Shown one piece after another: positions 1-64,000 of a stretch of DNA of 64,000 nucleotides. Position 1 is the stretch's first letter. Each line of letters starts with the position of its first letter. Source of the DNA: JBMFOH01 sp049969715 [NCBI: bacterium] (lineage in GTDB: Bacteria > DUMJ01). The stretch spans positions 56,559 to 120,558 of the forward strand of contig JBMFOH010000002.1 in assembly GCA_049969715.1 (NCBI GenBank), given 5' to 3'. Position numbers and translations under genes: made by a program. The notes beneath the pieces were generated by a model that saw nothing but the letters and a program-made list of their open reading frames with translations, ran no database searches and was not told where the DNA came from.

Positions 1-408
1 TATCTCCCTTATTGGCTCTAATATCCTACGCTCCTCCTTTATGCTCTCTAAGAGAGAACCAAAACCAGCCAAAGGATGAGGTCTCCGCGTCTCTTTGAAC
101 CTTCTTACTAAAGTCTCATCTGTAGCCTCTAAGAAGACTATCTTCTCTCTTATTCCCATCTTATGAAGGCTCTCCAATGAGTTCTTAAGAGAATCAAAGA
201 ATTCCTTACCCCTTATATCAATTACTATAGCTACGTTTCTGATCTTACCTTCAGATTGAATACATAATTCGGCAAGCTTAGGCAAAAGGGTAATGGGTAA
301 ATTATCTATACAAAAATATCCCATATCCTCATAGCACCTTATAGCTAAGGACTTGCCTGCACCTGAAAATCCAGTAATAATTATAAGATTTAAGAGTGAT
401 TCCTCCAT
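1..408 (-). CDS. rapZ: RapZ-family RNase adapter / nucleotide-binding protein (partial)
   Basis: The minus strand from 408 reads open to the window edge, giving the first 136 residues; the C-terminal half lies outside the window. The N-terminus carries a Walker A motif GFSGAGKS at about residues 13-20, followed by a region (CYEDMGYFCIDNLP) typical of the RapZ/YvcJ family. Members bind nucleotides and, in enterobacteria, present a small RNA to RNase E to control glucosamine-6-phosphate synthase; the role in other phyla is less clear. The start ATG at 408 overlaps the end of the upstream HAD phosphatase gene by 19 bases, so the two are probably cotranscribed. Family assignment is strong; the exact cellular role is inferred. 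Confidence 0.88.
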   Translation of the reverse strand, partial: MEESLLNLIIITGFSGAGKSLAIRCYEDMGYFCIDNLPITLLPKLAELCIQSEGKIRNVAIVIDIRGKEFFDSLKNSLESLHKMGIREKIVFLEATDETLVRRFKETRRPHPLAGFGSLLESIKEERRILEPIREI

Positions 409-1187
409 ATTATATAATCCACCACCTCTTCGAATCCGGATGGACTCTCCTTACTAGTTATATAATTGGCTGCCGCTTTCACCTCTTCTGGAGCATTTCC
501 AAATGTAATACCAACTCCTACCTCTTTTAAAAGTTCTATATCATTAAAACTATCCCCTACTCCTGCAACCTCTAACAGAGGTATTCCTAACATTCCTGCC
601 AAATATCTGACTGCATTCCCTTTTGAAACATCTTTCTTCATAATCTCCAGATAGGTAGGACTACTAGTAGTTATATATAATGCCCCATCAAATCTAGCCT
701 TTATAGGGGTAATTATTTCTTTTACCTTTTCTCCATCGCCTATTCCTAATACCTTTGTGGTAGGAAGCTCTGGTAAATCTTCTAAATCCTCTACAAATAA
801 TGCGTCAACCTTGTTCTGTTTAGGGTAGTTCTCTCCATACTCACTCTTCCCTACTATATAAAGAGCATCATTGAAATAAAGATTTATCTGTAAATCCCTT
901 TCTCTCAGATAAATTGCTATCTCCTTCCACATAGGGTATGGAATTGGAGAGTGATAAAGTATTCTAAAATCTGAGGTTCCTATCATAGCTCCATTATAAG
1001 CAATAATAGGAGAGGAAAGCCCTAATAACTTCTGATAATATAATATAGAGTGAAACATCCTCCCACTTGCTATAACAATATTAATATCCTCTTTTAAAAG
1101 TCTCTCTATACCTTCTATTACTATGTCAGGAAATCTATCATTAAACAAGATAGTTCCGTCTAGATCTGTCACAAACAGCTTAATCAT
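390..1187 (-). CDS. Cof-type HAD-IIB family hydrolase
   Basis: This 265-residue protein has the full set of HAD phosphatase motifs: DLDGT with the two catalytic aspartates at residues 8 and 10, motif II ASGR at 40-43, the motif III lysine near 189 (SKGNAV) and motif IV GDSFND at 211-216. The cap between motifs II and III is the C2 (IIB) type seen in Cof/YidA proteins, which dephosphorylate sugar phosphates and other small metabolites in the cytosol. The substrate cannot be read from the sequence. It lies in the HD-LUD-MFS-HAD-rapZ run but has its own extended -10 element nine bases before the ATG and no Shine-Dalgarno sequence, so a leaderless transcript is possible. Confidence 0.9.
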   Translation of the reverse strand: MIKLFVTDLDGTILFNDRFPDIVIEGIERLLKEDINIVIASGRMFHSILYYQKLLGLSSPIIAYNGAMIGTSDFRILYHSPIPYPMWKEIAIYLRERDLQINLYFNDALYIVGKSEYGENYPKQNKVDALFVEDLEDLPELPTTKVLGIGDGEKVKEIITPIKARFDGALYITTSSPTYLEIMKKDVSKGNAVRYLAGMLGIPLLEVAGVGDSFNDIELLKEVGVGITFGNAPEEVKAAANYITSKESPSGFEEVVDYIIWRNHS

Positions 1188-1196
1188 AGTTATTTT

Positions 1197-1205
1197 ATTA
1201 TAACA
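1197..1205 (-). promoter_or_regulatory. Extended -10 promoter for the HAD hydrolase gene
   Basis: On the minus strand the sequence TGTTATAAT (extended -10, TGn plus TATAAT) ends nine bases before the ATG at 1187. Transcription would begin about three bases before the start codon. No Shine-Dalgarno motif lies upstream of that ATG. Confidence 0.5.
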
Positions 1206-1208
1206 TAA

Positions 1209-2414
1209 TTATTTATTTTTTCTATAGAGAGGCCTAGCAAAGACCTTATTATAGGATGAAACATCTTGCTTCGATTCTTCTAAAAAGATAATAGCTATAA
1301 TAGTAGCAAATAATGCTATAATCATAAGAAACAAAAACATCTTAGAAATCCCCACCATATCTGCAAAGTACCCAGCCAAAAAGGGACCAAAGGCTGAAGA
1401 GAATGCAGTAGTCATATTAAGCATACCCTGAGCTGTCCCTCTCTCTTCTTGAGAAACTAAATCATTAATATATACTATGGGTATTACTGCTATGATAGCA
1501 AAAGTAACACTATGCATAGTCTGAATCCCTATAATAGCAAGAGGGGATCTCGCAAGACTATAGAGTAACATACGGATTGGCAAAGCCAGAGATGCAATAA
1601 AAAGAAGGGGTCTTCTTCCTATTTTATCTGATATAATTCCCATAATAAGCATAAATGGTATTTCTACTCCAGAACTAGCTGTATAGGAGAAACTAATCAT
1701 TCGATTCGTCCCTCCCAAAGATTTTACTAACAGATTTACATTCGATGAGGCTGCAGTAAGGGCAGTATAGTAGAAGAAATAAAAAAGGAGCACCTTTAAT
1801 ATATTACTATTACTTATAAGCCTTTTAATATTCCCAATCTGTGGGGTCAAAACACTTGTCTTTATATTAGGCTCCTCTATAAGAAAAACAAATATACTAG
1901 AAATGATGAAAGCCATCCCTATAAGAGGAAACATATATCTAGGCTCTGTTAATATTGGGAATACTCCAGTCACTGAAATACAGACCAAAAAGCCAATACT
2001 TCCCCACATCCTAGTGGAAGCATAATCTCTACCAACCTGTCCAGAGAAGCTTAAGTCTATAACAAGAACACTAGCGATAGTCAGGATAGTATAGATACAA
2101 AGTCCTATAACTGAGTATAAGAGGATGAAATCTCCATAATCGCTTATTTTAGGAAAGATAAAGAGATATATAATAGCTCCTAACAAAAGGCCTACGATGA
2201 TAAATGGCTTCCTTCTTCTTAATCTATCTGATAGATGGCCAACAGAAAGCTGAATGAGTGCACCTACTAAAGCTGACGTACCAGTAAGAAAACCAATCTC
2301 TCCTACAGAAAAACCTCTGTTTCTTAAATATACTGGGATAAAAGAAAACATAAAGGTCCATGCCACATAATAGAAAAAGAAGAAAGCCCTTATAAAGAGA
2401 CTATTTCTTTTCAT
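1209..2414 (-). CDS. MFS transporter
   Basis: This 401-residue integral membrane protein shows about twelve hydrophobic segments in the two-times-six arrangement of the major facilitator superfamily. After helix 2 there is a basic loop (GHLSDRLRRRKP, about residues 58-69), the usual A-like motif, and the second half repeats it (GIISDKIGRRP). Sequence style is closest to sugar/nucleoside-type MFS proteins (LacY/NupG-like or PPP family), but the substrate is unknown. It starts three bases after the LUD gene stop codon, so it is translated from the same transcript. Neighbouring HAD and HD phosphohydrolases give no clear pathway. Confidence 0.85.
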   Translation of the reverse strand: MKRNSLFIRAFFFFYYVAWTFMFSFIPVYLRNRGFSVGEIGFLTGTSALVGALIQLSVGHLSDRLRRRKPFIIVGLLLGAIIYLFIFPKISDYGDFILLYSVIGLCIYTILTIASVLVIDLSFSGQVGRDYASTRMWGSIGFLVCISVTGVFPILTEPRYMFPLIGMAFIISSIFVFLIEEPNIKTSVLTPQIGNIKRLISNSNILKVLLFYFFYYTALTAASSNVNLLVKSLGGTNRMISFSYTASSGVEIPFMLIMGIISDKIGRRPLLFIASLALPIRMLLYSLARSPLAIIGIQTMHSVTFAIIAVIPIVYINDLVSQEERGTAQGMLNMTTAFSSAFGPFLAGYFADMVGISKMFLFLMIIALFATIIAIIFLEESKQDVSSYNKVFARPLYRKNK

Positions 2415-2417
2415 TTA

Positions 2418-3059
2418 CTAATATCCCAATTCTTCACTGACAAGTAAAACTGTAAAATTTGTCTTTGAAGGTTTTCTCTCTATAATAGTTGTTACCCTAC
2501 ATATATTATTGATCCCAGTACAGTTAGAACAGTATCCAGTCTTTGCACAAGGGGTATTAAGTCCCAATCTATGAGCATTAATAGGAGCGGCGACATTTTT
2601 TATCCTCCACAGAGCCTCTTCTATATCTTTTACTATCTTATTTATACCTACAACTACTATTACCATTTTAGGGCCAAAGATCATTCCAGCTACTCTATTC
2701 CCTACCCCATCAGTATTTACTAGTATCCCATCCATAGTAATAGCATTACTACTCACTAGAAATACGTCTGTTAGCAGTTCCTCTCTTCTGGTATAGAAAT
2801 CTGCTTCTGGGTCTAACTCCGCCTTCCAATGATGTATAACAATATTTCCTCTTGCAACTAAGTCTTCTATAACTTTTAATTCCCTAATAGATATTGAACC
2901 ACCTACTCCTACCCTTGCATCTTTAGGAATAAGGTTAAGAATCTTATCTCTTGCGTCCTCTTTACTCCTAAACCAAAAAGCGTCAAAATCTCTAGATTTC
3001 AGATTTTCTACTATTCTATTTAGTAACTGTTCTTTATACCATTCTCTATTTGCTTCCAT
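2418..3059 (-). CDS. LUD domain (LutC/YkgG-like) protein
   Basis: This 213-residue protein matches the LUD (lactate utilisation, formerly DUF162) fold, with the GVGGS segment at 51-55 and the Asn/Asp-rich NTDGVGNR segment at about 115-122. The C-terminal part has four cysteines (171, 177, 180 and 187, CxxxxxCxxCxxxxxxC) typical of the clostridial stand-alone LUD subfamily and possibly metal-binding. In LutABC the LUD protein LutC takes part in L-lactate oxidation, but no lutA or lutB partner is present here, so the function is unknown. It sits between HD and MFS genes with 3-10 base gaps. Confidence 0.85.
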   Translation of the reverse strand: MEANREWYKEQLLNRIVENLKSRDFDAFWFRSKEDARDKILNLIPKDARVGVGGSISIRELKVIEDLVARGNIVIHHWKAELDPEADFYTRREELLTDVFLVSSNAITMDGILVNTDGVGNRVAGMIFGPKMVIVVVGINKIVKDIEEALWRIKNVAAPINAHRLGLNTPCAKTGYCSNCTGINNICRVTTIIERKPSKTNFTVLLVSEELGY

Positions 3060-3069
3060 ATTAGTCTCC

Positions 3070-3618
3070 TTAAAGCCCTAATTCACTGTGAATCTCTTGC
3101 ATTGCAGAGAGAGAAAGGGTAATAAAATCTTCTAGAATAAATCCTAGCCTCTCGCATAACCTTATCTCCTCTCTATCTGCTCCTCTAGCAAATGCTTTTT
3201 CTCTGAATCTCTTCATAATAAATTTGGTGTCTATAGCTGATAGACTCTTCTCCGGCTTTATAAGAGCACTAGCAGTGATAAGGCCGTTTACTGCATCGGC
3301 AGCGCATAACGCTATATGCATAAGGTTATCATCTACTTCAACACCCTTCTTATGAGCCCTTACTGCATCTACTATCTCAGATGGATACCCCTTCTCTTTA
3401 AGGATCTCTGCCCCTAAAACTCCATGTTTTTCTGCATTTTCATTGCAGAGTTCATAATCTATGTCGTGGAGAAGTCCCGCTATCCCCCACATCTCCTCGT
3501 CCTGACCAAACCTCCTAGCTAGAGACCTCATTATAGCCTCTGTCGCAAGCATATGCTTTATCAGATTTTCTCCTTTCACATATTCTGAAAGTAGAGACAC
3601 TGCATAATCTCTATCCAA
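3070..3618 (-). CDS. HD domain-containing phosphohydrolase
   Basis: This HD-fold protein has the metal-binding pair in LLHDIDYE and an upstream histidine (HMLATEA), with further conserved HGVLGAE and RAHK segments; it belongs to the HDIG-type hydrolases that act on nucleotides or phosphorylated metabolites. Substrate is unknown. The reading frame opens at 3666, but the promoter -10 element lies at 3653-3658, downstream of that codon, so translation must start later. Of the two remaining choices, ATG at 3627 sits directly on the AGGAAGGAG Shine-Dalgarno, while TTG at 3618 has the usual nine-base spacing; I chose TTG, giving 182 residues. It is the first gene of the minus-strand operon running to rapZ. 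Confidence 0.8.
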   Translation of the reverse strand: MDRDYAVSLLSEYVKGENLIKHMLATEAIMRSLARRFGQDEEMWGIAGLLHDIDYELCNENAEKHGVLGAEILKEKGYPSEIVDAVRAHKKGVEVDDNLMHIALCAADAVNGLITASALIKPEKSLSAIDTKFIMKRFREKAFARGADREEIRLCERLGFILEDFITLSLSAMQEIHSELGL

Positions 3619-3652
3619 AATAGTCATCTCCTTCCTAAAGAAATTAGTATAA

Positions 3653-3681
3653 ATTATAAGACTCATTTAATGATAACGCAA
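3653..3681 (-). promoter_or_regulatory. Sigma-70 type promoter for HD-LUD-MFS operon
   Basis: On the minus strand TTGCGT (3676-3681) and TATAAT (3653-3658) are separated by 17 bases. The predicted transcription start near 3646 lies downstream of the most upstream in-frame start codon, which helps settle the start of the HD gene. Confidence 0.65.
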
Positions 3682-3727
3682 GATAGATAATATGATATTA
3701 TATTTAAAATAGGAGGTGAAACTAATT

Positions 3728-4768
3728 ATGAAGGCAGTAGTAAAGTATGATAATAAAGACGGGGCAACAAAATTAATTGAAGTGCCAGTTCCGGAGATAG
3801 GTCCTGAAGATGTATTGGTAAAGGTAGCTTATGCAGGTATATGTGGAAGTGACCCCCATATACATCATAATAGAGTAAGTTATAAGATAAACGTACCTGT
3901 CATCTTAGGACATGAGTTCTCAGGAGTTATAGAAAAGGTAGGAGAAGATGTAATTGGTTTTAAGGTGGGAGATAGGGTTACAGCAGAGACGCATGCGGAT
4001 TACTGTGGAAGATGTGAGTTATGTAGGACTAATAACTACCATCTCTGTAGGGAGAGAAAAGGATATGGATTTCATGTGGATGGGGCATTTACTCAATATA
4101 TAAAGGTGCCTACAAGAATACTCCATAAACTTCCAGAGAATGTAGGACTTAGGGAAGCAGCCTTAACAGAACCATTCTGCGTTGCATATAGTTCTCTAGT
4201 AAAACACTCCGATATAAAGCCAGGAGACCTGGTAGTAATAGTAGGACCTGGTCCTATAGGAATCCTCTGTACCAAAATGGCAAGTATCATGGGAGCAGGT
4301 AAAATTATAGTTATTGGAACTAAAGGGGATGAAAAAAGGCTTGAGATAGCAAAGGAATTTGGAGCAGATCTAACCTTAGATAGTTCAAAAGAGAATGTAA
4401 GAGAAATAGTGATGAGCATTAGAGATGGCTATGGAGCCGACTTAGTAATAGATACTGCAGGAGTCTCTGAAGCATTCAAGTTGGCGATAGATATAGTAAG
4501 ACCTAATGGTCAGATTAATAAAATAGGTTGGGGACCGGAGTCATTTGGTTATTCTCTTGATCCTCTAATATCAAAAGCTGTTACTGTAAACTTCACATTC
4601 AGTCATAATTGGGATGTATGGGAAAAGTGTCTAGCTCTTATGGATAAAAAACTGGTAAACCTAGAAAGATTAATAACTCATGAGCTTCCCATAGATAAAT
4701 GGCAGGAAGGCTTTGAACTTATTGAAACTAAAATAGGACTCAAGGTTGTCCTAACTCCTATAGGGTAA
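3728..4768 (+). CDS. Zinc-dependent medium-chain alcohol/polyol dehydrogenase
   Basis: This 346-residue NAD(P)-dependent dehydrogenase belongs to the zinc MDR family (sorbitol/threonine dehydrogenase type). Catalytic zinc ligands are Cys39 (GICGSD) and His62-Glu63 (GHEFSG); the structural zinc loop has four cysteines at about 93, 96, 99 and 107; the Rossmann motif GPGPIG is at 173-178. The ATG at 3728 was preferred over GTG at 3716 because the AGGAGG at 3711-3716 sits at ideal distance from it and overlaps the GTG. A second MDR gene follows after ten bases, so the pair probably acts on the same sugar alcohol or related substrate, which I cannot name. Confidence 0.88.
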   Translation: MKAVVKYDNKDGATKLIEVPVPEIGPEDVLVKVAYAGICGSDPHIHHNRVSYKINVPVILGHEFSGVIEKVGEDVIGFKVGDRVTAETHADYCGRCELCRTNNYHLCRERKGYGFHVDGAFTQYIKVPTRILHKLPENVGLREAALTEPFCVAYSSLVKHSDIKPGDLVVIVGPGPIGILCTKMASIMGAGKIIVIGTKGDEKRLEIAKEFGADLTLDSSKENVREIVMSIRDGYGADLVIDTAGVSEAFKLAIDIVRPNGQINKIGWGPESFGYSLDPLISKAVTVNFTFSHNWDVWEKCLALMDKKLVNLERLITHELPIDKWQEGFELIETKIGLKVVLTPIG

Positions 4769-4778
4769 AGATTTAAGA

Positions 4779-5792
4779 ATGAAGGCATTAGTTTATTATG
4801 GGCCTAAAGACCTAAGAGTTACTGAGATAGAAGACCCTAAAATCTCTAAAGATGAGGTATTTATAAAGGTTAGGGCTTGTGGGATCTGTGGATCAGATGT
4901 TCATGGTTATCTCGGTGTTACAGGAAGACGTATCCCTCCTATGATAATGGGGCATGAGTTCTCAGGAGAGATAATAGAAAGAGGAGAGGCGGTAAAAAAC
5001 TTATCTATAGGAGATAGGGTTACTGTGTATCCTGTAAGATTCTGTGAGGTATGTAGTGCTTGTAAAAAAGGACTTACTAACCTTTGTGAAAATAAAAGCT
5101 TTTTAGGAGTAATGAATGTAAATGGAGCGATGGCAGAATATATATCTGTCCCTAGTTATATGGTAGTTAGACTCCCAGACTCTCTGAATTATCTACAAGG
5201 AGCCATGATAGAGCCATTAGCGGTAGCTTATAGAGCGGTTAAAAACTCACCTAACCTCTTGAATAAGAATGTTCTCATAGTAGGAGCTGGGACAATAGGG
5301 CTGTTAGTTCTTATCTTACTTAGGCCCTTTGGAGTCGAAAGTATTACGGTAGTAGACGTAAATAGCCATAGATTAAAAACAGCAAAGGAACTAGGAGCAG
5401 ATTTTACTATAAATCCGAATAAGGACGAACCTAAAAATGGATTCTTACCTGATATAGATCTCGCATTTGAAGCAGTAGGAAGTACATCTAGCGTAACTCA
5501 GGCTATGAATAGGCTTAAGCCAGGAGGAGCATGTATATGGATAGGAAACTCAGCAAAGAATATCGAACTAGATATGCAAAATATAGTTACAAGAGAGTTA
5601 AAAGTATTTGGTACCTACATATATACCTACGAAGAATTTGTTCAATCTATAGGCTTAATCTCTAAACTCAGTGATAAACTAGATAAGATTATAAGCAAAA
5701 TTATATCTTTAGAGGAAGCCCCTGAAATCTTTAACAAGCTAATTGAGAAGGATACTAACTTGATAAAGGTGATAATCAGATTGAGTTCTTAG
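4779..5792 (+). CDS. Zinc-dependent medium-chain alcohol/polyol dehydrogenase
   Basis: This 337-residue MDR-family dehydrogenase is a paralogue of the gene just upstream. Cys37 (GICGSD) and His59-Glu60 (GHEFSG) are catalytic zinc ligands, the structural zinc loop has Cys89, 92, 95 and 103, and the Rossmann motif GAGTIG is at 169-174 followed by an acidic residue at the strand end (VVDVN) expected for NAD preference. The ten-base gap from the upstream dehydrogenase indicates one transcript. Likely acts on sugar alcohols or cyclitols in the cytosol; substrate is unknown and the two genes may oxidise successive intermediates. Confidence 0.87.
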   Translation: MKALVYYGPKDLRVTEIEDPKISKDEVFIKVRACGICGSDVHGYLGVTGRRIPPMIMGHEFSGEIIERGEAVKNLSIGDRVTVYPVRFCEVCSACKKGLTNLCENKSFLGVMNVNGAMAEYISVPSYMVVRLPDSLNYLQGAMIEPLAVAYRAVKNSPNLLNKNVLIVGAGTIGLLVLILLRPFGVESITVVDVNSHRLKTAKELGADFTINPNKDEPKNGFLPDIDLAFEAVGSTSSVTQAMNRLKPGGACIWIGNSAKNIELDMQNIVTRELKVFGTYIYTYEEFVQSIGLISKLSDKLDKIISKIISLEEAPEIFNKLIEKDTNLIKVIIRLSS

Positions 5793-5799
5793 CAGACAG

Positions 5800-5829
5800 T
5801 TGACTTTATTCAGCATAGAATGCTATCAT
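5800..5829 (+). promoter_or_regulatory. Promoter for the small Ig-like protein gene
   Basis: TTGACT (5800-5805) and TATCAT (5824-5829) are 18 bases apart, starting eight bases after the stop codon of the dehydrogenase gene. A strong Shine-Dalgarno (AAGGAGGTAAG) precedes the ATG at 5864, so the small gene appears to be expressed on its own as well. Confidence 0.55.
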
Positions 5830-5863
5830 AAGGGATAAGAAAACGATAGAAGGAGGTAAGACT

Positions 5864-6142
5864 ATGGCTGAGATCAAAAGTTTTGAGATAACGCCGACCT
5901 CTGGGAGACAGGGGGATATAGTTACAGTAACAGTCCATGCCACTTCGGATACAAAGTCTGTTTATGGAAGGATTCCAGAGTATGGATATCTTGTCCAATT
6001 TCAGAAGGATGGTGAGATATTCAAATTAACTATGCAAGTTCCTTATGGAGCACCTCCAGGGACGTACTCTGTTTCTATATATCCTATAGATAATGAAGGA
6101 AATAGAGGGGAAGAGAAGAGATTTAACTTCCAGGTATTATAG
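5864..6142 (+). CDS. Small Ig-like (IPT/TIG-type) beta-sandwich protein
   Basis: This 92-residue protein has no signal peptide, membrane segment or recognised catalytic motif. Alternating hydrophobic strands and phrases such as ITPTSGRQGDIVTVTV and a closing PPGTYSVSIYPIDNEG segment resemble a single Ig-like domain of the IPT/TIG or bacterial Ig type, which normally occurs as one module of large secreted proteins. Here it stands alone, apparently cytosolic, with its own promoter and a near-perfect Shine-Dalgarno (AGGAGGT), suggesting high expression. It is convergent with the tRNA nucleotidyltransferase gene 16 bases away. The ORF is convincing; function is unknown. Confidence 0.75.
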   Translation: MAEIKSFEITPTSGRQGDIVTVTVHATSDTKSVYGRIPEYGYLVQFQKDGEIFKLTMQVPYGAPPGTYSVSIYPIDNEGNRGEEKRFNFQVL

Positions 6143-6158
6143 AAAGATATAAACTAAC

Positions 6159-6878
6159 TTAGAGTATTCCTAACTTAATTAATTCTTCTAGGATGTCTCT
6201 ATGTCTCTCCTCTTTAAGACATAGCTCTATTTCTTTATTTATCCTGGCACTACTTACCGTAGAAAGGACTCCTAAACTTATGGCTTCCTCTATAAGTTTT
6301 TGAGTATGAGGTTCTATCTTAAAGTTAAGCCTTACTTTAAATCTTATTGCTCTAAATATACGGGTAGGATCATCTATAAAGCTCCTATTATGTAGAACTC
6401 TGATTAACTTAGACTTTAAGTCTTTTAAACCCTGAAGTGGGTCGATTATCTCTTCTATCCGACCACTTAAAGAAAGGGGAGAGGCCAAGGCATTGATAGT
6501 AAAGTCCCTCCTTGAGAGGTCTTCTTGGATATTACCTGGACTTACTTTAGGTAACATTCCTGGTTTTGGATATATTTCTTTTCTTGCCATAGCTATATCT
6601 ATATGAGTTACCCCATTATCTGGTAGGTCTATCTTGTAGGTATAAAATCTCTTTAAAAGTCTTCCTCTAATATTTAAACTAGAAGTATATCTAATAAATT
6701 CTTCTGGAAGAGCCTCAAGAACAATATCTATATCTTTTATTTCGAATCCAAGAAATATATCTCTAAGCGTTCCTCCCACTATGTAGATAGGAAGACCGTA
6801 TTCATAAGCTCTATCTATACAGAGTCTAATCTCAGGAATAGATAGAATAGATAAGTGGTGACCTATCAATTCTGTCAT
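6159..6878 (-). CDS. Short class II tRNA nucleotidyltransferase / poly(A) polymerase-like protein
   Basis: This 239-residue protein contains the head and neck of class II nucleotidyltransferases: GG at residues 35-36, the metal-binding DID at 49-51, and the RRDFTINA motif at 123-130, followed by the RIFRAIRF neck segment. These enzymes add CCA or parts of it to tRNA 3' ends, or add poly(A). Bacterial CCA enzymes normally run to 370-450 residues; the body/tail region is missing here, so it may be a minimal CCA, CC- or A-adding enzyme. The ATG overlaps the end of the pyrimidine phosphorylase gene by 47 bases and has no obvious Shine-Dalgarno; no better start is visible. Confidence 0.8.
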   Translation of the reverse strand: MTELIGHHLSILSIPEIRLCIDRAYEYGLPIYIVGGTLRDIFLGFEIKDIDIVLEALPEEFIRYTSSLNIRGRLLKRFYTYKIDLPDNGVTHIDIAMARKEIYPKPGMLPKVSPGNIQEDLSRRDFTINALASPLSLSGRIEEIIDPLQGLKDLKSKLIRVLHNRSFIDDPTRIFRAIRFKVRLNFKIEPHTQKLIEEAISLGVLSTVSSARINKEIELCLKEERHRDILEELIKLGIL

Positions 6879-8076
6879 CGCTTATAGAGATAGCTTTTTC
6901 CACAAACGGGATACAAAGCTTCAACCTTTCTTCATCATTATAGTAAACCTCTAGGATAGTCTCCTCTTTCTCTACACAGTCACTTATCTTCTTTTTGAGA
7001 AGAAATCCCACATTAGCATCTATCCTATCTTCTTTCTTTAATCTTCCTGCTCCTAAAATTCTAGCCCCCTCTCCAAGTAAAAAGGCGTCCATACGATTTA
7101 TATATCCTTTAGTCTTGGCTCTAAACTCATATCTTTTACTATTCAAGGAAACCATCTCTATGTCTCCTCCCTGTGCCTTTACCATCTCTTTAAATTTTCT
7201 AAATGCCTGTTCACTAGAGATAGCATTTCTAACAGTTTTTTCATCACTCACTAATTTACATATTTCTATAGCTAATGTTTCTACGTCCCTTGGACCGTTC
7301 CCTTTTAGGGTATCCATAGCTTCTTTCACTTCAAGAATATTTCCGATAGCATATCCCAATGGTTCATTCATATTTGATATCACTATGTTTATCTTTCTTC
7401 CAAATGATTCTCCTATCTCCTTTAGCCATCGAGCTAAAGTTTCTGCTTCATCTAGGGTTTTCATAAAGGCTCCCGAACCTACCTTTACATCAAATAGGAT
7501 AGTCTGAGCTCCTCCAGCTATCTTCTTGCTTAATATGCTACTTGTAATAAGTGGAATACTTTCTACTGTCCCAGTGACATCCCTCAAGGAATATATCTCT
7601 TTCTCTACAGGGACTAACCCTTCTACCTGACTTATAATACTACAACCTATCTTCTCAACTAGCCTTTTGAAATCTTCAACAGAGAGATTCGTATTAAAAC
7701 CAGGGATAGCTTCAAGTTTGTCTATAGTTCCTCCGGTATGACCCAGTCCTCTTCCAGAGAGTTTAGCCACCCTAAAGCCTATAGAGGCTAAGAGCGGAAT
7801 TACTATAAGGCTAATCTTGTCTCCTACCCCTCCAGTAGAATGCTTGTCCAAAACGGGAATATCCCACTTTATCTTCTCCCCAGTAGCAAGGATAGCATCT
7901 ATCATATTAATAGTTTCCTCTTTTGATAACCCCCTCAGAAAACTTGCCATAAGCCAAGCACTCATCTGATAATCAGGGATATTTTTCTTATAGAAGTTCG
8001 TTATGAAAAAATTTATCTCTTCCTTACTTAGAAGATTCCCATCCCTTTTCTTTATAATAATATCTACAGGATTCAT
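6832..8076 (-). CDS. pdp: Pyrimidine-nucleoside (thymidine) phosphorylase
   Basis: This 414-residue enzyme splits pyrimidine (deoxy)nucleosides with phosphate, yielding base and (deoxy)ribose-1-phosphate in the salvage pathway. Recognition rests on the phosphate-binding KHSTGGVGDK at 78-87, the SGRGLGHTGGT motif at 107-117, the KIAGGAQTILFDVKVG stretch and the C-terminal barrel-sandwich domain. Length fits the family (about 430). Its ATG overlaps the stop of the purine-nucleoside phosphorylase gene by four bases, so both phosphorylases are cotranslated. Whether it prefers uridine plus thymidine (Pdp) or only deoxynucleosides (DeoA) cannot be decided here. Confidence 0.93.
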   Translation of the reverse strand: MNPVDIIIKKRDGNLLSKEEINFFITNFYKKNIPDYQMSAWLMASFLRGLSKEETINMIDAILATGEKIKWDIPVLDKHSTGGVGDKISLIVIPLLASIGFRVAKLSGRGLGHTGGTIDKLEAIPGFNTNLSVEDFKRLVEKIGCSIISQVEGLVPVEKEIYSLRDVTGTVESIPLITSSILSKKIAGGAQTILFDVKVGSGAFMKTLDEAETLARWLKEIGESFGRKINIVISNMNEPLGYAIGNILEVKEAMDTLKGNGPRDVETLAIEICKLVSDEKTVRNAISSEQAFRKFKEMVKAQGGDIEMVSLNSKRYEFRAKTKGYINRMDAFLLGEGARILGAGRLKKEDRIDANVGFLLKKKISDCVEKEETILEVYYNDEERLKLCIPFVEKAISISDDRIDRSPLIYSIYS

Positions 8077-8864
8077 CCTTTTCTCCTCTTAATATACTCT
8101 CTTAGTAACCTTTCTAGGTCCTTACTAATTCTTTCTCCTATCTTTAAAACCTCATTATGGGTTACCTCTATACTATCGTTCCTGTGAACATTAGTTATGC
8201 AAGAGATTCCTAATACCTCTATACCCATTTTTCTTGCCATAATCACCTCAGGAACAGTAGACATCCCAACGGCATCTCCCCCGATCATCCTAAAAAATCT
8301 TACCTCGGCAGGAGTTTCATAGTTCGGTCCTTTTACTCCTATATATACTCCTTCTTTCAATTCCAGAGACAAATCTCTTCCTACCTCCTTTAAGAGTATT
8401 CTCTCTCTAAGAGAGTATGCATTCTTCATGTCAATGAAATATGGATGACCTATTAGAGGGCTATCACTCATAAGATTTATATGGTCAGAGATAAGCATTA
8501 TATCTCCTGGAGAGAGGTTTTCATTTATGCCACCGCTTGCATTTGTAACTATTACTAATCTTATCCCTAAATTTCCTACCACTTCTATTGGGAAAACCAC
8601 CTCTTTAGCTGAATAACCTTCATATAGATGGAATCTCCCTCTTAAAATGACTACCCTCTCCCCATCTACATCTACTACCTCTAATCTTCCTTTATGTCCA
8701 GGAACCATAGGTTTAGCCATGCTTGGGATCTCATTATAACCTATGCTAAAAATTATATTCTCCTCAAAGATTGAGATTCCTGAACCAAGTATAATGGCAA
8801 CTCTTTCAGTAAATAAGTATCTCTTATTTAGGAGCTCAACTGCTTCCCTTACCCTCTCCTCCAT
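8073..8864 (-). CDS. punA: Purine-nucleoside phosphorylase (trimeric type)
   Basis: This 263-residue protein is a family 2 (trimeric, PunA/mammalian-type) purine-nucleoside phosphorylase. It has the phosphate-binding GSG at 27-29, GHKG at 56-59, the RGRFHLYEG segment at 75-83 and NASGG at 108-112, followed by a GVKGPNYETPAEVRF loop and GMSTVPE, where Glu and Met contact the base and ribose. It converts inosine and guanosine to base plus ribose-1-phosphate. It leads the operon punA-pdp-tRNA nucleotidyltransferase, with an extended -10 promoter 37 bases upstream. Confidence 0.93.
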   Translation of the reverse strand: MEERVREAVELLNKRYLFTERVAIILGSGISIFEENIIFSIGYNEIPSMAKPMVPGHKGRLEVVDVDGERVVILRGRFHLYEGYSAKEVVFPIEVVGNLGIRLVIVTNASGGINENLSPGDIMLISDHINLMSDSPLIGHPYFIDMKNAYSLRERILLKEVGRDLSLELKEGVYIGVKGPNYETPAEVRFFRMIGGDAVGMSTVPEVIMARKMGIEVLGISCITNVHRNDSIEVTHNEVLKIGERISKDLERLLREYIKRRKG

Positions 8865-8900
8865 CGTTTAGATATCTCCTTTATTAGATTTCTATCTTAG

Positions 8901-8909
8901 ATTATACCA
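8901..8909 (-). promoter_or_regulatory. Extended -10 promoter for the punA-pdp operon
   Basis: On the minus strand TGGTATAAT (extended -10) lies about 36 bases before the punA ATG, with only a weak -35 (TTATGG) 17 bases further upstream. An AAGGAG Shine-Dalgarno follows in the leader. Confidence 0.5.
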
Positions 8910-8984
8910 TATTGGACATATAACCATAAAATCCACTCATTATTAGATATTCTTTTTATGAATATACTCTTCTTTTCTCTTAAA

Positions 8985-9052
8985 GTGGAATAAAATATAT
9001 ATACTTTTCCACAGATATAATTAGTGGAGCAAAATTATTAGACTTATCCACA
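8985..9052. promoter_or_regulatory. DnaA-box-like motif cluster in divergent intergenic region
   Basis: The 277-base gap between punA (minus) and tdk (plus) contains a perfect DnaA box TTATCCACA at 9044-9052 and a one-mismatch box TTTTCCACA at 9005-9013, plus inverted GTGGAA (8985-8990) and GTGGAG (9024-9029) cores. The four cores have centres about 22, 17 and 22 bases apart and alternate in orientation. AT-only stretches lie between and beside them. This could be a DnaA-regulated promoter, a DnaA-titration site or part of a replication origin; another regulator recognising CCAC half-sites is also possible. Confidence 0.4.
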
Positions 9053-9106
9053 TAATGAACGAAAAGTCTTTTATATAAAGTATTAAATACAAACCACCAG
9101 AGAAAA

Positions 9107-9135
9107 GAGACAGGAAAAGTTTTTTATGGTATAAT
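9107..9135 (+). promoter_or_regulatory. Promoter of the tdk-prfA-glyA operon
   Basis: GAGACA (9107-9112, four of six matches to TTGACA) and a consensus TATAAT (9130-9135) are 17 bases apart. The tdk ATG is at 9142, six bases after the -10 box, so the transcript would start at or within a base or two of the start codon. No Shine-Dalgarno is near the ATG, which fits leaderless translation. Confidence 0.6.
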
Positions 9136-9141
9136 AATTCT

Positions 9142-9711
9142 ATGACAACAGGATGGATAGAAGTGATATGTGGGAGTATGTTTAGTGGAAAGAGTGAGGA
9201 ACTTATAAGAAGGATAAGGAGAGCAGAGATTGCTCGGCAGAGAGTGGTAACATTTAAACCGTCAGTAGATACTCGCTATACTGCCAAAGAAGTAGTCTCT
9301 CATGATGGGAATAAAGTTTCTGCTTATATTGTAGAAAGGGCAAGAGATATATTAGACTTAGTTTCATCTGATATACAGGTTGTGGCTATAGACGAGGCTC
9401 AATTTTTTGACGAAGAGATAGTAGATGTATGCCAGAAGTTAGCAGATGACGGAAAGAGAGTTATAGTGGCAGGTTTAGATCAGGATTTTAGAGGTGAACC
9501 TTTTGGACCTATGCCTAAGCTTCTTTCTATAGCAGAAAGGGTAGATAAACTTCAGGCAATATGTATGGTATGTGGAGAGCCTGCTAGTAGGACCCAAAGG
9601 TTAATAAACGGAGAACCAGCATACTATGACGACCCCATTATCCTTATTGGTGCTGAAGATGTATATGAGGCTAGATGCAGAGCTCATCACATAGTGAGAA
9701 GGAGGATATAG
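9142..9711 (+). CDS. tdk: Thymidine kinase (type II)
   Basis: This 189-residue enzyme phosphorylates thymidine to dTMP with ATP in pyrimidine salvage. The P-loop GSMFSGKS is at 11-18, the Walker B/catalytic DEAQFF at 84-89, with Glu85 the likely general base, and a zinc site is formed by Cys141, Cys144, Cys179 and His182. Length fits type II bacterial kinases. It opens the operon that continues through prfA, prmC and glyA, a gene order also common in Firmicutes. The -10 box six bases upstream and absence of a Shine-Dalgarno suggest a leaderless mRNA. Pyrimidine salvage is also served by the divergent pdp gene. Confidence 0.95.
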
Positions 9712-9716
9712 AATAT

Positions 9717-10583
9717 ATGCAAATAGGTGGACAGGCAGTAATAGAAGGCGTTATGATGAGGGGCCCAAAGAGTTTTAGTGTAGCAGTAAGGTCTCAAGAT
9801 AGTTTGGTAAAGGTTCACAAGTTTAACATAAATAGCCCTATCTCCTCTATATGGGGAAGAATTCCTATTATAAGAGGATTTATTGTACTTGTAGAAAGCT
9901 TAATCCTAGGGATAAAGGCGCTGAATATCTCTGCAGGAGAATTTGGAGGAGAAGAGGTAAAACTTTCAAACTGGGATATATTTCTAGCTATGGCTATGGG
10001 GATAGGACTAGGGATACTGCTCTTTATAGTATTCCCAGCATTCATCGCTAGGATTATCCAGAATAGTATTTCTTCTCCGTTCTTAGTAAACATCTTGGAG
10101 GGACTTGTAAGGATAGGGGTATTTTTATTGTATCTCTATTCCTTTTCTTTTATCCCCGATATTAGAAGGGTATTTGAATATCACGGTGCTGAACATAAGT
10201 CAATCTTTACATATGAAAAGGGCGAACCATTAACTGTAGATAATGCTATGAAAAACAGTAGACTACATCCACGATGTGGAACGAACTTTTTGCTCGTAGT
10301 AATGATAGTAAGTATACTAGTATTCTCTCTACTTGGAAGGCAGACACTGTTGGCAAGAATAATCTCTAGAATCATTCTTATCCCTGTTGTAGCAGGGATA
10401 TCCTATGAGATAATACGTTGGGCATCTAAACATGAAGATTCAAGGTTCACTCGTAGTATAATATGGCCTGGATTAGCACTTCAATACTTTACTACTAGAG
10501 AACCGTCTCCAGACCAGATAGAAGTAGCTTTAGAGGCAGTAAAAACAGTATTAAATCTAGAGGGTGTTTCATATGTGGAATAA
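9717..10583 (+). CDS. DUF1385 (YqhQ-like) membrane protein
   Basis: This protein of 288 residues belongs to the DUF1385 family. It starts with the diagnostic [14 protein letters not shown] segment, has hydrophobic segments at about 75-95 and 115-140 and two more after 190, and carries conserved EYHGAEHKS and HPRCGTNF motifs whose His, Glu and Cys residues suggest metal binding. The function is unknown. The ATG at 9717 was chosen over 9675 because the conserved family start follows it and a GGAGG lies 11 bases upstream; the longer form would also overlap tdk by 37 bases. In Thermotoga-like and Firmicutes genomes this gene also often precedes prfA. Confidence 0.88.
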
Positions 10584-11643
10584 GTTGGAAGAGTTAGAAA
10601 GAGAATATATGGAGATAGAGGCTTCTCTTGCAAAGCCTGAGATACTGTCAAATCAAGAACTATTTCAAAATCTCACTAGAACTTATAGTGAACTTGGAGA
10701 GATTGTAAATATATACAGGGGATACAAAGAGGTAGAAAAGGAAATATTGGAACTAGAATCCCTAGTAGATGATCCGGATATAGGTTCTATGGCAGAGGAA
10801 GAGCTTAGAAAACTGGAAGAAAAGAAAAGGAAACTCGAAGAGGATTTAACAATTAAGCTATTACCCAAAGATTACAGGGATGAACGAAATGTCATACTAG
10901 AGATAAGGGCAGGAACAGGGGGAGAAGAAGCGGCACTCTTTGCTGGAGACCTTCTAAGAATGTATCTAAGATATGCTGAACGTAAGGGATGGAAGGTAGA
11001 GATTATGAGTAGTAACCCCACAGATCTTGGTGGATATAAAGAAGTTACTGTCTCTATACAAGGTAAGGGAGTATATAGCAGGTTAAAGTTTGAAAGTGGG
11101 GTGCATAGAGTCCAAAGGGTGCCGGAAACAGAAGCAAGTGGAAGGATACATACATCAACAGCTACTGTAGCAATACTCCCTGAAGCTACTGAGGTAGAGA
11201 TAGATATCCGTCCTGAAGATCTAAAGATAGATACTTTCCGCGCTGGTGGACATGGTGGACAAAATGTTAACAAGGTTGAATCAGCAGTAAGAATTACTCA
11301 TATCCCTACTGGAATAGTAGTTACTTGCCAGGATGAGAGGTCACAGTATCAAAATAGAGAAAAGGCATTGAGGATCTTGAGGGCACATCTTTTAGAGATT
11401 AGAGAAAGAGAAAGGGAAAAGGAAGAAGCACAATTAAGAAGAAGTCAGATTGGAACAGGAGAAAGAAGTGAAAAGATAAGAACTTACAACTTCCCCCAAA
11501 ACCGTGTAACCGACCATAGGATTGGACTTACCCTTTATAATCTTCAAGAAATCTTAGATGGAGATATAGATGAGATAATAGACGCTCTCATTAAGGAACA
11601 GCAAGTAGAACAGTTAAAAAATCTTACCGTTTCTAATAGATGA
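10573..11643 (+). CDS. prfA: Peptide chain release factor 1
   Basis: This 356-residue factor recognises UAA and UAG stop codons and triggers peptide release. The universally conserved GGQ appears in [15 protein letters not shown] in the middle of the protein, followed by the TCQDERSQ segment, and the N-terminal third is coiled coil. Start at ATG 10573 is preceded by AGAGGG, whereas the upstream GTG at 10564 would fall in the Shine-Dalgarno itself. It overlaps the end of the DUF1385 gene by 11 bases and the prmC start by four, so the release factor and its methyltransferase are translationally coupled. Confidence 0.96.
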
Positions 11644-12467
11644 AGCTTGACAAAATAAAGAGAGAGGTTATTAGGGTTCTTAGCAAAGCAGGGATTACCG
11701 ATAGTCATTTAGAAGCTCTCCTTATTCTTAGCTTAGTCCTAGGCAAAAATAAAGAGTATATAATTTCACATCCTGAATTAGAGATAGAGGATGCTCTATT
11801 GGTTAAGATAGAAGAAATAGTTTCTAAAAGGGCTTCGGGGATACCATACGCATACCTATCTAAAGAGAAAGAATTCTTTGGGATAAAATTCCTCCTAGAC
11901 TACGGAGTACTAATTCCTAGAGCAGAGACAGAAACATTAGTAGAGGTAGTATTAAAGGAAGGACCATTCAGTAATGGTTTAGACCTATTTTGTGGAATTG
12001 GAGTTATAGCTCTTAGCATCCTTTATAAAGATGGATGTAAGGTATTTACAGGCATAGATATTTCGCCAATAAGTATAAGACTCGCAGAAGAAAATGCCAA
12101 AAGGTTAGGTTTAAACAATAAGACAAGGTTTATCCTACGTAATATAGAAGACACATTAATAGAGGAGATGTTCGACCTTATAGTAGCAAATCCGCCATAC
12201 ATTCCAGATAAAGCATGGGAATGGCTTCCTGTAGAGGTAAAAAACGAACCTAAAGATGCTCTATTAGGTGGAAGGGACGGACTAAATTTTTACCCTATCA
12301 TAGCCTCTATAGTAAGGAAGAATTTATTAGATGGAGGACTATTTGCTATAGAGATTGGAGGGGAAAACCAAGTCCCCAAAGTAAAGGAAATATTTAAGGA
12401 CTTCTCTACGCATATTGCCTATGACTTAGGAGGAACTCCAAGAGTAGTATGGGGCAGGAAGGAATGA
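11640..12467 (+). CDS. prmC: Release factor glutamine methyltransferase
   Basis: This 275-residue SAM-dependent enzyme N5-methylates the glutamine of the GGQ motif in release factors. The N-terminal helical domain is followed by the SAM-binding DLFCGIG at 115-121 and the catalytic NPPY at 184-187. The protein has the family length. It directly follows its substrate gene prfA with an ATGA overlap and overlaps the next gene by four bases, as in many bacteria. Confidence 0.95.
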
Positions 12468-13087
12468 AATTAGTTATTATAAAACCTCAAGAAGATATTA
12501 ATCCCCTTATAAAGCTTATAAAAGAGGGAGGAATAGTTGCCTTTCCTACAGAGACAGTATATGGGCTAGGGACTAATGCCCTAAATAAAGAAAGTGTAGA
12601 AAGAATATATAGGGTAAAGGAAAGAGAAAAAGAAAAGGCTTTGAGTCTCCATATAGGAACACTCAAAGGCTTAGAAGAAATTGTAGAAATAACCCCATTT
12701 GAATGGAAGATTATTCTTCAATTCTTCCCTGGACCGATAAATATAATACTAAAGAAAAAGAGTTCTATACCTTGGTGGATTGGTAAAGAAGAAACTATTG
12801 GAGTAAGATATCCATCCCTAAAGATTACTCAAGAACTCCTAAGAGGGGTAGGCATCCCCATAGTAGCTACTAGTGCCAACATGTCTGGGGGTCCAGAAGC
12901 TAGAACAGCTCAAGATGTGATAGAAATGATAGGAGATAGAATAGATGGCATCCTTGACGGAGGACCTGTGCCTATAGGTAAGCCATCTACAGTGGTGAAT
13001 ATTTCCAGAAAAAATATAGAGATCCTAAGGGAAGGTCCTATAGACAGAAAAATTATAGAGGATATAATAAAGAAGATACTTATTTAA
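12464..13087 (+). CDS. tsaC: Threonylcarbamoyl-AMP synthase (Sua5/YrdC/YwlC)
   Basis: This 207-residue protein makes threonylcarbamoyl-AMP from threonine, bicarbonate and ATP, the first step of the t6A modification at position 37 of ANN-decoding tRNAs. The YrdC core is marked by the FPTETVYGLG motif near residue 30, KEREKEKALSLH (about 60-71) and the VATSANMSGG motif near 140. The extra C-terminal Sua5 domain is absent. I took ATG 12464, which overlaps the prmC stop as ATGA and has AGGAAGG just before it; the upstream in-frame codon at 12449 lies inside prmC. Confidence 0.93.
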   Translation: MKLVIIKPQEDINPLIKLIKEGGIVAFPTETVYGLGTNALNKESVERIYRVKEREKEKALSLHIGTLKGLEEIVEITPFEWKIILQFFPGPINIILKKKSSIPWWIGKEETIGVRYPSLKITQELLRGVGIPIVATSANMSGGPEARTAQDVIEMIGDRIDGILDGGPVPIGKPSTVVNISRKNIEILREGPIDRKIIEDIIKKILI

Positions 13088-13104
13088 GAAGATATGGAGG
13101 TAAA

Positions 13105-13560
13105 ATGAAGTTAGCTATTGGAAGTGACCATGCAGGGTTTAGATTAAAAGAAGAGTTGAAATCTTTCATCTCTTCTTTAGGAATAGAAATAAAAGACTTT
13201 GGATGCTACTCAGAGGATTCTGTAGACTATCCTGATATAGCCAAAGAGGTTTCTTTCAGTGTAGTCAAAGGAGAGTCTGATAAAGGAATCCTCATATGTG
13301 GAACAGGAATAGGAATGAGTATAGCAGCCAACAAGATTAAAGGGATAAGAGCTGCGGTAGGGAATGAACTTCTCTCTGCAAGACTTGCAAGAGAGCACAA
13401 TAATGCCAACATACTTACCCTAGGAGCAAGGATAATAGGGATAGAGGTAGCAAAAGAGTCAGTAAAGATATTTATAGAGACACCCTTTCTAGGAGGAAGA
13501 CATCAGAGAAGGGTAGAAAAAATAAGAGAGATGGAGGGAGAACAATGTATCTCGAAGTAA
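13105..13560 (+). CDS. rpiB: Ribose-5-phosphate isomerase B
   Basis: This 151-residue enzyme interconverts ribose-5-phosphate and ribulose-5-phosphate in the pentose phosphate pathway (some homologues act on allose- or galactose-6-phosphate). GSDHAGF at 6-12, the catalytic Cys65 and the phosphate-binding GTGIGMS at 66-72 are all present, and the length is typical. A GGAGGT Shine-Dalgarno precedes the ATG. It overlaps glyA by 16 bases. Together with the nucleoside phosphorylases divergent to this operon it could channel ribose phosphates. Confidence 0.95.
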
Positions 13561-14786
13561 CTGATCCAGAGATATATAATGCTATAAAAGGAGAAAGGGA
13601 GAGAGAAGAATCTACTTTAGAGCTGATTGCCAGTGAAAATTTTACAAGCCTAGCAGTTCTTGAAGCTCAAGGTTCTCTACTTACAAATAAATATGCAGAG
13701 GGGTATCCAAAACATAGATACTATGGGGGATGTAGATGGGTAGATGTAGTAGAACAGTTAGCAATAGATAGGGCAAAGGAACTTTTTAAAGCAGAGCATG
13801 CCAATGTTCAACCTCATTCAGGTTCACAAGCTAATATGGCAGTATATTTTGCTGTTTTAAATCCGGGTGATATAGTCCTTGGAATGAACCTTTCTCATGG
13901 GGGACATCTTACCCACGGAAGTCCAGTAAATATATCAGGTAAATATTTTAAGTTTGTATCTTATGGGGTAAATCCAGAGACAGAAACAATAGATTATGAC
14001 CAGGTTAGAGATCTAGCGAAGACTCATAAACCAAAACTTATAGTTACAGGAGCAAGTGCTTATCCTAGAGTAATAGATTTTGAAAGATTCTCCAAAATAG
14101 CAAAGGAAGTAGGATCATTACTAATGGTAGATATGGCACATATAGCAGGACTAGTAGCGGCAGAACTTCACCCAAGTCCAGTACCATGGGCAGAGTTTGT
14201 AACTACAACTACACACAAGACACTTAGAGGGCCAAGAAGCGGACTTATACTATGTAAAACTGATTATGCCAAAGTTATAGATAAAGCTATATTCCCAGGG
14301 ACTCAAGGTGGACCTCTTATGCATATAATAGCTGCTAAAGCAGTGGCACTAAAAGAGGCTATGAGCCAAGAATTCAGAGACTACCAATTACAAATAATAA
14401 AGAATGCCAAAACATTATCTGAAACATTGGCAGAAAATGGCTTTAGACTTGTATCTGGGGGCACAGACAATCATCTAATGTTAGTAGATGTTAGACCTCT
14501 AGGGCTTACAGGTAAAGAAGCAGAAAAGATGCTCGAGGAGATAGGCATAACTGTTAATAAAAATGCCATCCCATTTGATCCGCAACCACCAACAATTACT
14601 AGTGGGATAAGAATAGGTACCCCGGCAGTAACTACTAGAGGTATGAAAGAGCCACAGATGAGGGAGATCGGAGAAATAATATCTAAATGCCTCAAGAAAG
14701 AAGAGACCCAAGAATCCCTAAAAAATAGGGTGAAAGAGTTATGCAAAGCCTACCCTCTATTCTATAAAGATATTGGAGCAATTTAA
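13545..14786 (+). CDS. glyA: Serine hydroxymethyltransferase
   Basis: This 413-residue PLP enzyme converts serine and tetrahydrofolate into glycine and methylene-tetrahydrofolate, the main source of one-carbon units. The PLP lysine lies in [14 protein letters not shown] around residue 225, preceded by VDMAHIAGL with the PLP-stacking and Asp residues; the N-terminal [10 protein letters not shown] and the NKYAEGYP segments are canonical. Length is typical. Its position after rpiB and prfA is also seen in Firmicutes. The ATG overlaps the end of rpiB and is preceded by GGAGGGAG. Confidence 0.97.
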
Positions 14787-14803
14787 AAATATATTTGTGA
14801 CAA

Positions 14804-16714
14804 ATGATGAGTATTAGAATTGGCTCAGTTAGGTTGACTTGTCTTATACTCATTATTATCTTATTATTTAGTTCTCCTATTGTATATTCTCAAGAAATAT
14901 ATGACCAAATTTTAGTAGCACCAGGGTTAAATTACTCAATCTATAAAGATTCTAGCCCAATAATTATTCATACTTTAGAATTAGACCCAACTTCTCCTTA
15001 TGTTCTATTAGAAACTGTACTAGCTAGTGATTCTCTCTTTAATAGAGAAGTATTAAGTTCTATGGTAAATAGGACAAATGCTATAGCAGGTATAAATGGA
15101 GATTTTTTTGATCCACCCACTGGAATGATAATAAATCTTATGGTAAGAAATGGTGAGCTTATTAGGTTACCAATCAATAGGGGGGTGTTTGCTATTACTA
15201 AAGATAATCAGCCAGTGATCTCGAGTTTTACCTGTAGTATAGGTATAGATACTACTTTAGGTAGCATCCCACTTACAGGATTAAACATTCCAAGAGGAGG
15301 AGACGATGCAGTCCTATTTACCAAGGTATTTGGGAACAATACTACCATATCTAATAAGGCATTCGCAGGTATAGATGTAGAACTTTTAAATCTTTCTAGA
15401 CCTTTACCTCCCAATGGTACTATAACTGCTACAGTAGGAAATATCTACTATGGTGCCATAAGGTCTCCTATACCGGATAGAGGAGGAATTTTATCCCTAG
15501 GGGGAAAAGCAATCTCTTATTTTCCATATATAAGACAAGGAGATACGGTAAAAATAACTACCAGATTAAATCCATCATTAGACATAGTCCAAGCTGTAGG
15601 AGGAGGAGCTATCCTCTTAAAGGATGGAGAGATAGTTTTTGGTAAGACGGGAGAAGACCCACTTCCTCCAGGAGTTACCCAGCAGCAAAATCCCCTTACT
15701 ATAATAGCATTAGATGGAAACGGAAAGATAGATATGATAGTAATAGATGGAAGAAGTCAGCAGAGTAAGGGAATGACCTATCTAGAGGTAGCAAATTATT
15801 TAAAAAATCTAGGAATGAAAGATGCTATTACGTTAGATGGTGGAGGCTCTAGTGAGATGATAATAAAAAATAACATAGTAAATAACCCCTCCGATGGAAA
15901 GGAAAGAGCTATTGCTAATGGCATAGTACTAAAGGCAAGTTTATCCAGTGATAAACCAGTATTATTTTCTATTCACCCTAAAAAAGCCACTATAAAGGAA
16001 GGAGAAAATCTCAAGATAGCTCCAATGCTGCAAGACATATATGGGAATATTTTCCCTATAGATCTAGATAAGATAAAATGGACCTTAGATGGAGTAAACG
16101 GGATATTAAACAGGGATGCAGTTTTTTACCCATTATCTTCTGGAAGCGGGAAAATAAAGGCTCAACTAGATAATCTTCAAGCAGAACTAGAGATAAACAT
16201 AACTCCAAACAAGCGAAATCAGACTGTACTTGAAGATTTCGAAAATAATCCAATAATATCTATCTCTGGATCTGGTTTTGATTTAGAAAAGACCAAAATA
16301 TCACTTTCTAACTCCAACTACGTGGGGGGAAAGACTTCTTTAAAGCTAGACTATTCTCTCCTTACAGGGATGCCAAGCTATATCTATATAAGTTTTAATT
16401 ATTCTCTTCCTAAAAATAGTAAAAAACTTGGACTCTGGGTCTATGGAGATAGAAGCGGACATTGGTTAAGAGCTATGTTTAGAGACAGTCAAGGAAATAT
16501 CTGGGTAGGAAATTTTACAGATGCACCTAAAGGAATATCTTGGGAAGGGTGGAAGTACTTAGAATTAGATCTTTCCTCTTTAGAAATTTTAAGTGGAGAT
16601 AAAAGCCAAAAGATAACCCCTCCTCTAGAATTGCTTCAGATCTATATGGTAGAACTAAAAGAGGAGAGAAAGAATCAAGGCTGTATATATCTAGATACGT
16701 TACAAGTTTTCTAA
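14804..16714 (+). CDS. Secreted phosphodiester glycosidase (NAGPA/DUF2233) with C-terminal beta-sandwich domains
   Basis: This 636-residue protein begins with an uncleaved-looking or cleavable signal sequence (hydrophobic core about residues 11-25, then SPIVYSQE). Residues about 75-385 form a phosphodiester glycosidase domain with AGINGDFFDPPTG and the later LDGGGSSEMI motif, as in N-acetylglucosamine-1-phosphodiester alpha-N-acetylglucosaminidase and bacterial exopolysaccharide-linked homologues. After this come a Big-like domain (about 390-465) and a carbohydrate-binding-like beta-sandwich (about 475-636). It probably trims a surface glycan. No Shine-Dalgarno is seen; a TATATT lies eight bases before the ATG, so a separate leaderless start is possible, though it also follows glyA by only 17 bases. 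Confidence 0.82.
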   Translation: MMSIRIGSVRLTCLILIIILLFSSPIVYSQEIYDQILVAPGLNYSIYKDSSPIIIHTLELDPTSPYVLLETVLASDSLFNREVLSSMVNRTNAIAGINGDFFDPPTGMIINLMVRNGELIRLPINRGVFAITKDNQPVISSFTCSIGIDTTLGSIPLTGLNIPRGGDDAVLFTKVFGNNTTISNKAFAGIDVELLNLSRPLPPNGTITATVGNIYYGAIRSPIPDRGGILSLGGKAISYFPYIRQGDTVKITTRLNPSLDIVQAVGGGAILLKDGEIVFGKTGEDPLPPGVTQQQNPLTIIALDGNGKIDMIVIDGRSQQSKGMTYLEVANYLKNLGMKDAITLDGGGSSEMIIKNNIVNNPSDGKERAIANGIVLKASLSSDKPVLFSIHPKKATIKEGENLKIAPMLQDIYGNIFPIDLDKIKWTLDGVNGILNRDAVFYPLSSGSGKIKAQLDNLQAELEINITPNKRNQTVLEDFENNPIISISGSGFDLEKTKISLSNSNYVGGKTSLKLDYSLLTGMPSYIYISFNYSLPKNSKKLGLWVYGDRSGHWLRAMFRDSQGNIWVGNFTDAPKGISWEGWKYLELDLSSLEILSGDKSQKITPPLELLQIYMVELKEERKNQGCIYLDTLQVF

Positions 16715-16723
16715 CTTATCCTA

Positions 16724-16752
16724 TTGAAGACTATTTTATTTTGTGATATATT
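16724..16752 (+). promoter_or_regulatory. Promoter for the HTH-GAF regulator gene
   Basis: TTGAAG (16724-16729) and TATATT (16747-16752) are separated by 17 bases, in the gap after the phosphodiester glycosidase gene. A GGGGAGGT Shine-Dalgarno follows before the ATG at 16789. Confidence 0.55.
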
Positions 16753-16788
16753 AAAATCATCTAAAATTAACCGGGGAGGTATTAATAG

Positions 16789-17568
16789 ATGGAGGAAAAG
16801 CTCTTGACTGTTGAAGAGGTGGCTAAATTCCTTGATATATCAGAAACTGCAGTGTATAAACTTATAGCCTCTGGAGAACTCAGATATGTTAAGTTGGCAA
16901 GATTTTACAGATTTAAAAAAGAGTGGATAGATGAATTCCTAGAAAGAGAATCTCAGAGAAAGGAGGGGTTTGCAGTGAGGAGGAGCAAAGTACAGTATTA
17001 TAATACTCTCTATCAGGTTACCAAAACTATAACATCTACCTTAGAATTAGATGAAGTGTTAAGGCTTATAACAGAACAGACTGTTAAATCTATAAATGTC
17101 AAGGCATGCTCTATAAGGCTCTTGGATGAAGACAAAAAGACTCTCAGAATAATGGCAGCCTATGGATTAAGCGAAGATTATCTCAAAAAAGGACCGGTAG
17201 AGATAGAAAAGAGTCTCATAGATAAGGAAGTCTTAGAAGGAAAAGTTGTAACAATAAAAGATGCTACGAAAGATGCAAAATTTCAATATCCTGAAGAGGC
17301 AGAGAAAGAAGGCATAAGGTCTGTTCTCTGTGTCCCTCTACAGGTAAAAGACAGGATAATTGGAGTTATGCGTGTCTATACCTCAAACATACATAACTTT
17401 ACCCAGACAGAGATAGAATTTTTAACTGCCCTAGCAAGTTCTGCTGCGATAGCTATAGAAAATGCAAAGCTTTACAATTTACTCCGCAAGAATTATGATA
17501 GGCTATATAATGATTTTATGCAGTGGTATGACTCGTGGAGTATAGCAGTCGGAACTAAAAATAAATAA
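16789..17568 (+). CDS. HTH (excisionase/BldC-type) DNA-binding plus GAF domain regulator
   Basis: Residues 1-56 of this 259-residue protein form a MerR-like helix-turn-helix of the excisionase/HTH_17 type (LTVEEVAKFLDISETAVYKL, then a YRFKKEWIDEFL wing). Residues about 75-235 form a GAF domain beginning at the TKTITSTLELDEVL segment and containing VLCVPLQVKDRIIGVMRVY. The short C-terminus is helical. It most likely binds DNA in response to a small ligand sensed by the GAF domain, but the target is unknown. It has its own promoter and strong Shine-Dalgarno. It is convergent with the ABC permease gene 39 bases downstream, with no clear terminator between. Confidence 0.85.
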   Translation: MEEKLLTVEEVAKFLDISETAVYKLIASGELRYVKLARFYRFKKEWIDEFLERESQRKEGFAVRRSKVQYYNTLYQVTKTITSTLELDEVLRLITEQTVKSINVKACSIRLLDEDKKTLRIMAAYGLSEDYLKKGPVEIEKSLIDKEVLEGKVVTIKDATKDAKFQYPEEAEKEGIRSVLCVPLQVKDRIIGVMRVYTSNIHNFTQTEIEFLTALASSAAIAIENAKLYNLLRKNYDRLYNDFMQWYDSWSIAVGTKNK

Positions 17569-17607
17569 GGATGGCAAAAGGATTTTTGGTTATGAACTGG
17601 GTTAGAC

Positions 17608-18666
17608 TTATTCAGATTTAAATGCTTTATTCCCAAATATAAAGACCAGTATAAAAAATACAATGGTCATTATAAGAGATATATTTAAGACAAAGATAGC
17701 TGAACCAGTCTCTACCCCCGTAGATATCCTTATACTCTGGGCAACATAGGCAAGGGGCAATATGCTTCCAAACCTTCTTAGGTATTCGGGAAGAAACTCT
17801 AAGGGGAAATAGATCCCTGAGAAAAAGATCATTGTTGTCATAAGTACAGAACCTACCTCTGAGGCTACACTTGGTTCACTAAAGATTCCACTTAATAATA
17901 TGCCAAAAGCCATCATCCCAAGAATACTAGTACTTGCACTGACAAGATATAAAAGCCAATTTATACTGAAGTTTACTCTAAATACTAACTGAGAGAATAG
18001 TAGCACTACCGTAGCTGAGGCTAGAGTTACTACAAATCTACCTAATATCATTCCAACAGTGAACAGATATGGCTCTATTGGGGTAACGCTAAATCTCTTA
18101 AGTATTCCCCTTTTTTTATAGTCTCCAAAGAGGGCAATCATAGAAAACATCCCACCATTAAAGATAGAGAGGGCAACTACTCCAGGTATCATATAACCGA
18201 GCTCTGAGGTAGAGACTTTTCCGGGTTCTATAGACGTTAACTTTAGGTCTATAACTTTGTCTATCTTAATATTACTCTTTATAAAACGGTCTGCAATAGT
18301 GTCTCCTAAGGTTCTACTGAAAGGATTCTTTTGCATAGTAGTAAGATTTAGTATGATTTTAATCTTCCCAGCATCGTAGATTGCTCCTGCATCTATCTTG
18401 TCTTCGAGGATTGATTGCCTAATATTCTCTGTACTGTCAAATTTCTTCGCCTCTAGATTTTCTATATTATTTACTACACTATAGAGTCTTTCATCTGATG
18501 AAAGGACCCCTACAAGAAATTTATTATCCCCTGAAGAGCTCCCACCAAATACAAATCCAAATATAATAACAAAGGTAAGAGGAAATATCAGAGTAAAGAA
18601 GAATGTCATCTTATCTCTATAGAAGACCTTTAATGTAGAAAGAAAAAGGCTAAAAACAACTCTCAT
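17608..18666 (-). CDS. ABC-2 type transporter permease
   Basis: This 352-residue membrane protein has the ABC-2 architecture: one N-terminal transmembrane helix (about 20-40), a large extracytoplasmic region (about 50-170), then five helices ending near the C-terminus. The helix 4-5 region contains the conserved amphipathic stretch typical of NatB/YhaP-like permeases. It begins immediately after the stop codon of a second, related permease, and with the ATPase gene upstream they form a three-gene exporter. Export of sodium, peptides or a lipid-linked compound are all possible; the substrate is unknown. Confidence 0.87.
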   Translation of the reverse strand: MRVVFSLFLSTLKVFYRDKMTFFFTLIFPLTFVIIFGFVFGGSSSGDNKFLVGVLSSDERLYSVVNNIENLEAKKFDSTENIRQSILEDKIDAGAIYDAGKIKIILNLTTMQKNPFSRTLGDTIADRFIKSNIKIDKVIDLKLTSIEPGKVSTSELGYMIPGVVALSIFNGGMFSMIALFGDYKKRGILKRFSVTPIEPYLFTVGMILGRFVVTLASATVVLLFSQLVFRVNFSINWLLYLVSASTSILGMMAFGILLSGIFSEPSVASEVGSVLMTTMIFFSGIYFPLEFLPEYLRRFGSILPLAYVAQSIRISTGVETGSAIFVLNISLIMTIVFFILVFIFGNKAFKSE

Positions 18667-19833
18667 CTAAAGCTCCTCCTTGTTGAATCTCTTTATAGTA
18701 AAAAGGAAGCAAAATGCAGTCCAGAGTATAGGGACAGTAATAGTTATAATTGGAGAATATGGTGATTTTAGTATCCCTAAAGAATCCCTTATCCCTGAAG
18801 CCAAATAAGTTATAGGATTAATAAGAACAATCCATCTTATAGTCCAAGGGGCATTTATAACGGGAAAATATAATCCTCCTAAGAACTGCATTGGGAAATT
18901 TAATACCTGACTAATGGCATTAGCACTATTAGTGGTCTTTGAAATAGAAGCCAAGAAGAAGCCGAAGGAAGAAAGGCAAACTATTGTAAGGAGAGAGTAA
19001 CCTATAAATGGAGGAGACAAGGGATTAATAGTAGTCTTAAATATAAGCTTTGCCATTAGAGTTACAAGTATTATCTGTAAGATAATAAGATAGATTCTAG
19101 AGATGATATAAGAGATAATAAAATTCGAGCTTGGGAGGGTAGTAACATTTATTCTTCTTATAATTCCCTTCTCTTTTAGCCAAGCCATATCTGTCCCAAT
19201 CCCAAAGAGACCGGTCATAAAGACAACAAATATAACTATACCTGGGTAGATAAAATCTATAAAAGAAAATGTGCCCTTGGTTCCAACGATCTCAGTCTCA
19301 CTTGTTACCTCTTCTATCTTGTGCCCAATCCTTTTAATGAACTCAAGCTCAAGCTTTTGAAATATGTTTTTTACTATAATATATGCTGTTTCAGAAGACG
19401 CCTGATGTCTTAGAGAATATATATTGATACTAGGTGGTGGAGGATTTACTCCCATATTTTTTAACATAAACCAATTTAACATCTGGGCATCGAAACTCTC
19501 AGGTATCTCTACTATAAGATTGGTCTTTTTCGCCTTGAGATTTTCAAGTTCTCTTTTTAGATTCTCTTCTGAATTTTGAACTACTTTAAGTTGAAATACC
19601 TTGTTTTCTCCCTTGCTTACTTCATTAAAGATTCTCTCTATAATCTCTGAAAACATCCCCTTATGTGATATTAGTGTCAGATCAAATGTAACACTCTTAG
19701 TTTCATATAAATGGGGGAATATAATCATCATAATTGCAAGTAATATAACAGGAAAGACTAAGAGCCAGAAAAAACTAGATTTGTCTCTTATGAGAGATTT
19801 AAACAGGTAATCGGCTAATTTTAGTATCTTCAT
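18667..19833 (-). CDS. ABC-2 type transporter permease
   Basis: This 388-residue protein has the same layout as its downstream neighbour: an N-terminal transmembrane helix (about 20-37), an extracytoplasmic domain to about residue 190 and five or six further helices. Two different ABC-2 permeases with one ATPase suggests a heterodimeric membrane domain. Its start overlaps the ATPase stop by one base. The reading frame contains the LRHQASSETAY segment between the membrane portions, typical of ABC-2 exporters such as YhfP/LinH types. Confidence 0.87.
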   Translation of the reverse strand: MKILKLADYLFKSLIRDKSSFFWLLVFPVILLAIMMIIFPHLYETKSVTFDLTLISHKGMFSEIIERIFNEVSKGENKVFQLKVVQNSEENLKRELENLKAKKTNLIVEIPESFDAQMLNWFMLKNMGVNPPPPSINIYSLRHQASSETAYIIVKNIFQKLELEFIKRIGHKIEEVTSETEIVGTKGTFSFIDFIYPGIVIFVVFMTGLFGIGTDMAWLKEKGIIRRINVTTLPSSNFIISYIISRIYLIILQIILVTLMAKLIFKTTINPLSPPFIGYSLLTIVCLSSFGFFLASISKTTNSANAISQVLNFPMQFLGGLYFPVINAPWTIRWIVLINPITYLASGIRDSLGILKSPYSPIITITVPILWTAFCFLFTIKRFNKEEL

Positions 19834-20759
19834 TACTCTTCTCTCAATGTTCTTCCAGTAAGAGATAAAAATACATCTTCTAGATTTGGTTGTCTTATCA
19901 CAACATCTCTTATCTGAAGAAAGTTCTTCTTGGAAAGTCTTAATAGGAGGTCAGTAGTAGCCAAGATATCATTTGTCTTTAATAGAAGTTTTTTATGCTT
20001 CTTATCATATACAGGGTCTAGACCAGAACTATTTAACTCTTCTAGCATTACTGAGTTGGCATCAAGTTCTACCTCTATAAGACTTTCCTTTTCTAGGTCT
20101 CTAATAAGTGTCTGCGGTGTCCCCTCTTTTATTATCTTGCCATGGTCCATTATACAGACCCAGTCAGAGAGGAATTCTGCTTCCTCCATATAATGTGTGG
20201 TAAGGATGATTGTCTTCCCTTTAGCCTTCAAGTTTAATAGAATATCCCAGGTGTTTCTCCTTGCTTGCGGGTCAAGTCCAGTGGTAGGTTCATCTAGAAA
20301 TAGTATCAATGGGTCATTGATCATAGCTAACCCAATCACAAGTCGTTGTTTCTGTCCTCCAGAAAGATTCTTTATATATGTATTAGCCTTATCCTCTAGA
20401 AATAGTATCTTTAAGACATCATCTACACTAAGAGACCTATCAAAGATACTCTTAAACATATCTAGAGTCTCTTTAACAGTAAGATATGGGATAAGATTAG
20501 TCTCTTGAAGAGAAACACCAATATAAGCCTTTTGTTTCTTGCCTATCTTTGATACAGTCTCATCTAGAAAAGTGATCTTACCACTATCAGGTATCCTTAG
20601 TCCTTCTATAATTTCGATAGTAGTAGTCTTACCTGCACCATTAGGACCTAATAATGTGAATATAGAGCCCTGCTTTACCTTAAAACTCACCCCATCAACT
20701 GCTTTTACTTCTCCATAATACTTCTTAAGGTCTTCTACTTCTAGAATAAAATCTCGCAT
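19833..20759 (-). CDS. ABC transporter ATP-binding protein (DrrA/NatA-like)
   Basis: This 308-residue ATPase powers the two permeases downstream. Walker A GPNGAGKTT is at 38-46, the Q-loop at about 85 (SLQETNL), signature LSGGQKQR at about 134-141, Walker B LILFLDEPT at about 154-162 and the H-loop histidine in TTHYMEE. The C-terminal 75 residues form the regulatory extension typical of DrrA/NatA-type exporters. It is preceded by AGGAGG and starts 20 bases after the stop of a prepilin-like gene, so it may be transcribed with the pilin genes. Confidence 0.93.
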   Translation of the reverse strand: MRDFILEVEDLKKYYGEVKAVDGVSFKVKQGSIFTLLGPNGAGKTTTIEIIEGLRIPDSGKITFLDETVSKIGKKQKAYIGVSLQETNLIPYLTVKETLDMFKSIFDRSLSVDDVLKILFLEDKANTYIKNLSGGQKQRLVIGLAMINDPLILFLDEPTTGLDPQARRNTWDILLNLKAKGKTIILTTHYMEEAEFLSDWVCIMDHGKIIKEGTPQTLIRDLEKESLIEVELDANSVMLEELNSSGLDPVYDKKHKKLLLKTNDILATTDLLLRLSKKNFLQIRDVVIRQPNLEDVFLSLTGRTLREE

Positions 20760-20779
20760 TTAATTCCCTGTCCTCCTAT

Positions 20780-21727
20780 TTAAAATTGAGGTACGCTTAT
20801 AATAGTACTATTTTCATTTCCAAGCACCTTGCCTGAAAAATAGGCGATTACTACCGTTCTAACTAGTATATCTCTACTTGATCTTGGACCAACTATTGCT
20901 ACTTCAAATCCGTGTGGAAATCCATCTCCTATGTTATCAGAAGTAGCAAATTTAGGGATAGCTATATACCCCATATTATTATACCCTATAGCATAATAGA
21001 CCTTTCCAGTTGGAAGTTGATTTATTCCAAAGTCTTTAGAGGCAAGAGTAACATCCATCTGAATCTGATGATTATTGACAGGAGAGATATTCCCATTCGC
21101 ATTAAGAGAATAAAATTTCACACCCTTCAAATCAACAGCATATCTTATATTCATATTATAAAATGTCTGTACTAGAACTTTCTCTGCATTATTGTCCCTT
21201 ATATTATTTATTGCTATATAATCTACATAGGTCTCTCCAGATTGAGCTTTTAAAAGCACTATCGGATTTATTCTGTTTATCGTAGAGCTTGTATCTTTTG
21301 CTAGAAAATAATATAAAAATCTGTACCTGTCTATTCTATAGACAGTGCCATCTACAGTAACCTCCATAGGAGTTAAATATCTTGCCATAAAAAGTATATT
21401 CCCTACATCAGTTGGATTTGGAGGGAATTTACCTGTCTCATTTATGAGAGGGAGTTTATTTTTGTTTAATAATGCATAGCCAAATGGTAGATTTAAAACT
21501 ATCATATTTTTATAGCTAGAGTTACTGTCGAATACCACTGCCGATTGGACTACATCAGATTTTATATCCTCTATAAGCTTTTGATTTATAAGTTTTATAT
21601 CATTTATTGCAGTCGTAGTAGTTGTAGAAAAGATTATTCCCTCTGAAACTTGATATATTATAGGAATAGCAAGAGAAAATACAGCTAAGCTTACAAGTAA
21701 TTCTATTACAGTAAATCCTGACCTCAT
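20780..21727 (-). CDS. Prepilin-type minor pseudopilin (PilW-like)
   Basis: This 315-residue protein starts with a class III prepilin signal: MRSG followed by FTVIELLVSLAVFSLAIP, with the peptidase cutting after Gly4 and Glu at position +5 of the mature protein. A single hydrophobic helix (about 5-28) is followed by a soluble domain of about 285 residues rich in Asn, Ser and Tyr. Size and position third in the operon resemble PilW-type minor pilins that build the tip of type IV pili or type II secretion pseudopili. Its ATG overlaps the stop of the giant prepilin gene by four bases. Confidence 0.85.
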   Translation of the reverse strand: MRSGFTVIELLVSLAVFSLAIPIIYQVSEGIIFSTTTTTAINDIKLINQKLIEDIKSDVVQSAVVFDSNSSYKNMIVLNLPFGYALLNKNKLPLINETGKFPPNPTDVGNILFMARYLTPMEVTVDGTVYRIDRYRFLYYFLAKDTSSTINRINPIVLLKAQSGETYVDYIAINNIRDNNAEKVLVQTFYNMNIRYAVDLKGVKFYSLNANGNISPVNNHQIQMDVTLASKDFGINQLPTGKVYYAIGYNNMGYIAIPKFATSDNIGDGFPHGFEVAIVGPRSSRDILVRTVVIAYFSGKVLGNENSTIISVPQF

Positions 21728-24700
21728 CTTCTTATAAATACTCTCCTCTGATGAAAGGCATAGTGGTTCTGTATGTCTCTTCTATAAGCCTCAACCATAA
21801 ATATGTAGGTGCCATTTGGGAATTTGTTTGCTGGGGTGTTAAGTATATAAGACGTAGCTTCTATCTTATGAACATCATCTGGTCTTTCTCCAGGAGATGT
21901 AGGTTGGTCATCTTGGACATACCTCCAGGTCTTTCCTCCGTCAGAAGAATACTTTACTGCGTATATAACTACTGGAGGATTATTGTATTGATAGTCAGAG
22001 TAACTCTTTCCATCCCAACGTTTCCACTCTAGAGACCACTGTATTTCAATAGTTTGAGGATTATTAATCTCATCTATCTCTGTGGGAGATGTTATAGTAA
22101 TATATGGGACCTGCTCTATTCTATCTCTATCTAGATTTGAAGGATCCCCTGCATCTAGAAATCCCATAATTGTACTTACAATAGCATACCTGGCTATAAA
22201 GGCTACTCCTGTTTCACCTGCTGGGGATAATCCATTTATCAGGAAGTATCCAGTTTTCGTATCACTGGCAAGGGTTGGGGCGGTTAATTTTAAGAGGGCA
22301 CTAGATCTGTAACTAGAATCGAACGAAGCATTATAGTAGGATTTGTAGAAACTTAAAGTTCCTCTATAAGAACTAAAACTTGAATCATTCCACTGAGGAG
22401 GCATCCACCCTTTTGTTCGTAAATTTACATTCAAAGCAAAGGGACGCCTAGCATCCATAGATTCTGGTAAAACAATATTAAAGGCTTCATTCATTCTCCT
22501 ACCATCCTCAGTAAGTGTTGCTGTATTAGAAGCATTAGGAGGATTTCTATGCTCATGATTAAAGCCCAAGTTAGAATTAGTAGGGTTCGAACTTCCATTT
22601 AATGCGGTAGGAGGACCATATTCACATGTCCTTTTGAATCTATCATAAGGATAATCAGAAGAGTCTATAGTCTTATATTTTTCTCTATAGAAGGTAGGGG
22701 CAGTTAGGTTTCCATTTGTTTTCCAATTATTATACTGACTATCTGGATAGAGTTCCCCAAGCCATACCCTAGAGTACCAGTTAGAGTTTTTGTCTTTTAT
22801 CAGTCTGCAATAAGACTGGTTTGCCCCATCATCTGGTATTATTTCATCTACCTTATTAGTGCCACCTGAGCCTCCCCAAGGAAGACTTGAGATAGGATTA
22901 TCCAGAAGATTATTAATATAGGGATTTGCAGTATCCCCTCCCATCTCTTGTCCAAAGCCAACATAGTAAAAAGAGAAACCTGCAACACTATTAAAGATAC
23001 TACTAGACCTTAAGATGCCATCTCTAAAGATCTGAAAATATCTTGGAATGTCAGAATCAAATGGAGGGTTTGAGCTGTACGGCATACCCCAACCATTACT
23101 GCCAGTAAACCCATAATAGCCTGAGAGATTACTTGTAAACCACTTGTTATATCCGCCATTTGCCTTTACATCTAGATATGGACAGTATCTTGGGTCTCCC
23201 ATAAACTGAAACTTTTCTGTAATAGGTGGCTCTAGTCCTATCCATGTATATGTCCTAGAACGATTTGGGGTATATTGGATTGGGTCAGGGATACTATTTA
23301 CATCTTTATCTCCTATATATGTCTCTATAGTTAGCATCGTAGGACTTATACTACTTAAAGTGCTACCATCCAAGGTTATAATCCATCTAGCGGTATTCTT
23401 GGGGCTATTACCCTTTGTAGTTAAATCCTGCCAAGCAAAAGGGTTAGAAGATGTTCCTACCGGACAGGGAATATATTCAAGACCATAGAGCTTTTTCGTA
23501 CTATATAATCCTGTTTTGCTAGAATTATGATATGGACAGGTTGTTGGTGTATTTTTGAGGAGAATCTTAGTGCCTATTAAGGCGTTATTACTGTCACGAA
23601 GAACACTAACAGAGTAATTAGAGCTATCATCGCTATAGGAATATGGAGTAGTACTATCTCCTATTATCTTTGTCACATTCTTTATAATAGTAGGATCGTC
23701 TATCCCCCTCAATAGAATAGTTATATTCACCTTATCAGGTATAGAATAATTCGGCATAAGATAGGCATAGACCCTTAGATTTACATCTTCCCCTGTATTA
23801 TATTTTAGTTTCTCTGGATGCGTAACTACCCTTACACCAGGGAGACTTTCTGGGTCTTTAGCTGGGTCCGAGTAATTTCTTAGTGGAGGGAATGGTATAA
23901 GCTCACCATGAAGAGTTATTATTATAGAATTTTTATACTTGTCTGGATTTGAGAATAGGTCCTCCATTAACATTCGCCAGCTTGGTTCTAGGTTTGGATT
24001 AGATTGCTTTTCATAGTTATATCTAGCTAATTCATCTGGATATCTCATACTATGATTGAACTGGTCAGCTAAAGCATACGTCCCATCATTAAAAACCCCA
24101 TCGATGTTGAGCTTACCTTTTATAAAGTTTGCATCATAGTAATAAGAGTTAGCCTGCGCATAATTATTTAGTAGCCCAGGATAAATATAAGCCCAGGGGA
24201 TAGAAGATGCCACTGTATTAGCCTTGTTTATATATGGTCTATAATACTCGTCTCTTCCATAAGAGAGCCTTGTTATCCAGTGGGCTCTTATTGTAAGATT
24301 AGGATTTCTTGATTCCATCTCGCTTATAGCACTATCTATCATCATCCTAAGATTTGTAGTATTAACCCACCATCCGGGGACATTTTCAATAGCTATTAGA
24401 TATACATCATATACCTGTTGGGGGATATCTGGAGAACCAATAGTAGAGATTATAGAGCTTATATTTGATAATCTTTTATACTCATTCCCTACCCTTTTGA
24501 ATATTTCTACTATTACATATCTTACATCACGGCTCTCTATATTGGGTAACTTTTTTATAGTTATTCTCCTATAAAACTTCCAACTTCCATCACTTAACTT
24601 GCTATTACCGCTTAAGACATAATCTGGGGTAGCATCCTTTGCTGTAGTCAAAACTGGATTATAGCTCGTTCCATCGTCAAAATTATCTAGGTATTCTGCT

Positions 24701-24897
24701 CTTTTTTCTTCACCCTTTCTTATATAACTTTTAAGCTCCTCTATCAGCTGGTTTGCCTTGATATTGGCAAAGGCAATGTCCTGATTACTGGATGTATAAT
24801 TAAATGTCATAGCAATATAGTTAGCTATAACAGCAAAGACTATACCAAGGACAAATAGGCTTATTATTACCTCTATAAGAGTGAACCCTCTCTTCAT
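21724..24897 (-). CDS. Giant prepilin-like protein with large extracellular domain
   Basis: This 1057-residue protein begins MKRG then FTLIEVIISLFVLGI, a perfect class III prepilin signal (cut after Gly4, Glu+5). After the hydrophobic helix (about 5-30) comes a predicted extracellular region of about 1000 residues, very rich in Asn, Ser, Tyr and Pro with only five cysteines. Residues about 955-1057 look like a fibronectin/Ig-type fold (VPYITITSPTE, YSSDGGKTWRYV). Ordinary minor pilins have 130-250 residues, so this is a modular pilin, perhaps with an adhesive or enzymatic tip. It overlaps both neighbours by four bases. The middle 800 residues match nothing I recognise. Confidence 0.8.
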   Translation of the reverse strand: MKRGFTLIEVIISLFVLGIVFAVIANYIAMTFNYTSSNQDIAFANIKANQLIEELKSYIRKGEEKRAEYLDNFDDGTSYNPVLTTAKDATPDYVLSGNSKLSDGSWKFYRRITIKKLPNIESRDVRYVIVEIFKRVGNEYKRLSNISSIISTIGSPDIPQQVYDVYLIAIENVPGWWVNTTNLRMMIDSAISEMESRNPNLTIRAHWITRLSYGRDEYYRPYINKANTVASSIPWAYIYPGLLNNYAQANSYYYDANFIKGKLNIDGVFNDGTYALADQFNHSMRYPDELARYNYEKQSNPNLEPSWRMLMEDLFSNPDKYKNSIIITLHGELIPFPPLRNYSDPAKDPESLPGVRVVTHPEKLKYNTGEDVNLRVYAYLMPNYSIPDKVNITILLRGIDDPTIIKNVTKIIGDSTTPYSYSDDSSNYSVSVLRDSNNALIGTKILLKNTPTTCPYHNSSKTGLYSTKKLYGLEYIPCPVGTSSNPFAWQDLTTKGNSPKNTARWIITLDGSTLSSISPTMLTIETYIGDKDVNSIPDPIQYTPNRSRTYTWIGLEPPITEKFQFMGDPRYCPYLDVKANGGYNKWFTSNLSGYYGFTGSNGWGMPYSSNPPFDSDIPRYFQIFRDGILRSSSIFNSVAGFSFYYVGFGQEMGGDTANPYINNLLDNPISSLPWGGSGGTNKVDEIIPDDGANQSYCRLIKDKNSNWYSRVWLGELYPDSQYNNWKTNGNLTAPTFYREKYKTIDSSDYPYDRFKRTCEYGPPTALNGSSNPTNSNLGFNHEHRNPPNASNTATLTEDGRRMNEAFNIVLPESMDARRPFALNVNLRTKGWMPPQWNDSSFSSYRGTLSFYKSYYNASFDSSYRSSALLKLTAPTLASDTKTGYFLINGLSPAGETGVAFIARYAIVSTIMGFLDAGDPSNLDRDRIEQVPYITITSPTEIDEINNPQTIEIQWSLEWKRWDGKSYSDYQYNNPPVVIYAVKYSSDGGKTWRYVQDDQPTSPGERPDDVHKIEATSYILNTPANKFPNGTYIFMVEAYRRDIQNHYAFHQRRVFIRR

Positions 24898-25976
24898 TGT
24901 CTTGCCTCTCTTATAAGAGGGGTAGACCTCCTGTAGAGTCCAACCCTCCGTTTCATCATATCTATAATGTTTTTATCATAATCTATCTCTGAGACCTCTC
25001 CTGTCCCTTCTATATTTAACTCTGAGCCAGTAACTACTATACAACCAGAGATAAGAGAAGGAGCCTGCTGATGATAGTTACTACTAGCATTTCCAGATAC
25101 ATATATTATTCCAGTAAAATTGCTATTACTTCCTGCCTGAATATTTAGATTCCCATTAACTATAAGAATACCTCCTCCGTTTAGAGGTCTAGTCATTGAA
25201 AACTGAGCATTTCCATTTATGTATATAAGAGCCGAGGTAGGTAGTTTCTCTGGCAACTCCTCTACTCTTGAGACACTTATATCTGCAAGATTACTCAATT
25301 CATCTAGAGAGAGTCCAAAGATAGACAGGGAATTAAGAGACATATGTTGATTCTCTGATATGGTGCCCTGAATATCTCCTATCTTTGTAACTTTACCATT
25401 AGTAGCTACTCCACCACGGACCCTTCCCCCACTATCTACCTTTACATTTTTATCAGCTAAAATTGCAGACTCGACAGGTAGATTTACACCTATCCTTCTT
25501 ATCTCTGTAGAGATTTTACTCTGTCCTAGTATTCTATTAGGAGACTGATTAAACTTCTTATTTGGGTCCAGTTTTTGAAAGACATAACCATAACTTATAA
25601 GCTTCCATATACTTCCTTGTTGTTGAAACCCTCTTTTAAAAGATACGTCTTCTACTTCACTCTTAGGGACTTCATATCTACCATACACATTTCCAGAAAT
25701 CTGATACTCTCTTACAAGACCTATAGTAGAATCCTCGGTATCAGTCCCTTGAGGAGAAAATACTAGTACGGGTTGAGAGAGCTGTCTTTTAAACCAAGAT
25801 ATAGCATCTTCGATACCTGCATTGGCAACCTCGTCTGCTTTCGAGTTTACATCGAAGTTCACCTTTAAACTTCTTTGAATATTTAAAACCAAAGCCATCC
25901 CTACTGCAATGAAGGCAGAAAGTACTAAGATTATAACTATTACAAATAATAAGATAAAACCCTCTTTCTTTCTCAT
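24894..25976 (-). CDS. PilX-like minor pilin with beta-helical C-terminal domain
   Basis: This 360-residue protein has a PilX-type N-terminus: a short basic start, then a hydrophobic helix (about 7-30, FILLFVIVIILVLSAFIAVG), followed by a helical SLKVNFDVNSKADEVANAGIEDAI segment that in PilX/PulK-like proteins packs in the pilus core. The usual Glu+5 is not obvious, which suggests PulK/GspK-like tip placement. Residues about 180-330 are repetitive (ILIVNGNLNIQ, GIIYVSGNASS) like bactofilin or polymer-forming beta-helices. It is the first gene of the prepilin cassette and carries its own promoter just upstream. Confidence 0.8.
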   Translation of the reverse strand: MRKKEGFILLFVIVIILVLSAFIAVGMALVLNIQRSLKVNFDVNSKADEVANAGIEDAISWFKRQLSQPVLVFSPQGTDTEDSTIGLVREYQISGNVYGRYEVPKSEVEDVSFKRGFQQQGSIWKLISYGYVFQKLDPNKKFNQSPNRILGQSKISTEIRRIGVNLPVESAILADKNVKVDSGGRVRGGVATNGKVTKIGDIQGTISENQHMSLNSLSIFGLSLDELSNLADISVSRVEELPEKLPTSALIYINGNAQFSMTRPLNGGGILIVNGNLNIQAGSNSNFTGIIYVSGNASSNYHQQAPSLISGCIVVTGSELNIEGTGEVSEIDYDKNIIDMMKRRVGLYRRSTPLIREARQ

Positions 25977-25996
25977 AATCCCAACCCTTATAATAA

Positions 25997-26005
25997 ATTA
26001 TACCA
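25997..26005 (-). promoter_or_regulatory. Extended -10 promoter for the prepilin operon
   Basis: On the minus strand TGGTATAAT (extended -10) lies between the GntR gene stop (26025) and the PilX-like ATG (25976), with no good -35. Predicted leader is about 14 bases, with only a weak AAGGG motif for ribosome binding. Confidence 0.45.
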
Positions 26006-26024
26006 CATATTATATCATAAAAAT

Positions 26025-26699
26025 TTATTTTATTTTAACCCCTCTAAATTTAAGCTCATTTAGGGCAGTTTCTTTTTCTAATTTTATATGTTCCCTACAG
26101 TAGAACTCTGCACTCTGTGAATTTTTTCTCTCTAGAGATGATAGAATTTTTCTATGCTCTTGGAAAGAACCCTCCATCCTCCCCTGTAAAATACTAGAAA
26201 CAGGAATAACAAGTTTAATTTGAGAGTTCAATATAGATATAAAATATTCAAGCCTTCTATCATTTGCCATTTCTCTTATTATAGAATGGAATTGGGCATC
26301 TAGCTCCTCATACTTTAAGAAGTCATTTGTCCTGAGACACCTCTCACTTTCTTTTAGGATGTTGTTTAGTCTAGATATGTATGATTCAGAAACCCCTTCT
26401 GCTGCCTTTCTTCCTGTCAATCCTTCTAGGACCTCTTTTATAGAATATATCTCTTCTATATCTCTTAAGGTTAAGGTGGTTACAAAAGCACCCCGCCTTG
26501 GCTTATTTTCAATAAGTCCTTCCCTTTCTAAGGCAACAAGAGCCTCCTTGATAGGTGTAGGGCTTACATTGAACATCTTAGATAGGAGGTCTATAGTAAG
26601 CTTCATTCCACTTTGAAGTTCTCTATTTAATATAGCCTCTTTTATTTGGCTATAAACCTTCTCTCTTAGTTCTAAAGGATTCTCTATCTTTTCCTCCAT
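26025..26699 (-). CDS. FadR-subfamily GntR transcriptional regulator (FCD domain)
   Basis: This 224-residue protein has a winged-helix GntR N-terminus (residues about 10-77; LRE, the LSKMFNVSPTPIKEAL recognition helix region, GAFV wing) followed by an all-helical FCD ligand-binding domain with a metal-ligand pattern: Asp in YEELDAQFHSII, and His in SFQEHRKIL and CREHIK. Such proteins sense organic or sugar acids. It lies just after the malic enzyme gene, 48 bases away, and a perfect palindrome sits between, so it may control itself and respond to malate or another acid. No Shine-Dalgarno precedes the ATG. Confidence 0.9.
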   Translation of the reverse strand: MEEKIENPLELREKVYSQIKEAILNRELQSGMKLTIDLLSKMFNVSPTPIKEALVALEREGLIENKPRRGAFVTTLTLRDIEEIYSIKEVLEGLTGRKAAEGVSESYISRLNNILKESERCLRTNDFLKYEELDAQFHSIIREMANDRRLEYFISILNSQIKLVIPVSSILQGRMEGSFQEHRKILSSLERKNSQSAEFYCREHIKLEKETALNELKFRGVKIK

Positions 26700-26702
26700 T
26701 TA

Positions 26703-26719
26703 TTAAATCTTAGATTTAA
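26703..26719. promoter_or_regulatory. Palindromic operator candidate upstream of the GntR gene
   Basis: The perfect inverted repeat TTAAATC-TTA-GATTTAA has 7-base arms with a 3-base centre, and ends three bases before the start codon of the GntR gene. Position and symmetry fit an autoregulatory operator for the dimeric GntR protein. Confidence 0.5.
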
Positions 26720-26747
26720 TTTAATATTTAATATATAATTTCATCTT

Positions 26748-27884
26748 CTATCTTATTATAGCATCCTTAACCCTTTCTACCACTATAGGATTAAATGGGC
26801 TGGGAATTATTACACCTTTAGACAAGTCTTCCTCTGAAACAAGACTTGCTATCGCCTCTGCTGCTCTTACCTTTACATCTCTATCTATCTTCCTTCCAGA
26901 AATCAATGCTCCTTTTATAAGCCCTGGGAAAACAAGAAGATTGTTTATTTGGTTTGGATAATCGGACCTTCCAGTAGCTACTACTACAGCTCCTCCTTCT
27001 ACGGCTTCATTATAATCTATCTCAGGTATAGGATTAGCCATAGCAAAGACTATCGGATTAGAAGCCATACTCTTTATCATCTCCTTAGATACTATTCTAG
27101 GAGCAGAAAGGCCGATAAAAATGTCAGCATCTATTAATGCATCGCTTAATGTTCCATTTATTCTTTCTAGATTTGTAACCATTGCTAATTTCAATTTTTC
27201 TTCATTTAGGTCTTTCCTTTCTAGAGATATTATACCCTTACTGTCACATACTATTATATATTTAAATCCGAAATCTAGAAGGAGATAAGTGACTGCAGTA
27301 CCTGCTGCTCCAGCACCAGAAATAACTACCTTGACATCCTCTTTCTCTTTTCCAGTAAGCTTTAGTGCATTTATAAGACCAGCCAAGACTGCAACCGCAG
27401 TCCCATGCTGATCATCATGGAAGAATGGAATAGGCATCCTAGCTCTTAAAGCATCCTCTATCTTAAAACATTCCGGAGCCTTTATATCTTCTAATAGTAT
27501 AAGTCCAAACGTGGGAGCTAAAGAAAGAATGATATTAACAGTATCTTTCCAGCTCTTAGAAGTGATGCATAAAGGTATGGCATTTATCCCAGCAAATTTC
27601 TTTATTAAGAGGGCTTTACCTTCCATCACTGGAAGTGCAGCTTCAGGTCCAATATTACCTAATCCTAATACTGCACTTCCATCACTTACTACTGCTACAG
27701 TATTTTGTTTCCAAGTATAATCATAGACCTTGGTCTTATTTTTAGCGATCTCACCGGAGACAAAACCCACCCCTGGAGTATAAACTAGGCTTAAATCATT
27801 TCCATCTAATACCTCTACCTTCGGTTCTACAGTAATCTTTCCCTTCAGATATCTATGTAGCTCTATAGCATCTTCTCTATTCAC
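26748..27884 (-). CDS. NAD(P)-dependent malic enzyme
   Basis: This 378-residue enzyme oxidatively decarboxylates malate to pyruvate. It is the short bacterial form without phosphotransacetylase domain. The catalytic Tyr lies in SLVYTPGVG (about residue 35), the catalytic Lys and metal Glu/Asp in the EDIKAPECF and HDDQHGTA segments (about 130-165), and the Rossmann motif GAGAAG near 190. Its ATG overlaps nadC by eight bases. The downstream FadR-type regulator may sense a metabolite of this step. Coenzyme preference cannot be fixed by eye. Confidence 0.93.
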   Translation of the reverse strand: MNREDAIELHRYLKGKITVEPKVEVLDGNDLSLVYTPGVGFVSGEIAKNKTKVYDYTWKQNTVAVVSDGSAVLGLGNIGPEAALPVMEGKALLIKKFAGINAIPLCITSKSWKDTVNIILSLAPTFGLILLEDIKAPECFKIEDALRARMPIPFFHDDQHGTAVAVLAGLINALKLTGKEKEDVKVVISGAGAAGTAVTYLLLDFGFKYIIVCDSKGIISLERKDLNEEKLKLAMVTNLERINGTLSDALIDADIFIGLSAPRIVSKEMIKSMASNPIVFAMANPIPEIDYNEAVEGGAVVVATGRSDYPNQINNLLVFPGLIKGALISGRKIDRDVKVRAAEAIASLVSEEDLSKGVIIPSPFNPIVVERVKDAIIR

Positions 27885-28710
27885 GGTAGTCCTCTAAAGA
27901 GAGAGAAAAATCAAGAGCCTTAGCCGAATGAGTAATTGCTCCAACAGAGACAAAATCTATTGGCAATTCAGTTAATAGATGTATATTGCTGCTATTAATA
28001 CCTCCAGAAACCTCTATCTTAACCCTTCCATCTATAATATTGATTGCCTCTTTAATTGTTTCTACATCCATATTATCGAGGAGGATAATATCTACTCCGG
28101 CATCTAAGGCTTCTCTTACATTTTCAAGAGAGAATGCCTCTACCTCTATTTTCATATAGTGAGGAGCGCTCTTCTTTACCTTTTCAACAGCCTGTTTTAT
28201 GCCGCCAGAAGCTATAATATGATTATCCTTTATAAGGATACCATCATAGAGACCGAATCTGTGATTTTTCCCTCCTCCAACTCTAACAGCATACTTTTCT
28301 AGCATTCTTAAGCCAGGGAGGGTTTTACGGGTATCAAGGAGTTTTATTGAAGGCGGAAGCATCTTTACAAACCTATTAGTCATAGTGGCTATCCCAGAAA
28401 GATGGGAAAGAAAGTTCAATGCTACCCTTTCCCCCATAAGGATACTCTTGAACTTACCCTTTATTACTATGATCTTTTCTCCAACTACTATTTCATCCCC
28501 ATCTCTTTTTAAAAATTCTAACTCCAACGAACTATCTAGAAGGAGAAAAACATCTCTTACTACCTCACACCCACATAATATACCATCTTCTTTACATTTG
28601 ATAAAAGCTCTTCCCTTAAGAGAATCATCTACCGTCAATTCTGTAGTGATATCCCCTGTCCCAATATCCTCTTCCAATGCTTTCATAATTAAATCAGATA
28701 TGTCTTTCAT
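27877..28710 (-). CDS. nadC: Nicotinate-nucleotide pyrophosphorylase (quinolinate phosphoribosyltransferase)
   Basis: This enzyme of 277 residues makes nicotinate mononucleotide from quinolinate and PRPP with loss of CO2. EEDIGTGDITTE at the N-terminus, the DTRKTLPGLR segment near 135-144 and RVGGGKNHRFGLYDG just after, with later KIEVEAF and LLDNM, are canonical. I took the second ATG (28710) because AGAAGG is six bases before it; the first ATG at 28716 is immediately on the Shine-Dalgarno. It overlaps nadB; nadA is not in this window. Confidence 0.94.
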   Translation of the reverse strand: MKDISDLIMKALEEDIGTGDITTELTVDDSLKGRAFIKCKEDGILCGCEVVRDVFLLLDSSLELEFLKRDGDEIVVGEKIIVIKGKFKSILMGERVALNFLSHLSGIATMTNRFVKMLPPSIKLLDTRKTLPGLRMLEKYAVRVGGGKNHRFGLYDGILIKDNHIIASGGIKQAVEKVKKSAPHYMKIEVEAFSLENVREALDAGVDIILLDNMDVETIKEAINIIDGRVKIEVSGGINSSNIHLLTELPIDFVSVGAITHSAKALDFSLSLEDYRE

Positions 28711-30274
28711 AGCCATCCTTCTTCTTTATGATATGTTTTCTCCATAATATATCATTCCTTTCTGGATAATCTCTTCTAAAATGGGCACCTCTACTTTCTT
28801 GTCTTTCCAATGCACTCTCTCCTATGAGCTGAGCCAAGGTAATCATATTTTTAGTCTCTATGTCTGAAAAATCATTAATTGATAGTTTTCCTATCTCCTC
28901 TTTAATCTCTTCTATCCTAGAAAGAAGTTCTATCAGCCCATCCTTATCTCTTCTTATACCACAGTTATTCCACATAAGCCACTGCAGTCTAGTCCTTATT
29001 TTAGAAAGGTTCCCATCTTTTATAGGCACCCTTTCTAAAATAGGTATCTCGTTCCTTGTAGTCATATCTCCATTCTTACTAATATAATCGGGAATCTCTT
29101 GAGCCATAATTTTACCAAAAACTAAGCCTTCAAGCAAAGAATTACTTGCCATCCTATTGGCACCATGTATTCCTGTAGATGCACACTCTCCACAAGCATA
29201 GAGTCCATTTATACTTGTCTGGCCATTGAGATTAGTCCTTATTCCACCCATCATATAGTGAGCTGCAGGAGCTACTGGAATATAATCCTTTGTGATATCT
29301 ATTCCATACTTGAAACATTCTCTATATATAGTGGGGAAATGGGAGAGTATAAAATCCCTTGAAAGATGTGTAATATCAAGATAAACACAATCTGCCCCTG
29401 TCTTTTCTATCTCCTCAATGATAGCCCTAGAGACTACATCTCTAGGAGCAAGTTCTCCCATCTCATGATAATTAAGTATAAATCTCTTCCCATCTTTATT
29501 TCTCAGTATTCCACCTTCTCCTCTTATTGACTCTGTAATAAGAAGAGAAGGTGCTCCAGGCATTTTTAATACAGTAGGATGAAACTGGATAAACTCCATA
29601 TCACTAACCTCTGCTCCCGCATTATATGCTATAGCTATCCCATCACCACAGGCAACGGACGGATTTGTAGTGAATGGGTAGATCTGGCCTATACCTCCAG
29701 TAGCTAGGACGGTTGCATTAGCATAGATAGGATATGATATTCCTTCTCTTCTATCCCAAACAATAGCACCCTTGCAGATATTGTCTTCTATAATCAGGTT
29801 TAAGACCATAACATTATCCCTAAAGGGAATGTTCTTCTCTAAAATGTGTCTTATAAGAACATCCATAATTGCCTTTCCAGTTGCATCACCATTACTATGT
29901 AGTACCCTTCTTCTAGAATGAGCACCTTCTCTACCTAAATCTATCTTCCCTTCTTCGTTTCTGTCAAAATCAACCCCCAATCTTAGAAGGTCATCTACAA
30001 TACTCGGAGCCTTATCTACTAAAAGTCTAACAGCTTCCGGATTACAGAGCCCATCTCCAGCCCTTATAGTATCTTCAAAGTGGATATCAGGGCTATCATC
30101 TTCACCAATAGCCGCTGCTATACCTCCTTGGGCATTGTAAGAATTGCTATCTTTTATATCTCCTTTTGTTATAACAAAAACCTTATATCTGGAGTCTATA
30201 TTTAAGGCAGTATATAAACCTGCGATACCACTTCCTATGATAAGGACATCACATCTGTTATTCAATCCATACAT
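28694..30274 (-). CDS. nadB: L-aspartate oxidase
   Basis: This 526-residue flavoenzyme oxidises L-aspartate to iminoaspartate, the first step of de novo NAD synthesis. The FAD-binding GSGIAGLYTAL lies at 14-24, NAQGGIAAA near 48-56, the substrate region HSRRRVLH near 118, and the HGANRMASNSLLEGLV motif near 370. It overlaps dnaE by 17 bases. With nadC it forms the NAD pathway; the anaerobic context suggests fumarate as electron acceptor, but this is inference. Confidence 0.95.
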   Translation of the reverse strand: MYGLNNRCDVLIIGSGIAGLYTALNIDSRYKVFVITKGDIKDSNSYNAQGGIAAAIGEDDSPDIHFEDTIRAGDGLCNPEAVRLLVDKAPSIVDDLLRLGVDFDRNEEGKIDLGREGAHSRRRVLHSNGDATGKAIMDVLIRHILEKNIPFRDNVMVLNLIIEDNICKGAIVWDRREGISYPIYANATVLATGGIGQIYPFTTNPSVACGDGIAIAYNAGAEVSDMEFIQFHPTVLKMPGAPSLLITESIRGEGGILRNKDGKRFILNYHEMGELAPRDVVSRAIIEEIEKTGADCVYLDITHLSRDFILSHFPTIYRECFKYGIDITKDYIPVAPAAHYMMGGIRTNLNGQTSINGLYACGECASTGIHGANRMASNSLLEGLVFGKIMAQEIPDYISKNGDMTTRNEIPILERVPIKDGNLSKIRTRLQWLMWNNCGIRRDKDGLIELLSRIEEIKEEIGKLSINDFSDIETKNMITLAQLIGESALERQESRGAHFRRDYPERNDILWRKHIIKKKDGYERHI

Positions 30275-33200
30275 TTGACACTCCCAAAATAGTTTGAAGT
30301 TCTTTAACTAACTGTCCTGTCTCTTTAACCTTATATTCTTCTCCTAAAGCTATCTGATAGACCTCTGTATCATCGATTATATGGATAATTACTGGAAGAG
30401 CCCCTTTATGTTCTGAGATTACATCTTTAATCCTAAATAGCACATTATCAGAACATTTATCTTCCCCTATACTTATGTGTAAACATCTGGGATTAGTAAT
30501 TCCAATAGATCTTCCAATAAGAGAAATTCTATCTGCTATTATTTTAATCTCATCCTCTTTCTTATCTACTTTACCCTCTATTATAAAAACATTGGTAGAG
30601 TTACCTATCTCTTCCTTTATTTCTCTAAATAATTTTGGATACACTACCACCTCTACATTTCCAGAAAGGTCTTCCACTTGAAAAAATCCCATCTTTCCAT
30701 TTTTCGTCTCTATAAGTTTCTTACTAGCTATAACTCCTCCTATCATTACTGTAGAGTTGTCGTCGATCTCCTCTAACTCTTCTATGCTATGAGATACCCT
30801 CTTCGCCAGCTCTTCTGCATAATAAAATAATGGATTGTCAGATATATAGAGTCCAATAAGCTCTTTCTCCATAGCTAAGATTGCTTCTTTTGGAAATTCC
30901 TCTATACTAAATAAAGAGGTATCTACGTCCTCTTCTTCGAAGAGATTCTTCCTCTTCTCCCTCCCTTTTCCTCTCTTTTCTTGATACTGTTCAAATACAG
31001 CTAATAGAGATGCTCTATTTCTTCCAGTAGAATCAAATGCCCCTGCCTTGATAAGGCTTTCTACTACCTTTTTGTTTACCTTTCTCAAATCTACTCTGTT
31101 CAAAAAATCTTCTATACCTCTAAATCTTCCCCCAGTTCTTCTTGCGTCTAATATAGCTTCTACAGCCCCTTCTCCTACGTTCTTTATAGCGGCTAACCCA
31201 AATCTTATATCATTTCCGATTGGAGTAAAGTGCACATAACTTTCATTTACATCAGGTGGAAGGATATTTATTCCTAATCTTTTTGCCTCTTGGATGTATT
31301 TTGCTGCTTTCTCTATGTTCCCTTCTACACTGATGAGAAGAGCAGTCATATAAGCCAATGGATAGTGTGCTTTAAGATAAGCAGTTTGATAAGATAATAA
31401 CCCATAAGCTACTGTATGGGACTTATTAAATCCATACCCAGCAAAGTACTCCATTAGGTCAAATATATGTGAAGCTATCTCCTGAGGGATACCCTTCTTC
31501 ATTGCTCCATCTATAAACCTATTTCTCTGTTGGGCTAAAACCTCAGGTAACTTCTTACCCATAGCTCTTCTCAAGAGGTCTGCTTCACCGAGAGTAAACC
31601 CAGAAAGGACATTAGCTATCTGCATTACCTGCTCTTGATAGACAATAACTCCGTATGTTTCTTTAAGAATAGGCTCAAGAAGCGGATGGAGATACTCTAT
31701 AGAGGCATCTCCTCTTTTTCGATTGATAAAATCCTTAACCATTCCACTTCCAAGAGGGCCAGGACGGTATAAAGCTAACACGGAACTTACATCTTCAAAA
31801 CATTCTGGTCTCATATCCTTTAATAGATTTCTCATCCCAGAACTCTCAAGCTGAAATACCCCTATTGTTTCTCCTGACTGCAAAAGTTTATACGTCTTTT
31901 CATCATCTAGAGGGATCTCGTCTAAATTTATATCCTCTCCTGTGAGATTTTTGACAATTTTAACTGTATTCTCAAGTATAGTCAATGTCCTTAATCCAAG
32001 AAAATCTATCTTTAAGAGTCCAAGGGTCTCTAGATCCCCCATCTCAAATTGTGTTACCACTTCTCCTTCAGGACCTCTCTGAAGAGGGACTAAATCTGTC
32101 AAAGGAAATCTAGAGATTACTACGCCTGCAGCATGAGTAGAAGCATGACGTGGCATACCTTCGATTGTCTGGACTATATCAATAACCTTAGCAGCCCAAT
32201 CTGCATTCTCATAGAATGACTTCAGTTCCGAAGAGGTCTCTAATGCTTCAGTAATAGAACTTCCAAAAGGTATAATCTTTGCTAACCTATCTACATCACT
32301 GTAAGGGATATTTAGTACCCTCCCAACATCTCTTACAGCAGCTCTAGCTGCCATAGTACCAAATGTAATAATCTGAGCTACCTTATCCTCTCCATACTTC
32401 TTCGTAACATACCTTATTACTTCTTGCCTCTTCTCATCGGCAAAATCTATATCTATATCAGGCATACTTATCCTTTCAGGATTTAAAAACCTCTCAAAGA
32501 GAAGCCCCATACTTAAAGGTTCTATATTAGTAATCTCAAGACAGTATGATACCATACTCCCTGCTGCACTTCCTCTCCCAGGGCCTACCATAATATTGTT
32601 CGTCTTAGCAAAGTGGACTACATCCCAAACTATAAGAAAATATCCAGAAAAGCCCATCTTCTCTATCATAGAAAGCTCATACTCCAGTCTCTCTCTTGCT
32701 CCTTTAGGTGGCTCTGAACCATATCTTCTATTAAACCCAGCCTCTACGAGCTTTCTAAGATAACTAGATGTAGTTTCGCCTTCAGGAATAGGATAATCTG
32801 GTATATGATAGGTATCAAAGTTAATTGTTACATTACATCTAGAAGCAATCTCTAATGTATTCTCTATAGCATCTGGAACATCAGGAAAAATGCTTCTCAT
32901 CTCATCTTCTGTCTTAAAATAGAACTCATTGGTAGGAAATCTCATCTTATCGGGATCATCTATCTTTTTATTTGTTTGTACTCCAAGGAGTATATCGTGA
33001 TATACTGCATCTTCCTTCTTTAAGTAATGAACATCATTTGTTGCTACTAGTGGTATACTCATTTCTTTTGCTATCTTCTTTATTGCAGAGTTTACCTTTG
33101 CCTCTTCTGGCATCGAGTGATCTTGCAATTCTAGATAGAATCGGTCGTAGAATATATTCTTATACCAGTCTATAACCGATCTTGCCTTGTCAAATTCTTC

Positions 33201-33641
33201 ATTAAGAATAAGCTTAGGGATCTCTCCTTGAATACAAGAAGACAAGGCAATAAGCCCCTCATTAAATTCTTCTAGAAGACTTTTATCCACTCTCGGCTTA
33301 TAATAGAAACCATCAAGCCAAGCCTTACTAACTAATTTAGTAAGATTTTTATATCCAGTATTATCCATTGCAAGAAGTATAAGGTGGTGATTATACTCCT
33401 GAGGATTCTTTTCTTCCTTTCTTCCTGGGGAAACATAGACCTCACAACCTATGATAGGCTTTATGTTGCTAGCCTTAGCTCTTTTATAGAATTTTATTAC
33501 ACCATACATATTACCATGGTCAGTAATAGCACACGCTGACATCTCTTGCCTTTCTGCCTCTTTTATCAATTCATCTATTCTACAGGCACCATCTAGCAGA
33601 CTATATTCTGAATGAACATGGAGATGAATAAAATTACTCAT
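30258..33641 (-). CDS. dnaE: DNA polymerase III alpha subunit
   Basis: This 1127-residue replicative polymerase (DnaE1-type) begins with a PHP domain (HLHVHSEYSLLDGA, then ITDHGNMYG), followed by the C-family polymerase core with the catalytic PDIDIDFAD near residue 400, and ends with an OB-fold (about 985-1065) and a C-terminal domain. Length matches dnaE rather than polC, which is longer and has an embedded exonuclease. It overlaps rlmD by four bases and nadB by 17. No other replication gene is in the window. Confidence 0.96.
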   Translation of the reverse strand: MSNFIHLHVHSEYSLLDGACRIDELIKEAERQEMSACAITDHGNMYGVIKFYKRAKASNIKPIIGCEVYVSPGRKEEKNPQEYNHHLILLAMDNTGYKNLTKLVSKAWLDGFYYKPRVDKSLLEEFNEGLIALSSCIQGEIPKLILNEEFDKARSVIDWYKNIFYDRFYLELQDHSMPEEAKVNSAIKKIAKEMSIPLVATNDVHYLKKEDAVYHDILLGVQTNKKIDDPDKMRFPTNEFYFKTEDEMRSIFPDVPDAIENTLEIASRCNVTINFDTYHIPDYPIPEGETTSSYLRKLVEAGFNRRYGSEPPKGARERLEYELSMIEKMGFSGYFLIVWDVVHFAKTNNIMVGPGRGSAAGSMVSYCLEITNIEPLSMGLLFERFLNPERISMPDIDIDFADEKRQEVIRYVTKKYGEDKVAQIITFGTMAARAAVRDVGRVLNIPYSDVDRLAKIIPFGSSITEALETSSELKSFYENADWAAKVIDIVQTIEGMPRHASTHAAGVVISRFPLTDLVPLQRGPEGEVVTQFEMGDLETLGLLKIDFLGLRTLTILENTVKIVKNLTGEDINLDEIPLDDEKTYKLLQSGETIGVFQLESSGMRNLLKDMRPECFEDVSSVLALYRPGPLGSGMVKDFINRKRGDASIEYLHPLLEPILKETYGVIVYQEQVMQIANVLSGFTLGEADLLRRAMGKKLPEVLAQQRNRFIDGAMKKGIPQEIASHIFDLMEYFAGYGFNKSHTVAYGLLSYQTAYLKAHYPLAYMTALLISVEGNIEKAAKYIQEAKRLGINILPPDVNESYVHFTPIGNDIRFGLAAIKNVGEGAVEAILDARRTGGRFRGIEDFLNRVDLRKVNKKVVESLIKAGAFDSTGRNRASLLAVFEQYQEKRGKGREKRKNLFEEEDVDTSLFSIEEFPKEAILAMEKELIGLYISDNPLFYYAEELAKRVSHSIEELEEIDDNSTVMIGGVIASKKLIETKNGKMGFFQVEDLSGNVEVVVYPKLFREIKEEIGNSTNVFIIEGKVDKKEDEIKIIADRISLIGRSIGITNPRCLHISIGEDKCSDNVLFRIKDVISEHKGALPVIIHIIDDTEVYQIALGEEYKVKETGQLVKELQTILGVSNVWIE

Positions 33642-34957
33642 ACATTCCTCCTTGTCAAAACAGCCACATATTCCATATGGGCAGTTTGAGGGAAAAGGTC
33701 AAAACCTGCTAATTCTTCAAGGGAAAAGTTTCCAGATTCTAATATCTTAATATCTCTTGCCAATGTTGTAGGGTTACAAGAAACATAGATAATATTATCC
33801 AAATAGAGTTTAGAGAGAAAGAGAGAGAAATCTTTTTCAATCCCTTTTCTAGGAGGGTCTATAAAAATATAATTAATATCTCTTTCTTCTAATATCTTCC
33901 TTGTTTCTAACTCAGTTTTTCCTTTCCTTACCTTTATATTAGAGACACTATTTAATTTTATGTTCTCTATAGCATCTTCTACTGCACTTGGATTCTCTTC
34001 TATGCTATATCCATATCTAGATACTCTAGCTAAGGGGATGGTAAATGTCCCTACTCCAGCATATCCATCTATAAATACTCCAGCACTATGATGAGAAAGC
34101 ATGGACATAATGAAGGTTATAATCGACTCTACTTGTAAGATGTTTATCTGAAAGAAAGAACCCGGAGATACTAGGAACTTATAGTCTAGTATCTTTTGCT
34201 CTAATCTTTCTATACCATCTATAAGATAGAACTTATCTCCCAATATAACATTACTCTCTTTTCTATTATTTATATTCTCGTAGACACTAACTACCTCTGG
34301 AAAAGCCTTTCTTAACTCGGATGCAATCTTCTTTGCATCTTTAATTCGTTTCCAAGTTACGAATGTTACCATAACATCTCCAGATTGAGTCCCTCTCAAA
34401 TAGAGGTATCTCAACCCTATATCTTCCTTCATTATTCTTGTTTTTGTCCACTGCAGAATATTTATAAAGATAGGAGGGTGGAGAGGACATTCCTGGAGGT
34501 CTATTATCTTATGGGTCCCCTTTTGATAAAATCCTCCAAACACTCTGCTATCAACCCTTTCTATAGGAAACTGAGCCTTATTTCTATAATACCAAGGATT
34601 AGGGGACCTCACTATCTTATCACATTTTACATCTCTTCCAAGTATCCTAGATATAGCCTCTATAGAAGCCTCTTGCTTTAATTTCATCTGATAATCATAA
34701 CTCGTATGTTGAAAACTACATCCCCCACATTGATAGAAATGTCTACATCTAGGGAGGATCCTCTCTTTAGATACCCTTATAATATCTAAAAGGGAACCTA
34801 TAACATAATCCCTCTTTAACTCATCTATTTTCACCTTCACCCTTTCCCCTGGTAGGACATAGTCTACCATAACCACTTGTCCATTGTAGTGACCCAACCC
34901 CTTTCCCTCCCACACTACCTTTTCAATATCTAGAATAATCTTGTCACCTACTTTCAT
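33638..34957 (-). CDS. rlmD: 23S rRNA (uracil-5-)-methyltransferase (RlmD/TrmA family)
   Basis: This 439-residue SAM-dependent enzyme C5-methylates uridines in rRNA or tRNA. An N-terminal TRAM domain (about 1-60) is followed by a [4Fe-4S]-binding cysteine set (CRHFYQCGGCSF at about 70-82), the SAM site FIDGYAGVGTF around 290 and catalytic Cys in YVSCNPTTLARD near 395. The Fe-S cysteines are as in RlmD/RumA and RlmCD. Which uridine is modified cannot be decided. It overlaps the LpxB-like gene by 14 bases and dnaE by four. Confidence 0.9.
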   Translation of the reverse strand: MKVGDKIILDIEKVVWEGKGLGHYNGQVVMVDYVLPGERVKVKIDELKRDYVIGSLLDIIRVSKERILPRCRHFYQCGGCSFQHTSYDYQMKLKQEASIEAISRILGRDVKCDKIVRSPNPWYYRNKAQFPIERVDSRVFGGFYQKGTHKIIDLQECPLHPPIFINILQWTKTRIMKEDIGLRYLYLRGTQSGDVMVTFVTWKRIKDAKKIASELRKAFPEVVSVYENINNRKESNVILGDKFYLIDGIERLEQKILDYKFLVSPGSFFQINILQVESIITFIMSMLSHHSAGVFIDGYAGVGTFTIPLARVSRYGYSIEENPSAVEDAIENIKLNSVSNIKVRKGKTELETRKILEERDINYIFIDPPRKGIEKDFSLFLSKLYLDNIIYVSCNPTTLARDIKILESGNFSLEELAGFDLFPQTAHMEYVAVLTRRNV

Positions 34958-36071
34958 AGACTAAACCCATTATGAACTCAGATATCCTAGGAATTGCTCC
35001 TTTTTCTCCCATTCTCTCTCTTCCTACCATACCTCTTCTCTCTAATCCTTCAGGATCTCTCAATAATTCATTGATCGTTGAAGTGGTATCTTCTCTCTTA
35101 GAAAGGATGAGGGCATCACCAAGTAACCTTTTTTGTTCATTGATAAATTTCTCATTATATTGAATCCCATTTATATAAAAACTCACGACTGGTTTACCTA
35201 AACCTGCAGCCTGTTCATTTCCACTACCAGAGAGGCCTAACACCAATATACTAGAATTTACCATCTCCGAGAAGATATCCTTACCAATATATACTCTCCT
35301 AGAGATATCTATCATATAACCGTAATCCCATTTTAACAATTTATAACTTTTCTTTAAGGCTTCAAGTATTATGGATTCAGAATTGGTATTTACTGGAACA
35401 TAATAGTTGTAATCTTCGGGAACCTCTTTTATTATATCTAAAAGATAATTTAAATTCTTCCAGCAGTCCTTTCTTGTTCCTGGTAGAAGGGTGATCCCTT
35501 TAGGTAATGAGAATCTAGGTTCTTCTACACAATCCATAAGAGGGTTTCCTAGATAAGATACATTTCTAAAACCTCTATCGTTTAAAACCTCTAAAGTCTT
35601 TCTATCTCTAGTAAATATCCATCTGGCATAGCGTCTAAGGAGTCTTCTCTCTACACTATTGAAACCCCTCACCCAACCAGAATGACCCTGATCAGTAGAT
35701 ATAAAGAAGACCTTCTTATGGGTTCCCAAGCCTGTGAATAATAGATTGAATGGATCCCCTACAGATATAATTATGTCAAAGCTAGACCCCTTTAGTATAT
35801 GGAATATCCTTATAAAGTCTCTTAATAGACCCATCTTAACATCCTCTCTAAAAGAAGAAAGTCCATTTCTGAAACCAAATCCTCCACTTGGATATGCTCT
35901 TCCATAGTATAAAACTGAAAAATCAGTACCTCTAAACCGATTTCCTTCTCCTACCATAGGAAGAAAGGTCATATCCACTTTAGGAAGACGACTCTTTAAT
36001 TCGGTCCCTAATCTTAAAGCTATATCGTCTTCCGCATATCCATTACTGACGATAAGGACCCTTACCCCAAT
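34944..36071 (-). CDS. Lipid-A-disaccharide synthase-related glycosyltransferase
   Basis: Translation from 36071 gives a protein of 375 residues with GT-B features: an N-terminal [18 protein letters not shown] segment, then HSGWVRGF, and the late [20 protein letters not shown] nucleotide-sugar motif. It matches the LpxB-related family of cyanobacteria and other lineages, not classical LpxB, and the acceptor is unknown. Canonical start codons are absent before 35978 (GTG), which would delete the conserved N-terminal motif. The open frame reaches an ATT at 36069-36071, which I used provisionally as a rare AUU start; an upstream TGA closes the frame. It overlaps gatB by ten bases. Confidence 0.75.
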
Positions 36072-37501
36072 TCTTTTTTCAAAAGCTCATTTACCAGTTT
36101 TGGATTTGCCCTCCCCTTAGTGAGCCTCATCACCTGTCCTACAAGAAAGGTAAAAGACTTCTCCTTTCCTTTCTTGTATTCTTCTACTACATTAGTATTC
36201 TCTCTTATTACCTGTCGTATCACCTCTAATACTGATTCTGTATCTGTAATCTGTACAAGATTCCTTTCTTCTATTAGTCTCTTAGGAGATACTCCTTTAT
36301 CTATAAGTTCTGGAAGAAGGTCTTTAGCTATACGTCCGCTTATCCTTCCTTCCTCTATAAGAGAAAGCATCTCCACAAGAATATCTGGAGTAAATGGTGT
36401 CTGAGAAAGTACCCTATTTCTATCTTTAAGTTCTTTAGTAATATCACCTAAAAGCCAGTTTGAAATCGTCTTAGGATTATCAAATATCTTTATTGTATCC
36501 TCAAAGAATCTAGATAGTTCTATGTCATGAGCTAATAACTTGGCATCATATGGAGGTAGTCCAATGGCTTTGTATCTCTCATATTTCTGTTCAGGAAGTT
36601 CAGGCAAAGAGCCCTTAATCTTTTCTATCCAGTTCTTATCAATTTCAAGAGGAACAAGGTCTGGTTCTGGGAAGTATCTATAATCATGAGCCTCTTCTTT
36701 TCCCCTCATACTTACAGTCCTCTCATTTTTTTCATCCCAGTGCCTAGTTTCTTGAACAACCTCTTTGCCACTAGAAAGCACCTTTATCTGTCTATCTATT
36801 TCATATAGCAAAGCCCTCTCTACAGCTCTAAAAGAGTTTATATTCTTTAGTTCTGTCTTTGTTCCTAATTTCTGAGCTCCTTTCCTTCTTACAGATATAT
36901 TTGCCTCACACCTCATACTCCCCTCTTCCATCTTTCCGTCACACACTCCAAGGAAGATAAGAATATCCCTTATATTAGTAAGATATTCCTTTGCCTCATC
37001 GGTAGTAGAGATATCAGGCTCAGAAACAATCTCTAAAAGAGGAACTCCACTTCTATTAAAATCTACAAAGGACATCTCCGAATGAGTGATATGACCACTA
37101 CTATGTAGAAGCTTACCTGTATCCTCCTCAAGATGGACCCTCCTTATCCTTACTCTCTTCTTTCTATCTCCACTCTCTATATCTATATAACCATTTATCC
37201 CTATAGGAGTATCATACTGGGAGATTTGATAATTCTTGGGAAGATCAGGATAATAATAGTTTTTTCGATGGAATATAGGATTTTCATTTATCTGGCAATT
37301 TAGAGCAAGTGCAGTAAGGATAGCAAAATCTACTGCCTTTTTATTTAATACTGGAAGTGCCCCTGGTAACCCTAGACATACTGGACAGGTAAGGGTATTA
37401 GGAGGCTCACCAAACCTTACTGGACAACTACAGAATACCTTAGAAGAAGTAAGCAGCTCTGCATGGATTTCTATACCAATATTAACTTCATAATCTATCA
37501 T
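36062..37501 (-). CDS. gatB: Aspartyl/glutamyl-tRNA amidotransferase subunit B
   Basis: This 479-residue subunit of GatCAB transamidates mis-acylated Asp-tRNA(Asn) and Glu-tRNA(Gln). GIEIHAEL at the start, the zinc cysteines in VFCSCPVRF with TCPVCLG, the HLEEDTGKL segment near 120 and the ETRHWDE segment near 250 are canonical, with a C-terminal YqeY-like tail domain from about 405. It follows gatA with an ATGA overlap, in the gatC-gatA-gatB order. Confidence 0.97.
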
Positions 37502-38934
37502 TCTTTTCCTCCAGCATCTGGCTTATTCTTATAAAAGGAAGTAGCCTGCTCAAATCCATAAGCCACTTTAAAAAGAGTCGATTCACTAAAGGCAGGACCT
37601 ATAATCTGTAGACCCACTGGTAAGTTGTTGACAAAGCCACAAGGGATGGATATAGCAGGAATACCTACAAGATTTATCGGAATGGTACATATATCTGATA
37701 GATACATCTCCAATGGATTTTCTGTCTTCTCTCCTAATTTAAAAGGAAGGACAGGGGAAGTAGGAGAGAGAAGTACATCAAACTTTTTGAATGCACTACT
37801 AAAATCAGAGGCTATAAGATTTCTAAACTTCAAAGCCTTTAGATAAAAAGCCTCATAGTAACCTGCACTTAGCACATAAGTCCCAAGCATTATCCTCCTC
37901 TTTACTTCAGGGCCAAAACCCTCCCCTCTAGTGTTAGACATCATTTCTTCTGCCGTCTTTCCAGATGCTCTAAATCCATATCTCACTCCATCAAACCTTG
38001 CTAGATTTGAACTAGCCTCTGCTGGGGCAAGTATATAGTATGTAGGAACAGAATACTCTATATGAGGAAGAGCCACCTCGTCAACCTTCGCCCCTAAAGA
38101 TTCGAAGGTCTTTATAGCTTCACTGATACAGTCTTTCACAACGGTATCTACCCCTTCTCCCATAAGTTCTTTAATTATTCCTATTCTTATCCCACTTATA
38201 TCTTGCTGGAGTTTAACAAACTTATATGGCTCTATCTTTAGTGATGTAGAGTCGTGTGGGTCATATCCACTTATAATACTATATAAAATAGCACTATCCG
38301 TAACATCCTTTGTAATCGGTCCTATCTGATCTAGACTTGAAGCAAAGGCGACAAGTCCATACCTAGATACAGTGCCATAGGTTGGCTTTAAGCCAACCAC
38401 CCCGCAGAAAGAGGCAGGTTGTCTTATAGACCCTCCTGTATCTGAACCTAATGCCCAGGCACTCTCCCCTATTGCTACACTGGCAGCTGATCCACCGCTA
38501 GACCCACCTGGAACCCTTTCTAGGTCCCAGGGATTTTTGGTAGGTCCAAAAGATGAATTTTCAGTAGAGGAACCCATAGCAAATTCATCTAAATTTGTTT
38601 TCCCTACTATATTAAAACCCTTCTCGTTAAGCCTTTCTACTACAGTAGCATTATACGGGGCAACAAAATTGGCTAAGATCTTAGATGCACAAGTATTATA
38701 TAATCCCTTTACTAGTATATTATCCTTTATAGCAATAAGGAGGGATGAGTAGGGATTATCCTCTCTTATTGAGGCAATAATATCTTCCCTCTTCCTTAAA
38801 CTTAAATAGGCTTTTACCTTTGATTCATATCTTTCTATCCTATCTAAAAAACTATTAGCAACCTCTAAAGGGGAAACCTCCTTTTTTTCTATCAATTCTA
38901 TAAGACTATGAGCAGGGAGATCTGCAAGTTCCAC
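37498..38934 (-). CDS. gatA: Aspartyl/glutamyl-tRNA amidotransferase subunit A
   Basis: This 478-residue amidase releases ammonia from glutamine for GatB. The catalytic Lys is in IAIKDNI near residue 70, cis-Ser in GGSSGGSA (around 147) and catalytic Ser in [13 protein letters not shown] (around 171). The start is a GTG that overlaps the last base of the gatC stop, preceded by GAGGAG. GatA makes a tunnel with GatB, so gene pairing fits the complex. It lies in the ileS-malic enzyme operon. Confidence 0.97.
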
Positions 38935-39227
38935 TACTCCTCACCCCCTAAAATTGGAGGAATTACAAAAAAACCATTCTCTTGGATAGGAGCATTCTTT
39001 AAAGCATCCTCCTGGGAAAAATTCTGTTTAGGTTCATCTTCTCTTAGTACATTTGTTACAGGGAGAACATGATACATAGGTGAAACATTAGTAGTATCTA
39101 TCTCATTAAGTTTAGCCGCATAGTCTAAGACATCACTAAGCTGTTTCCTATACTGTTCCCTCTCCTTATCTGAGAGTTTTAATCTCGCTAATTTCTCTAT
39201 GTGCATAACTTCTTCTATAGAAAGCAT
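38934..39227 (-). CDS. gatC: Aspartyl/glutamyl-tRNA amidotransferase subunit C
   Basis: This 97-residue belt subunit wraps the GatA-GatB interface. The helical IEKLARLKLSDKE segment and the central LSDVLDYAAKLNEIDTTN portion, followed by the VLREDEP segment, are typical. The start at 39227 is preceded by GGAGG with a five-base spacing; a longer reading frame to 39278 would run into the end of the amj gene and has no matching extension in the family. It is the first of the three gat genes. Confidence 0.95.
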   Translation of the reverse strand: MLSIEEVMHIEKLARLKLSDKEREQYRKQLSDVLDYAAKLNEIDTTNVSPMYHVLPVTNVLREDEPKQNFSQEDALKNAPIQENGFFVIPPILGGEE

Positions 39228-39238
39228 CTTTGCCTCCT

Positions 39239-40036
39239 TCACATTTTTGTAGCTACTAAAGCTACCAGATAAGCACAAGGAAGTATCAAGGCTTGTGCCA
39301 ATATAGTTCCCAATATTCTTGCAAAAGCAAGTACTATCACCACATTTCTTATGTCATCCTCTGGCCTAGCCCCTCTTAATACCTGGTCAGTTATAATGGC
39401 CACAGACGGATCTACAAATACCATAAGAAGTATAGTGGCTATACCATTTATTATACCAGAAAGTTGACTTGCGGTAACCCTATACTGGGGCATAATAGTG
39501 CCAGCGAATAGAGAACTCAATACTCCTATCGTATAAAAGCCTGTGATAAGAAGTTGCAAGAAGAAGAATTTCTTTGGAATATCCCTAAATATATTACTCT
39601 TTAACATCTCTTTCTTAGGAGGAAGGAAACTATCTATAGTAACAGAGAATACCCTGGGGGTAAATAATCTAAATATCAATTTAAGGATAGAACCCTCCCT
39701 TTCAAAAGAAAGTATAAGTCTCCCAAAGATGCCTACAAATGTTGGCATAAGAAATATTCCCAAAGCAGTACCAATAGTACTAGACAAGAGAATAATCCTA
39801 AAGTTCTGAAGAAGAAAGTCAGAACGATGATTCCTTATCGCTAGGTCTACCATCTTACCTACCATAGGAGCCTGTAATAGATTAGCAGTTCGAGATACTA
39901 AAACTAGGATATTAAAGAGACTAGCAGCAGTTACAACCCTCCCTACTCTCACTCCTACCCACCTAACAGAGAGAGATAAAGTATCAGTCATATGGACTAT
40001 TCCTACAAGAATGCACACCGCAAAAAGTCTCGTCAT
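39239..40036 (-). CDS. amj: Lipid II flippase of the Amj (YdaH/DUF2837) family
   Basis: This 265-residue membrane protein has six to seven hydrophobic segments and matches the Amj family, which flips lipid-linked peptidoglycan precursors independently of MurJ in Bacillus. Family-typical features are the HMTDTLSLSVRWVGVR stretch near residues 15-30, GTIMPQYRVTASQ around 180 and the PSVAIITDQVLRG region near 205-220. It starts at the stop of rluD (TAATG) and lies near lgt and lspA, other envelope genes. The function is known from Bacillus only; here it is inferred from family membership. Confidence 0.85.
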   Translation of the reverse strand: MTRLFAVCILVGIVHMTDTLSLSVRWVGVRVGRVVTAASLFNILVLVSRTANLLQAPMVGKMVDLAIRNHRSDFLLQNFRIILLSSTIGTALGIFLMPTFVGIFGRLILSFEREGSILKLIFRLFTPRVFSVTIDSFLPPKKEMLKSNIFRDIPKKFFFLQLLITGFYTIGVLSSLFAGTIMPQYRVTASQLSGIINGIATILLMVFVDPSVAIITDQVLRGARPEDDIRNVVIVLAFARILGTILAQALILPCAYLVALVATKM

Positions 40037-40920
40037 TAAAACCTCTTTAATCTTTCTATTAGAGTCTTCATATCCTGAGGTAAATCTACCTCAAAATTCA
40101 ATTCCCTTCTTGTCCTTGGATGAATAAAAGAAAGTCTTGATGAATGAAGCGCTTGTCTAGATATTAGAGACCGATCTCCTTCAACGCCATACATCATATC
40201 TCCTACTATTGGATTGCCTATATAAGCAAGGTGAACCCTTATCTGATGGGTCCTTCCTGTCTCTATACTCACATTTAATACCGAGTAATCCCCTATTATC
40301 TCTAGTACCTTGATATGAGTAATAGCATTCCTTCCAGTATGAATTACTTGCATCTTGCTCTTGTCATAAGGAGACCTTCCTATAGGTAGATTTATACTTC
40401 CTGATCTAGCCTTGTTATGAACTACCGCTATATACTCCTTCTTCACTCTTCTCTCCCTTATCTCCTCTACTAATCTATTATAACCATCTATACTCTTAGC
40501 AACTACCATAAGGCCAGAGGTATCCCTATCAAGTCTATGTACTATTCCAGGACGCTGCCTACTCACATTGGCAAGAGATGTATGCCCTATAAGAATATTT
40601 ACTAGGGTTGGCTCTCTAACACTAGGGGCAGGGTGCACTACCAACCCTGGAGGTTTATTCACTACTATTATATCCTCATCTTCATATACAATGTCTATAT
40701 GGGAGCTATAAGGTTCAATAATAGTCTCTCTTTCACTAATCTGGAAATCTATTACTGAACCACCTTTAATCCTAGCACTTGGCTTTAAGACAATCTTTCC
40801 ATTTACCATTACTTTTCCAGCTATGATGGATGTCTTTATCATTTCTCTAGAAATATCTGGAAGGAAACTTTTTAATATTAAATCAAGTCGTTCTTCTTTT
40901 CCATTCCAAACTTTTCCCAT
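40036..40920 (-). CDS. Pseudouridine synthase RluD/RluA family
   Basis: This 294-residue enzyme isomerises uridines in 23S rRNA. An N-terminal S4-like RNA-binding domain (about 15-65) precedes the catalytic domain with VNKPPGLVVHP (about 94-104) and the catalytic Asp in the RLDRDTSG motif near 135-142; GRTHQIRVHLA is near 225. RluD and RluB/C specificities cannot be told apart by eye. The ATG overlaps lgt by 38 bases, which is plausible but not certain as the true start. Confidence 0.93.
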   Translation of the reverse strand: MGKVWNGKEERLDLILKSFLPDISREMIKTSIIAGKVMVNGKIVLKPSARIKGGSVIDFQISERETIIEPYSSHIDIVYEDEDIIVVNKPPGLVVHPAPSVREPTLVNILIGHTSLANVSRQRPGIVHRLDRDTSGLMVVAKSIDGYNRLVEEIRERRVKKEYIAVVHNKARSGSINLPIGRSPYDKSKMQVIHTGRNAITHIKVLEIIGDYSVLNVSIETGRTHQIRVHLAYIGNPIVGDMMYGVEGDRSLISRQALHSSRLSFIHPRTRRELNFEVDLPQDMKTLIERLKRF

Positions 40921-41626
40921 ACAGTATCACAGAGGTCACTATAATAGTCCCTAACATTCCCCATTGAGCAGGACTTAAGCCTAAGATATATGTAGAGTTA
41001 TATCGATAGAACTCTACTATAAATCTATAGAGAGCATAAAGGATTATATAGACAAGGAACCTCTTCCCTGGAAATTGATACCAAGATGTCCTTGTAACAA
41101 GAAATAGAAATATGAGAAATGATGCTAGAGAAGCATAAATCTGGGTAGGATATCTATATGAACCTAGCATATATACCATCCACCAAGCCTTGTAAGTAGT
41201 CTTGCCAAAACAGCATCCATTGAGAAAACAACCGATCCTTCCTATAGAATAACCTAAAGCTAAATAGGGAGCAAGTATATCTGCTATTAGCCAAAAAGAA
41301 AGTTTCCTCCACCTAACAAAAAGGATAGTAGCTACCAGGGCAAATAAAAATGCACCTGGCCAGGCAAGTCCTCCAGTCTTTATAGAAAATGCCATCTCTA
41401 TATTATCTCGATATTCGCTCAAGTTAGTTAGCACATAAACCACCCTTGCTCCTATTACTCCAGTTACGATCAGGATAATAGCTAGATCTATTATATTCTC
41501 AGGGTCTACTCCTCTTTTACCTGCCTCACGCATTGAAAGAAATACAGCCACAATGATACCTGTTACTACCATCACACCCCAAGACCTTATCACTATATTC
41601 CCATAGTGAAGCAAAATAGGATGCAT
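40883..41626 (-). CDS. lgt: Prolipoprotein diacylglyceryl transferase
   Basis: This 247-residue inner-membrane enzyme transfers diacylglycerol from phosphatidylglycerol to the lipobox cysteine of prolipoproteins. Seven hydrophobic segments, an RSWGVM start, a GRIGCFLNGCCFGK motif near residues 128-141 (Arg and His/Cys region) and the FYRY late segment fit Lgt. A GGAGG at six bases precedes the ATG. It is next to lspA, the following step in lipoprotein maturation. Confidence 0.93.
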   Translation of the reverse strand: MHPILLHYGNIVIRSWGVMVVTGIIVAVFLSMREAGKRGVDPENIIDLAIILIVTGVIGARVVYVLTNLSEYRDNIEMAFSIKTGGLAWPGAFLFALVATILFVRWRKLSFWLIADILAPYLALGYSIGRIGCFLNGCCFGKTTYKAWWMVYMLGSYRYPTQIYASLASFLIFLFLVTRTSWYQFPGKRFLVYIILYALYRFIVEFYRYNSTYILGLSPAQWGMLGTIIVTSVILYGKSLEWKRRTT

Positions 41627-41637
41627 TCTCCACCTCC

Positions 41638-42066
41638 TTAGGAAGAAAATAGTATTATTGCCATTCCTATAAGAATGGCAATATCAGAAACATTAAATAT
41701 CGGAGAATTAAGTATTTGAAAATAATCTATCACATACCCTAAAAATATCCTATCTACAAGATTACCTACAATACCAGCAACAAGGATCCATACCCCATAG
41801 ATAAAATGGACATCTACTGGTTCAGCCCTTTTCAAAAGTCTTATCACAAATATGAGTGCCACAAGAGATACAAGGATAATAACTCCTCTCTGAAATGGAA
41901 AAAAACCAAAGGCTGCCCCAGGATTCTTAGTATAGGTGAATCTAACTATACCATTGAAAAATCCCAGATCTCCCCTTGTAACATACGCTCTAGAGAGAAA
42001 TTTAAAGACCCTATCTATAATAAAAAATAAGAACCCAATAACGAGACTGGAGTTATTTGCGTACAC
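41638..42066 (-). CDS. lspA: Lipoprotein signal peptidase
   Basis: This 142-residue four-helix aspartyl protease cuts the signal peptide of diacylated prolipoproteins. The two catalytic aspartates are in GNLVDRI and NVSDIAIL (about 108 and 128), and the FTYTKNPGAAFGFF segment is canonical. GTG start, overlapping traR/dksA by 14 bases. The length is a little short, as family members average 155-165, but all motifs are present. Acts after Lgt, 11 bases downstream. Confidence 0.92.
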   Translation of the reverse strand: MYANNSSLVIGFLFFIIDRVFKFLSRAYVTRGDLGFFNGIVRFTYTKNPGAAFGFFPFQRGVIILVSLVALIFVIRLLKRAEPVDVHFIYGVWILVAGIVGNLVDRIFLGYVIDYFQILNSPIFNVSDIAILIGMAIILFSS

Positions 42067-42430
42067 TTTTTTCTTTCTGAGATTTACACTTTACACACAT
42101 CGTAGCATAAGGTATTATATCTAATCTCTCTTTTCCTATAGGCTTTTTACATACCTCACATATTCCATAGGTCCCATTCTCTATCCTTTGCAGGGCATTA
42201 TCTATCTGTTTCAATAGATCTTTCAGGACAACCTCTACTGTAAGAGCATTTTCATGGTCATACACCACTGAGGCATACTCGGCAAGGTGATCGTCAGAGC
42301 TAGAGAGTTCCCCTATCAATTCTATCTCACTCTTGGTAGAAGTCATCTCCTTTATGTTCTTTAGGTTGTTTTCTACCTCTTTCTTCTTATTCAACAATAG
42401 ACTCTTATAATACTTAAGGTCTAGGTCCAT
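42053..42430 (-). CDS. TraR/DksA zinc-finger family protein
   Basis: This 125-residue protein consists of an N-terminal coiled-coil helix pair and a C-terminal zinc finger with four cysteines (CEVCKKP and CVKC), preceded by GTYGICEVCKKPIG typical of DksA/TraR/YteA. Such proteins bind the RNA polymerase secondary channel, and some respond to ppGpp. The tip acidic residues (DxxDxA in true DksA) are not clearly present, so it may be a YteA-like member of unknown role. GGGAGG precedes the ATG by six bases; it overlaps ileS by 17. Confidence 0.87.
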   Translation of the reverse strand: MDLDLKYYKSLLLNKKKEVENNLKNIKEMTSTKSEIELIGELSSSDDHLAEYASVVYDHENALTVEVVLKDLLKQIDNALQRIENGTYGICEVCKKPIGKERLDIIPYATMCVKCKSQKEKSVRK

Positions 42431-45200
42431 CGTAATCCTCCCTACCTAAAGATTTAATCACTGAGACGCATCGCTCACATAGGTCAGGATAATCCTTATT
42501 TTCTCCGACACTTTTAGAGTACATCCAACATCTCTCACACTTCCTGTATTCAAGAGGTATTACCTCTATATCACAATCACTATCCATCTCTTCTCTTACT
42601 GAGAGTTCTATCTCAGACACCAAAAATACCTCTTTCAGTTCTCCATCAAGACTAGAAAGGGACTGATAGAGTTCATTATCTAAAGCAATCTTAAGCTTTG
42701 CCTCCAGACTATTTCCGATAAGCTTTTGCTGTCTAGCTTCTTCAAGTCGTTTATTTACCTCCTCCCTCACTATAAAAAATGATCTCCATACCTTCTTCTC
42801 TTCAGCAGTAAGAACTATTGGGAACTTTTCAGGCCAGTCTTCTAAATGGATACTAACCTCCTTCTTTCCAGGAAGGTATTGCCAAGCTTCTTCTGTTGTA
42901 TGCACCATAATAGGAGCAAGAACCTTTAACATTGCCTTTAGAATCATATACATAGCGGTCTGAGAAGAGCGCCTTTTAAAAGAGTTTGGTAACTCTACAT
43001 AAAGCCTATCCTTCAATACATCTAGATAGAAAGAGCTAAGTTGACTTACACAGAAACTGTGTACCTCATGGAATATTATATGAAACTCATATTCATCATA
43101 AGCTTTACCTAGTTTATCGAAGAGATTATTCCATTCCGATATTATCCATCGGTCTAATCTATTTAGTTTCTCTATAGGTACTGTATCTAGTTGGGGATCA
43201 AAATCGTATAAATTCCCAAGCATAAATCTTATGGTATTTCTGATCTTTCTATATGATTCTACTATCTGATTAAGTATATTCTTTGAAACCTTTATATCAG
43301 ATCTAAAATCAGAAGACGCTACCCAAAGCCTCAATATATCAGCTCCCAATGTACCTACTATCTCTTGAGGGTCTATAACATTACCAATGCTCTTAGACAT
43401 CTTCTTCCCCGCTTCATCTACAACAAAACCATGGGTAAGAACCTTTCTATAGGGAGGGATATCCTGTGTAGAGATAGATAATAGCAGAGAGGTCTGGAAC
43501 CATCCTCTATGCTGGTCACTACCCTCTAGGTACATATCGGCTGGAAAATTTAAATCCTTGCGCATTTTGAGGACTCCAGCAAAACTAGAACCAGAATCAA
43601 ACCAAACATCCATTATGTCTTTTTCTTTTCTAAACCCACTATGTCCACATTTAGGACAAATCGTACCTCCCGGGAGTAGATCTCTAGCTGAATATTTAAA
43701 CCAGGCATCTGATCCTTCCTTCTCAAATATAGAAGCCACATAATCAATAATATTAGGGTCTAAAAGAGGGGTTCTACAGTTTTCACAATAAAATATAGGT
43801 AACGGAACTCCCCATATCCTCTGTCTTGAGATACACCAATCAGGCCTTACTTCCAACATTCCACTCATTCTATTCTTACTCCAAGGAGGAATCCATTCTA
43901 TCTCATCTAAACTCTTCAATGCCCTATCTCTAAAACTATTTACATCAATAAACCATTGTTCAGTAGCTCTAAATATTACCGGCTTTCTACATCTCCAGCA
44001 ATGAGGATACTCATGAGTTACTTTCCCATCGAATAAAAGAGAACCAGTTTCTTCTAGATAAGAGATTATAGTTTCATCTGCTTCCTCTATTCTCTTACCT
44101 CTCAATCCAAGGGTATCTGTAGTGAATCTTCCTGTATCATCTATCGGAGATATAACAGGTAATCCGTATCTTAGACCAACATCATAATCTTCAGGACCAT
44201 GGCCAGGAGCAGTATGCACTGCGCCAGTACCTTCTTCAGTGGACACATGCTCACCTAAGACAAGAGGAACATTTCTGTCTTCAAATGGATGGCGTGCAAT
44301 ACAACCTTCTAATTCCTTACCCAGAAACTCCTTTACTATAGAGAATGCTTCCCACCCTAACATCTCCTTAATATCATTAAATCTCCCTTTTACCACTAAA
44401 TATCTCTTTCCATTTATATCTACTAAGAGATATGTTGCATCTGGATTTAATGCTATTGCGGTATTTCCTGGAAGTGTCCAGGGAGTAGTAGTCCATATAA
44501 GGACATAGGTATCTTTTACATCTTCAAAAAGTAAAACACTCTTTTCATTAGGAATAAGCCGGAACGCAACTATAATCGAGGGGGAACTAATCTCTTTATA
44601 CTCTATCTCCGCCTCGGCTAGAGAGGTCTCACAGTGGTAACACCAGTACACAGGCTTTAGGGCTCTATAAACTAGATTCCTCTTCACAAGCTCTCCAAAT
44701 ATCCTTAGCTGGCTTGCCTCGTATCTAGGAGAAAAAGTGATATAAGGATTATCCCAGTCGCCGAGCACTCCCAGCCTTTTAAACTCTTCTCTCTGTCTAT
44801 CTATATATTTAGAGGCAAAACTCTTACACTCACTTCTCCATTCAAGGGGGTCTATAGTCCTTCTATCTCTTTTAGTAATCTTTGCCACTTGCTGCTCTGT
44901 AGGAAGACCATGGGTATCCCATCCAGGGATATATGGAGCATCTTTACCTCTTAACGTGTTATATCTCACTATCATGTCTTTCATAATCTTATTTAAAGCC
45001 TGTCCTAGATGGATATCTCCATTGGCGTATGGAGGACCATCATGAAGGATAAACTTAGGTCTTCCTTTCCTTTTCTCTCTTACCTTCCTATATAAGGTTA
45101 TATCATTCCAATACCTCTGTATTTCCTGCTCTTTGGCAGGAAGATTAGCCTTCATAGCAAAGGCTGTTTTAGGCAGATTTAAAGTTTTACTATAGTCCAT
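42414..45200 (-). CDS. ileS: Isoleucyl-tRNA synthetase
   Basis: This 928-residue class I synthetase charges tRNA(Ile). HDGPPYANGDIHLG (HIGH motif, at about 53-66), the CP1 editing domain (about 190-400) with TTPWTLPGN, KMSKS near 600, and a C-terminal zinc finger CERCWMYS with a second CERC pair are present. This is the bacterial type with the C-terminal zinc domain. It begins the long minus-strand transcript that runs to malic enzyme, from a near-consensus promoter with a leader of only about 22 bases, so there is no T-box. Confidence 0.97.
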   Translation of the reverse strand: MDYSKTLNLPKTAFAMKANLPAKEQEIQRYWNDITLYRKVREKRKGRPKFILHDGPPYANGDIHLGQALNKIMKDMIVRYNTLRGKDAPYIPGWDTHGLPTEQQVAKITKRDRRTIDPLEWRSECKSFASKYIDRQREEFKRLGVLGDWDNPYITFSPRYEASQLRIFGELVKRNLVYRALKPVYWCYHCETSLAEAEIEYKEISSPSIIVAFRLIPNEKSVLLFEDVKDTYVLIWTTTPWTLPGNTAIALNPDATYLLVDINGKRYLVVKGRFNDIKEMLGWEAFSIVKEFLGKELEGCIARHPFEDRNVPLVLGEHVSTEEGTGAVHTAPGHGPEDYDVGLRYGLPVISPIDDTGRFTTDTLGLRGKRIEEADETIISYLEETGSLLFDGKVTHEYPHCWRCRKPVIFRATEQWFIDVNSFRDRALKSLDEIEWIPPWSKNRMSGMLEVRPDWCISRQRIWGVPLPIFYCENCRTPLLDPNIIDYVASIFEKEGSDAWFKYSARDLLPGGTICPKCGHSGFRKEKDIMDVWFDSGSSFAGVLKMRKDLNFPADMYLEGSDQHRGWFQTSLLLSISTQDIPPYRKVLTHGFVVDEAGKKMSKSIGNVIDPQEIVGTLGADILRLWVASSDFRSDIKVSKNILNQIVESYRKIRNTIRFMLGNLYDFDPQLDTVPIEKLNRLDRWIISEWNNLFDKLGKAYDEYEFHIIFHEVHSFCVSQLSSFYLDVLKDRLYVELPNSFKRRSSQTAMYMILKAMLKVLAPIMVHTTEEAWQYLPGKKEVSIHLEDWPEKFPIVLTAEEKKVWRSFFIVREEVNKRLEEARQQKLIGNSLEAKLKIALDNELYQSLSSLDGELKEVFLVSEIELSVREEMDSDCDIEVIPLEYRKCERCWMYSKSVGENKDYPDLCERCVSVIKSLGREDYDGPRP

Positions 45201-45228
45201 CTTCTTCCTCCTTGAAATCTTGGGAAAG

Positions 45229-45257
45229 ATTATAACACGAGACCAAGATTAAGACAA
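45229..45257 (-). promoter_or_regulatory. Sigma-70 type promoter of the ileS operon
   Basis: TTGTCT (45252-45257) and TATAAT (45229-45234) on the minus strand are 17 bases apart. The predicted start is about 45222, and the leader carries AAGGAGGAAG before the ATG at 45200. It may drive 15 genes. Confidence 0.7.
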
Positions 45258-45273
45258 GAGAAGAATCTTCTAT

Positions 45274-47328
45274 CTAGATCAGTCCTAGGATCTCTCTTGA
45301 ATACAACTCTCTGACATCTAGTATTAGATATACCTCCGTAGCATATAAGATCTTTTTTCTTATAAGATTAGAAATCTCTCTAGCCATATCTACATCTGTA
45401 ATCCGAGACTTTGCTTCTTGAAGAGAAAGCCCATAACATTCTAGATTTTGAATAAGATCTTTAAAGGTATTCTCATAGGTCCCAAGATTAACCCTCTCTA
45501 AGTTTACCTTCTCTATAGCCCTATCCAACCTCTCAAGTAGATAGTTGCTATCATATAGGTCTATACCAGTTAGGCCTATAGAACGAAGGGTTACATCTGG
45601 AAGAGAAATATCTACTCTCTCTTCTCCTATAAGTAACGGAAGGTATCCAGAAATAACAGAAATTTTTATATTTGCTAGAGACTCTAACGCCTCTTTGGCA
45701 AAAGTAAAGTTAAGCCCTAATAGGTTAAACTCTCTGGAAGGAGAACTGTATATATCTCCGTTTATAGAGACAGTAATATCCTCTGGTAGCTCTAGAATAG
45801 GGTATCCTGATGGATAGATATTCTTTTCAACTGAAAAACAGTCAGTTCCTGTTTGTAAGATTCCAATTATCTTTGATACTCTATAAGACTGATCCAATTT
45901 GATAATTCCTCCATCATAAGATGCAATGATATCTAATCTCGAGTTATTTATGTCATCTATCACATCTTGAATGGAAGAAGTCTTAGTGAAATTTAAAGTG
46001 GCTAATGGACCATACTGATCTAGAAATGTTAAAGAAAGTCCATCCTCTAGATCTAATATATTACCTAACAATGTTTCTTGTGTAGCGTCTACAGTCAGAT
46101 ATGTCTCCTGATGAATCCCTCCAGTAATAGAGAGTTCTAACCTCTGATCTCCGCTAGGATAATCAAATCTAAAGGTATCTGTTGAATTTCCATCAAAAAC
46201 AACATTTACATTTAATCCTAAGTTAGTCTTTAACTGACTTTTTATATAGAAAGCGGTATAATCTAATGTATAAGAGGTGGGAATATTTAGGGTAAGAATA
46301 GCTCCCCCAAACCCCTTGAACTGAAATGCTAATGGGTTTGATGTTTTAAAATAGTCTCTTATTAATGTCCCCCCAGTTACCAAAGGACCACTTATAGCAC
46401 CAGCTATAGATGTCAATCGTCTATAGGAGAATGGACCATTTGAGCCTTCCAGCGCTGAAATCTCAATAGTATCTCCGAAGTTTATAGCCTCATCTATGGA
46501 GTTTGTTTCTTTAATGTTTATATTATATTTAGTCCCTGGCTCGGTAGAACTCAATATTATATACTTATTCCCCTCGTCAAAGGAAGCAGTAATAGGTATC
46601 CCATTAGAGAAAAAAGCATTATTTAACTTTTCTACTGCAGAACCAACCGTATCTCCCCCATAAGGATTAACATCGAATATTATACTTACGTTATACACCC
46701 CATCGTTTATATTAAGTGTCTTATAGTAAGATGAAACAGATGACTCTCCAAGAGCATCATATAGACTACTAGAGAGAGAAATTTCTCCTGGAAACCTAAA
46801 AGGCAAGGCTATCTTCTCTTCTTTTCCTCCAGATATTATAGAGATATTATAGGTCCCTGACTCTATATTGTCTAACTTGATATCCTCTAAATACCTATTA
46901 CCTTCTAATAGAAGAAGGGTTTTCTCTAGAGACCCGTCAATAAGATTTTTATTATTATACTTAGTAGAGTGAGCAATATTATCTATCTGAGAAAGAAGCT
47001 GATTTATTTCATATAGGCATTTCTCTCTATCCAAGTCTGTAAGAGTGTCACTTCCAGATCTTACTACAAGAGTTCTTATCTTTTCTAATATCATACTGAC
47101 TTTAGCCAAAGCATCCTCTGCTGTCCTGACGATAGAGATGCCAGTATTGATATTGTGTATACTTATTATATTCTTACGTATCTGCAAACTAAGTCTAGAA
47201 GAGACGCCAAGACCCACAGGGTCATCTGAAGACCCATTGATTCTCAATCCAGATGATATCTTCCTTATAGAATCACTAATCTCTCTTTCCCTTACACTTA
47301 AGAAGTGCAAAAGAGGAGAAATACGCAT
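45274..47328 (-). CDS. fliC: Large divergent flagellin
   Basis: This 684-residue protein has the conserved flagellin ends. Its N-terminal D0/D1 region (about 1-135) contains KISSGLRINGSSDDPVG, VRTAEDAL and NIAHSTKYNNKNLIDG; its C-terminal about 70 residues contain EAKSRITDVDMAREISNLIRKK. The centre (about 140-610) has three flagellin-IN-like modules. The extreme C-terminus (YATEVYLILDVRELYSREILGL) departs from the usual AMLAQAN-type helix. It begins two bases after the purH stop with no own promoter or sigma-28 box visible, so it seems to be the last gene of the pur operon. No other flagellar gene is in the window. Confidence 0.85.
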   Translation of the reverse strand: MRISPLLHFLSVREREISDSIRKISSGLRINGSSDDPVGLGVSSRLSLQIRKNIISIHNINTGISIVRTAEDALAKVSMILEKIRTLVVRSGSDTLTDLDREKCLYEINQLLSQIDNIAHSTKYNNKNLIDGSLEKTLLLLEGNRYLEDIKLDNIESGTYNISIISGGKEEKIALPFRFPGEISLSSSLYDALGESSVSSYYKTLNINDGVYNVSIIFDVNPYGGDTVGSAVEKLNNAFFSNGIPITASFDEGNKYIILSSTEPGTKYNINIKETNSIDEAINFGDTIEISALEGSNGPFSYRRLTSIAGAISGPLVTGGTLIRDYFKTSNPLAFQFKGFGGAILTLNIPTSYTLDYTAFYIKSQLKTNLGLNVNVVFDGNSTDTFRFDYPSGDQRLELSITGGIHQETYLTVDATQETLLGNILDLEDGLSLTFLDQYGPLATLNFTKTSSIQDVIDDINNSRLDIIASYDGGIIKLDQSYRVSKIIGILQTGTDCFSVEKNIYPSGYPILELPEDITVSINGDIYSSPSREFNLLGLNFTFAKEALESLANIKISVISGYLPLLIGEERVDISLPDVTLRSIGLTGIDLYDSNYLLERLDRAIEKVNLERVNLGTYENTFKDLIQNLECYGLSLQEAKSRITDVDMAREISNLIRKKILYATEVYLILDVRELYSREILGLI

Positions 47329-47330
47329 AC

Positions 47331-48833
47331 CTAGTGTCTAAAATGTCTTATTCCAGTGAATACCATTGATATATGGTATCTTTCTGCTGATTCTATTACC
47401 TCTTTATCTCTAATAGAACCTCCTGGCTGAATAATGGCTTTTATTCCTACTTTACCTGCCTCCTCTACTGAGTCAGAAAAAGGAAAGAACCCATCAGAGG
47501 CAAGAACTGCCCCTTCAACCTCTTTACCTGCTCTAGCTATCGCAAGCCTTACAGAATCTATCCTATTAGGTTGTCCACCACATATACCTAGAGTCTTTCC
47601 TCCTTTAGCTACTACTATAGCATTAGATTTTACGAACTTTACTACCTTAAATGCAAATATTAAATCCTCCTTTAGCTCCTCATCTAATTGAGTCTGAGTA
47701 ACCACTTCAAAGTTCTTTACATCTTCTAGGTCCCATTCTTCTACTAAAAAACCTCCCTGAATACCTTTAATCTCGAGTCCTTTCGGTAATTCATAAAACT
47801 CAGGATGAACTAAGATACGAAGATTCTTCTTATGTTTCAATAAATCTATAGCATCTTCTGTTATCTCAGGACATATTATACATTCTACAAAATAAGGGTC
47901 TATAGCTTCGGCTACATCTTTGCCTAGCTTTCTATTTAGACCTATAATACTTCCATAGGCAGAAACAGGATCAGCCTGCCATGCCTTGTTAAAAGCATCT
48001 AAAGGATTATCACTTACAGCTACCCCGCAAGGGGTATTATGTTTTATAATACAGGCACATGGTTTTTCAAATGAACGGGCTATAGCCCACGCCACATCTA
48101 AATCTAATATATTGTTGTAAGAAAGTTCCTTCCCGTGAATCTGAATAGCACCTAATACACTTGGTCCAGATACCTTATATCCAGATGCCCTTTGATGAGG
48201 ATTCTCTCCATACCTCAAGTTTATAGTCTTCTCCCCTGAGAGTAAAAAGTGCTCAGGGAAAGATTCTACACTCAAATAATTAGAGATAGCCGCATCATAT
48301 TTAGAGGTTATACTAAAAGCCTTAACAGCAAGCTTTCTTCTTGTTTCTAAAGTTATCTCCCCTTTTGATTCCCATTCATCTCTTATAAGTCTATAATCTG
48401 AAGGGTCTGTAACTATTACCACATCTAAAAAATTTTTAGCAGAAGCTCTCATCAGAGTAACTCCACCTATATCTATGTTTTCTAGTGCTTCCTCTAGAGA
48501 AGCCCCCCTATTTATAACATCTAGAAAAGGATAAAGGTTAACCACTACCATATCTATAGGCTTTATGCCTAATTCATCTAACTCTTTTAGCTGGTCCCTT
48601 CTCCTTGCCAATATTCCACCCATTATAGTAGGATGAAGTGTCTTCACCCTTCCAGCAAGAATCTCCTTAAACTGAGTAATATTAGAAACATCTGTTATTT
48701 CTATACCTTCCCCCTTTAGAAGCTTGGCAGTACCAGAGGTAGATATAATCTCTACCCCCTTTGTGGTAAGAAATCTAGCAAAGTCTACAATGTTATCCTT
48801 GTTATAAACACTTATAAGTGCTCTTTTAATCAA
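47331..48833 (-). CDS. purH: Bifunctional AICAR formyltransferase / IMP cyclohydrolase
   Basis: This 500-residue enzyme carries out the last two steps of IMP synthesis. The N-terminal MGS-like IMP cyclohydrolase domain (about 1-190) holds ISTSGTAKLLK and GRVKTLHPTIMGGIL; the AICAR transformylase domain has the ACIIKHNTPCGVA and SDGFFPFSD segments. I chose TTG 48833 because AAGGAGG is seven bases before it; the upstream in-frame TTG at 48854 would read through that Shine-Dalgarno. It overlaps the end of purN by eight bases. Confidence 0.95.
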   Translation of the reverse strand: MIKRALISVYNKDNIVDFARFLTTKGVEIISTSGTAKLLKGEGIEITDVSNITQFKEILAGRVKTLHPTIMGGILARRRDQLKELDELGIKPIDMVVVNLYPFLDVINRGASLEEALENIDIGGVTLMRASAKNFLDVVIVTDPSDYRLIRDEWESKGEITLETRRKLAVKAFSITSKYDAAISNYLSVESFPEHFLLSGEKTINLRYGENPHQRASGYKVSGPSVLGAIQIHGKELSYNNILDLDVAWAIARSFEKPCACIIKHNTPCGVAVSDNPLDAFNKAWQADPVSAYGSIIGLNRKLGKDVAEAIDPYFVECIICPEITEDAIDLLKHKKNLRILVHPEFYELPKGLEIKGIQGGFLVEEWDLEDVKNFEVVTQTQLDEELKEDLIFAFKVVKFVKSNAIVVAKGGKTLGICGGQPNRIDSVRLAIARAGKEVEGAVLASDGFFPFSDSVEEAGKVGIKAIIQPGGSIRDKEVIESAERYHISMVFTGIRHFRH

Positions 48834-49428
48834 TAAAAACCCTCCTTCCTTCAATTCTAAGTCTTCCCTGTTGAAATAGTCTAATAGCCTCTACTAAAAT
48901 ATTATGTTCTTTTTCCAAGATCCTCTCAGATAATGTATCAACTGTATCATCATCATATACAGGAACTGCCTCTTGAAGAATTATCGGTCCCCCATCTACT
49001 ATCTCATTTACAAAATGCACCGTACATCCAGTTATCTTTACTCCATAATCCAACGCCTGCTTCTGAGCCTGTAAACCAGGGAAGCTCGGAAGCAAAGAGG
49101 GATGTATATTTATTATCTTCATAGGAAAATGATTAACAAAGTTCACAGAAAGAATCCTCATAAAACCTGCAAGAACAATAAGTTCCACACAATTCTCCTC
49201 TAAGATTCTAGTAATCTCTCTCTCAAACTCACTCTTCTTCCCAGGTTTTACATATACTGTAGGGATATTCGCTCTTTTTGCCCTCTCAAGAGCAAGGGCA
49301 TTTGGATTATCACTTATAACTATCCTAATCTCCCCATCTATCTTACCACTATCAATTCCGTCAATAATAGCTTGAAGATTCGTCCCCCTTCCAGATACTA
49401 GAACTCCAATCTTAAGTTTATCCTTCAA
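48826..49428 (-). CDS. purN: Phosphoribosylglycinamide formyltransferase
   Basis: This 200-residue enzyme formylates GAR using 10-formyl-THF. LVSGRGTNLQAII at the N-terminus, the catalytic Asn/His/Asp in NIHPSLLPSFPG (about 106-117) and HFVNEIVDGGPII (about 137-149) are intact. Start is a TTG preceded by AGAGGTG; it overlaps purM by 11 bases. It supplies the step before purM in the same cluster. Confidence 0.95.
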   Translation of the reverse strand: MKDKLKIGVLVSGRGTNLQAIIDGIDSGKIDGEIRIVISDNPNALALERAKRANIPTVYVKPGKKSEFEREITRILEENCVELIVLAGFMRILSVNFVNHFPMKIINIHPSLLPSFPGLQAQKQALDYGVKITGCTVHFVNEIVDGGPIILQEAVPVYDDDTVDTLSERILEKEHNILVEAIRLFQQGRLRIEGRRVFID

Positions 49429-50431
49429 TGGTTACACCTCTCTCACCTGGTCCTATCTCCCCGATAGTTAAAAGTTCAGGAAGTAGATCTATTGCCTTCT
49501 CCTTATTCTCTCGACTTACCACTATAGTCATCCCGATTCCCATATTAAATGTTCTATACATTTCTTCTTTAGGAAGTTTAAGATGTTCATTTATAAAATG
49601 GAAGATAGGAAGTGTAGGGATAGAATCAGCTCTTATAAATGCCCTAACCCCATCCGGTAACACTCTAGGAAGGTTATCTATCATTCCTCCACCAGTAATG
49701 TGAGCCATTGCCTTTATCTTAAGCTCGCTTAAAAGAGGCTTAAGCTGTCTCCAATATATCTTAGTAGGGGTTAAAAGTTCCTCATATAGAGGTCTTTCTA
49801 AAGGAGGGTATATTTTATCTAATGAGAGACCTTCTTCTTTTATAAGCCTTCTGATTAGAGAAAAACCATTACTGTGTAATCCTGAAGATGGAAGCCCTAA
49901 GACCACATCACCAGGTTCAACTGTCTTTCCATCTATAATTTCATCTTTCTCTACTATCCCTACTGCAAATCCAGCCAGGTCATATCTATCTTCTGGATAG
50001 AACTCAGGCATTTCTGCCGTCTCTCCTCCTATCAGTGGACACTCTGCTTCATTGCATCCAGTTACTATCCCTTCTATCACTCTCTCCATCACATCAAGGT
50101 CTATCTTCCCACAGGCAATATAATCTAAAAAGAAGAATGGTCTTGCCCCATATACCAACACATCATTTATTCCCATAGCTACCAAATCTATCCCTACTGT
50201 GTTATGAATTCCCATGTACTGAGCTATAAGAAGCTTAGTACCTACCCCATCAGTAGATGAGACAAGGACAGGTTCTCTATAGTTAGATATAGTGGTAAGA
50301 GCAGCAAAACCTCCAATACTATCAAGTATATATGGAGGTTTTAATGATAATTTCTCTTTTATAATCTCAACAAACCTTGAACCTTTATCTATATCTACGC
50401 CAGATGACTTATAATCAATCCTCTTTACCAT
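49418..50431 (-). CDS. purM: Phosphoribosylformylglycinamidine cyclo-ligase
   Basis: This 337-residue ATP-dependent enzyme closes the imidazole ring to form AIR. The SSTDGVGTKLLIA motif near residues 58-70, DLVAMGINDVLVYGARP (about 82-98) and PLIGGETAEMPEFY are typical. Its gap to the radical SAM gene upstream is 67 bases. With purN and purH it forms a three-gene cluster; the rest of the pathway is outside this window. Confidence 0.95.
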   Translation of the reverse strand: MVKRIDYKSSGVDIDKGSRFVEIIKEKLSLKPPYILDSIGGFAALTTISNYREPVLVSSTDGVGTKLLIAQYMGIHNTVGIDLVAMGINDVLVYGARPFFFLDYIACGKIDLDVMERVIEGIVTGCNEAECPLIGGETAEMPEFYPEDRYDLAGFAVGIVEKDEIIDGKTVEPGDVVLGLPSSGLHSNGFSLIRRLIKEEGLSLDKIYPPLERPLYEELLTPTKIYWRQLKPLLSELKIKAMAHITGGGMIDNLPRVLPDGVRAFIRADSIPTLPIFHFINEHLKLPKEEMYRTFNMGIGMTIVVSRENKEKAIDLLPELLTIGEIGPGERGVTIEG

Positions 50432-50498
50432 ATTTCACTCCAAACTGTTAGTGTTTAATCACCCAAATATTTTAACACAGTCTATATAGAAAAGTCTC

Positions 50499-51488
50499 TT
50501 ATATCGGTTTCCAACATTCATAATCTTGGGCGAAAACATCCCCAAACATAGCATAAGATAATGCCCTGCATCCAATACACTCTTCTATGTCACAGAGATT
50601 GCACTTACCTTTAAGATATCTCTTGTCAAACTGAGACCTAAAGTCTCTAAGTTTTATAAGGACATCTGAAAAAACTTCCTCTCTTAAATTCCCTAATAAT
50701 AGTGGTAGTCTTCTACATGGATAAACAGAAGCATCAGGCATAAGGCACATACTCTCATCTCCAAGATTACAGAATGCCCCCATTATCTTGTGTTCTTCTA
50801 GGTCTATAAAAAAGGCTTTATATAAAATGAGATCCTCTGCGGTCATTTCTATCAATGATGCCACCTTACTAACTACCTCATACCACCCCTTAGGGTCTAA
50901 TACCTCACCTTGGATCCATCTTCCCCTCCCTAAAGGAATAAACCTCTCAAGGATAAAACCTTTTACATTTAATTCTTTTGCGAAAGTATACATCTCATCT
51001 AGGTATATATAGTTATATCTAGTTAATGTAAACATAAGAATTATATCCTTAGCATAGACTTCTTTTAGATTCTCTATAACTCTTTCAAAATTTCCACTAC
51101 CTCTTATCCTATCATTAATCTCAGAGAATGGACCTTCCAAAGAGACCTTTATAGACTTCAATTTTTTAAAGGAGATAAGGCTCTGATAGTAATCCTTCAA
51201 TAAGATTCCATTGGTAATAATATTGAACTCCTTTATAAAAGAGATGTCTTCCAAAATATCTAATATAGGAAAGAAGAGGGGGGAAACTAAAGGCTCTCCT
51301 CCAGTGACATTTATAGAAAGACTCTCATACCCAGAGGTTTCAAGTACAGAGGATATATTATAGATAATCTTTCTCCACTCATCGATGGATATATCTCTAT
51401 CTTTATCAAATCTTTCCTGATAACAGTGTTTACATCTTAGATTACAGAGGTCTGTTATATGCCACTGAAAGGTAAATTCTCTAGCCAT
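50499..51488 (-). CDS. Radical SAM / SPASM domain protein
   Basis: This 329-residue protein binds an N-terminal [4Fe-4S] cluster by CNLRCKHC (Cys16, 20 and 23) and has the SAM-associated NVTGGEP motif near 62. The C-terminal SPASM region contains cysteines at CNLGDESMC, YPCRRLPL, CNLCDIEEC, CRAL and EC, enough for auxiliary clusters. Such enzymes modify peptides or act as PqqE-like and heme-like maturases. No small peptide substrate gene is evident next to it. Start overlaps the AlaX gene by eight bases, so the two are cotranscribed. Substrate is unknown. Confidence 0.87.
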   Translation of the reverse strand: MAREFTFQWHITDLCNLRCKHCYQERFDKDRDISIDEWRKIIYNISSVLETSGYESLSINVTGGEPLVSPLFFPILDILEDISFIKEFNIITNGILLKDYYQSLISFKKLKSIKVSLEGPFSEINDRIRGSGNFERVIENLKEVYAKDIILMFTLTRYNYIYLDEMYTFAKELNVKGFILERFIPLGRGRWIQGEVLDPKGWYEVVSKVASLIEMTAEDLILYKAFFIDLEEHKIMGAFCNLGDESMCLMPDASVYPCRRLPLLLGNLREEVFSDVLIKLRDFRSQFDKRYLKGKCNLCDIEECIGCRALSYAMFGDVFAQDYECWKPI

Positions 51489-52626
51489 TTATATCTAAGG
51501 TTCTATTTATAGATATTAATGTATCTTCTAACTCAACTACTTTACCCTGGATAAAAGTCTCTCCCTTGCCACCTCGCCATCCATTCCTTCCAAGGACCTC
51601 TATAATACTCTGCCAGATTTCGTCTGGGATATTTACCGACCTAGAAATAACTATCTGCCCAGAAGGATTTGAAAATAGACATAAATCTATCTTGCTTGAA
51701 ATCTTCCTAGAAATAAAGGAAAGCTTATCTATATCATAATCTAACCCTTTTATCAAAATCTTCCCTAGGTTAGTATCTATCGCCTCCTTTATTAATCCTT
51801 CTGCCTGATACTCAATTAAAGTCCTGTTAAGATTTTTATTCTCCTTTTCTAACTCCTCTATCTTGCCTAAGAGTCTTCCTACAGAGGAAATAACATCGGG
51901 GTCTCCTACCATCTCTTTCAATAGCTGATATTCTTTTTCTCTTTTAGATAGCCTCTTCAAGATTCTATCTCCCGCTATAAACTCTATCCTTGTAAATCTA
52001 CTATTCTTCTTATAAACCTCCAATATCTTAAAAAGTCCCAATTCTGAGGTATCTCTCACATGAAGACCACCACAAGGATTTACATCTAAGCCAGGAATCT
52101 CTATTATCCTAGTAATCTTATCTTTCCAATATATCTTTATAGGGATACCTTGAAGTATATAGAAGTTTGTTTTCTTTTCAGCTTCATCTATCAACTGAAT
52201 AGGTAATTCATCCTTTAAAGGAACCTCTATCTTGGTATATTCTTCAAGGATCTGGAATCCAGTAGTCTTAAGTGCATAATCTCTCTCTAAGATTGCAGAG
52301 AAGAGATGCTGAGCAGTATGTTGCTGTGCATACTCTCTTCTTAAATCTATATCTATCTTCATAACTACACTCTCTTGTTTATTTGGTTTTCTCCCTTCGA
52401 ATCTCCCCCAATGCCATATCTTGTCATTTTCTTCTACCTTAAAGACATCAAGTTTCCACCCATCCCCTCTAATTATCCCTCTATCACAGGGTTGTCCTCC
52501 TCCTTCAGGGAAGAAGATAGTTTCGTCAAAGGAGAGGCCTAATAGAGAGTCCTTCTCCACTACATCAGTAACTTTTGTTCCCAATTCGTACATATATGGG
52601 TCTATATAAAACACCTTTTCTGTCAA
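51481..52626 (-). CDS. AlaX-type alanyl-tRNA editing protein with DHHA1-like tail
   Basis: This 381-residue protein resembles the editing half of alanyl-tRNA synthetase. The zinc site is HTAQH (about residues 98-102) with Cys and His in the NPCGGLHVRD segment (about 178-187). A coiled coil (about 215-255) and a C-terminal DHHA1-like domain with GGRGGKGET-like ending (WRGGKGETF) follow. It hydrolyses Ser- and Gly-mischarged tRNA(Ala) in trans. It is the AlaX-L type, which includes the C-terminal domain. TTG start, with AAGGA ten bases upstream. Located as the first gene of the minus-strand block with its own promoter. Confidence 0.9.
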   Translation of the reverse strand: MTEKVFYIDPYMYELGTKVTDVVEKDSLLGLSFDETIFFPEGGGQPCDRGIIRGDGWKLDVFKVEENDKIWHWGRFEGRKPNKQESVVMKIDIDLRREYAQQHTAQHLFSAILERDYALKTTGFQILEEYTKIEVPLKDELPIQLIDEAEKKTNFYILQGIPIKIYWKDKITRIIEIPGLDVNPCGGLHVRDTSELGLFKILEVYKKNSRFTRIEFIAGDRILKRLSKREKEYQLLKEMVGDPDVISSVGRLLGKIEELEKENKNLNRTLIEYQAEGLIKEAIDTNLGKILIKGLDYDIDKLSFISRKISSKIDLCLFSNPSGQIVISRSVNIPDEIWQSIIEVLGRNGWRGGKGETFIQGKVVELEDTLISINRTLDING

Positions 52627-52673
52627 TTAAACTCATTCCTTCTATATAAAATTTCTAATCTCTCCTCTACAAG

Positions 52674-52703
52674 AGTATAACTCCTCCTCGTGTATATTTT
52701 CAA
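52674..52703 (-). promoter_or_regulatory. Promoter of the AlaX / radical SAM operon
   Basis: On the minus strand TTGAAA (52698-52703) and TATACT (52674-52679) are separated by 18 bases. It diverges from the promoter of the sugar isomerase gene, 13 bases away. Confidence 0.55.
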
Positions 52704-52716
52704 TAGGTAAAGGCTA

Positions 52717-52745
52717 TTGACATTAGAAGAAAATTTTCTTATTCT
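52717..52745 (+). promoter_or_regulatory. Promoter with internal palindrome for the isomerase-rhamnosidase operon
   Basis: A perfect TTGACA (52717-52722) and TATTCT (52740-52745) are 17 bases apart. The spacer contains the perfect 14-base palindrome AAGAAAATTTTCTT (52727-52740), which overlaps the first base of the -10. This is a classic location for a repressor operator. An AGGAGGCGG Shine-Dalgarno precedes the ATG at 52779. Confidence 0.6.
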
Positions 52746-52778
52746 CTTAGAAGAAAGATAAAAGAGGAGGCGGTATTT

Positions 52779-53531
52779 ATGTCGAAACCAGTGGGGCTTC
52801 AAATGTATACTGTAAGAGACTATGCGGAGAAGGATTTTCTAGGAACGGTTAAGAAAGTAGCAGAAATAGGGTATAAAGGGATAGAACTTACTGGAACTTA
52901 TGGAGTAAAGGCAAAAGAACTAAAAGAGGTCCTAGATTCACTAGATATAAAGATCTGTGGAAGTCATACAGCAATAGACCTTTTAGAAAAGGATTTTAAT
53001 AGCACAATAGAGTTTAATCTAACTGTAGGAAATAAAAACATAGTATGTCCTTGGCTTCCTGAAAGCAAAAGAAATAGCGCAGATATATGGAAGGAAACAG
53101 CAGAAGAGCTTAATTCTTTAGGGGAGAGACTAAAGATATATGGGCTTACCCTCTCCTATCATAATCACAACTTTGAATTTGAAAAATTTGGAGATAAATA
53201 CGGAATCGATATACTGATAGAAAACACTAGTTCAGAGAATCTCAAACTCGAAGTAGATGTATTTTGGGTAAAATTCGCTGGGCTTGACCCTGGAGAGTTT
53301 CTAAAGATGCACAGTGATCGTATAAACCTCATCCATCTAAAAGATATGGAACCAGACCAAAAAACATTTGCAGAGGTAGGAGAAGGAATAATAGATTTTA
53401 AACCTATTTTTGAGATAGGAGATAGAGGAATTATTGAATGGTATGTAGTAGAACAAGATGTATGTAAGAGATCTTCTCTTGAGAGCGCAAGGATAAGTTT
53501 TGAGAATCTAAAAAAACTAGGAAGGATATAA
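52779..53531 (+). CDS. Sugar phosphate isomerase/epimerase family TIM-barrel protein
   Basis: This 250-residue protein has the xylose-isomerase-like TIM barrel (AP-endonuclease 2 fold). Metal-binding residues appear in LSYHNHNFEF, LEVDVFWV and LIHLKDM with Glu at the end of the barrel, and it starts with the GLQMYTVRDYAEKDF motif found in the IolE/hexulose-epimerase group. The true substrate is not known. It is followed after 28 bases by an alpha-L-rhamnosidase, so rhamnose or a related sugar is a plausible substrate. It has no signal peptide. Confidence 0.85.
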   Translation: MSKPVGLQMYTVRDYAEKDFLGTVKKVAEIGYKGIELTGTYGVKAKELKEVLDSLDIKICGSHTAIDLLEKDFNSTIEFNLTVGNKNIVCPWLPESKRNSADIWKETAEELNSLGERLKIYGLTLSYHNHNFEFEKFGDKYGIDILIENTSSENLKLEVDVFWVKFAGLDPGEFLKMHSDRINLIHLKDMEPDQKTFAEVGEGIIDFKPIFEIGDRGIIEWYVVEQDVCKRSSLESARISFENLKKLGRI

Positions 53532-53559
53532 TATTCTATAAAGAAGGAGGAAAATCCTT

Positions 53560-56364
53560 ATGGAGAGGGATAAACTTTATGCTCCTTTCGACCTGAGATG
53601 CGAGTATAGTAAGAATCCACTAGGATTAGAGGAGAAAAATCCTAGACTCTCTTGGAAGTTAGAGCATTCAGATAGAGGCGAAAAACAGAGTGGCTACCAG
53701 GTAATTGTATCAAGTTGTCTAGAAAATATAGAAAAGGATATAGGAGATGTATGGGATACAGGTAGGGTATTATCTAGTGACTCGGTGATAAAATACAACG
53801 GACTACCTCTAGAAAGTACAAAGACCTATTACTGGAAAGTGAGATGGTGGGATAGCCAAGAGAGAGTAAGTTCTTTTAGTAATATTTCCTGTTTTGAAAT
53901 GGGACTCCTTAATGAATCAGACTGGAAGGCAAAATGGATAGGAAGAGATTCTTATAGGTATGAAATGATAGAACAGAAAGAGATACCTTTTAGTAGAGGA
54001 TATACGCTAGCATGGTCTCCTCTATTTAGAAAGGAGTTTAAGCTTGAGAGAGAGATAAAGAAAGCCAGGGTTTACATCTCTGGACTAGGTTTTTATGAGC
54101 TGTATATAAATGGATCAAGGATAGGAGATAAAGTCCTAGACCCTGGACAAACTGATTATAAGAAGCGTGTACTATATAGTACCTATGATGTAACATGCAA
54201 TCTCATCTTAGGAGAAAATGCTATAGGGGTCGTTCTAGGTAATGGAAGATATGTAAAGGACTATGGATATGACTTTCCAAAACTCATCTTTCAACTTCTA
54301 ATAGAATACATAGACGGCTCTAGAGAGTTAATAATAAGTGACAGGACATGGAAGACCTCTTATGGACCGATTACGTTAAATGGGATATATTATGGAGAGG
54401 TATATGATGCTAGAAATGAAATCCCAGGATGGGATCTTCCTCATTTTGATGACACAGAATGGGAATATGCAAAAGAGGTAGATGCTCCTGGAGGAAAACT
54501 TGTTTCTGAGATGTTGCCACCTATAAAAGTGACTAAAACTCTAAAACCAGTAAAGATGACAAGCCCAAAACCTGGGGTATTTGTATATGACTTCGGACAA
54601 AACTTTACAGGATGGGTAAAGCTACGAGTAAAGGGCCCTGAGGGAACAGAAATAAGGATAAGATATGCAGAACTTCTAGGAGAAGATGGACTACTAAATA
54701 TGATACCTAACAGAGGAGCAAAGGCAACAGATGTTTATATCACCAAAGGACAAGGGCTAGAGACCTACGAACCTAGATTTACCTATCATGGATTTAGATA
54801 TGTGGAAATAACAGGGTATCCTGGAGTCCCAACACTAGATGATATAGAAGGTTGCGTAGTTCATACTGCAGTAGAACCTACAGGGAGTATTACCACATCT
54901 AATGAACTTATAAACCAAATACACAAGAATATCTTATGGGGGCAACTAAGTAATCTTATGAGTGTTCCTACTGATTGTCCCCAGAGGGATGAAAGAATGG
55001 GATGGATGGGAGATGCTCAACTTACAGTAGAAGAAGCCATCTATAACTTTGATATGATAACTTTCTATAAGAAATATCTAGATGATATAAAGGATGCTCA
55101 AAAGGAAGATGGAAGTGTCTCTGACGTAGTGCCTCCATACTGGAGTCTTTATCCAGCAGACCCTGCATGGGGAACAGCTTATATAACTATAGCATGGCAT
55201 CTATACTATTATTATGGAGAAAAAGATGTCCTAGAAAAACACTATGATGGACTAAAGAGATATATAGACTTCTTAACTAAGCTCTCTCCTGACTATATAT
55301 TAAGGTTCTATAAATATGGGGATTGGTGTCCTCCAGGAAGTATAAGACCTAAAGATTTCTCAGGTGAATTAGTTGCCACATGGTGCTACTATAATGATAC
55401 CTTAAACTTCTCTAAGATTGCTCAGGTCCTTGGTAATTCCGAAGACTTCGAAAAATATTCTAAATTAGCTGAAGGGATAAAAGAGGCATTCAATAAGAAG
55501 TTTCTTAAAGAAAGATTCTATGCTACTTCTCCAATCCCAGAGTTATCTAAAGAGGAATCATCAACATATTTAGAAACGTTCTTAAAAAATTTCCCAGAAG
55601 AACAGCGAAAGGAAATGCAGGAGTTATTACAGCACTTTATAGCATCTATGGGATTTACTAGCCAAACCATAAATTCCCTCCCATTATACCTAGATATCGT
55701 TCCCTCTGAAAAGAAGAAGGATGTATTGGATACACTTATCAATGATATAACAGAATTACATGACTATCATCTTGATACCGGAATAGTTGGAACAAGGTAT
55801 ATCTTTGACGTCCTTACTGACAATGGATACGATGAGATAGCTTACAGAATAGCCAATCAAAGGACCTATCCAAGCTGGGGGTATATGATAGAAGAAGGGG
55901 CAACAACTGTATGGGAGAGATGGGAAAAATTGACCTCCAGTGGGATGAACTCTCACAACCACATAATGTTTGGCACAGTAGACCCATGGTTCTATAAGGC
56001 ATTAGCTGGGATAAAGTGTCTAGAACCTGGATGGAACAAAATAATAATTGAACCGCATCTTGTGAAAGACTTAAGGTATACCCATGCATCGGTAAATACT
56101 CTAAAAGGGCTTGTGGAAGTGGATTGGGAGAAAAGAGATGACCTTACTATCTTCAGTATCTCAATACCTGTAAACACTGAGGCAGAATTTAGATTGCCCA
56201 AACTTTATCCAAACTTTATTGTGTCAGAGAGTGATAAGCCTATATGGGAGGATGGAACCTTCTATAGAGAGGTCTCAGGTATATTTGAAGCCAAAGATCT
56301 AGAGAAATATCTATCCTTCAAGCTTGGATCTGGAAGGTATTCCTTCAAGATAACAAAAAGATAA
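53560..56364 (+). CDS. Alpha-L-rhamnosidase (GH78)
   Basis: This 934-residue glycoside hydrolase has the GH78 multi-domain order: an N-terminal Fn3-like domain (about 1-125, ENPRLSWKLEH), the Bac_rhamnosid_N beta-sandwich (about 155-330), the alpha/alpha-barrel catalytic domain (about 430-790) with PTDCPQRDERMGWMGDAQ near 470-487 whose acidic residues are catalytic, and a C-terminal beta domain. No signal peptide is present, so it acts on imported rhamnosyl oligosaccharides or glycosides in the cytosol. AAGGAGG precedes the ATG. An intrinsic terminator follows the stop codon. Confidence 0.93.
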   Translation: MERDKLYAPFDLRCEYSKNPLGLEEKNPRLSWKLEHSDRGEKQSGYQVIVSSCLENIEKDIGDVWDTGRVLSSDSVIKYNGLPLESTKTYYWKVRWWDSQERVSSFSNISCFEMGLLNESDWKAKWIGRDSYRYEMIEQKEIPFSRGYTLAWSPLFRKEFKLEREIKKARVYISGLGFYELYINGSRIGDKVLDPGQTDYKKRVLYSTYDVTCNLILGENAIGVVLGNGRYVKDYGYDFPKLIFQLLIEYIDGSRELIISDRTWKTSYGPITLNGIYYGEVYDARNEIPGWDLPHFDDTEWEYAKEVDAPGGKLVSEMLPPIKVTKTLKPVKMTSPKPGVFVYDFGQNFTGWVKLRVKGPEGTEIRIRYAELLGEDGLLNMIPNRGAKATDVYITKGQGLETYEPRFTYHGFRYVEITGYPGVPTLDDIEGCVVHTAVEPTGSITTSNELINQIHKNILWGQLSNLMSVPTDCPQRDERMGWMGDAQLTVEEAIYNFDMITFYKKYLDDIKDAQKEDGSVSDVVPPYWSLYPADPAWGTAYITIAWHLYYYYGEKDVLEKHYDGLKRYIDFLTKLSPDYILRFYKYGDWCPPGSIRPKDFSGELVATWCYYNDTLNFSKIAQVLGNSEDFEKYSKLAEGIKEAFNKKFLKERFYATSPIPELSKEESSTYLETFLKNFPEEQRKEMQELLQHFIASMGFTSQTINSLPLYLDIVPSEKKKDVLDTLINDITELHDYHLDTGIVGTRYIFDVLTDNGYDEIAYRIANQRTYPSWGYMIEEGATTVWERWEKLTSSGMNSHNHIMFGTVDPWFYKALAGIKCLEPGWNKIIIEPHLVKDLRYTHASVNTLKGLVEVDWEKRDDLTIFSISIPVNTEAEFRLPKLYPNFIVSESDKPIWEDGTFYREVSGIFEAKDLEKYLSFKLGSGRYSFKITKR

Positions 56365-56370
56365 AGGAGA

Positions 56371-56403
56371 AAGGGAGGGAAGTAACTCCTTTCCCTCCTT
56401 TTT
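56371..56403 (+). terminator. Rho-independent terminator after the rhamnosidase gene
   Basis: An 11-base-pair stem (56371-56381 with 56391-56401, one G-U pair), a nine-base loop, and T-residues through 56403 follow seven bases after the stop codon. GC-rich core GGAGGGAA pairs with TTCCCTCC. Confidence 0.8.
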
Positions 56404-56570
56404 CTACATACTTTTCTGGGTCCTATTTACACTTCTTCTGACACCCTAACGTACAAAAGTAGTATTATTTTACCCTTATACTCTGTCATGAAATTTAATA
56501 GAATAGAATACTTTATAAATATTTGGTATTATAGAGGCATAAATTTTTAGTAAGAAAGAGGTGAATTTTA

Positions 56571-57692
56571 ATGACTGGAAGTTTGAGGGTAGGCAGAATA
56601 TTAGATATTCCCATAGAGATACATTATACCTGGGTAATTGTTTTTGGACTAATAACTGTCACTTTAGCAAAAGGTTATCTAGCTAAATACATTCTCTATA
56701 CATCCGATGTAATCATCTGGCTTATAGGTGGAATAGCTTCTATAGTATTCTTTGCATGTGTAGTATTACACGAACTTATGCATTCTTATATAGCAATAAA
56801 AAGAGGTCTTGTCATAAAAAGGATAACACTCTTTCTATTTGGAGGGATAGCGGAGATAGAGGGAGAACCAAAAAATGCAAAGGATGAGTTGTATATAGCT
56901 ATTGCTGGACCAATCACTAGTATTATTCTTGCCCTTGTATTCTTTATAGTATATAAACTATTCCCAAACATCTTTCCTCCTATAGAAGAAGCTCTTGGAT
57001 ACCTTTACAGAGTAAATTTAATTCTAGCTGGATTTAATATAGTACCAGCATTTCCTCTAGATGGCGGAAGGGTCTTAAGGGCATTACTTTGGATGGGCTT
57101 TAAAGACCTCAGAAAGTCTACTAGGATAACATCGGGGATAGGAGTCGGGTTCGCTATGATACTTATGTTCTTAGGGTTCTACCTCCTTATGTTCGGACAA
57201 TTCATCAATGGCTTATGGCTTATATTTATAGGTTGGTTCTTAAGTCAGGGAGCAGCTTCTGGAGAGAGAGAAGTAACAATAAGAGATGCCTTTGTAGGCA
57301 CAAAAGTAAAAGACCTAATGACAAAAGATGTAGAAAGTGTCCCCCCAAATATCTCTATAGAGGAATTAGTCTCTAAGTATTTTCTGGTGTATAGATATGT
57401 CACCTTTCCAGTTGTATGGGGGGATCAGACATTAGGAATAATAACATTAAATAGTGTAAGGAATATCCCAAGAGAGGAATGGAAGGAGCATACAGTAAGA
57501 GAGGTAATGATTCCTATCTCTTCTGACATTGTTATAACTCCGGAAGAATCAGCCCTAGAGGCATTTACTAAGATTAGCAAAGGGAATATAGGAAGACTTC
57601 TAGTGATGGAAGGGGATAAACTTTTAGGGATTCTCAGTAAGACAGATCTTATAAGATTCTTACAGATAAAAACAATGATGGAGAAGGATTGA
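56571..57692 (+). CDS. Site-2 protease-type (M50) metalloprotease with CBS domains
   Basis: This 373-residue membrane protease has the zinc-binding HELMH motif (about residues 66-70) in a transmembrane helix and the third ligand in PAFPLDGGRVLRAL (about 160-173). Around 210-245 there is another hydrophobic segment, then a pair of CBS domains (about 245-370) that probably sense adenosyl nucleotides. It cuts substrates within the membrane, for example anti-sigma factors; the target is unknown. A GAGGTG element precedes the ATG. The next gene starts at the base after the stop. Confidence 0.9.
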   Translation: MTGSLRVGRILDIPIEIHYTWVIVFGLITVTLAKGYLAKYILYTSDVIIWLIGGIASIVFFACVVLHELMHSYIAIKRGLVIKRITLFLFGGIAEIEGEPKNAKDELYIAIAGPITSIILALVFFIVYKLFPNIFPPIEEALGYLYRVNLILAGFNIVPAFPLDGGRVLRALLWMGFKDLRKSTRITSGIGVGFAMILMFLGFYLLMFGQFINGLWLIFIGWFLSQGAASGEREVTIRDAFVGTKVKDLMTKDVESVPPNISIEELVSKYFLVYRYVTFPVVWGDQTLGIITLNSVRNIPREEWKEHTVREVMIPISSDIVITPEESALEAFTKISKGNIGRLLVMEGDKLLGILSKTDLIRFLQIKTMMEKD

Positions 57693-59048
57693 ATGAATCT
57701 TGTAAGGTACATACTTCTTTTGATACTTCTTCTAATAAATGTTGGTATAGCTCACACTCAAGGGTTAATAGATGTTAAAGGAAAGATTGTAGACAAATAT
57801 GGAAGGGGAATCTTAGCCATCATACAGGTTCAAGATCAATCTGGACATAACCTTACTTATTTCCCAGAGAAGGATGGAAGCTTCATGGTAAGGCTTCCTC
57901 AAGATAATTACACATTCACTATTAGTAAGGGCTCAGAGTATGAAATAAGAACTATATCTATTGACACCTCTAAAATACCGAAGGAAGGATTAATTATTCA
58001 ACTCAATAGAACATATGATATAGAGAAGGATGGATGGTATAGTGGAGATGTAAATACCCATTCCCTCTTCAGTGATGGTTTAGAGTTTCCTATTGATATA
58101 GCACTTGCTAGTAAATCTATGGGACTAAGTTGGGCAGTGCTAAGCGACCATAATACCATATCAGGTAGATGTATGTGGAACATATGCAAGGGTTCTGATT
58201 TCATCCCTATAATAGGAGAAGAGGTTACTACTCCATACGGACATTTCAATGCAATAGGGATTGAAAGATTAATCTCCTGGGATGTCAAAGAAGGGAAAAA
58301 GGATATAATGCGCATATATAAAGACATACATCGAGAAGGTGGAATAGTCTCTCTGAATCATCCATTCTTTCCTAATAGAAGTTATAAATTTTGGGATACA
58401 AAAGGATATGATGTAATTGAGATATGGAATGGAGGATTACCTCCAAACCTCGAAGGTGCTGGAAACTATGAGGCTAAGATAAAATGGTTCGACCTACTAA
58501 ATAGAGGAGAAAAAATACCGGCAGTTGCAGGTAGTGATTGCCACGACATTACAAGTGTTATATCTGCCCTAGATTATTCTATATCCTCTAGACTCATTAG
58601 CTCTAGACTAGGATTAGAGATACCTGATGCCAAGAGAGACTTATTTAAGAGATGGCTATCTTTAGGGCTATATGTTGGAAATCCTAGAACCTATGTACAT
58701 ATAAGAAAATTCTCTCAAGAAGAGATTATAAAGGCATTAAAAAATGGTAACAGTTTTATAACAAATGGGCCAATAATCCTGGCAGATATTGACGGGAAAT
58801 ATCCAGGAGAGAGATTAGAATCTCTAAAAACCAGTTACATACTTAATATAAAAGTCCTCTCCAATTCTCCTATAGATAAAATAATAATAATAGGAGATGG
58901 AAAAATCCTAGAAAAAATCTATACAGATAATACAAATATCTACTCTACATCTAGAGAAATAAAGGACAAAAGTAGCAACTGGATACTAGTGGAAGTATAT
59001 GGAAAATACCCTATATACGCTATTACCAATCCTATCTACCTTAGATAA
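57693..59048 (+). CDS. Secreted PHP-domain (CehA/McbA-like) metallohydrolase
   Basis: This 451-residue protein has an N-terminal signal peptide (hydrophobic about 5-20, then HTQG), a carboxypeptidase-regulatory-like beta domain (about 25-105), and a PHP domain from 117. PHP motifs are SDHN, GEEVTT with GHFN, SLNHPF and GSDCH, as in CehA/McbA hydrolases. The first metal motif reads GDVNTHS instead of the usual GDxHxH, so Asn121 replaces one histidine. Substrate is unknown; a phosphoester is typical. It begins immediately after the M50 gene stop. Convergent with an S1-domain gene five bases downstream. Confidence 0.83.
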   Translation: MNLVRYILLLILLLINVGIAHTQGLIDVKGKIVDKYGRGILAIIQVQDQSGHNLTYFPEKDGSFMVRLPQDNYTFTISKGSEYEIRTISIDTSKIPKEGLIIQLNRTYDIEKDGWYSGDVNTHSLFSDGLEFPIDIALASKSMGLSWAVLSDHNTISGRCMWNICKGSDFIPIIGEEVTTPYGHFNAIGIERLISWDVKEGKKDIMRIYKDIHREGGIVSLNHPFFPNRSYKFWDTKGYDVIEIWNGGLPPNLEGAGNYEAKIKWFDLLNRGEKIPAVAGSDCHDITSVISALDYSISSRLISSRLGLEIPDAKRDLFKRWLSLGLYVGNPRTYVHIRKFSQEEIIKALKNGNSFITNGPIILADIDGKYPGERLESLKTSYILNIKVLSNSPIDKIIIIGDGKILEKIYTDNTNIYSTSREIKDKSSNWILVEVYGKYPIYAITNPIYLR

Positions 59049-59053
59049 TTAAA

Positions 59054-59437
59054 TTACCACTTTTTCTGTTTTCCTCTCCACTTTTCCTCTAGACTCTTCT
59101 TCAATTCTCCAAGCCTTTCGTCACTCTCTTTAAGAAAATGAGAAAGTTTAAACTCAAATTCCTCAAGAGAACGAAGGCGCTTAATAGAAACTTCTAACTC
59201 TCCTCTCTTATTAGAGCCTATAACTACAGCCTTTACCCTATCTCCATCATGTAAATAATCCTTAACGTCCTTAACAAAGGAATTATCTATTTCTGAGATA
59301 TGGAGAAAAGCCTCCCTTCCATCATCGAGTGATAGAAATGCGCCAAACTTAGTAATTCTCTTTACCTTTCCCTCTACAATCTCATAGTTCACTGGTTTTT
59401 GGTTGGGATACACGGGATCTCTCCAGGTTTTGTCCAT
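59054..59437 (-). CDS. S1 RNA-binding domain protein (YabR/GSP13-like)
   Basis: This 127-residue protein has one S1 OB-fold domain (about 20-90; GKVKRITKFGAFLSL, EAFLHISEI, VKAVVIGSNKRGELEVSIKRL) and a charged C-terminal tail. It resembles YabR-type stand-alone S1 proteins associated with ribosomes or RNA decay. The start at 59437 overlaps the DivIC-like gene by 49 bases but has a strong GAGAGGAG at five-base spacing. In Firmicutes a similar order (divIC then yabR) occurs, which supports the assignment. Confidence 0.85.
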   Translation of the reverse strand: MDKTWRDPVYPNQKPVNYEIVEGKVKRITKFGAFLSLDDGREAFLHISEIDNSFVKDVKDYLHDGDRVKAVVIGSNKRGELEVSIKRLRSLEEFEFKLSHFLKESDERLGELKKSLEEKWRGKQKKW

Positions 59438-59666
59438 CCTAACTCCTCTCTTACCAAGATTTCTATATAATTAGGGTCATATTTTAATCTATATAATTTA
59501 TCTTTTAGAGACACTCTTTCTTCAGTTAGCTTACTAAGCTGAGCCTTTAACTGAGAGAGTTTGAGTTCACTGGCTCGAATAGTAAAAAGATCAATAGTAA
59601 TAGACTTTATTACCAATCCAAAATACACAATTATAAATAATAAAAAAAAGACCTTATAAAACCTTT

Positions 59667-59670
<4 letters not shown>
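59389..59670 (-). CDS. Septum formation initiator (DivIC/FtsB-like)
   Basis: This 93-residue bitopic protein has a short cytoplasmic start, one transmembrane helix (about 6-25) and a coiled coil (about 35-65, LSQLKAQLSKLTEERVSLKDKLY), then the conserved YIEILVREELGW and KPGEI segment of DivIC/FtsB. It should join FtsL and FtsQ at the division site. Its ATG overlaps the pyk stop, so it is in the eno-pyk transcript, and it shares its end with the S1 gene. Confidence 0.85.
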
Positions 59671-62365
<2,695 letters not shown>

Positions 62366-62383
62366 TCATAATAGACTGTTTAA

Positions 62384-62412
62384 ATTTTAATTAATCAATA
62401 GACTATTGTCAA
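62384..62412 (-). promoter_or_regulatory. Promoter of the eno-pyk operon
   Basis: On the minus strand a perfect TTGACA (62407-62412) and TAAAAT (62384-62389) are 17 bases apart. Its -35 element shares bases with the -35 element of the divergent NYN gene. Confidence 0.7.
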
Positions 62413-62434
62413 GTCCAGTTATTAAAGGTAAAAT
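62406..62434 (+). promoter_or_regulatory. Promoter of the NYN-domain gene
   Basis: TTGTCA (62406-62411) and TAAAAT (62429-62434) on the plus strand are 17 bases apart. The -35 overlaps that of the eno promoter by five bases, so the two promoters may compete. Confidence 0.6.
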
Positions 62435-62473
62435 TGAATAAAGTAAATTTGAATAGGAGGAATTGTCTATTTT

Positions 62474-62974
62474 ATGGGAAGGAGAGCTTTATTTATTGAT
62501 GGAAATAATCTCTATTTTGTACAGAGGAAGTTAAAATGGAATATAGATTTCGAAAAACTTTTAAATTACTTCAGAGGAGATGGAGATTTTTACAACGCCT
62601 TTTATTACTCTGGATACGATGCTAATGACCAAAATCAAGAAAATTTCCTCAAAGCCCTTACTCTTATAGGATATACTGTAAGGAAAAAACCATTGAAAAC
62701 TATAACATCTCAGGATAACGAAGAAAAACAGAAGAGTAATATGGATGTAGAAATGACACTAGATCTAATAATCACTTCATTCCACTATGATGATGCCTAT
62801 TTATTCTCAGGAGACGGTGATTTTGAAAGTGTAATAGAATATCTAAGAATGATGGGAAAAGAGATTATCGTAGTCTCTACCCTAGGGCATATAGCTATAG
62901 AATTGAGAAATGCTGCCGACAGGTATATAGATCTGGCTGATTTAAAGCCACACCTAGAAAAGGTTCATCTATAG
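62474..62974 (+). CDS. NYN-domain (LabA/DUF88-like) putative nuclease
   Basis: This 166-residue protein has a PIN-like NYN fold: FIDGNNLYF near residues 7-15 with the first acidic residue, a central DVEMTLDLI segment and the FSGDGDFESVIEYL motif (about 115-128), where Asp residues would hold a metal ion. Such proteins act as RNases or RNA-binding factors and resemble LabA. The target is unknown. Strong GGAGGAA precedes the ATG by about ten bases. Divergent from eno; the gene is followed by a minus-oriented terminator and then the IS region. Confidence 0.85.
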   Translation: MGRRALFIDGNNLYFVQRKLKWNIDFEKLLNYFRGDGDFYNAFYYSGYDANDQNQENFLKALTLIGYTVRKKPLKTITSQDNEEKQKSNMDVEMTLDLIITSFHYDDAYLFSGDGDFESVIEYLRMMGKEIIVVSTLGHIAIELRNAADRYIDLADLKPHLEKVHL

Positions 62975-63010
62975 AAAAAGGCGAAGTTCTAATTATATAA
63001 GAACTCCGCC
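62975..63010 (-). terminator. Minus-strand-oriented intrinsic terminator
   Basis: Inverted repeat arms 62980-62990 and 63000-63010 flank a nine-base loop. Read on the minus strand, the stem has one G-U pair and is followed by five U residues (62979-62975). Read on the plus strand the stem has an A-C mismatch and no U-tract. It therefore stops transcripts coming from the right, although no minus-strand gene is seen there. Confidence 0.6.
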
Positions 63011-63014
63011 CTCA

Positions 63015-63052
63015 GCCATTCAGACCCATTCTATCGCCATTCAGACCCATTC
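63015..63052. repeat. Two 17-base direct repeats
   Basis: The 17-base unit GCCATTCAGACCCATTC occurs at 63015-63031 and again at 63036-63052, separated by four bases. Within each copy CCATTC occurs twice. They lie between the terminator and the IS256 element; they may be an old insertion-sequence end with repeated transposase sites. Two copies are too few for a CRISPR array. Confidence 0.6.
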
Positions 63053-63162
63053 AAAAAAGTTAGACTTATCAAGTCCACAGATATTATAGAATAATTTCAC
63101 TATATATGTCAATAGTTTGTAGACGTAACTGTTGCAAAACTGGTTGATGAAGTTTTTAAAAA

Positions 63163-64000
63163 GAGGGTACAAAATAATCTGTGTAAATTCTTCAATACAA
63201 CTATAGAAAGGAGAGAAGATTAACTATGGCAATAATTAGTAAAGAAGAATTAAAAAGACTTGCAGATGAGAACAACATAAAGACTATGGATGACTTAGAT
63301 GAATTTATCACCCAGCTTGAGAAGGAAATGATAGAAGCAGTTTTAGAAGGAGAAATGAATACCCATCTTGGATACTCTAGATATGACCGTGAAAACAAAA
63401 AGACAGATAATTCTAGAAATGGATACTCATCCAAAGAAGTCTATGGCAAGATGGGAAACTTCAGAATAAATGTCCCTAGAGATAGAGATTCTTCCTTCGA
63501 GCCTAAGTTAGTTAGAAAGAGAGAAAGGGACATATCCAATACAGAAGACATAATACTAATACTCTATCAGAAAGAGCTAAGTACCAGAGACATCCAGGAT
63601 TATCTTCTAAAAGTGTATAACTATGACATATCTCCAGATTAGAGAAGGCTAAAGAATGGCAGAATAGACCCTTAGAAGAGATATATCCGATAGTATTCAT
63701 AGATGGCTTAGTATGCAAAGTAAAAGATGATAGGGAAGTAAAGAACAAGACTGCCTACATAATGATTGGAATAACTCTAGAGGGGAGGAAAGAGGTACTA
63801 GGTATCTGGATATCAGAGACTGAAACGGCAAAGTTTTGGCTAAACATACTGAACGAACTAAAGAATAGAGGGGTAAAGGATATACTCATAGTTTGTTCAG
63901 ATAACTTACCTGGGATAGAATCCGCAGTAAGGGGAGCATTTCCTAAGTCAGAGATACAGGTATGTATTGTGCATCAGATACGAAACTCTTTAAGGCTTGT
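63163..64000 (+). mobile_element. IS256-family insertion sequence (left part)
   Basis: A left end candidate at about 63163-63190 (GGGTACAAAATAATCTG then TGTAAATTCTTC) precedes the transposase by about 35 bases and resembles IS256-family termini that carry a TGTGTAAA-like segment. The exact boundary is uncertain because the right end and target-site duplication lie outside the window. Confidence 0.65.
63226..64000 (+). pseudogene. IS256/Mutator-type transposase, frameshifted and cut by window end
   Basis: The first frame (63226-63642) encodes 138 residues of the N-terminal half (KEMIEAVLEGEMNTHLGYSRYD, STRDIQDYLLKVYNYDISPD) and stops at TAG. The second frame from 63639 continues at LEKAKEWQNRPLEEIYP, with the first catalytic Asp in FIDGL and the second in the CSDNLPGI segment, then VCIVHQIRNSLR to the edge. 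About nine residues normally joining the two parts (SRIT-like segment) are missing, and the frame shifts by one base, so a deletion of about 25-28 bases has broken the gene. The catalytic Glu lies beyond the window. The element is likely inactive unless a partner supplies transposase. Confidence 0.85.

What the first reader, a model, noticed from the sequence alone, without database searches (positions are those of the whole stretch)
20780..25976. Cassette with a 1057-residue prepilin-like protein between two tip-type pilins
Three overlapping genes encode a PilX/PulK-like protein with a beta-helical C-terminus, a giant protein with a perfect class III prepilin signal and a PilW-like protein. 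Ordinary minor pilins have 130-250 residues; here one carries about 1000 extracellular residues with a Fn3-like end and an Asn/Ser/Tyr/Pro-rich body. It may be a pilus tip machine for adhesion, DNA uptake or polysaccharide contact. No pilus ATPase or platform gene is close by, so it is a satellite operon. This is the best candidate for something undescribed in the window.
Basis: partly seen in the sequence, partly recalled or inferred. Interest (0 to 1): 0.62.

Follow-up and report, generated by a model that had tools for sequence, protein, structure and literature searches.

The report
Giant modular pilin in tip-pilin cassette
A conserved three-gene set found across several distantly related bacterial lineages appears to put an undescribed protein head of about 900 residues on the tip of a type IV pilus, probably to grip or act on something outside the cell.

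Summary
Three overlapping minus-strand genes encode a PilX/GspK-like prepilin (360 aa), a 1057-aa prepilin and a PulJ/PilW-like prepilin (315 aa). The large ORF is neither low complexity nor a chance fusion: it is 81-85% identical in three related genomes and under purifying selection (dN/dS about 0.08-0.11). Full-length relatives (1039-1536 aa, 31-41% identical) occur in five further groups, probably phyla, making six with the window's own. The order K-giant-J is kept: K directly upstream in 20 of 21 cassettes, J directly downstream in all 19 where I identified it by profile or alignment. The giants carry the class III site with Glu5 (17 of 17 aligned); the K proteins lack Glu5 (8 of 8 aligned), the published mark of a tip-capping subunit. 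Three standalone pilins matching only about residues 5-158 delimit a pilin module; the ~900-residue rest matches no known family or structure over a cut-off. The closest relatives encode two pilus-type ATPases elsewhere. Best reading: a modular minor pilin showing an undescribed, slowly evolving head at the tip of an ordinary type IVa pilus. Ligand or catalysis is unknown; both structure predictions failed (pLDDT 34 and 41). New variant of a known kind.

The parts
24894..25976 (-). K: PilX/GspK-like prepilin, 360 aa, no Glu5, with a long, possibly beta-helical head
   Evidence: cleavage site read as MRKKEG|FILLF; homologue directly upstream of the giant in 20 of 21 cassettes; no pilin family match
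21724..24897 (-). Giant modular prepilin, 1057 aa (mature about 120 kDa)
24430..24897 (-). Giant residues 1-156: class III signal MKRG|FTLIE and pilin module
   Evidence: N_methyl/TIGR02532 over cut-off; three standalone pilins matching only this part
23863..24429 (-). Giant residues 157-345: most constrained part of the head (predicted strand-helix-strand pattern; GRD, HGEL, RNYSDxAK motifs)
   Evidence: dN/dS 0.034; invariant residues; secondary structure only from low-confidence models
23518..23862 (-). Giant residues 346-460: strand-rich region, fastest-evolving part; in two distant relatives (G006, G208) large insertions follow at 459-461
22123..23517 (-). Giant residues 461-925: body with KNTARW, GDPRxxPYxDxK and WLGExYPD motifs
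21727..22122 (-). Giant residues 926-1057: C-terminal strand-rich domain with Asp-box-like motif
   Evidence: sub-threshold or local only
20780..21727 (-). J: PulJ/PilW-like prepilin, 315 aa, Glu5 present
   Evidence: homologue next downstream in 19 of 19 cassettes where it was identified by profile or alignment

Best explanation
The three genes encode a tip complex of minor pilins. After prepilin peptidase cuts all three, the K-like protein (no Glu5) caps the complex, and the giant and the J-like protein pack beneath it through their N-terminal helices. The cell's ordinary type IVa pilus machine, encoded elsewhere, then builds the pilus from this complex. The giant is a modular pilin: a pilin module of about 156 residues carries an undescribed head of about 900 residues (103 kDa) out of the cell on the tip. 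The head is the effector, most likely a binding head for a surface or polymer. Shown here: gene order, signals, conservation, module boundary, pilus-type ATPases elsewhere in close relatives. Inferred: that the window's own genome has the same machine, assembly at the tip, interaction of the three proteins, and the binding role.
For: K-giant-J order: K directly upstream in 20 of 21 cassettes, J next downstream in 19 of 19 where identified by profile or alignment. K lacks Glu5 in 8 of 8 aligned; giants have G-1 and Glu5 in 17 of 17 aligned; J has Glu5 in 7 of 8 aligned, the eighth ORF being called from inside the signal. The review PMC10191384 (passages) says tip complexes are capped by a subunit lacking Glu5 and that filaments grow from tip to base. 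Three standalone pilins match only about residues 5-158. The cassette stays whole although its flanks in the window differ from those that L002 and L003 share. Purifying selection, strongest at residues 157-345 (dN/dS 0.034). G001-G003 hold exactly two T2SSE-family matches each at E <= 1e-20, adjacent, in frames of about 560 and 363-373 aa, read as PilB and PilT, and genes read by eye as pilM to pilQ with three small pilins.
Against: No experiment, and no confident structure (pLDDT 33.8 and 40.8). Profile comparison with E. coli GspG/H/I/J/K sees essentially the N-terminal region only and cannot assign the giant to I or J (its best score is to GspG); K matches GspK best but with a probability of only 4.9%, and no pilin family model. 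Pfam N_methyl is below its cut-off, or not listed, in several distant giants, where the signal was read by eye and script. No H-type gene is in the cassette. One relative (G001) lacks K and the giant's first residues, by deletion or misassembly. The distance correlation of K, giant and J (r 0.94-0.98, 15 cassettes) would also arise from plain vertical descent.
Confidence: 0.7

Rival explanations
1. The head is an enzyme carried on the pilus tip (for example acting on a polysaccharide or cell wall), not a passive adhesin.
For: The giant is the most conserved of the three proteins (31-41% to members outside its group, against 25-34% for K and 22-27% for J), unusual for an adhesin (recalled). Of 89 columns invariant in 17 sequences, 79 lie in the head, many of them polar (GRD 214-216, Y342-S343-D344, A346-K347, D568, D576, E715). 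Residues 157-345 have dN/dS 0.034. The C-terminal 138 residues match anhydrosialidase chains at E 0.004, over 966-998 (the Asp-box) only.
Against: No match to a catalytic family. The Asp-box match covers 33 residues of a beta-turn motif, not an active site. H330 of the HGEL motif is Asn in one member.
Confidence: 0.22
2. The trio is a pseudopilus or extracellular export device (type II secretion-like), with the giant working inside the periplasm.
For: Pseudopilin families also match the N-terminus weakly (gspG, gspH, gspI); a K with I and J partners is shared with type II secretion. The other groups hold 4 to 16 T2SSE matches per genome, so a type II system is not excluded there.
Against: The closest relatives have just two T2SSE-family ATPases, one directly followed by a PilT-sized one, and a pilM-to-Q-like operon (by eye); no second set in those three.
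Confidence: 0.12
3. The head is a structural cap needed to start pilus assembly, a stand-in for the non-pilin PilC/PilY1.
For: PilY1 (PF05567) was found in 0 of 16 giant-bearing genomes, while the same model rings in 57 of 385 surveyed genomes, 38 of them over its cut-off.
Against: At those background rates zero of 16 arises by chance about 8% or 19% of the time, and the genomes are not independent. The 14 named control genomes rang in neither search. Most of the 385 genomes have neither PilY1 nor the giant (9 had the giant).
Confidence: 0.15

Closest known systems
Modular pilins (Streptococcus sanguinis PilB and PilC; PMC8179133, PMC9934059, passages read)
   Same: A pilin module with class III signal carries a large extra module thought to be shown at the tip; minor pilins form a tip complex that presents effectors.
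   Different: The head is about 900 residues and matches no named domain. The paper's named extreme, an 860-residue protein with 12 repeats, is an extreme in number of domains; it gives no size maximum in the passages I saw. Here a K-giant-J cassette is kept across about six phylum-level groups.
HIJK / GspH-GspI-GspJ-GspK tip complex (PMC10191384, passages read)
   Same: A K-like subunit without Glu5 and two partners with Glu5, encoded together.
   Different: No H gene in the cassette; the middle protein is about eight times the size of E. coli GspI (125 aa); I or J identity not resolved.
PilC/PilY1 tip adhesin (PF05567)
   Same: Role proposed: a large effector on the pilus tip.
   Different: PilY1 is not a pilin (PMC10191384, passage); no PF05567 match in the giants scanned.
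Verru_Chthon cassette protein A (TIGR02600, 1296 positions)
   Same: Another long protein in a multi-gene pilin-like cassette (cassette description recalled).
   Different: TIGR02600 did not ring at any giant locus in 8 giant-bearing genomes; in 4 of them it rang only on the N-termini of other frames of 348-398 aa, below cut-off.
Pih pilus of Pelobacter carbinolicus (PMC3543383, passages read)
   Same: Described as having three minor pilins much larger than usual that keep the PilD motif.
   Different: Homology with the present trio was not tested.

Membership tests
Modular type IV pilin | Class III signal peptide with Gly-1 and Glu5 | tested here: met
   17 of 17 aligned giants; N_methyl over cut-off in the window protein, below it in several distant ones
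Modular type IV pilin | Separable pilin module plus extra module | tested here: met
   Three standalone pilins (ORFs of 180 and 196 aa; the third in a 234-aa open frame) cover only about residues 5-158 of the profile; by sequence, not by structure
Modular type IV pilin | Pilin fold of residues 1-156 | tested here: inconclusive
   Structure prediction failed, pLDDT 33.8
Modular type IV pilin | Incorporation into a pilus | not testable with these tools
   Needs labelling or pilus preparation
HIJK-type tip complex | K subunit without Glu5 | tested here: met
   8 of 8 aligned K proteins, of 20 found
HIJK-type tip complex | Giant is the I subunit | tested here: inconclusive
   PilV model matches 6 of 9 members, window E 2.8e-5 and 24.6 bits against a cut-off of 52.2; hhalign cannot separate G, H, I and J
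HIJK-type tip complex | H subunit encoded with the others | tested here: not met
   No fourth pilin beside K, giant and J in the stretches read; small pilins lie beside pilM-like genes in the relatives
PilC/PilY1 | PF05567 beta-propeller domain | tested here: not met
   No match in the window giant or in the 17 members of A6
Verru_Chthon cassette A | Match to TIGR02600 | tested here: not met
   No match at the giant loci in 8 genomes
Type II secretion pseudopilus | Separate T2SS ATPase in the genome | tested here: not met
   Two T2SSE matches in each of G001-G003, adjacent and read as PilB and PilT; the other 13 genomes have 4 to 16 and were not resolved

The most novel reading that the evidence does not exclude
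A previously undescribed class of type IV pilus whose tip carries a 100-kDa enzyme head as part of a pilin, kept as a K-giant-J cassette across several bacterial phyla, so that the pilus delivers catalysis and not only adhesion to distant surfaces.
Probability: 0.18. Interest if true: 0.75.

Novelty: new variant of a known kind. Interest (0 to 1): 0.52.

Why it matters
Modular pilins are thought to be undercounted because many extra modules match no database signature (PMC8179133, passage). This is such a case: a head of about 900 residues with 79 invariant positions in 17 sequences and a fixed gene order, shared by about six groups of bacteria. A profile of it would find and name the family, and its structure would say whether pilus tips can carry an enzyme. 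It also gives a natural test of the tip-complex model, since the effector is built into a pilin.

Tried and rejected
Low complexity, frameshift fusion or chance ORF: rejected. Known domain in the body: Pfam, NCBIfam and PDB sequence searches gave the N-terminal signal; CBM_35 in one member (G006, E 0.0037, below cut-off, inside its insertion); Rhv_5 in one (G316, E 4.6e-5, below cut-off, taken as implausible); PKD_6 in one (E 0.0027, member not identified); weak Asp-box and Big_7 hits; and an Asp-box match to anhydrosialidase chains at E 0.004. Relatives in viral contigs: 46 stretches matched a pattern, none encoded a relative. Structure: whole protein and residues 155-460 were predicted from 4 sequences; both models are too poor to search, so no fold search was run. 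While looking at the alignment I read a caspase-like hydrophobic-HG pattern into HGEL and dropped it: one member has Asn for the His and no Cys is invariant. PilY1 replacement: the first search was uninformative because its controls did not ring; repeated on 385 genomes as a positive control; the absence is not significant. Promoter-like sites (36 against 34.9 expected) and terminator-like sites (5 against 6.3) were at chance level. Literature: searches for modular, giant or large pilins and for tip minor pilins, for Verru_Chthon (none held) and for a strain name (an unrelated paper). No description of this family was seen in those listings or in the passages read of PMC8179133, PMC10191384, PMC9934059 and PMC3543383; a word search in PMC13190605 gave no passage. 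Only openly licensed PMC papers are held.

Rows set aside: 8 of 15 matching genomes hit only the pilin N-terminus and are not counted as relatives. G312 (giant split over two contigs), G313 (566 aa) and G354 (291 aa, no J next to it) are partial and are left out of the 21 cassettes, but are counted in the tallies. G001 is counted among the 21 although its giant lacks residues 1-16. In G320 and G322 the K gene lies in two frames; in G319 K and in G338 J is cut by the contig end. The second copy in G291 has no J reading because the fetched stretch ends there; J in G001 is seen only as an N_methyl hit at the contig end and is not counted in the 19. Alignment A6 holds 17 of the 21 giants (not G001, G319, or the two of G291).
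Full report
Check. The large one passes the Pfam N_methyl and NCBIfam prepilin cut-offs; the J-like one passes only the NCBIfam one; the K-like one matches no pilin family and is named by eye. The body of the giant holds no tandem repeat and its Asn/Ser/Tyr/Pro bias is real but mild.

Relatives. One scan of genome contigs found three loci, 81-85% identical in alignment. Their genomes are the only three that the search returned for their phylum. A survey of 290 relatives of G003 found the body of the protein in 7 genomes; 8 more matched only the pilin N-terminus. Searches of the phyla of the hits found it, whole or in part, in 2 of 4, 10 of 45, 2 of 5 and 3 of 17 genomes. A second survey of 385 genomes found it in 9, one of them (G418) outside all those lists. 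That makes six groups, taken as phyla on the assumption that the lists show every genome held. Full-length members have 1039-1536 residues and, outside the window's group, 31-41% identity to the window protein (12 compared). Every match to the body also carried pilin sequence, except a gene piece at a contig edge in G312; G001 lacks the first 16 residues.

The cassette. I count 21 cassettes with a full-length or nearly full-length giant: window, G001-G003, G241, G338, G006, G352, G208, G315, G316, G318-G322, two each in G100 and G291, and G418. A K homologue lies directly upstream in 20; the exception is G001, where K and the first residues of the giant are missing and the start of the gene that precedes K in L002 and L003 is joined to the giant (by eye), a deletion or a misassembly. 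A J homologue is the next gene downstream in all 19 where I identified it by profile or alignment. L002 and L003 share flanks; the window's flanks differ from theirs, but the cassette is kept. In the window an ABC-2 export operon starts 20 bases after J; it does not follow J in L002 or L003.

Signals. All 17 giants in A6 have Gly at -1 and Glu at +5. None of 8 aligned K proteins has Glu at +5. Seven of 8 aligned J proteins do; the eighth ORF was called from inside the signal. In several distant giants the Pfam signal model stays below its cut-off or is not listed. [quoted passage not shown] This is the main ground for reading the trio as a tip complex. Sequence comparison cannot say whether the giant is the I or the J subunit: with the first 28-30 residues removed no signal is left, and the PilV and GspI models match weakly. 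K matches GspK better than the other four but with a probability of only 4.9%.

Module boundary. G318, G319 and G320, which carry a giant, also hold standalone pilins (ORFs of 180 and 196 aa in G320 and G319; a 234-aa open frame in G318) that match only about residues 5-158 of the profile. So a pilin module of about 156 residues and a head of about 900 residues (103 kDa) can be told apart. G006 and G208 have large insertions at 459-461; the one in G006 holds a CBM_35 match below cut-off (E 0.0037).

Selection. dN/dS between window, L002 and L003 is 0.08-0.11 for the giant, 0.11 for K and 0.13-0.21 for J. Within the giant (window against L003) it is lowest at residues 157-345 (0.034) and highest at 346-455 (0.154); synonymous sites are near saturation, so the ratios are rough. 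The giant is also the most conserved of the three across groups. That points to a conserved partner or activity and away from a fast-evolving adhesin.

Machine. In G001-G003 there are two T2SSE-family matches at E <= 1e-20, adjacent and of PilB and PilT size, followed in the two loci read (G002, G003) by a 405-aa protein that I read as PilC (PilC by eye, not by a domain search). A pilM-to-Q-like operon with three small pilins lies elsewhere (names by eye; one small pilin matches ComGF). The cassette is thus a satellite of what looks like a single type IVa pilus in these relatives; the window's own genome is not held. The other 13 giant-bearing genomes tested have 4 to 16 such matches. PilY1 was found in 0 of 16 giant-bearing genomes, while the model rings in 57 of 385 surveyed genomes; this is not significant.

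Function. No family or structure search named the head over a cut-off. The nearest to a lead is an Asp-box match of residues 966-998 to anhydrosialidase chains at E 0.004. Two AlphaFold2 runs on four close sequences gave pLDDT 33.8 and 40.8, so no fold search was made. My commitment is a tip-displayed binding head, with an enzyme as the chief rival.

Known or new. Modular pilins are known, with 264 architectures found by database domains (PMC8179133, passages), and the same authors expect undercounting. The present family has an unnamed head of unusual size and comes in a fixed three-gene order across about six groups. I found no description of it in the searches listed under Tried and rejected. 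New variant of a known kind.

Noticed in passing
L038:10724-12247 and L084:3807-5318: In two genomes of one group the K prepilin is fused behind an HTH_17 domain (E 2.1e-11 in the one member scanned), giving a leader of about 120 residues. dN/dS is about 0.05 in the HTH, 0.3 in the linker and 0.05 in the pilin start, so the fusion looks real: a DNA-binding domain that prepilin peptidase would set free if it cuts at the usual site.
   Followed up: partly
L071:11469-17001, L072:10829-16001, L073:1-5195, L075:1-4306, L077:1-4630: Very large secreted-looking proteins lie next downstream of J in five genomes of the G208 group; the two scanned carry fibronectin type III domains. They may be partners of the tip complex.
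   Followed up: partly
window 17608-20759 (-): ABC-2 exporter operon (ATPase and two permeases) starts 20 bases after J, probably by chance since it is not beside J in L002 or L003.
   Followed up: partly
L001:7960-8020: In MAG-58 the start of the gene that precedes K in L003 is joined to about residue 17 of the giant: deletion or misassembly.
   Followed up: partly
window 45274-47328 (-): A 684-aa flagellin with a long middle region, alone among housekeeping genes.
   Followed up: no
G312 (L079, L080), G313 (L078), G354 (L112): Shortened or split giants (583, 566 and 291 aa) whose match stops within or just after the first part of the head; broken assemblies or natural short forms.
   Followed up: partly
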